A stretch of DNA of 23,851 bases, taken from the IMG/VR virus record IMGVR_UViG_3300036800_000538, positions 1 through 23,851 of that record. One strand, 5' to 3'. Within the stretch, counting starts at the first letter, position 1; each line of letters starts with the position of its first letter. The notes under the pieces were generated by a model. The model ran no database searches. It was not told where the DNA came from and worked only from the letters and a program-made list of their open reading frames with translations. This stretch comes from a virus. Shown piece by piece: positions 1 to 23,851 of this stretch. The position numbers and the translations under genes are program-made.

Positions 1-69
1 TTGCGCCTGACTAAAATTCTTAGTATCTTTGATTATTCCTTTATGCCAATCGGCATTCAAATCATTCAC

Positions 70-495
70 ATGAGAAAAGCCAAACCTTTTCGTTCAGCCA
101 AACAGCTGGATGAATTAATAGACTCTTATTTCCGCTCACTTGAAGTAGATTCTCCGAAGGAGAACCCGGTGAGTAAAGCCCCTCCGGCCGAACCGCCTAC
201 GTTTATGGGACTGCTGCTCTTTATCGGATTCAGCAGTCGCGAAGAATTTGATAAGTACGCTGCCATGCAGCGATATTCAGAAACGCTTTCACGCGGGGCT
301 CTGCGCATTGAGGAAGTCTATGAAAAGAAACTGCACGATTCGTCGACGGGAGCGGTATTTGCCTTAAAAAATATGGGCTGGAATGAAAAACCGGATAATA
401 AAGCTCCCGATAAGGAAACAGACCATTTGTTCCAGGTAGAGATCGTACCCTCAGAGCGTAGGCCGGTATCATCCGAGGCAGAAGTGGAGCTGTGA
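70..495 (+). CDS. Terminase small subunit (putative)
   Basis: Likely small terminase subunit, which recognises phage DNA and hands it to the large subunit for packaging. The reading frame is open from base 1 with TTG, but the ATG at 70 gives a natural N-terminus (MRKAKPFRSAKQLDELIDSY), so I prefer a 141-residue protein. The pattern fits small terminases of Bacteroidetes phages as I know them: an N-terminal stretch of the type 'F.sa.qLdelIdsYF', a proline-rich step, a 'tfmGLllFiGfssREeFdky' segment resembling an HTH domain, then a helical region ending near 'GAVFALKNMGWNEK'. The large subunit follows 0.6 kb downstream, separated by an antisense gene. The assignment rests on this motif order and on the neighbour, not on a search. 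Confidence 0.72.
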   Translation: MRKAKPFRSAKQLDELIDSYFRSLEVDSPKENPVSKAPPAEPPTFMGLLLFIGFSSREEFDKYAAMQRYSETLSRGALRIEEVYEKKLHDSSTGAVFALKNMGWNEKPDNKAPDKETDHLFQVEIVPSERRPVSSEAEVEL

Positions 496-496
496 T

Positions 497-1063
497 TTAC
501 TTCGTGTAAAAATAATCGTCGACCATTTTATAGGTCTGCGATGTATTATTGACGGTATAAGTATAAGTATATTCAGTATGTATTTTCAACGATTCAGCCG
601 TTAGCAAACTGACAGACGCTAAATGAGAAACAGGCGTTATTACAGGCGGCGCCGACGCGTTCACGCCGATTACCGTTGTGCTTGTAGTCAACCCCGCGAT
701 GGGTTCTGAAAGAGTGATCGCTGAACCGGTAAGGCCAAATGTCCCCGACGTAGAGTCAGCAGCAGTTAATAGTCCGTTGTTCAGGCCGCCCACATTAGGG
801 GCTGTATAAAGCCCTGCACTGCTAAAAGTACCATTACTGTTGAATTTCACATAGGCACGATTGTTATCCGTGGCATTAACCGTAGTATCTATTTGTTTTA
901 CGCCGTCGATATATTGTGCGTATTCTTCCTGCTGCATGGTCCAGGTGCCGACGATCATCTTTTGAGATCCGAGCAAAGGGGTTACGCTATTCTTATCCGG
1001 CTTGCAGGAGAAGAAAAATAACGAAACACATATAACCAGGTAAAAGTGGTAAAAGCGACGCAT
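497..1063 (-). CDS. Lipoprotein, lipocalin-like; antisense moron
   Basis: A 188-residue exported lipoprotein encoded against the late operon, between the two terminase genes. Residues 1-19 form a basic plus hydrophobic signal ending FFFSC, with Cys20 as the probable lipidation site. CKPDK follows, which only partly resembles the Bacteroidetes surface-export signal (K plus acidic residues after Cys). The mature part has a 'GTWTMQQEEY' start and many short beta-type segments, like lipocalin-like lipoproteins of this phylum. Its stop lies 1 nt from the small terminase stop, so the genes converge with no room for a terminator. A promoter-like site lies upstream at 1084-1115. It is likely a lysogenic-conversion gene expressed independently of the late operon; superinfection exclusion is possible but unproven. 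Confidence 0.7.
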   Translation of the reverse strand: MRRFYHFYLVICVSLFFFSCKPDKNSVTPLLGSQKMIVGTWTMQQEEYAQYIDGVKQIDTTVNATDNNRAYVKFNSNGTFSSAGLYTAPNVGGLNNGLLTAADSTSGTFGLTGSAITLSEPIAGLTTSTTVIGVNASAPPVITPVSHLASVSLLTAESLKIHTEYTYTYTVNNTSQTYKMVDDYFYTK

Positions 1064-1083
1064 GGTATCAGAGCTTTGCGATA

Positions 1084-1115
1084 TAAAGTTAACTAAAATC
1101 TATTTACAAATACAA
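1084..1115 (-). promoter_or_regulatory. Candidate promoter for the antisense lipoprotein
   Basis: On the minus strand a TTG (plus strand 1113-1115) is followed after 21 nt by TAACTTTA (plus strand 1084-1091). This matches the Bacteroidetes consensus TTG-N17-23-TAnnTTTG with one mismatch. The start codon lies 20 nt downstream of the -7 box, a sensible leader length. It overlaps the 5' leader of terL. Confidence 0.4.
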
Positions 1116-1117
1116 TT

Positions 1118-2344
1118 ATGGCCAAAGGCTATGAAGCTTCTGTATTGTTTGAAGAGAATTACAATGCCCGTGCTCACGTTGTGATCAACCAGGGCGGAAG
1201 CAGTTCCGGCAAAACAACGGCCATCATGCAAGTACTATTTACGTTGGCTTGCGAACAAACGCAACAGGTTATCACAGTAACCGGCCAGGATACGCCAAAC
1301 CTGAAATCGGGTGTTTTGAGAGATGCGTTGAAAATATATAAAGGCTCGAAAACGCTCATGGCAGCTATAAAAACATACAACAAATCAGAGCGCGTCTTTG
1401 AGTTTCATACTGGCAGCGTGATCGAGTTCAAAAGCTATGCAGATGCCCAGGACGCTAAGTCTGGGAAGCGCGATTACCTGTTTGTAAACGAAGCCAACGG
1501 CATCAGCTGGGATGTTTACAGCGAACTGGCCCTGCGCACGCGCAAGAGAGTGTTCATCGATTATAACCCTAATGCTGATTTTTGGGTACACGAACATTTG
1601 ATGGGCAAGCCCGGTGTCCAGCTCATCATATCCGACCACAGGCATAATCCATTTGTTGATAAAGACCAGAGAATCAAAATTGAATCGCTGAAAGAAACCG
1701 ATAAAGAGCGCTGGAAAGTATACGCACGCGGTTTGACGGGGAAAATTGACGGATTGGTGCTGAATAACTGGCGAATTTGTGAAGGGATACCGGCACGTGC
1801 GAAATTGATCGCCGCCGGACTCGACTTCGGCTATTCCAATGACCCAACGGGCTGTATAGTCGTCTATAAGCAAAATGGCCAGTTGTGGATCGAAGAACTG
1901 ATCTATGAAACCGGCCTAACAAACCCGGATATTTCAGGCAGACTCGAAGCAGCAGGGCTGAATAAAAATACAGAGATCATTGCCGATAGTGCCGAGCCCA
2001 AATCCATAGAAGAATTGAGGCGCCTGGGCTGGCGAATTACACCTGCACGAAAGGGCCCTGATAGCGTAAGATTATCTATCGATATTCTGAAAAGATACAA
2101 GCTGAACATCACCCGGACCAGCATCAATTTATTGGATGAATTAAAAAACTACAAATGGAAAAAGGCGCGAACAGGAAGGATATTGAACCAGCCTTCAGAT
2201 GATTGGAATCACTTGATAGATCCTTTAAGATATATTGCATTAAATAAACTAAAAATCAATATCTTAGCTAAGTCGAAAGTTAAATTTCCGTTCGTCCCTC
2301 AGCCGGCAGCGCATGGTTTGTTTGAAGAAATAATTGGCAATTAA
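1118..2344 (+). CDS. terL: Terminase large subunit
   Basis: ATP-driven DNA packaging motor and headful/cos nuclease, 408 residues, of the PBSX-like Terminase_3 type. The N-terminal ATPase has Walker A GGSSSGKT (residues 26-33) and Walker B YLFVNEAN (about 120-127, Glu125 catalytic). The C-terminal RNase H-like nuclease shows the three expected acidic sites: LDFGYSNDP (Asp236), IIADSAEPK (Asp290) and HLIDPLRY (Asp368). Length is normal for the family. The ATG at 1118 lies in an A/T-rich leader with no Shine-Dalgarno sequence, as expected for Bacteroidetes. It follows the small subunit after the interposed antisense lipoprotein gene and is followed by a 71-nt gap before the tail chaperone gene. 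Confidence 0.95.
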   Translation: MAKGYEASVLFEENYNARAHVVINQGGSSSGKTTAIMQVLFTLACEQTQQVITVTGQDTPNLKSGVLRDALKIYKGSKTLMAAIKTYNKSERVFEFHTGSVIEFKSYADAQDAKSGKRDYLFVNEANGISWDVYSELALRTRKRVFIDYNPNADFWVHEHLMGKPGVQLIISDHRHNPFVDKDQRIKIESLKETDKERWKVYARGLTGKIDGLVLNNWRICEGIPARAKLIAAGLDFGYSNDPTGCIVVYKQNGQLWIEELIYETGLTNPDISGRLEAAGLNKNTEIIADSAEPKSIEELRRLGWRITPARKGPDSVRLSIDILKRYKLNITRTSINLLDELKNYKWKKARTGRILNQPSDDWNHLIDPLRYIALNKLKINILAKSKVKFPFVPQPAAHGLFEEIIGN

Positions 2345-2392
2345 ATTTATAAAGAGAAACGAAAATAAATTAGTCATAACCTAAAAAATCAC

Positions 2393-2403
2393 CCCCTAAG
2401 GGG
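2393..2403. repeat. CCCC-TAA-GGGG hairpin before the chaperone gene
   Basis: A 4-bp G/C stem (2393-2396 with 2400-2403) with a 3-nt loop sits 13 nt before the ATG at 2416. No T-run follows, so it is not an intrinsic terminator. It resembles the other word-type leader structures of this region. Confidence 0.3.
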
Positions 2404-2415
2404 AATGGCGGCGCG

Positions 2416-3117
2416 ATGATAGAAAAAACATTAAAAACAACCGACGGCAAGATCAGGGTGCGGATACCTACCCTGCTCAACGAGCTTACTTTGGGCCAGA
2501 TGATGGCCATGCAGGGAAAACCTAACCTCGATGATCTTGATGCTATCAGTATTCTTTCAGGTATACCGAAGGGCGACCTGCATTCCGTAAAAAACTTTGA
2601 GGATATTCTCACTTTTGGCGACTACGTGAATTCACTCGCGAACCAGATCACATACCTTTATCAAAGTGATATGATCCCAAATCGCATTACTTTCACTATC
2701 GATGATAAAAAAGTGGTAGTAAATGTGATCCGCAACCTTTCGATAGAACCCGCCGGGGCTTTTCTCGCGGCGAGAGACATCATTGCCGACGAGATCAACG
2801 AACATATCAACCTCTATGGCGAAGAAGATTGGCAGGATCATTTCCTGCCTTCACTTAAAGCCTGCTGCCAGGTACTGGCACATTACTTCTTCTGCCGCGT
2901 TACCGGGAAAAGGTACGACGAATATGAAGCGGAAGAATTTTGCGAGGAAGTAAAAAAATTGAAGGTAACGGAGGCTCTGCCTGTTGCCCGGCATTTTTTT
3001 ACCTGTTATCCCAACTTATTGAAACAGAGAATCGGCTTCTTGCGGCAGCTCCGACAGCGCTGGAGAAAAAGGCTGGTATCCAGGCGTTTGAGAAATTCAA
3101 ATATATTAACACAATAA
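2416..3117 (+). CDS. Tail assembly chaperone, short (G-like) form
   Basis: Zero-frame product of 233 residues. I read it as the G-like tail assembly chaperone that binds the tape measure and helps polymerise the tail tube. The N-terminus has the pattern 'vrIPTLLNELTLGQmmamqg...aISILSGIpkgdL', which I associate with chaperone-type proteins of Bacteroidetes phages. The rest is helical and acidic up to residue 195. After the TTTTTTT run the zero-frame tail becomes strongly basic and unusual (RQLRQRWRKRLVSRRLR), which fits a frame normally used only as the end of the shorter product. The gene lies upstream of neck and tape-measure genes. The function rests on synteny and frameshift architecture. 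Confidence 0.6.
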   Translation: MIEKTLKTTDGKIRVRIPTLLNELTLGQMMAMQGKPNLDDLDAISILSGIPKGDLHSVKNFEDILTFGDYVNSLANQITYLYQSDMIPNRITFTIDDKKVVVNVIRNLSIEPAGAFLAARDIIADEINEHINLYGEEDWQDHFLPSLKACCQVLAHYFFCRVTGKRYDEYEAEEFCEEVKKLKVTEALPVARHFFTCYPNLLKQRIGFLRQLRQRWRKRLVSRRLRNSNILTQ

Positions 3118-3260
3118 ACGCCCTCGCCGGAGGCGATATCACCAAATGGGATACTATCGTGGCCATGCCTTATGAGCGTTTGCTTACTAAGCTTTTATTG
3201 AATAAAGCTGAAGTAGAATACCAGCGGCGATATAGTGAATTGCTTAATGCTCAACGTTAA
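2416..3260 (+). CDS. Tail assembly chaperone, -1 frameshift (GT-like) form
   Basis: Predicted 281-residue fusion made when ribosomes slip back one base at 2994-3000. Residues 1-195 are shared with the short form. From base 3000 the frame continues as YLLSQLIETENRLLAAAP and on for 86 residues to the stop at 3258-3260. The downstream frame has no convincing start of its own (its ORF opens with a TTG at 2940 inside the upstream gene), but is rich in normal helical sequence (ALEKKAGIQAFEKF, LTKLLLNKAEVEYQRRY). This matches the G/GT arrangement of lambda-like tail genes, where the fused T domain recruits tail tube subunits. Frame arithmetic and slip site are directly visible; the use of the shift is inferred. 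Confidence 0.6.
2994..3000 (+). other. Slippery heptamer T_TTT_TTT for -1 ribosomal frameshift
   Basis: Seven T residues lie exactly in register: the zero frame reads CAT TTT TTT ACC, so the heptamer fits X_XXY_YYZ and tRNA-Phe can re-pair perfectly after a -1 slip. The next -1 codon is TAC at 3000-3002. I see no strong downstream hairpin or pseudoknot by eye; a weak CTCC/GGAG pairing exists near 3045-3065. Confidence 0.65.
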
Positions 3261-3326
3261 GTAAATTTTTAACCAAACCTTATCAGCGTATAACTTAAAA
3301 CGTCTAACGTACAACCTAAAAAACCT

Positions 3327-3773
3327 ATGCCTATTCGTAATCAGATCGAAGCGATCATACAATCGCTATCGGCACAACCATCCTTTGTCTATGGCACTGC
3401 CAATGAGCTTAATCTCTTTGCTGACGATGCCTCCTTCCCTGTCGTATTCATGTACCCGCTGCAACCGATCGACATTTCTCCGGGAATCAATGGGTCAGTT
3501 GAAAATACCTTCTCAATTTATCTTGAGTTTCTATACAAGACAGAATTTGACCAGTTTACATCAGACAATGAAACCTATGTGAATCAGGCATTAAACATGG
3601 CCAACGAGTTTATCGTCAAAGCCTCAAAATACCGTGAGGGCGATGGGCGCTATTTCCGGATTAAATCCGGTGACAAAGCCAAATGTCTGCCCGTTTACAA
3701 TAAATTCGATGCCAATTCGACTGGCGTAAACCTAACTCTAACCTTACAAACCATGTATTTCGACTCTTTCTAA
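3327..3773 (+). CDS. Tail-completion/neck protein (putative)
   Basis: A 148-residue protein of mixed alpha/beta character. The N-terminal helix (IRNQIEAIIQSL) is followed by a beta-strand region 'FPVVFMYPLQPIDI', a fibre-like middle and a C-terminal 'GVNLTLTLQTMYFDSF' strand. This size and pattern recur in Bacteroidetes phage late operons beside the chaperone and HK97 gp10-like genes, where tail terminators usually sit. The leader (3261-3326) has reiterated AACGT/AACCT-type words before ATG. Function comes from position and shape only. Confidence 0.45.
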   Translation: MPIRNQIEAIIQSLSAQPSFVYGTANELNLFADDASFPVVFMYPLQPIDISPGINGSVENTFSIYLEFLYKTEFDQFTSDNETYVNQALNMANEFIVKASKYREGDGRYFRIKSGDKAKCLPVYNKFDANSTGVNLTLTLQTMYFDSF

Positions 3774-3782
3774 GATGAACCA

Positions 3783-4223
3783 ATGACCAATGAACTATTA
3801 AACCAATTCCTCGAATCTTTAAAAACCGATATCATCAATTCGCTCCAGGCCAATGGCAAAGTTGCGACAGGTCGAACCGCGCAGCAAATCGCGATTACAA
3901 ACGACGGTAATACAGCGCAACTGCAAATACCCGCCCATATCCAATTGCTGGAAACCGGCCGCGGCCCGACAAGCGCCAATCCTGTTCCGGGAAATCCGCC
4001 CATGATCGAAAGAATAAAGGCATGGTGCCAGGCCAAAGGCATACCTGATCAGGCGGTATGGGCAATAAAAAAGTCGATCGATAAAAAAGGTTTTAAGGGC
4101 GTACCCGGCATACTGTCTGAACCATTAAGTGAAGATAACATCAATCTCCGTCTCGATCCGGCAGCGGAAGAATTAGCTAATGCCGTCGCACAGCAAATAA
4201 TTGATACCATTGGCCTAAGCTGA
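3783..4223 (+). CDS. HK97 gp10-like neck / virion morphogenesis protein
   Basis: A 146-residue protein beginning nine bases after the previous stop, so probably translationally coupled. The N-terminal helix MTNELLNQFLESLKTDIINS is followed by 'ATGRTAQQIAIT', strands, and 'LLETGRGPTSANPVPGNPPM', then a helical 'IERIKAWCQAKGI' segment. The 'vaTGrtaqqi...letGRgpts.....p' layout is the usual signature of HK97 gp10-like/minor virion proteins that complete the head-tail joint. It lies between the putative tail terminator and the large tail protein. Confidence 0.6.
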   Translation: MTNELLNQFLESLKTDIINSLQANGKVATGRTAQQIAITNDGNTAQLQIPAHIQLLETGRGPTSANPVPGNPPMIERIKAWCQAKGIPDQAVWAIKKSIDKKGFKGVPGILSEPLSEDNINLRLDPAAEELANAVAQQIIDTIGLS

Positions 4224-4235
4224 TCCGGATCATTC

Positions 4236-4300
4236 CATCTTTCGGACTTACGCGGACTTTCGAACTAAATCACCCAATACAACTCCTTCAACCAATACAA
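4236..4300 (+). promoter_or_regulatory. Word-array leader (CGGACTT and CAATACAACT words)
   Basis: Non-coding leader between the gp10-like gene and the 688-residue tail protein. It holds CTTTCGGACTT and GCGGACTTTCG copies followed by AATACAACT repeats (two near-copies) ending in ACTAAATG. The same CGGACTTTC word occurs in the leaders at 11886-11925 and 23322-23348. Confidence 0.5.
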
Positions 4301-4304
4301 CTAA

Positions 4305-6371
4305 ATGAGCATTTTAGGATCCATAGTCTATGCCGATACCTCTGTGTCCGGCACCCTGGTAAACGGCGACGTATATATCCAGCTTCGGGACGCAGCCACC
4401 GGTCAACTGGTAAACGGCAATAACGTTGCCGTTACCTATGATATGAACATCAACGGGACAGTGACCGAAAACACAGTAAATATCACCGGGCAATCACAAT
4501 TGGTTTATTCCGGGCAGATCAGCAATAGCTCACCGCTGTTCTTCACTAAATTTCAGATCGTCAGCATCGGCACGATTCCGGTGGCGCCACCACCTGCAAA
4601 TCCATGCGACTTGGCGATCGGATATATTTCGGTCGATAAACCCGAATCAGCACCCGGCGCATTGGACGGGCAGATCACCATCAACGCGTCATCGACTTAC
4701 CTGCCGCTGCAATACAGCAAGGACTCTGGAATTAACTGGCAAAGCTCGCCGACATTTACCGGCTTGGCCGGCGGAGCACATCAATTCGAAGTGAAGGATG
4801 CTAATTCCGCGGGATGCACGACAATACGTTCGGTGAATGTGCCGGTATTGTCCAATCTGTTGGTTTCGGATCCGTCAGTCAACCTTGGCAATGGCAATAT
4901 TTCCCGTTGGAATGCTGCTTTCAACCCCATTGTTTTCACTTACCAGCGCAAGGATTTTGAAGTAACGGCGATAATGCGGGATTCTATAAGTGGGAATGCG
5001 CTTTTATCGATAAACGCCTCGCTGTCTGATCCGGCAACCGGTTACCTGGTTACTACAGGCGACCTGGTTTACCTCAATGCCGGCAATTACAAAGGAACAT
5101 TTATTGTAAATGCGGCAAACAGCGACAATACGCTGCTGATCCAAACGCCGTACAACGGCAATGCTTCCGGTTTTATCAACATCAACCGCTTGCGGCCTTA
5201 TTACAAAATATTGACCCAGATCACTTACCAGTACCCGACTACGGGGCAACAGCAAATCATCACGGCCACCAACAGGCCTGACAGCACAGGGCTGGTTAAG
5301 GCTGATTTTTCTAACTTCCTGCAAAGCCTGCTGCAGCCAAAAGATGGCAGCGATTACACGCAAATAAACTTCCGCGACCTGAACTTGTCTGCAAGCTATC
5401 AAATTCAATACGCCGATAGCTGGGACAATGGAACGGCAAACGGTCATACTTCAGACTATGTCCTGGTAAGCACTCCTTATTATGTACTGTACGCGGCACG
5501 CCAGCTCGGCCAGCGTTACGCTGGCAACATGGCTGCGTTTGTACCTTTTGCCGATGGCTCGCAGCTTGCTGCCTGGATAACAGATTTTGCTGAGCCCGCA
5601 TTTTCAAATGGCTATCCTTTTGATATCGGCTTTATTTACAGCGAATCACTGCTCGGGTTAACAATTTATTGCGAGATCATCCCGCTTGATATTAATCGCC
5701 GGCCATTAACAAGCGATTCACAAACAACCGATCTTTTGAACGATGACGGCTCGTGGCTATTGAACGAAGATGCCAGCAAATTCATCATTTCCGATGAAAA
5801 CATTACAGACACTTCACTGCTTGCACAATTGGGATTGAACCGCTTGCTCATTAACACCTCATTCCCGCCCAATGCATATTATTTCAACCTGACGCTGAAA
5901 TATAATGACGAAAGCGGCACCGCACACGCGATTACTCAAACCCAAACCATTAGAATCGATGATGCCGTCGATGAAAACTCTGTTTACCTCCGCTGGATAG
6001 GTTTGACAGGTTCGTGGAATTACTATCGTTTCGTCTACAACCAGGAAATTTCACTTGATGTTCAGAATGCTACCATTATAAAAAACTATGTGAACGATTG
6101 GGAAAACCAGCAGGGCATCGAGGAAGTGATCGCCAAAGATGCCGGTCAGAAAATGAAAGTAATGGCCGAGGACCTGTCAATTGCTGACATCAAAGGTTTG
6201 CAGTCCATCAAATATTCACCGAAAGTGCAGATGCTTATAAGCACAAATCCTGTCAAATGGCAAACCGTTGTGATCAACACCGCTACCTATAGCGAATACG
6301 AAACCCTGAACGGCCAGGCGCCATTCAGCATCACTTTCAATATGCCTTCAATCAATATACAAACTCAGTAG
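4305..6371 (+). CDS. Large tail protein with SprB-type repeat
   Basis: A 688-residue virion protein. Residues 1-100 are beta-rich, ending in a proline linker (PVAPPPANP). Residues 101-180 form one repeat of the type found in gliding-motility adhesins such as SprB: it starts CDLAIGYISVDKP, continues with 'DGQITINAS...LPLQYSKDSGINWQSSPTF', and ends 'HQFEVKDANSAGC'. The remainder is beta-rich with several Asp/Asn-rich turns, including near-duplicate LLNDDGSWLLNEDASKF (about 480-496). It lies between the neck genes and the tail-tip gene, so a tail-shaft, tail-tip or side-fibre role is likely. Cys101 and Cys171 bracket the repeat and could form a disulphide. I cannot name its exact structural role. 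Confidence 0.6.
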   Translation: MSILGSIVYADTSVSGTLVNGDVYIQLRDAATGQLVNGNNVAVTYDMNINGTVTENTVNITGQSQLVYSGQISNSSPLFFTKFQIVSIGTIPVAPPPANPCDLAIGYISVDKPESAPGALDGQITINASSTYLPLQYSKDSGINWQSSPTFTGLAGGAHQFEVKDANSAGCTTIRSVNVPVLSNLLVSDPSVNLGNGNISRWNAAFNPIVFTYQRKDFEVTAIMRDSISGNALLSINASLSDPATGYLVTTGDLVYLNAGNYKGTFIVNAANSDNTLLIQTPYNGNASGFININRLRPYYKILTQITYQYPTTGQQQIITATNRPDSTGLVKADFSNFLQSLLQPKDGSDYTQINFRDLNLSASYQIQYADSWDNGTANGHTSDYVLVSTPYYVLYAARQLGQRYAGNMAAFVPFADGSQLAAWITDFAEPAFSNGYPFDIGFIYSESLLGLTIYCEIIPLDINRRPLTSDSQTTDLLNDDGSWLLNEDASKFIISDENITDTSLLAQLGLNRLLINTSFPPNAYYFNLTLKYNDESGTAHAITQTQTIRIDDAVDENSVYLRWIGLTGSWNYYRFVYNQEISLDVQNATIIKNYVNDWENQQGIEEVIAKDAGQKMKVMAEDLSIADIKGLQSIKYSPKVQMLISTNPVKWQTVVINTATYSEYETLNGQAPFSITFNMPSINIQTQ

Positions 6372-6378
6372 GTGGAAA

Positions 6379-6434
6379 GTTGGAAAGTTGTAAGGTTGAA
6401 AAGTTCTTATACCTCAACCTTACAACTTTCCAAC
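6379..6434 (+). repeat. Perfect 21-bp inverted repeat in the leader of the tail-tip gene
   Basis: Arms 6379-6399 and 6414-6434 are exact reverse complements (21/21) around a 14-nt loop. Both arms are made of the word GGAAAGTTG or its complement. The element begins 7 nt after the stop of the upstream gene and ends 23 nt before the ATG at 6458. No T-run follows, so it is not a typical terminator. It belongs to the intercistronic hairpin series seen through this window. Confidence 0.9.
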
Positions 6435-6457
6435 CTTGCAACATTCCAACAAAAAAC

Positions 6458-8527
6458 ATGAACCAACTCCAACTGTACATTAACGATCAGCTCGTCGACC
6501 TGGACGACGATTCGCCTATAGCGCTCACGTTCCAGATCAACAACCTGGCCGAAGTACAAAACCAGCAAGGCAATACCAGCAACCAGTTCAAGCTGCCGCT
6601 TACACAACGGAATAGAAGAATATTCGGCTTCCCGAACGATGTGGCCTTTACCACTAATGCTCCTTACCAGCAATATCCCGCCAAATTAGTACAGGACGGC
6701 CTCGAGATCGTTCCTTATGGAATCGCCGAACTCAATCAGATAGACCAGGATACCGCAAATGTCACCGTGCTTTCGGGTAATGTGGACTTTTTCGATGCGA
6801 TCGACGGCAAATTATATGACATGGGCGATAGCACAAGTCAATGGAGTAATTACGGCAAAAGCCTGGTATGGCTGCCTTACGATCATGTGTGGAACGTTCA
6901 AAATGCCGCGTATTCCCAAACCAAAACCGAAGGCTGGATTTGGCCGGTAGTTGATTATGGTATGATAAGCAACTCGGATTATTCGACACCCATTGATGTG
7001 CACTACCAGCGGCCGGGATTCTTCATCAAAACAGCGGTCGATCTGCTGCTTAAATCGGCAGGTTATAAGGGCGCAGGGTCGTTGCTTAGTGATCCCTTAT
7101 ATCCAAAACTCATTTGCCAGTTCGCCAATGATTCATTCGATCACGGAACAGATGTACAGAACAATGTGGCTTATAAAAGCATTACCGTGCAAACCGGCCA
7201 AAATTTCACCCGGTCGCATCCAACTGTCGATGAAAATATCGGATCGACCCCATTCAGCCTTGTTATATCCGACACCAGCCACCATTACAATCCCGCGGTG
7301 AACGGCTACTTTGTATCCGAGATCACGAGCGTTACAGCATCTATCGCATTTGAGCTATCGTTTACCTCAACTAATCCTTCACGCGATTCGGATAGATCGT
7401 CCAAAATATCTATACAGATCCGCTTATATGACAATGCTGCCCAGCCGGACAGCGATGGCCAGGTATTGGCCGGGACCACTGTTGACTATGCCGCCCGGGG
7501 GACCGCAAATACCATTTCATTAACCAATCAAGCTGTATCGTTTGACCAGGTATTACAACCCGGTCAGGGCATTAAGATCACATACGAGTTTACCGGTTAC
7601 ACCGGCGGCACGTTCACGCTGAATTGCGGCGCCACGTTCAACATCCAAAATAAAGTGCAGGAGGTTCAATACGGTCAAATGATCCAGTGTGAGCGTATCT
7701 TTCCGGACATATCGCAAAAGGACCTGTTAAAGGATATCCTTCAGCGGTTCGGCATTATTTGCCAAACTGACAATGCGAACCGAACGATCAGTTTCAATTC
7801 GTTACGCGATATTGTCAATAACATCCCTATAGCAAAAGACTGGAGCAATAAATGTATTGATCAGGGGAAGCAGATCGCTTTTCAGCTCGGAAATTACGGG
7901 CAGGTAAATTATATGAAATGCAAGGAGGATGATGGCGTGTTACCACTTGATTTTGCCAATTCGCAGATCAATATCGCCGACACGACACTGCAAGCCACTA
8001 ACGATCTTTTCCAAAGTCAGTTCGCACCAACGCTAAACCGGCCGTTTTATGGCGGCACTATAGCCCAAATCCTGAAAACAGACCCAAAAAGCGACGACAA
8101 TGAATTCACCGTAGGCACGCAACCCCGCCTGCTTGTGGATCAAAAGTTCGACCTAAGAACAATAGACAAGACTGTTACTTTTAATGATGGTAACACGGCT
8201 AATAATATCGTAATAAACGACTGGATATCCGCCCCGTATTTTTACAAACCGGATGGCGAATACAATTTGTGTTTTTCTGATATGCCATCGAACAATGGCA
8301 AAAAGCAGCCTGGAGTGCAAACAAAATATTATGCTGAATTTCAAAAAGTGCTTACACAAAGCAAAAAGCTAACCCGGTATACTTTGCTTACACCACGAGA
8401 TATTCTGGAACTGGATCTGATGATTCCGGTGTATATCCAACAGGACAACGCTTATTTCTATATCAACAAAATTGACAGCTGGCGGAAAGGACAGCCTTGT
8501 AAAGTGGAATTGATAAAATTTGGATAA
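6458..8527 (+). CDS. Tail tip / baseplate hub-like protein
   Basis: A 689-residue virion protein. The open frame extends upstream to a TTG at 6380, but that part is translated hairpin leader; ATG 6458 after AAAAAAC gives MNQLQLYINDQLVDLDDDSP, a sensible start. Residues 30-75 (NNLAEVQNQQGNTSNQFKLP) and the C-terminal 'LLTPRDILELDLMIPVYIQQDNAYFYINKIDSW' resemble tail-tip/hub proteins recurring next to tape-measure genes in Bacteroidetes phages. There are many beta strands and a 'FPDISQKDLLKDILQRFGI' segment. No signal peptide. The gene abuts the tape-measure gene, supporting a place at the distal tail. Confidence 0.55.
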   Translation: MNQLQLYINDQLVDLDDDSPIALTFQINNLAEVQNQQGNTSNQFKLPLTQRNRRIFGFPNDVAFTTNAPYQQYPAKLVQDGLEIVPYGIAELNQIDQDTANVTVLSGNVDFFDAIDGKLYDMGDSTSQWSNYGKSLVWLPYDHVWNVQNAAYSQTKTEGWIWPVVDYGMISNSDYSTPIDVHYQRPGFFIKTAVDLLLKSAGYKGAGSLLSDPLYPKLICQFANDSFDHGTDVQNNVAYKSITVQTGQNFTRSHPTVDENIGSTPFSLVISDTSHHYNPAVNGYFVSEITSVTASIAFELSFTSTNPSRDSDRSSKISIQIRLYDNAAQPDSDGQVLAGTTVDYAARGTANTISLTNQAVSFDQVLQPGQGIKITYEFTGYTGGTFTLNCGATFNIQNKVQEVQYGQMIQCERIFPDISQKDLLKDILQRFGIICQTDNANRTISFNSLRDIVNNIPIAKDWSNKCIDQGKQIAFQLGNYGQVNYMKCKEDDGVLPLDFANSQINIADTTLQATNDLFQSQFAPTLNRPFYGGTIAQILKTDPKSDDNEFTVGTQPRLLVDQKFDLRTIDKTVTFNDGNTANNIVINDWISAPYFYKPDGEYNLCFSDMPSNNGKKQPGVQTKYYAEFQKVLTQSKKLTRYTLLTPRDILELDLMIPVYIQQDNAYFYINKIDSWRKGQPCKVELIKFG

Positions 8528-8554
8528 ACATTATGCCATTTGGCATTTTATTCA

Positions 8555-8562
8555 TATATTTG
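8555..8562 (+). promoter_or_regulatory. TATATTTG -7-like element before the tape-measure gene
   Basis: TATATTTG matches the Bacteroidetes -7 consensus TAnnTTTG exactly, 44 nt before the ATG at 8607. No TTG lies at the right distance upstream, so this is half a promoter at best. A 6-bp palindromic pair (8533-8538 with 8541-8546) lies just upstream. Confidence 0.25.
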
Positions 8563-8606
8563 AACCTCCCTCACTACAAACATCAACTTATAAACTCAAT
8601 CTTATC

Positions 8607-9764
8607 ATGGCAGACGACATTAATAAAAAAATCACCATCGACGTACAAGTAAATTCCGATGGGCTTCAGCAAATAAATAAATATTCGGGAGCCGTAACCG
8701 ATCTTGGAGCTTCTGTTGGCAATTTCTCAAAGGCTTTATCAAAGGCTCTAAATGATATGACAGCAGTAAATCAAGGCACTGCAAAGGCTGCTACAGCTAT
8801 CGGCGCCGGTATAAAAGCTGCAACTGACGCCGCAACCAAAGCAGAAGAAGCCAAATCAAAAACAGCAATTGGTACAGCTATACAAACTGCCGGAAAAATT
8901 CTAAGCATCCGACGGATATTAGCAAAATCGACTAAAACGTTAGATGACAAGACCAGGGCAGATCAGTATAAAGCCGAATTGGACAACGTTCAAAAAATAT
9001 CCGATTCAACCTTCAGCATAATAACCAAAGGCATCGACGGGCGGCGGGATGCAGAAGTAGCAGCCATGGAGCAAACGAGGAAAAATATCGATCAGAATCA
9101 AAGTCTAAGCGCTGCGGATAAAAAAAAGGCGGAGCAAAAGGTCTATAATGATGAATACCAGGTAAAACTGAAGGCGTTCAAACAGGATCAGAAAGCTAAC
9201 ATCGCACAGGCCGTTATGAACGGCGCACTGGCAGTTACCAAAGCCGAAGCTGAGTTGGGTCCGGTTGCCGGCACTATAGCGCTCGCAGCAATAGCAGCGC
9301 AAACCGCTGCACAGATTGCGACCATCAAAGCGCAGCAACCTCCTGTACTTCAAACAGCCGCAAAGGGAGGTTACTTTAAATCAGACGGCAAAGGCGCGAT
9401 CCTTCCCGGATACAGTAAAAATGATAATGTCAACGCCTATATACGTTCAGGCGAGGCCGTCGTAGTATCCGAGGCCATGCGCGACCCGTGGGCCCGAAAC
9501 CTGGTAAGCGCAATAAATGTGGCCTACGGCGGCCGCGATTTCTCGGTGCCCCCCTTTTCGAGGGGCTACGCGGTGGGCGGCATCTTTACGGACGGCGGAA
9601 ATGCGAACCGCTATTACAATCAGCCAATGAATGATAACAAGAACCTGGCTAATACCATAGCTTACCAGATGATCAATAATTTTCCGCCTGTGTATGTGGA
9701 TGTCAAAGACATCAATAATCAGCAGAATATCCTGGCGCAAACAGTTAATAGGGTTAACCTGTAA
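8607..9764 (+). CDS. Short tape measure-like tail protein
   Basis: A 385-residue protein from ATG 8607; an upstream TTG at 8520 would overlap the previous gene and adds an unlikely N-terminus. The first 190 residues are helical and Ala/Lys/Gln-rich (SKALSKALNDMTAVNQGTAK), compatible with coiled coil. Residues about 199-243 form an Ala/Ile-rich hydrophobic helix region (GTIALAAIAAQTAAQIATIK). Then comes 'AAKGGYFKSDGKGAILPGYSKNDNVNAYIRSGEAVV', the typical C-terminal tape-measure pattern (GG...G...P...NDNV.A.l..GE.vv). If it is the only tape measure, the tail would be short. Following the tail-tip gene is compatible with this job. Confidence 0.6.
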   Translation: MADDINKKITIDVQVNSDGLQQINKYSGAVTDLGASVGNFSKALSKALNDMTAVNQGTAKAATAIGAGIKAATDAATKAEEAKSKTAIGTAIQTAGKILSIRRILAKSTKTLDDKTRADQYKAELDNVQKISDSTFSIITKGIDGRRDAEVAAMEQTRKNIDQNQSLSAADKKKAEQKVYNDEYQVKLKAFKQDQKANIAQAVMNGALAVTKAEAELGPVAGTIALAAIAAQTAAQIATIKAQQPPVLQTAAKGGYFKSDGKGAILPGYSKNDNVNAYIRSGEAVVVSEAMRDPWARNLVSAINVAYGGRDFSVPPFSRGYAVGGIFTDGGNANRYYNQPMNDNKNLANTIAYQMINNFPPVYVDVKDINNQQNILAQTVNRVNL

Positions 9765-9805
9765 ATCAACCGGTCACGGCGAATAAATTAAAAAGGTTAG
9801 TTGAC

Positions 9806-10378
9806 CTATTTAGCGGCATCGATCAATAAAATCATTCTTTGAAGGATACCTGCATCGTTAAAGCTAATATCAAAATCCATGTTAGACTTATTAGTAGGAA
9901 CACGTATCGCTGTTATTGCTGTAGTTAATAATTTTTTTACATCTGCGGCTGATAGCTCCAGCCCAATATCTGCGGTCCAGGTAGAAATTCCCTGGTTCAA
10001 AAAGCCTCCCCGCTCTTCGCCGGTTATCGATTTTATATCTGTAGCGCTCGGTACCGAGATCAAAGTATTATCGGCTAATTTTAAAAGGATGGCGCTGCCG
10101 GCATTAATATAAAATCTGTCAGCATCAGCCTGGGGCAGATCGACAATAAGATGAAGGGTAATTTCGCCGTGCACTTTGGAAAAATATGGCTCTAATTGCT
10201 GATAATAAGCGCCAACATCTTTTTTTGCAATACTTGCTTTAGCTGTCAGAAGCGTGGTGTCATTAGTGAACTTATCTATAAGAGGCTTATCCATTTTTTG
10301 CGCGAACAGCGCCGATGGGATAAACAACACCAATGAGAGACATGATGATCGGATAAATTTTGTCGTGTGCAATAACAT
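9806..10378 (-). CDS. Secreted protein of unknown function; antisense moron
   Basis: A 190-residue protein with a clear signal peptide: residues 1-26, hydrophobic core CLSLVLFIPSALFA, cleavage after ALFA before QKMDKP. The mature part is mixed alpha/beta, with 'ITLHLIVDLPQADADRFYINAG' and a C-terminal 'NMDFDISFNDAGILQRMILLIDAAK'. I do not recognise the family. It runs against the late operon, convergent with the tape-measure gene (41 nt between stops) and divergent from the small HTH-like gene. A good promoter-like site precedes it. It is probably a lysogenic accessory gene acting in the periplasm. Confidence 0.65.
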   Translation of the reverse strand: MLLHTTKFIRSSCLSLVLFIPSALFAQKMDKPLIDKFTNDTTLLTAKASIAKKDVGAYYQQLEPYFSKVHGEITLHLIVDLPQADADRFYINAGSAILLKLADNTLISVPSATDIKSITGEERGGFLNQGISTWTADIGLELSAADVKKLLTTAITAIRVPTNKSNMDFDISFNDAGILQRMILLIDAAK

Positions 10379-10400
10379 AATGCTTAGGTTTTAAATCTGC

Positions 10401-10430
10401 TAAATATATTAGTTTTTATTTTGATGACAA
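10401..10430 (-). promoter_or_regulatory. Candidate promoter for the secreted moron
   Basis: On the minus strand TTG (plus strand 10428-10430) is followed after 19 nt by TATATTTA (plus strand 10401-10408), one mismatch from TAnnTTTG with ideal spacing. The start codon is 22 nt further. It lies in the divergent gap shared with the gene at 10478. Confidence 0.45.
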
Positions 10431-10477
10431 TACCCTGTGAAGGTTTATTCACCGCAAAAAATAATCAAATATTTTTT

Positions 10478-10711
10478 ATGAACATTACTTTAGCCAACAC
10501 CTTATTCAACGACGGCATTTTCTCCGAAATGTACAAAGCCGGTTTCATTACTGACAAGATATTTGTTTACCGCGAAATGTACCTTTGGGTGCAGGCGCAG
10601 ATGAGAACCCGAGGCCTAACGAAAAACCAGGCCGTATTGGAAGCCGGCGGCAAATTTGGCCGCGATGAGCGCACGATATGGCGGGCGCTGAATTGTTTTG
10701 AGGAGGGATGA
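10478..10711 (+). CDS. Small HTH-like protein
   Basis: A 77-residue protein. I choose ATG 10478 (after ATTTTTT) over upstream TTG 10421 or ATG 10424, because MNITLANTLFNDGIFSEMYK begins a coherent helical fold. The C-terminal part, residues about 48-72 (KNQAVLEAGGKFGRDERTIWRAL), has the spacing of a helix-turn-helix with a polar recognition helix. Similar small proteins ('..GFItdKifvYREmYLWV..') occur in other Bacteroidetes phages as I recall. It is the only plus-strand gene in the accessory island between tape measure and protease, divergent from one moron and convergent with the next. A transcriptional regulator role is possible but unproven. Confidence 0.55.
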   Translation: MNITLANTLFNDGIFSEMYKAGFITDKIFVYREMYLWVQAQMRTRGLTKNQAVLEAGGKFGRDERTIWRALNCFEEG

Positions 10712-10764
10712 CTAGTTCTTCAGGAAAGAGTGCATTAACGGAAGCTGGATTGCTATTGACATAC

Positions 10765-11562
10765 TTAATACTTTATTTCCCGTGGACCACTAACCCCCAC
10801 TTCAGGAAATAACGTGTCGATAGAAGTTGTATTATCACCAACCGTTACACTCAATTCTTTATGTTCAAGCATATTGGTCCTGGTCAGGCGCATGTACGCG
10901 GTATAGAAGTCTTTTTCCCAATCATTTGCTTCCAGGTAAAGCTTTTTGAAAATTTCATGCGCTTGGTCCTTCTGATTCAATAAGATTAGAACAAATGCTT
11001 TTTCTTTTTGCATAAACGTATAGTTTCGGTTTTTAACATCCATCGTGTCAAGCTTATGGTTACAGAATGTTAAATAATCCAGGTAATAGATTTTGGCTTG
11101 AGCGGTATCTCCTGTTTCATCGTACATCTTTCCTGCCATAAACTTGATCAATGCATCGTTTGGAGCGAGCCGGACCAACTTTTTAGCTGCGCCCAAAGCA
11201 TCTGTATGTCGCTTTAAACGAGCTGCAAAATTGTATTTGTTCACGTATCCGGAAATGTAGTTACTGTCAATTTTCAATGCTTCATCCAAAAGGGCGATAG
11301 CCTTCTCATATAAGATGGTGTCGCTGTACATATTGCGCCATGTCGTATCGGCCGGTATTGTAACCGGTCTTGAATGCCCATGTTTTGCAAGCTTAGTCAT
11401 TGTAGATGTATCGCCCTTGTTAGATATTATCGGAGGGTCCATGACCAATGCAACGGCTGAATCATTCAGCTTTATCGCTTCCGGATTATACTTATGCTGA
11501 CCGCATGCGGTCAAGCCTTGCATCAAACAGGCGATCATAAGCAAAAGGGGTAATTTTTTCAT
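10765..11562 (-). CDS. TPR-containing lipoprotein; antisense moron
   Basis: A 265-residue exported lipoprotein. The signal MKKLPLLLMIACLMQGLTAC ends in the lipobox LTAC, with Cys20 lipidated; the following GQHKYN lacks acidic residues, suggesting periplasmic-facing anchoring. The middle is made of tetratricopeptide-like helix pairs: 'ILYEKAIALLDEALKIDSNYISGYVNKYNFA', 'ALGAAKKLVRLAPNDALIKFMAGKMYDETGDTAQAKIYYLDYL' and 'EKAFVLILLNQKDQAHEIFKKLY', about residues 80-215. TPR domains bind other proteins, so a partner in the envelope is expected, but none can be named. It is transcribed against the phage operon from its own promoter-like site, which suggests an independently expressed moron. Confidence 0.75.
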   Translation of the reverse strand: MKKLPLLLMIACLMQGLTACGQHKYNPEAIKLNDSAVALVMDPPIISNKGDTSTMTKLAKHGHSRPVTIPADTTWRNMYSDTILYEKAIALLDEALKIDSNYISGYVNKYNFAARLKRHTDALGAAKKLVRLAPNDALIKFMAGKMYDETGDTAQAKIYYLDYLTFCNHKLDTMDVKNRNYTFMQKEKAFVLILLNQKDQAHEIFKKLYLEANDWEKDFYTAYMRLTRTNMLEHKELSVTVGDNTTSIDTLFPEVGVSGPREIKY

Positions 11563-11595
11563 AACGATTTAGGCTGTGCGATCCAATCAACTTTT

Positions 11596-11627
11596 CTAAG
11601 TTAAAAAAAAACTGCTAATCAAGCAAA
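11596..11627 (-). promoter_or_regulatory. Candidate promoter for the TPR lipoprotein
   Basis: On the minus strand TTTG (plus strand 11624-11627) is followed after 20 nt by TAACTTAG (plus strand 11596-11603). This is a full -33 match and a 7/8 -7 match to the Bacteroidetes consensus. A run of nine T residues on the minus strand lies in the spacer. The start codon is 33 nt beyond the -7 box. Confidence 0.45.
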
Positions 11628-11633
11628 CCCACT

Positions 11634-11691
11634 CACTGACAAAACACTGTCACCACTTTTATAAACAATTCTCCCGACATTTAAATATGCC
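11634..11691. repeat. Imperfect direct repeat, copy A, with TGACA/TGTCA dyad
   Basis: A 58-nt unit matching copy B (11809-11866) at 47 of 58 positions with no gaps. The first 26 nt differ at one position only. It holds the dyad TGACA-N6-TGTCA (11637-11652) and a conserved TTCTCCCGAC block. It lies just upstream of the moron promoter and in the non-coding gap before the protease gene; an operator role is possible. Confidence 0.7.
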
Positions 11692-11750
11692 AATCAGCAT
11701 AATAGTCATCCCTTATCTTTTAGCTTTGCTAATCTGGCTCCTGCGCGAAG

Positions 11751-11806
11751 AATCGGTGGAATCAAAATAAAAAATCGGTGGAATCACATACAAATCGGTG
11801 AAATCC
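11751..11806. repeat. Three ATCGGTG repeats
   Basis: AATCGGTGGAATCA starts at 11751 and 11773 as exact 14-nt copies, and a degenerate third (AATCGGTGAAATCC) starts at 11793; periods are 22 and 20 nt. Phasing near two helical turns would put the copies on one DNA face. Similar ATC(T/C)GTG-type strings are common in Bacteroidetes intergenic DNA as I recall, so this may be host-type repeat DNA rather than a protein-binding array. Confidence 0.65.
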
Positions 11807-11808
11807 GA

Positions 11809-11866
11809 CACTGACAAAACGCTGTCACCACTTTAACCGGAATTTCTCCCGACCTTTGAATATACC
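11809..11866. repeat. Imperfect direct repeat, copy B, with TGACA/TGTCA dyad
   Basis: Second copy of the 58-nt unit at 11634, 175 nt downstream. The dyad TGACA-N6-TGTCA is at 11812-11827. It ends 64 nt before the protease ATG, so it lies where a late-gene operator or promoter would be. The rest of this gene-free stretch (11563-11930) holds no other ORF I can support. Confidence 0.7.
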
Positions 11867-11885
11867 TTATCAATAATCCTAAATC

Positions 11886-11925
11886 AATCTTCCGGACTTT
11901 CGGACTTCCCGACTTTCGGACTCAA
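11886..11925 (+). promoter_or_regulatory. CGGACTT word-array leader of the protease gene
   Basis: Four close copies of the word (T)CGGACTT or (C)CGACTTT follow in tandem directly before ATG 11931. The array is pyrimidine-rich and matches the arrays at 4236-4265 and 23322-23348. No complementary purine arm was seen next to it, unlike in the hairpin-type leaders. Confidence 0.55.
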
Positions 11926-11930
11926 AAAAT

Positions 11931-13118
11931 ATGAAAATCTACCTATACGACACCGAGACCGATTGCATCGGAACCGGAACCTTATCATCAGCCTATATAC
12001 AAACCCAACTGGAAGCAGCAGCCGGGCAGGATGTGGAAGTGCACATCAGCTCGGCGGGCGGCAGCGCCTTCGATGCCATTGCCATTTATGATCTGTTAAA
12101 AAAGTACCCCGGCAATGTTACTACTTATGTCGATGCGCTTGCCGCCTCCGCTGCTTCCATTGTGGCTATGGCGGGCGAGAACATAATCATGAGCAAATAC
12201 GCGCTGCTAATGATCCACAAACCGATGGTTGGTTCCGGAGGGAATGCCGATGAGTTGTTGAAGGATATACAAATGCTGAATGTAGTACAATCGCGCCTGG
12301 CTCAGATCTATATGGACAAAACCGGGTTGGACGGAGTTACCGTGAATAGTTTGATCGACTCCGTCACCTGGATGACCGCTGACCAGGCACTTGATCTCGG
12401 CTTTATCGACCAGGTAGAAGATTATACGGCCGAAATCTCCAACAGCGCCATCATTAAACAATTCACAAGCAATGCGCCGCTTTTCTACCGCCGCTGCATC
12501 AATAAGATCTTAAACACCCATACAAACATGAACATTGAAAACAGAGAACTGATCGACAGGAACACATCCGTCCTGGATAAGATCATGAACTTCTTTAAGA
12601 AGGTCGTCAACAAACAAACCATCACCGACAAAGGCACCTTGCATCATGCCGGCGAGCTGGACGAAGGCACTGACGTTTACCAGGATGAAGACATGAGCAC
12701 ACCCGCACCCGACGATTGCTACACCACATCATCCGGACAAAAACTAAGCGTAGCGGGCGGAAGAGTGCAAAAAGTAACTACGGATCCGGATACTGACCCG
12801 GATGCTGATGATGATGACGATATTATGCCTGAAAATTTATTCGGCTCGAAGAAGAAAGCAGAAGTGCAAAACCGCGTAAAAGCCATCAAAGCAAAACTGC
12901 ACGCGCAAAACGCATTGTTAGCCGAGGCCAAAGCAGCCCTCGAAGCCGCCAATACCCGCCTGGATAAAACCCGCGAAGAAGTGAAAAACGAGATACGCTC
13001 AGACTTTACCCCCGAAAATTCCCGCCGCAGCAACAAAGCCAAAACCGAACCGGTTCCCTTCTTCGTCCCTCAAACCACTTTAGCCCAAAACGCGGTTAAG
13101 AAAGCTGTCGCCAAATAA
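11931..13118 (+). CDS. ClpP-type head maturation protease fused to scaffold-like domain
   Basis: Prohead serine protease of the ClpP/crotonase fold, 395 residues. Residues 1-165 carry the family pattern: HISSAGGSAFDAIAIYDLL (oxyanion glycines about 43-44), DALAASAASIVAMAG with nucleophile Ser73, LLMIHKPM with His96, and LIDSVTWMTADQALDLGFID with likely Asp143. It would cut scaffold and capsid precursor during head maturation. After residue 200 the sequence becomes low-complexity and acidic (DPDTDPDADDDDD), then a coiled coil at about 315-355 (KLHAQNALLAEAKAALEAAN), typical of scaffolds. An in-frame ATG at codon 200, base 12528, follows an A/C-rich leader-like stretch and could start a separate scaffold. 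The gene sits upstream of the capsid gene as expected. Confidence 0.88.
   Translation: MKIYLYDTETDCIGTGTLSSAYIQTQLEAAAGQDVEVHISSAGGSAFDAIAIYDLLKKYPGNVTTYVDALAASAASIVAMAGENIIMSKYALLMIHKPMVGSGGNADELLKDIQMLNVVQSRLAQIYMDKTGLDGVTVNSLIDSVTWMTADQALDLGFIDQVEDYTAEISNSAIIKQFTSNAPLFYRRCINKILNTHTNMNIENRELIDRNTSVLDKIMNFFKKVVNKQTITDKGTLHHAGELDEGTDVYQDEDMSTPAPDDCYTTSSGQKLSVAGGRVQKVTTDPDTDPDADDDDDIMPENLFGSKKKAEVQNRVKAIKAKLHAQNALLAEAKAALEAANTRLDKTREEVKNEIRSDFTPENSRRSNKAKTEPVPFFVPQTTLAQNAVKKAVAK
12528..13118 (+). CDS. Possible nested scaffold protein (internal start)
   Basis: In-frame internal start at Met200 of the protease gene would yield 196 residues holding only the acidic linker and coiled-coil scaffold domain. 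The sequence before it (ACACCCATACAAAC) resembles the gene leaders of this phage more than coding sequence. Lambda C/Nu3 uses this nested arrangement. Nothing in the sequence proves that the internal start is used. Confidence 0.3.
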   Translation: MNIENRELIDRNTSVLDKIMNFFKKVVNKQTITDKGTLHHAGELDEGTDVYQDEDMSTPAPDDCYTTSSGQKLSVAGGRVQKVTTDPDTDPDADDDDDIMPENLFGSKKKAEVQNRVKAIKAKLHAQNALLAEAKAALEAANTRLDKTREEVKNEIRSDFTPENSRRSNKAKTEPVPFFVPQTTLAQNAVKKAVAK

Positions 13119-13196
13119 TATCCGGTAAGCGGTAGCTGGTATAAGGGAGAGAAGCTATACCTGTTAGACCACGGAGAAATTAGTTAACCTTTATGG

Positions 13197-13451
13197 CTAT
13201 TTGAATAGGATTGAGTAATTAAATGTAGCAGCAGCAAAAGAAGCACCTAGTGCGACGATCGCTATGGTTATAATAGCTACCACTTTAAATGCTTTAATCA
13301 ATTGAAATTGGGATGAGTGATTTTCAAACCGTCCTGACCAATTTTCAAACTTACTAACGAGCCATCGGATAAGATATACGGTCGATATTACGATTAATCC
13401 AAATAAAATTATTCCCATCTTAAATATGACAGTCTTACTTCTAAGGTTCAT
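13197..13451 (-). CDS. Small two-TM membrane protein; antisense moron
   Basis: An 84-residue protein with two hydrophobic segments, about residues 11-30 (KMGIILFGLIVISTVYLIRW) and 53-78 (AFKVVAIITIAIVALGASFA), joined by a polar loop (SKFENWSGRFENHSSQFQ). I do not recognise the family. It is coded against the capsid operon between protease and capsid genes, the fourth antisense envelope-type gene in this late region. A TTG-N18-TAACTTAG site lies immediately before the ATG, but so close that transcription might begin at or inside the start; Met12 is an alternative start. Membrane-located phage morons often block superinfection, which is only a suggestion here. Confidence 0.55.
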   Translation of the reverse strand: MNLRSKTVIFKMGIILFGLIVISTVYLIRWLVSKFENWSGRFENHSSQFQLIKAFKVVAIITIAIVALGASFAAATFNYSILFK

Positions 13452-13518
13452 CTAAGTTACTAAACCTTATAAAATAACAAAGCCACATACTCGATACTGG
13501 CTACCTGATAACAACTAC

Positions 13519-13562
13519 TACAATCTAACCTTTCAACTTTCAAACCTCCCAACATTACAACA
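13519..13562 (+). promoter_or_regulatory. Pyrimidine word-array leader of the capsid gene
   Basis: CTTTCAACTTTCAAACCTCCCAACATTACAAC directly precedes the capsid ATG. It uses the same CAACTTTC words as the right arm of the hairpin at 6414-6450, but no purine-rich left arm is nearby; the antisense membrane gene lies where that arm would be. Confidence 0.45.
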
Positions 13563-13570
13563 ACTAATAA

Positions 13571-14779
13571 ATGGCTCAATTTACATTTACCAACAATACC
13601 TATGCCGGCGAAGCGCTGGCCGGGTTTATGGCCAGCACGCTGCTCGAAGCTGATTCAGTGAAACGCGGACTGCTGACCGTTATCAACGACGTCAAATCGC
13701 GCAAGGTTATCCTTGATGTGGACGACGACGTGGTGCTGCAGGACCCGTCCGGCATCTTCGCCGACCAGGGCACCACGGCTTTACAAAACGAAAGCTACCT
13801 TGACCCCGTAGTTTACGAATTTATGAAACAGGAACAATGGGACAAACTCGTACAATCATGGGAAGCCCAAAGCCTAAAACCGGGCGCGTTTATGGATTAC
13901 GAAGGCATTGTCGACCTGTCCGATTTTATGGTACAGCGTTACCTCACCAAGATCCAGATCGCTAACGAACGCCTGTACTGGCTGGGCAAATCGGCAACTA
14001 AAGAAGCCACGTTTACAGCATCGTTCGCCGGACTGCTCCCATCCATCGCCGCAGCATCTGGTGTCTACAAAGTGGGTTTGGCCAAACCGGCTACTTCCAT
14101 GTCGGCAACCGCCATCGACGCGACCGGGGTTGTGACTGTATCCGATACCTCGACACTTGCAGACGGCGATGTCGTGACCATCACCGCGGTAACCGGCAGC
14201 AGCAAAGACACAACAAACGGCTCACCAGGTATCAATGTTCAGGGCCAGTCCTATTTCATCCAGGTGCTGAGCTCTACCACTTTCAAGCTGACCCGCAATT
14301 ACAATGAGATCAATACCCGTAAAGCTGCAACCTTCAGCGGAACGGCTACGGTCGCGACCGTAAGCTACATTAACGCGAGCAACGTTTTGCAGGTAATCGG
14401 CAGCGTTTATGCTCAGCTCGACCCGGCCGATCGCGCACAGGATGATTTCAACCTGCAAATTCCTCTGCATGTGGGCTACGCCTATGCGCAAGCGCAGGCT
14501 AACAAGGCTACCAACGTGATCAACGCCTTTACCGATCCAAAGAAAATGGATTTCCTCGGCGTTCCCCTGCAACTGATGAACCACTGGCAGGCAAACACTA
14601 TCCTGGGTGCACGTTCATCCAACCTGTTCCTCGGTGTCGACCTGTTGGGCGATGCTTCAGAGCTTTCAACCGTCTACATGAAACCTTACACCAACGACGA
14701 TGTAGTGCGTATGAAGGCTCGGATGAAAGCTGCCGTAAACTTCAAGTTCGCGAACGAGATCTTCTACCTGAGCGCGTAG
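13571..14779 (+). CDS. Major capsid protein
   Basis: A 402-residue protein directly downstream of the maturation protease, the expected place for the major head subunit. N-terminal arm MAQFTFTNNTYAGEALAGF, an alpha-rich P-domain-like stretch (VYEFMKQEQWDKLVQSWEAQ and IVDLSDFMVQRYLTKIQIANERLYWLG), and a C-terminal part 'YTNDDVVRMKARMKAAVNFKFANEIFYLSA' typical of capsid proteins binding their neighbours. Residues about 178-270 form a Thr/Ser/Val-rich beta domain ('TSTLADGDVVTITAVTG', 'YFIQVLSSTTFKLT') that looks like an inserted surface domain. High GC and regular codon use suit a highly expressed gene. The name rests on context and overall pattern. Confidence 0.75.
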   Translation: MAQFTFTNNTYAGEALAGFMASTLLEADSVKRGLLTVINDVKSRKVILDVDDDVVLQDPSGIFADQGTTALQNESYLDPVVYEFMKQEQWDKLVQSWEAQSLKPGAFMDYEGIVDLSDFMVQRYLTKIQIANERLYWLGKSATKEATFTASFAGLLPSIAAASGVYKVGLAKPATSMSATAIDATGVVTVSDTSTLADGDVVTITAVTGSSKDTTNGSPGINVQGQSYFIQVLSSTTFKLTRNYNEINTRKAATFSGTATVATVSYINASNVLQVIGSVYAQLDPADRAQDDFNLQIPLHVGYAYAQAQANKATNVINAFTDPKKMDFLGVPLQLMNHWQANTILGARSSNLFLGVDLLGDASELSTVYMKPYTNDDVVRMKARMKAAVNFKFANEIFYLSA

Positions 14780-14796
14780 GCGCAGTTGATTGGGTT
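14772..14796 (+). repeat. Junction repeat at the capsid gene end (copy 1)
   Basis: A 25-nt segment that spans the capsid stop codon and matches 16847-16871 at the portal stop codon at 23 of 25 positions. It contains the last coding bases, the stop and the start of the GTTGATT word array. Confidence 0.8.
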
Positions 14797-14886
14797 GATT
14801 GAGTTTATTGGTTGATTAAGTTCAATCTCATAACTCCTTCAACTTAATCCAACTCAATCACCCTATTCAACTTAATCAACTCAAAA
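14781..14886 (+). repeat. GTTGATT/AATCAAC intercistronic hairpin leader, copy 1
   Basis: Between the capsid stop and ATG 14887. The purine-rich half repeats GTTGATT(G/A)(A/G)GTT; the pyrimidine-rich half repeats AACTTAATC(C)AAC. A perfect 12-bp pair (14811-14822 with 14869-14880) and a second alternative pairing (14811-14822 with AACTTAATCC at 14841) are possible, so several registers could fold. No T-run follows. Confidence 0.8.
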
Positions 14887-15471
14887 ATGTCTATTTACAA
14901 CAAAATAAACGCCGGGTTCAGCCTGGGTACAGGCTCCCCCATCACCGCGGGCATCGAGGATGTGATCTACGTCTTCAACCAGGACGAGATCGCCATCACC
15001 TATGATCCTTCGAACCCGCTCATCGTCACCGGCCTGGCGGCCGTTGGCAGCGCTAAGGTCTACAAGTTCGAAGGCACCAATAACAGCTTCAGCACCATGT
15101 CCAAACTGGCCAAAACATCGGTCGGTCCGAGATATACCGAGGAGATCGATTTCAATATTGCCGGCTTGTCAGTCGATATCAAAACGCAGCTGATGGCTAT
15201 GGGCTACGGTCGTGTAAAGGCTATCGCTGTAAACAATTATAATTCCAGCGATTCAGCTATCGAATTGTTTGGCGCTGTGAACGGCCTGATCCTCACGGAC
15301 GCAGAACGCAACACATCCGATGAAACTATCGACGGCGGTTACAAGCTAAAACTAACCAACCCCGATAAACTCCGGGAGCCTTACCCACCCCGCGCAATAT
15401 CCATCGCCCCCGAAACCGGCAGCGCAACTTACGTGAGCACCCTCGCAGCGATCGAAGCATTGGTCGGGTAG
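14887..15471 (+). CDS. Major tail tube-like protein (putative)
   Basis: A 194-residue beta-rich virion protein. Features such as 'GSAKVYKFEGTNNSFSTMSKLAKTS', 'GPRYTEEIDFNIAGLSVDIKTQLMAMGYGRVKAIAVNN' and 'AIELFGAVNGLILTD....DETIDGGYKLKLTNPDK' resemble Bacteroides-phage tail tube proteins as I remember them: an 'F.G..nS' strand, a helix carrying K and an 'elFG..nGL' hairpin. It lies between capsid and portal genes, an unusual place for a tube gene, so a capsid decoration or head-associated role remains possible. High-GC codon use matches the capsid gene and suggests high expression. Confidence 0.5.
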   Translation: MSIYNKINAGFSLGTGSPITAGIEDVIYVFNQDEIAITYDPSNPLIVTGLAAVGSAKVYKFEGTNNSFSTMSKLAKTSVGPRYTEEIDFNIAGLSVDIKTQLMAMGYGRVKAIAVNNYNSSDSAIELFGAVNGLILTDAERNTSDETIDGGYKLKLTNPDKLREPYPPRAISIAPETGSATYVSTLAAIEALVG

Positions 15472-15480
15472 CCGGTGAGC

Positions 15481-15558
15481 AGTTGATTAAGTTAGATTAG
15501 GTTGATTGAGTTTACGCAACCTATTCAACTTAATCCAACCTAATCAACCCAATCAACT
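15481..15558 (+). repeat. GTTGATT/AATCAAC intercistronic hairpin leader, copy 2
   Basis: Arms 15481-15513 and 15526-15558 pair over about 28 positions with two mismatches, one G-U wobble and two single-base bulges; the loop is short. It lies between the tube-like gene stop (15471) and the portal ATG (15571). The words are the same as in copies 1 and 3. Confidence 0.85.
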
Positions 15559-15570
15559 AAATATTAACTA

Positions 15571-16854
15571 ATGAAGACCTATCTACCCCAAATAGAACGC
15601 CGCATTTTAGTACGCCCCAATCAAACTTTCGGCATCCTGAATTACGACCTCGACAATGCCTACCCGCAGCGTATGCTGGAACTGGCCGCCTCGTCGCCGA
15701 CAGCGAAGGACTGCTGGAGTAAGCGAGCCAAGTTTATCGGCGGCAATGGATTTGAGCAGCCCGATCTCGGTAAACAGGTGATCAACGGGAAGGGGCTTAC
15801 CCTTGCAAAATTGCTTAAAGCTGTTGCAACAGATAAGGCGCTTTTTACCGGCTTCGGGATACATGTCAACTACAATGCGAACTATAAAATAGTCTCGGCG
15901 AATTATGTCCGCTTCGAAGATATTCGGCTGGGCGATACAGACAGTCCCGCAACAGCGAATAAGTTCGCGCTGTATTCCGACTGGGGACGAAAAACCTGGA
16001 AAAACATTACCCGCAGCCGCATTGCATTCCTGGACAAATACAACCCAGATCTGGAAGCTATCAAGCAACAGGTGACCGCCGCAGGCGGATGGGATCAATA
16101 CAAAGGTCAGCTCTATTACTTCAATCCTGAAGTGGACGATTATCCGCTGATCGAAGCGGACAGCGTTTGGGAAGATTTTGAAACCGAAGCAGGGATCAAG
16201 ATATTCAATAACCGTGAAGTGGCAACCGGCTTTCTTCCTTCGACGATGCTTTTCATGCAATCACGGCGCGAAGAGGCCGACAACACCCGGCCGGATAGTG
16301 ACGAACAACATTATTATAACGTGCCATCGCAGCTGGAGCGCGACCTCGGAACCTTCCAGGGAACCAAGAGCGCACAGAAGATCATTGTGATCGAGTATGA
16401 TGATGAAAATTCTAAGCCCGAATTCAAGCCTTATTCCATCCAGAATAACGACAAGCTTTTCGAAACCACCGAACGTTCGGTTGAAGCGCGGATCATTAAA
16501 GGCTTTTCGATCCCGAAAGAGCTGATCAATTCCGAGAACTCATCCGGCCTCAGCAATGGCGGTGAAAAGAAGGAAGCCATCCGCGAATTCAATGACAACA
16601 CCGCTCCGGACCGCCTCGAACTTTCGGAAATCTTCGCTGAAATATTCAGCAACTTCTATAAGAACATTAATTCGTCCGGAAACTGGAGCATCACATCCGT
16701 TCCAACCGAAGTAGCCGATGATATCACCGGGATCAAAGCAGGCGGAAATATCAACCAACTGCTCCTATCTGATCTGTCTGCCACAAACAAGATCGCCGTC
16801 CTGGTGCACGCCTACGGCTTCAAACAAACCGAAGCTGAAGCGATGTGCGCGTAA
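15571..16854 (+). CDS. Portal protein
   Basis: A 427-residue portal protein, the dodecameric ring at the head vertex through which DNA passes and to which the terminase docks. Signs of the family: an N-terminal domain about residues 30-130 with 'SSPTAKDCWSKRAKFIGGNGF' and 'ATDKALFTGFGIHVNY', and a C-terminal half with 'FETTERSVEARIIKGFSIPKELINSENSSGLSNGGEKKEAIREFNDNT' (about 297-343). The latter is the typical 'f.ip..L.....SGLSNG.e...' segment, followed by a helical end. Length is usual for portals. It lies downstream of capsid genes rather than upstream, and before the adaptor gene. Confidence 0.82.
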   Translation: MKTYLPQIERRILVRPNQTFGILNYDLDNAYPQRMLELAASSPTAKDCWSKRAKFIGGNGFEQPDLGKQVINGKGLTLAKLLKAVATDKALFTGFGIHVNYNANYKIVSANYVRFEDIRLGDTDSPATANKFALYSDWGRKTWKNITRSRIAFLDKYNPDLEAIKQQVTAAGGWDQYKGQLYYFNPEVDDYPLIEADSVWEDFETEAGIKIFNNREVATGFLPSTMLFMQSRREEADNTRPDSDEQHYYNVPSQLERDLGTFQGTKSAQKIIVIEYDDENSKPEFKPYSIQNNDKLFETTERSVEARIIKGFSIPKELINSENSSGLSNGGEKKEAIREFNDNTAPDRLELSEIFAEIFSNFYKNINSSGNWSITSVPTEVADDITGIKAGGNINQLLLSDLSATNKIAVLVHAYGFKQTEAEAMCA

Positions 16855-16871
16855 GCGCAATTGATTGGGTT
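16847..16871 (+). repeat. Junction repeat at the portal gene end (copy 2)
   Basis: Matches 14772-14796 at 23 of 25 positions across the stop codon, including GCGCGTARGCGC and the start of the TTGATTGGGTT array. Confidence 0.8.
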
Positions 16872-16962
16872 AAGTGGTTGATTAAGTTTCAATCCATATA
16901 CAATTCAACTCAAGCCAACCTAATCAACTTATTCAACCTAATCCAACTCAATCAACTTAAAA
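16855..16962 (+). repeat. GTTGATT/AATCAAC intercistronic hairpin leader, copy 3
   Basis: Between the portal stop and ATG 16963. The purine-rich half (TTGATTGGGTT, GGTTGATTAAGTT) can pair with CAACCTAATCAACTTATTCAACC-type words ahead of the ATG; the best local pairing is 12 of 13. It shares words and layout with 14781-14886 and 15481-15558. Confidence 0.75.
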
Positions 16963-17583
16963 ATGAACGTTTACCTTATCGACCAGATCACATTCCAGAA
17001 TTACGAGGACCTGTCGCTCAATATCAAATCCGACCGGATCAAATTCTTCGTCAAAAAAGCGCAGGAGCTCGACCTGAAGCCATTCCTCGGGCATGCTTTA
17101 TATTATGACTTTATCCAATACTTCAACACCGACGGTACGCTGAAAGACGAAACGCCGCAGCCTTATAAGGATCTGCTCAACGGCTCTGAATACCTCGACC
17201 GTTACGGTCATGTCGTCCTGTATGAAGGTCTGTTGCCTATGCTGGTGTATTTCACCTTCGCGCGATTTATCGAAGCCGATGCCGTGTATTATACCGCGAC
17301 AGGCCCGGTGATCAAACACCACGACAATGCCGATCCGCTGACGCCGCAGGAAGTAGCCAAACTGGTGCAGCAACACCGCAGCGTAGCGAATGCCCACGCC
17401 AATGAGGTCGAAAAATTCCTCCGCGATAATAAGGCTGATCTCCCGCTCTGGAACTATAACCCGAAAAACCGGAGCAGCCGCCAGGCCGGGCCGCGCATCC
17501 GTAGCGTCGACAAAACCATTTTCAATTATCCCGGCGACGATTACGCGGGTAATTATTTACCGATCAATGAATTCTTAAACTAA
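16963..17583 (+). CDS. Head-tail adaptor-like protein (DUF6712-type)
   Basis: A 206-residue helical protein. The N-terminus 'LIDQITFQNYEDLSLNIKSDRIKFFVKKAQELDLKPFLGHALYYDFIQYF' matches what I know of the DUF6712 adaptor type in Bacteroidetes phages (..Y.dls.ni....i...i..AQ.lDl.p.LG...y..l..). The later part is helical with a Lys/Asn-rich stretch and ends 'GDDYAGNYLPINEFLN'. It immediately follows the portal, as connector proteins do. The fibre gene starts on its last stop base (TAATG), so the two are translationally coupled. Confidence 0.7.
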   Translation: MNVYLIDQITFQNYEDLSLNIKSDRIKFFVKKAQELDLKPFLGHALYYDFIQYFNTDGTLKDETPQPYKDLLNGSEYLDRYGHVVLYEGLLPMLVYFTFARFIEADAVYYTATGPVIKHHDNADPLTPQEVAKLVQQHRSVANAHANEVEKFLRDNKADLPLWNYNPKNRSSRQAGPRIRSVDKTIFNYPGDDYAGNYLPINEFLN

Positions 17584-18899
17584 TGCCGACAGATAAAAAA
17601 ATAAGCGAATTACCTGTAGCCTCTTCCATCAGAGCTGCCGACCTGTCGGTGCTGGTGAGCAACGGCACGGATTACCAGTTTGCCTTTTCCACGCTGCTTG
17701 GTTTTATTGGTTCGGGGTTGGATCTTGGTGCGCATATCTCTTTTGGAGGCACATTACCGCAGAATACTGTAGGAAAGGACGGTGACGTGTTCATCAATAC
17801 CTCAGCCGGTAATTTCGCGCAGAAAATTTCGGGTACCTGGACGGTGGTTTACACGCTTCCCTCCTCCGGTGGTTCAACCGATGGCACTGTTTTGTATGGT
17901 CTCGGTGCACCCGGAAGTGCGACTGGGAATGACAACGACACCTATATCAATACCGGCACTGGCATATTCTATAAAAGATCAGGCGGGACATGGTCGCAGG
18001 TATTTTCTATGCAGATCGGCCCTGCCGGGCCTGCCGGAACCAATGGCGCCGACGGAACCAACGGCGCCGACGGCAAAAGCGTCCTCAGCGGAACTACCGA
18101 CCCATCCAATCTATATACCGGCAACGACGGCGATTTTTATATCAACACCAGCACTTATACGCTCTTCGGACCAAAAGCTTCGGGCGTTTGGCCGGCGGGG
18201 ATGAGCCTGGTAGGCGCTGACGGTGCAGCAGGTCCCGCCGGACCGAAGGGGGACGCAGGTGACACCGGTCCGGCGGGAGTGGCGGGTGATACCGGTCCGG
18301 CGGGTGCGGTGGGGCCGGGTGTGGTACCAGGAGGCACAACCGGACAGCTCTTATCAAAACATAGCGGCAGCGACTACGATACCGGTTGGATCGATCCGCC
18401 GGTCACAGGCGCCGCTGCACCGGATGGCATCATTACCGGCCTGGCGTTATCCATCTCAGGCTTGAGCGTAAGCGTTACAGCCGGCCAATGGCGTATTGCA
18501 GGTACGGCTTATCATACGACATCAACCACCAGCCTGACATTAAGTGCCTCCGATCCGGTAGACGACCGCATCGACCTGATCTATGCCGACAACACAAACA
18601 CCATTGCCGTCGTAACGGGTACAGCCGCATCAAATCCGGTAAAACCATCATTACCTGCAAACTCCATTGAAGTCGGCTTTGCGCTGGTTACACCATCGGG
18701 AGCGACAACAACCGGCGCACCAGGAGCTGACTACGTAACACAAGCCGATTTCGCCGATACGGTGGGCGATAAAACGACCCTGGTAACCGACGACAAAAAC
18801 AACCTGGTGGCAGCCATCAACGAAGTCGCTGAAAATGTAGCTTCCTTGAGCCAGGACAATGTTATTCTGAAAATCTTCAAGAAAACGAACTATAGCTGA
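17583..18899 (+). CDS. Collagen-like tail fibre
   Basis: A 438-residue fibre. The N-terminus 'KKISELPVASSIRAADLSVLVSNGTDYQF' is the usual virion-attachment start of many phage fibres. Three copies of a 'G.DgD.yINT......k..G.W' repeat lie at about residues 57-92, 107-143 and 168-203. Gly-X-Y collagen-like runs (GPAGPAGTNGADG at 146-163; GADGAAGPAGPKGDAGDTGP and after, 211-248) likely form a triple helix. The distal part (about 275-438) includes 'GTTGQLLSKHSGSDYDTGWIDPP' and a C-terminal 'KNNLVAAINEVAENVASLSQD' trimerising coil. It overlaps the adaptor stop by one base and is first in the host-adhesion block. Confidence 0.82.
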   Translation: MPTDKKISELPVASSIRAADLSVLVSNGTDYQFAFSTLLGFIGSGLDLGAHISFGGTLPQNTVGKDGDVFINTSAGNFAQKISGTWTVVYTLPSSGGSTDGTVLYGLGAPGSATGNDNDTYINTGTGIFYKRSGGTWSQVFSMQIGPAGPAGTNGADGTNGADGKSVLSGTTDPSNLYTGNDGDFYINTSTYTLFGPKASGVWPAGMSLVGADGAAGPAGPKGDAGDTGPAGVAGDTGPAGAVGPGVVPGGTTGQLLSKHSGSDYDTGWIDPPVTGAAAPDGIITGLALSISGLSVSVTAGQWRIAGTAYHTTSTTSLTLSASDPVDDRIDLIYADNTNTIAVVTGTAASNPVKPSLPANSIEVGFALVTPSGATTTGAPGADYVTQADFADTVGDKTTLVTDDKNNLVAAINEVAENVASLSQDNVILKIFKKTNYS

Positions 18900-18967
18900 A
18901 AGCGGAAAGACCAAAGCAGAAAGCCAAAATTAGAAAGCTCAAAGCTTTAAGCCTTACGCTTTTAGCT
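18894..18967 (+). repeat. AAAGC/GCTTT intercistronic hairpin after the fibre gene
   Basis: Arms 18894-18916 and 18945-18967 pair at about 17 of 23 positions plus a wobble. The left arm includes the fibre stop codon. It contains AAAGCGGAAAGACCAAAGC (18899-18917), which is repeated exactly at 23281-23299. Downstream, CACCATTCACCATTCACTATTCACC (18979-19003, in short repeats of CACCATT) leads to ATG 19006. Confidence 0.7.
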
Positions 18968-19005
18968 CAACTCAATAATTCACCATTCACCATTCACTAT
19001 TCACC

Positions 19006-19440
19006 ATGTCAGATTATAACGAAATAGTAGCCTTCACCAAAGGCGTCGGCGTCCGGCCGGTATCCTTCACCAGCACCGACGGCACTACAGCCAAACAGGT
19101 GTACGCCCCGGCGGATCCGGCCAGCCGCATCAATTTTATGGCGATCTCATCCACCGCAGCAACACAGCATTACATATTGCTGCAACTGCACAACTCGGTA
19201 AGCGGTGACATAGCTCCGCTTGGCGTCATAACCGTTCCTTCAGGCGCTGGTACCAATGGCTCGGTGGCCATCGTATCCGGCCTAAACCGGGGCAATTTAC
19301 CCTGGCTGCAGATAGACAGCGACGGCAACCCCTTCATCGACCTGAACCTGAACATGAACCTGGAAATGGGATTGCTTTCGGCATTATCATCGGGCGAAAC
19401 AATCACAGTAACCACATCCGGCGGATCATACGCAGCATAG
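19006..19440 (+). CDS. Small virion protein of unknown role
   Basis: A 144-residue, beta-rich protein without signal peptide or membrane segment. Gly/Ser/Thr-rich strands such as 'GTTAKQVYAPADPASRINFMAISS', 'GVITVPSGAGTNGSVAIVSGLNRGNLPWLQIDSDGNPFIDLNLNMNLEMG' and a 'GETITVTTSGGSYAA' end suggest a compact virion or fibre-accessory protein. I do not recognise the family. It lies between the fibre and lectin genes, whose start follows by two bases, so it is co-expressed with the adhesion proteins. It could be a fibre-base or head-decoration protein. Confidence 0.5.
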   Translation: MSDYNEIVAFTKGVGVRPVSFTSTDGTTAKQVYAPADPASRINFMAISSTAATQHYILLQLHNSVSGDIAPLGVITVPSGAGTNGSVAIVSGLNRGNLPWLQIDSDGNPFIDLNLNMNLEMGLLSALSSGETITVTTSGGSYAA

Positions 19441-19442
19441 TT

Positions 19443-20225
19443 ATGGCATCGAGAAACGGATTAAACCCAAAGATCAGGGGTCCGAAAGGCGTAGGCTACG
19501 GCAGGGCCCTGCCCGCGCCGTTCAGCTTCGGCAACGGCCTCTGCCCCGATGGCAACGACGATTACCTGCTTATCCCCGGCCTCGTTGGCAAAACCTGGCC
19601 GATTGAGGGGACGATTGAGTTTTGGGGAGAGATTCAGAGTAGTCGGGCGCAACGTGAATTTTATGTATTATTCAATGATACAAGTCACATGGATATTACC
19701 GCTTTTGTCAGTCCGATTCCTGGCATAGAAAGTCCATCTCACGGAACCGTTGCGACGAAGCCTCCCGGTTCAATAAACTATGGAGAGAAACATCATTACG
19801 CATTTATGTGGAGCGCCTCAAATTTTTATGCATGGAGTGATGCAGTGACAAGTCAAATTACATCGACTGGATTGACATCTGCGATCAATCTTTACGCGAA
19901 TGCCGTTGCAATTTCCGCACAAACTGATGGTTCTTCTCCATCGAACACAAAACTTGATGAATTTCGAATTTATAACCGAGTTCTTTCCTTGAGCGAACTA
20001 ATATTGAACGATAATAGTGGGGTTGGTAATAATCCATCTACTACAGAAAATTTAGTTTGCTGGTACCAATTTGAAAAGTTTGAAAATTTGGATTTCTCGG
20101 TTTTACAGGATGGCAGTGATATTCGACAAGGTATAAGAGATATGTCCGGCAAGAACAATCATGCGCAACAATTTCATATGGACACCAATCCGTTGTCGAG
20201 TACTTATGCTTTAAAACCATTCTGA
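19443..20225 (+). CDS. LamG-type lectin, probable receptor-binding protein
   Basis: A 260-residue protein with a concanavalin A/LamG-like fold. The pattern is seen in 'NDDYLLIPGLVGKTWPIEGTIEFWGEI' (about 37-63), 'HHYAFMWSASNFYAWSDAV' and 'KLDEFRIYNRVLSLSELI' (about 176-194), followed by 'LVCWYQFEK' and 'IRDMSGKNNHAQQF', as in many LamG domains. The first 16 residues (ASRNGLNPKIRGPKGVGYG) look like an attachment segment. It would bind glycans on the host surface. GC content drops within the gene: by hand count 59% over 19441-19620 and 44% over 19621-19800. The binding part therefore seems to have been exchanged while the attachment part stayed. Confidence 0.68.
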   Translation: MASRNGLNPKIRGPKGVGYGRALPAPFSFGNGLCPDGNDDYLLIPGLVGKTWPIEGTIEFWGEIQSSRAQREFYVLFNDTSHMDITAFVSPIPGIESPSHGTVATKPPGSINYGEKHHYAFMWSASNFYAWSDAVTSQITSTGLTSAINLYANAVAISAQTDGSSPSNTKLDEFRIYNRVLSLSELILNDNSGVGNNPSTTENLVCWYQFEKFENLDFSVLQDGSDIRQGIRDMSGKNNHAQQFHMDTNPLSSTYALKPF

Positions 20226-20329
20226 TTTATGTTAACCAGTATTGCGGCGTGGGGTGTGAAAATTCTCTTACTAGCAATTTATTCTTACTTTTAGCGAAAT
20301 ACGGTTATTTGTTCTCACTGTGGGTGGAC

Positions 20330-20358
20330 TTGAGCAATTATCTCGTCACTTATATTTA
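20330..20358 (+). promoter_or_regulatory. Candidate promoter for the glycan-modification cassette
   Basis: TTG (20330-20332), then 18 nt, then TATATTTA (20351-20358), one mismatch from the -7 consensus TAnnTTTG. ATG 20363 lies only 4 nt beyond, which would make the message leaderless. Gap 20226-20362 otherwise holds AT-rich DNA with no ORF. Confidence 0.35.
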
Positions 20359-20362
20359 AAGC

Positions 20363-21106
20363 ATGAATTTTATCAAGCGCCTTATTCCAAACAATATAAA
20401 ACAAGAAGGCAAATATATTCTGTACGATTTATTAAAAATTCCCTATAATCGTCATGGATTACCCGTGGTGATCATGGAATGGCTGTCTGCTGATAAGCCG
20501 ATCACTTTTATCGATATTGGGGCATCAAAAGGCGACTTCGCAACATCAATAACCAAATCATATACCATTAAAAAAGGCATCCTTATCGAACCGCTGTCGT
20601 CAAGAATACAAGGGTTAAATGAAAGGTTTCCTAACAAAGCCATATTTGACATTCTCAACCTTGCCGTTTCCGACCAAAGTGGCGAAGCGGACTTCTACGA
20701 TGCAACCGAATGGAATGTTATGAGTTCTCTCCTGGAAATAAAACCCGAGTTTTACGAGGCACATGTGCTGACTTCCCCAGGAAAAAAAATTAAAGTACAA
20801 ACTGAAACATTGGACAACATTGTCGGGCAAAGAAAATTGGATCTTGTCGACCTGCTAAAGATTGATGTTCAAGGGGCAGAGCATTTAGTATTAGGATCGG
20901 CCGAAAATATGTTAAAAAAAACCAAACTTGTATACTCTGAAGTGTCATACAGGCCATTATACGAAGGCTCATCTACTTTCTTCGATATTTATAAATTACT
21001 TAATGAGCGCAACTTTAGATTTGTAGCCATCTCAACTGCCGGTAAAATGAATGGCGAAATTATTCAAGGCGATGCATTATTTGTCAATAATGGTCTCTGC
21101 CCTTAA
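20363..21106 (+). CDS. FkbM-family methyltransferase
   Basis: A 247-residue SAM-dependent methyltransferase (Methyltransf_21 type). SAM-binding motif I is 'FIDIGASKGDFATSI' (about 49-63). It is followed by 'GILIEPLSSRIQGLNERF' (acidic loop of motif II), 'NLAVSDQSGEADFYDA' and the characteristic FkbM segment 'LLKIDVQGAEHLVLGSAENML'. Family members O-methylate sugars and other small groups, often in surface polysaccharide loci. AT-rich codon use differs from the virion genes. It is followed by an acyltransferase gene, so both likely modify the host envelope glycan. No signal peptide; cytoplasmic. Confidence 0.85.
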   Translation: MNFIKRLIPNNIKQEGKYILYDLLKIPYNRHGLPVVIMEWLSADKPITFIDIGASKGDFATSITKSYTIKKGILIEPLSSRIQGLNERFPNKAIFDILNLAVSDQSGEADFYDATEWNVMSSLLEIKPEFYEAHVLTSPGKKIKVQTETLDNIVGQRKLDLVDLLKIDVQGAEHLVLGSAENMLKKTKLVYSEVSYRPLYEGSSTFFDIYKLLNERNFRFVAISTAGKMNGEIIQGDALFVNNGLCP

Positions 21107-21144
21107 AGCAAATTTATTATTGCCAAATAACGAACAGGAATTTA

Positions 21145-22260
21145 ATGCTTGTAACTGCTAAGCGCCCAAGATCGAAACGTGCGAGATTTCTTTTTACGGG
21201 GATAAATGAAGTTCCTACAGTCCTTCAAAAAAATCATTTCCCCACATTAGATGGCCTCAGATGCTTTTCAATTTTACTGGTGGTTTTTTATCATCTAGAG
21301 TTATCTCAAACCCCAATTTATGGCCTAGTATTTAATGGCGAACTTGGAGTAAATATCTTTTTCGTTTTAAGCGGCTTTTTGATCACAACTTTATGTATAA
21401 AAGAAAAATTAGTAACATCTACGCTAAATCTTGGCAAATTTTACTTGAGAAGGGTCTTGAGAATTCTACCTGTGGCCTACCTATTTTTATTAGTCGTTTT
21501 TATTCTAAATCTTTTTCTGAAGCTCCATCTTGATTATATCAATTTTTTAGGCGCTGCTTTGTTTATATACAACTTTGCATTCTTCAGGCATTACAAAAAT
21601 AGTTTTGCGATTGGTCATTACTGGTCATTAGCAACGGAAGAGCAATTCTACATACTTTTTCCTGCGATACTTAAAAAGAATTATGTAGCCTTCTTAGTTT
21701 GTATTCTCACAATTTCGATCCTTGTTCCTGTATTTATTTACGTCCAATATTATATATCGCCTTTAAATAGAACAGTTTTGCTTTTTACAACGCATTATCT
21801 AATCAAATTTAATGGGATTGCTTGTGGCTGTCTGTATTCGATATTGGTCTTTAAAGGATATTTCGACAAAATTGGAACTCTTAGGTATCGTCTAGTTATT
21901 AATCTTATAATCATTCTATTGCTCTTTTTCCTGGATTTTCGAGCAGCCTTTGATATTGATCATATCGCCACTAACACTATAATTTCGTTGCTTACCGGTC
22001 TTTTCATAGCAATGAACATTTATAGTAGTAATGATATTGTTTATAAACTGCTAAACAGTAAAATTGCAATTAAGATCGGCGTATTATCTTATAGTATATA
22101 TATATGGCAACAGATATTCACATTACCGATTCTGCCAAAACCATTAAGCTTATTCCCTTACAACCTTTTGTTTTTAGCAATCGTCAGCTATCTATCTTAT
22201 CACTTTTATGAAAGATATTTTATAAATCTCAAAAAGCGGTTTCAGCGGATAAAAAACTGA
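21145..22260 (+). CDS. Membrane acyltransferase (OafA/acyltransferase 3 family)
   Basis: A 371-residue integral membrane acyltransferase of the type that acetylates O-antigen or capsule sugars. Key motifs: 'FPTLDGLRCFSILLVVFYHLE' (catalytic-type His after the first TM), 'GVNIFFVLSGFLITTL', 'KFYLRRVLRILPVAYLFLLV' (the R.lRi.P motif) and 'IGHYWSLATEEQFYILFPAIL'. About ten hydrophobic segments follow in the usual order. The N-terminal basic stretch (about 30 residues before FPTLDG) is an extension. Hand-counted GC is about 28% over 21481-21600, far below the virion genes. Prophage-borne OafA-like genes are known seroconversion factors; here its role in blocking rival phage or changing adsorption is inferred. 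Confidence 0.88.
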   Translation: MLVTAKRPRSKRARFLFTGINEVPTVLQKNHFPTLDGLRCFSILLVVFYHLELSQTPIYGLVFNGELGVNIFFVLSGFLITTLCIKEKLVTSTLNLGKFYLRRVLRILPVAYLFLLVVFILNLFLKLHLDYINFLGAALFIYNFAFFRHYKNSFAIGHYWSLATEEQFYILFPAILKKNYVAFLVCILTISILVPVFIYVQYYISPLNRTVLLFTTHYLIKFNGIACGCLYSILVFKGYFDKIGTLRYRLVINLIIILLLFFLDFRAAFDIDHIATNTIISLLTGLFIAMNIYSSNDIVYKLLNSKIAIKIGVLSYSIYIWQQIFTLPILPKPLSLFPYNLLFLAIVSYLSYHFYERYFINLKKRFQRIKN

Positions 22261-22329
22261 TCCGTTTGAAGCTGCCCGTTTTGGCAGTAGTTCTCAATAA
22301 CCATTTTTAAATCTAAACCCTATCACATC

Positions 22330-22569
22330 ATGCAAAAACTTTCTCTATGGCAGCGCCTTTGCAGCGCTACGCCATTATTTTTCCAACGGGTGCAGCTGCT
22401 GGCGCTCGGCGTCGCCGGTCTGGGCGGCACATTAGCCACTATCCACGGCATACCATCATCGCTTACCGCGTCGATGATCTCGGCGGGCACAGCCGTTGCC
22501 GCCATCGCGCAATTCGCCGTCAAACAAATGAATTCTGATAATTCTTCTGAAAACAATGAAACTAAGTGA
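22330..22569 (+). CDS. Holin-like protein
   Basis: A 79-residue small membrane protein directly before the endolysin. Two hydrophobic segments, about residues 20-40 (VQLLALGVAGLGGTLATIHG) and 43-64 (SLTASMISAGTAVAAIAQFAV), are joined by a short turn. The N-terminus is basic (MQKLSLWQRL) and the C-terminus is charged (NSDNSSENNETK), as in class II holins. It overlaps the endolysin start by 14 bases. Together they would release the endolysin and time lysis. High GC returns here, marking the end of the AT-rich cassette. Confidence 0.7.
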   Translation: MQKLSLWQRLCSATPLFFQRVQLLALGVAGLGGTLATIHGIPSSLTASMISAGTAVAAIAQFAVKQMNSDNSSENNETK

Positions 22570-23035
22570 CCACGGCATTAATGCCATCAAAAACTTTGAA
22601 GGGCTAAGCCTGCCGGCCTATCGTGATGTGGCCGGCGTATGGACCATCGGCTACGGCTCAACCCGTTACCACGATGGCCACCCTGTAAAACCCGGCGACC
22701 GGCTGGCTAACGAACAACAGGCAAGCGCCCTGTTCAGCAATACGCTCGGCCAATATGAAGAAGCTGTGAACCAGTATGTAAAAGTGCCGCTCGCACAAAA
22801 CCAGTTCGATGCGCTGGTATCCTTCACCTACAACGTGGGCACAGGAGGTCTGAGAGAATCTACTCTGCTTAAAAAGCTGAATGAGAAAGATTATGCCGGC
22901 GCGGCCGACCAGTTCCTGGTTTGGAACAAGATCACCGATCCGAAAACCGGTGAAAAAGTAGCCTGCAAAACACTCGTCGACCGGCGCAATGAAGAACGCC
23001 AATTATTTCTTTCAAATTCATCCGCTATAGCATGA
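22556..23035 (+). CDS. Endolysin, GH24 (T4-type) lysozyme
   Basis: A 159-residue muramidase cleaving peptidoglycan glycan chains. The catalytic triad region is clear: Glu15 in NFEGL, Asp24 in YRDVAGVW and Thr30 in WTIGYGS, matching the E-D-T triad of T4 lysozyme. A 'FDALVSFTYNVGTGGLRESTLLKKLN' segment and 'LVDRRNEERQLFL' end are also typical. No signal sequence is seen, so release probably needs the holin. Downstream ATG 23032 overlaps its stop by four bases (ATGA). Confidence 0.95.
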   Translation: MKLSDHGINAIKNFEGLSLPAYRDVAGVWTIGYGSTRYHDGHPVKPGDRLANEQQASALFSNTLGQYEEAVNQYVKVPLAQNQFDALVSFTYNVGTGGLRESTLLKKLNEKDYAGAADQFLVWNKITDPKTGEKVACKTLVDRRNEERQLFLSNSSAIA

Positions 23036-23277
23036 CTGCCATCGAACATAGGGAACTCAAAGGTATCACCATCCGGAATCTCATCGTTACAATAGTCAGT
23101 ACTGCCAGCATCGTGGCCTCCGTCATGACGACGTACTTCCAATTGAAGAACGATATAAGAGACATACGCCTCGACCAGCAGACTCAGCACCGCATCGATG
23201 ACATCCGCCTCAAAGTCCTTGAAAACCAGGTGGCCGTCCTGCAGCGCCGGGTAGACGACATGCGCTCCCATAAATAG
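23032..23277 (+). CDS. Spanin/holin-accessory-like membrane protein
   Basis: An 81-residue protein with one membrane segment (about residues 14-36, IRNLIVTIVSTASIVASVMT) followed by a charged helix (KNDIRDIRLDQQTQHRIDDIRLKVLENQVAVLQRRVDDMRSHK) with coiled-coil heptads. That is the shape of an inner-membrane spanin (Rz-like) or of Bacteroidetes lysis accessory proteins. It is coupled to the endolysin by a four-base overlap. I see no nested outer-membrane spanin lipoprotein. Function is inferred from position and topology. Confidence 0.55.
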   Translation: MTAIEHRELKGITIRNLIVTIVSTASIVASVMTTYFQLKNDIRDIRLDQQTQHRIDDIRLKVLENQVAVLQRRVDDMRSHK

Positions 23278-23280
23278 CTT

Positions 23281-23390
23281 AAAGCGGAAAGACCAAAGCT
23301 GAAAGCCACCCACAACTATCTTTCGGACTTCCGGACTTTCCGTCTTCCAAACTCCAATCACTAATTCACTAAATCACTAATTCACAATTA
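23281..23390 (+). repeat. Composite word-array leader (AAAGCGG, CGGACTT and CACTAATT words)
   Basis: Gap 23278-23395 starts with AAAGCGGAAAGACCAAAGC (23281-23299), identical to 18899-18917, then CTTTCGGACTTCCGGACTTTCCG (23321-23341; words shared with 4236 and 11886) and CACTAATTCACTAAATCACTAATTCAC-type repeats (to 23384) ending in AAAAAAATG. Three word families seen singly elsewhere are combined here. Confidence 0.7.
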
Positions 23391-23395
23391 AAAAA

Positions 23396-23851
23396 ATGAG
23401 TTTACAATCCTTTTTATCTAAAATTTGGGGCGAAATCAAAGCCCTGTTTGACGGGATTCCGTCAGAATTGAAGACCGCCATACACATAGGCGTACTCGTC
23501 ACCGAAAACATCAAGAACTTTGTCGATTCGCCAACCGCCGACGTCTTGACGGCAATCATCCCCGGCGACATCGACGATGAAATTAAGAACTGGCTCCGCG
23601 CAAAGCTCCCCGAAATCCTAACCGAGCTGAAGCTTGCAGACAGTTGCTCACAACTGACCGATCCTTCGGCTATCACCGCATGTGCTGTCAAAGTTTTGCA
23701 GAGCTTGGACGCTGATGTTCAGAGCCCGTTCTTTCACAGTCTTTCGGTCCTCGTGGCTGAAGTAGCGGCTGATGGCAAGCTGACGTGGAGCGATGGGGTG
23801 TACCTGTTGCAGTGGTATTATGAACATGAGTACCAGTCAGCGAAACAATAA
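23396..23851 (+). CDS. Late protein of unknown function
   Basis: A 151-residue protein ending exactly at the window edge with TAA. ATG 23396 follows a run of A residues. It is helical and acidic with no clear membrane segment; the middle has 'LTAIIPGDIDDEIKNWLRAKLPEILTELKLADSC', and the end has 'FFHSLSVLVAEVAADGKLTWSDGVYLLQWYYEHEYQ'. The latter resembles EF-hand-like or tellurite-resistance-like 'aDGkltw.E' helix turns, but this is only a resemblance. I do not recognise the family. It lies after the lysis genes, separated by a repeat leader, and could be virion-associated or an accessory lysis protein. Confidence 0.6.
   Translation: MSLQSFLSKIWGEIKALFDGIPSELKTAIHIGVLVTENIKNFVDSPTADVLTAIIPGDIDDEIKNWLRAKLPEILTELKLADSCSQLTDPSAITACAVKVLQSLDADVQSPFFHSLSVLVAEVAADGKLTWSDGVYLLQWYYEHEYQSAKQ

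Follow-up and report, generated by a model that had tools for sequence, protein, structure and literature searches.

We conclude, with a probability of roughly 0.8 for the explanation as a whole, that one gene of this viral sequence encodes two tail-assembly factors from one start, by means of a programmed -1 ribosomal frameshift at U_UUU_UUU. The window analyzed here is the whole IMG/VR record IMGVR_UViG_3300036800_000538 (23,851 bases), and its relevant features are the following.

1118..2344, + strand: terminase large subunit (TerL; phrog_2, E 5e-33; PF17288, E 5e-13), directly upstream of G
2416..3117, + strand: zero-frame product G, an ORF of 233 aa consisting of a 195-aa domain and a 38-aa tail made only without the shift
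2952..2958, + strand: second in-register heptamer, A_AAA_AAA, with the same -1 frame; not conserved
2963..2982, + strand: upstream 5-bp stem-loop with the SD-like GGAGG (2970-2974) in its loop, 19 nt before the heptamer
2994..3000, + strand: slippery heptamer T_TTT_TTT, in register and at the aligned place in 132 of 132 non-redundant homologues
3000..3260, + strand: -1 frame T domain, 86 codons and a stop codon (3258-3260)
3001..3117, + strand: zero-frame tail downstream of the slip site, with the first ~18 codons judged dual-coding and selected
8520..9764, + strand: tape-measure protein (TMP), C-terminal match (phrog_1506, E 9e-8); 414 aa

Around the slip site, the zero frame of the ORF at 2416-3117 reads CGG CAT TTT TTT ACC, which bears out the proposal of an earlier note on this DNA that the T7 run is in exact slippery register (X_XXY_YYZ). 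After a -1 slip, reading restarts at 3000 (TAC) and continues through the 86-codon frame that the same note had described; this frame is open up to its stop codon and represents a conserved partner domain. The resulting GT fusion has 281 aa (195 + 86), and at its junction ...HFF is followed by YLLSQLIETENR; the corresponding peptide of the unshifted G is ...HFFTCYPNLLK. It should be noted that T7 runs occur in the window at the chance level (17 seen versus 16.7 expected) and that T7/A7 runs are not enriched; thus, the weight is carried by the register and by conservation. The A_AAA_AAA heptamer was considered as the true slip site and rejected, because no more than 48 of the 130 unique homologues have an in-register heptamer upstream.

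Scans of viral and genome collections yielded 237 loci with both parts, which correspond to 132 non-redundant genes (<93% nucleotide identity); this set includes isolates, MAGs and viral contigs, and reaches down to ~40% protein identity. In all of the first 19 homologues (58-86% identity in the best segment), the heptamer was found at the same nucleotide of the gene, with the T domain in the -1 frame. Comparison of the complete set shows the heptamer TTTTTTT in register at the aligned place in every one of the 132 genes, and the -1 relation of G and T in 129 of 130 unique genes, the single exception (L201) having a broken or degenerate G. The conservation of the heptamer and of both frames, which it had been suggested to look for, was thus found, and no homologue without the slip site was seen. 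The codon before TTT TTT is CAT (105 homologues), TAT (24), TGT (2) or AGT (1). The three T-ending codons of the slip site are therefore fixed; elsewhere in the same genes TTT accounts for 72% of Phe, CAT for 59% of His and TAT for 51% of Tyr codons, and no other conserved Phe column fixed for TTT was found there. Among 17 homologues, the mean column identity is 76% for the 195-aa G domain and 84% for the T domain. On these comparative grounds, we regard it as very likely that the frameshift is real and programmed.

We then consider selection in the two frames. In a synonymous-constraint scan of 20 element genes, the top peak lies at G codons 180-190 (robust z 7.5); T codons 7-9 are also elevated, and the constraint downstream of the slip site is back to background at residue 217. 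As a null model for the tail, synonymous codons of the T frame were shuffled, and zero-frame stop codons and identity were predicted. Stop codons at tail codons 3, 6, 7 and 14 are expected in 24, 63, 30 and 29% of sequences, respectively, compared to 0-1% observed. The median tail predicted by the shuffles is 5 codons, compared to 38 observed, and tails of at least 33 codons are found in 93% of sequences (8% expected). The amino acid identity of tail residues 1-10 and 11-18 is 0.58 and 0.48, compared to 0.30 and 0.23 expected under the null model. The position entropies reveal a raised zero-frame wobble and a lowered -1 wobble, i.e., the pattern left by two coding frames, and a tail of the type LNYPNLSKPKTGFWHRL is retained in distant homologues. 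The stop avoidance, the tail identity and the entropy signature indicate that the overlap is dual-coding, with ~18 zero-frame tail residues under selection, and that the unshifted G is a genuine protein with an end of its own; the synonymous constraint downstream of the slip site is attributed to this dual-coding tail rather than to RNA structure. The tail had been described as arginine-rich, which is correct (9 of 38 residues), and its Arg-rich rest beyond ~18 residues is scarcely constrained; the implied meaninglessness is wrong for the first ~18 residues. The median dN/dS is 0.20 for G and 0.16 for T. Judging from the sequences, both products appear to be real and used, G with 233 aa and GT with 281 aa.

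In the mechanism that we propose, most ribosomes would keep the frame and produce G, whose selected tail peptide is of the type LNYPNLSKPKTGFW.RL. In a minority, both tRNA-Phe, in the P and A sites, would re-pair with UUU one base further back, and these ribosomes would produce GT, with the helical T domain in place of the tail peptide.

The gene organization suggests that G and GT are probably tail-assembly chaperones. The tape measure, protease, capsid and portal genes are located on the same strand as G/GT, in the order TerL-G/GT-...-TMP. The earlier note had placed the pair upstream of the tape measure, which holds for the direction but not for the distance: the tape measure is ~5.3 kb and four genes downstream, and G/GT directly follows TerL. 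As far as the genes are assigned, the order does not look like the classical MTP-G/GT-TMP; G/GT adjoins TerL, an unusual position, and no gene was recognized as that of the major tail protein. Little resemblance to the lambda G/T proteins had been noted there; Pfam gave no match for either the G or the T part, and PHROG gave weak matches only, to families without chaperone annotation. The AlphaFold model of G (pLDDT 82.5) is mixed alpha/beta, and the predicted model of T has four helices (pLDDT 76, with a pTM of only 0.44). Searches of the PDB with the model of G retrieved no meaningful match, which does not make the fold new, and the best structure matches are unnamed phage proteins. A 240-aa uncultured phage protein, A0A6J5N3F3, is matched structurally by both G (E 2e-4) and T (E 2e-3, 38% identity). 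The T profile also resembles the C-terminus of gene 3 of Elizabethkingia phage TCUEAP1 (QGZ15838.1, hypothetical protein; hhalign E 4e-9), which is likewise located directly after TerL and has its C-terminal 75 residues homologous to T; unlike the gene studied here, it is one unbroken ORF of 180 aa without a frameshift, and its N-terminal part was not aligned with G. These two matches suggest that the fused form seems to occur elsewhere as one ORF.

The arrangement is similar to that of gpG/gpGT of phage lambda (Xu, Hendrix and Duda 2004; reviewed in PMC5009743) in having overlapping frames, the first of which is left by a -1 shift close to its end, a short product and a longer fusion, and a location upstream of the tape measure on the same strand. 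It differs in the heptamer (U_UUU_UUU), in the lack of profile similarity, in the position next to TerL, and in the unshifted product, which has a 38-codon tail with the first ~18 residues apparently selected, in a dual-coding overlap. We infer a chaperone function like that of the lambda proteins. The alternative that survives best is that the frameshift is real and its products are not tail chaperones, e.g., that they are packaging-linked factors. The conserved position directly after TerL, here and in TCUEAP1, and the absence of a chaperone profile match for both parts are consistent with this alternative; however, a -1 shift that fuses a smaller domain to a larger one, upstream of the tape-measure gene, is the hallmark of tail chaperones, and no packaging gene is known to use such a fusion. 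Products other than tail chaperones are rather unlikely, in our view.

The region upstream of the slip site contains a putative stimulatory signal for the proposed ribosomal slip. GGAGG is found 19 nt before the heptamer in 108 homologues, where it is part of the loop closed by a 5-bp stem (GGGUA/UGCCC); 90 of these 108 have the stem with every one of its five pairs. At the outer pair, the window has A-U and 93 homologues have G-C. The constrained third positions coincide with the stem and GGAGG, and the third position between them (-18) is free to vary. Approximately 24 distant homologues have neither the stem-loop nor GGAGG, and most of these have T9 runs. A conserved downstream stem or pseudoknot was not found by RNAalifold on the 132 sequences, covariation analysis (MI/APC), a stem scan or a single fold. 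A candidate pairing of GGGTAAC (-31) with GTTATCC (+11) was rejected, since a C at position +12, found in 38% of sequences, disrupts a central pair.

A -1 tandem slip with an upstream SD-like element is also known for E. coli dnaX (SD + A_AAA_AAG). In dnaX the SD spacing is ~10 nt and a hairpin is located downstream, whereas the spacing here is 19 nt and there is no conserved downstream helix. The +1 frameshift of prfB (RF2) in Bacteroidia similarly has an SD-like sequence upstream of the shift site, and this sequence is present in all Sphingobacteriales examined (PMC8710568), suggesting that mRNA-rRNA pairing during elongation is possible there; conversely, prfB is a host gene, with a +1 shift at a stop codon and a short spacing. 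In E. coli, U_UUU_UUU is reported to be less shifty than A_AAA_AAG (PMC5009743), a point against the proposed mechanism, as is the lack of a conserved downstream structure; a weaker slip site would fit a minor GT product. The PRFect paper (PMC10274946) does not mention Bacteroidota. The mechanism is of a known kind, and what is new is this form of it.

These signals also bear on transcriptional slippage, in which RNA polymerase would slip on the T run, and mRNAs with one U fewer or two more would encode GT conventionally. The protein pair would be identical, and 41 of the 132 homologues do have 8 (15 homologues) or 9 (26 homologues) T; nevertheless, 91 of 132 have only T7, which is short for efficient transcriptional slippage in bacteria. 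Moreover, this process needs no X_XXY_YYZ register, yet the register is kept in every homologue, and the upstream stem with GGAGG and the third-position constraint are left without a role. We consider slippage of the polymerase to be improbable, and by far the greater part of our confidence in a real, programmed frameshift goes to a shift made by the ribosome.

It is also conceivable that there are two separate genes, the second being translated from its own start. A TTG is present in the open -1 frame of the window, and the second ORF from it would span 2940-3260. However, the open -1 stretch preceding T is without ATG in 127 of 132 homologues and without ATG, GTG or TTG in 114, and it may comprise as few as 2 codons. 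Most homologues thus lack an independent start for T, and a separately started second frame, which the earlier note had also raised, is very improbable. A frameshift mutation, a pseudogene or a sequencing error in the T run can be dismissed even though the element is decayed in some genomes, since the same arrangement is found in isolates, MAGs and viral contigs (132 of 132), both frames are under purifying selection, and the isolate genomes exclude an error of sequencing. The programmed ribosomal frameshift remains our preferred reading.

Several rearrangements of the element were observed. Internal deletions of ~20 kb with one junction are present in six Mucilaginibacter genomes (L046, L049, L053 and L058, G001-G004; L309 and L310, G082 and G084), where GGAGGCnCTGCCCATnGC runs directly into codon 27 of the gene at 23032 (window ~2987 to ~23110), with only a few nucleotides of homology at the ends. 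G001-G004 sit beside relatives without this deletion in both the host and the element trees, so the deletions look independent. The ends ~7 nt before the heptamer in these six genomes gave rise to the idea that the slip-site constraint reflects a DNA recombination site; this was rejected, because the partner breakpoints of the deletions (TerL codon 100, MCP 88, spn 27) are without such constraint. TerL codon ~100 is joined to MCP codon 88 in three genomes (L305-L307; G017, G048, G062) and to the last tape-measure codons in L312-L314 (G094, G069, G129), at nearly the same place each time. In L308 (G080; 8207 and ~18350), a ~10 kb segment with ends in g4305 (codon ~540) and in the MCP gene (codon 94) is inverted; both halves of the two genes are retained, and the inversion may therefore be recent or reversible. 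The element is largely intact in isolates such as those represented by G006, G039 and G144.

Other features of the window were also recorded. The tape measure has 414 aa, compared to 717-1022 aa in single-ORF relatives, and a large middle part seems to be missing; if so, the tail would be much shorter or the element defective. The second strongest synonymous constraint (robust z 6.8) is at the 5' end (codons 7-20) of the capsid candidate gene at 13571-14776. Intergenic repeats of the type CAACTTAATC/GATTAAGTTG, direct and inverted, are located between structural genes (14795-14943, 15481-15562 and 16861-16970). A 27-nt inverted repeat (6373-6440; 93% complementary, 14 nt between the arms) lies at the start of a 715-aa ORF, and the true start of this ORF may be an ATG further downstream.

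The gene order TerS-TerL-G/GT-g3327-(g3783)-g4305-g6380-TMP-protease-MCP-g14887-portal-g16963 recurs in Mucilaginibacter chromosomes, as a phage-like structural cluster of 20-25 kb that is kept at one host locus across the genus. G is present in 109 of 149 Mucilaginibacter genomes, nearly always as a single copy; in a family sample beyond the genus set, only three genomes (G188, G195 and G243) match, all weakly. The upstream genes are common to 19 of 20 compared regions. One host gene (f14), found in 114 of 149 genomes including element-free ones, is at most 16 kb from G (median 3.9 kb) in all 75 genomes that have both on one contig. Of 12 genes, 11 have distances that are correlated with those of rpoB (Mantel r 0.39-0.75, p 0.001 to 0.009); the correlation is not significant for TerS (r 0.18, p 0.077). 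Of 21 splits, 8 are common to the element and rpoB trees, compared to 0.24 by chance, and 7 of 14 well-supported rpoB splits are in conflict with the element tree. The capsid candidate has a median dN/dS of 0.08; the other genes have values of 0.11-0.24, except for TerS, with 0.46 (3 pairs only). MCP is found in 77 of 149 genomes, and capsid genes have been lost in many species. No integration or replication genes were seen among the scanned window genes and the scanned flank genes of G117, G008 and G001. Many genomes have a CI/S24-type repressor (f15) close to the cluster. In G117, G144 and G007 it is situated immediately upstream of TerS and is divergent from the small f16, of unknown family (L221:2249-2941, minus strand; L225 near 6847-8313), and this stretch is a possible control region of the element.

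These observations fit a phage-derived, vertically inherited and domesticated element. Like gene transfer agents (GTAs), e.g., RcGTA (Rhodogtaviriformidae) and BaGTA (PMC9662315), the host element is a caudovirus structural cluster with apparent vertical inheritance, nearly always in single copy, at a fixed locus and under purifying selection. Unlike GTAs, it has a CI/S24-like repressor nearby and has lost capsid genes in many species. This loss, and the recurrence of internal deletions at identical nucleotides, speak against the vertically inherited, GTA-like interpretation. That the element is a GTA-like domesticated phage particle, kept at one locus genus-wide with its dual-coding -1 frameshift preserved by selection, is a tentative and somewhat doubtful suggestion. 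The open-access literature searched contained no GTA reports for Bacteroidota and no relevant paper that deals with both Mucilaginibacter and gene transfer agents.

The proposed frameshift would add a family of frameshifted tail-assembly genes without a match to chaperone profiles, in a phylum in which ribosomes ignore SD sequences at initiation. More than 100 natural variants are on hand for testing U_UUU_UUU frameshifting and the element with the SD-like sequence in its loop. The dual-coding overlap suggests that the tail of the unshifted product matters. The host element also provides a candidate for a domesticated phage particle in a soil genus of Bacteroidota that can be cultivated, and this particle may be a gene transfer agent.
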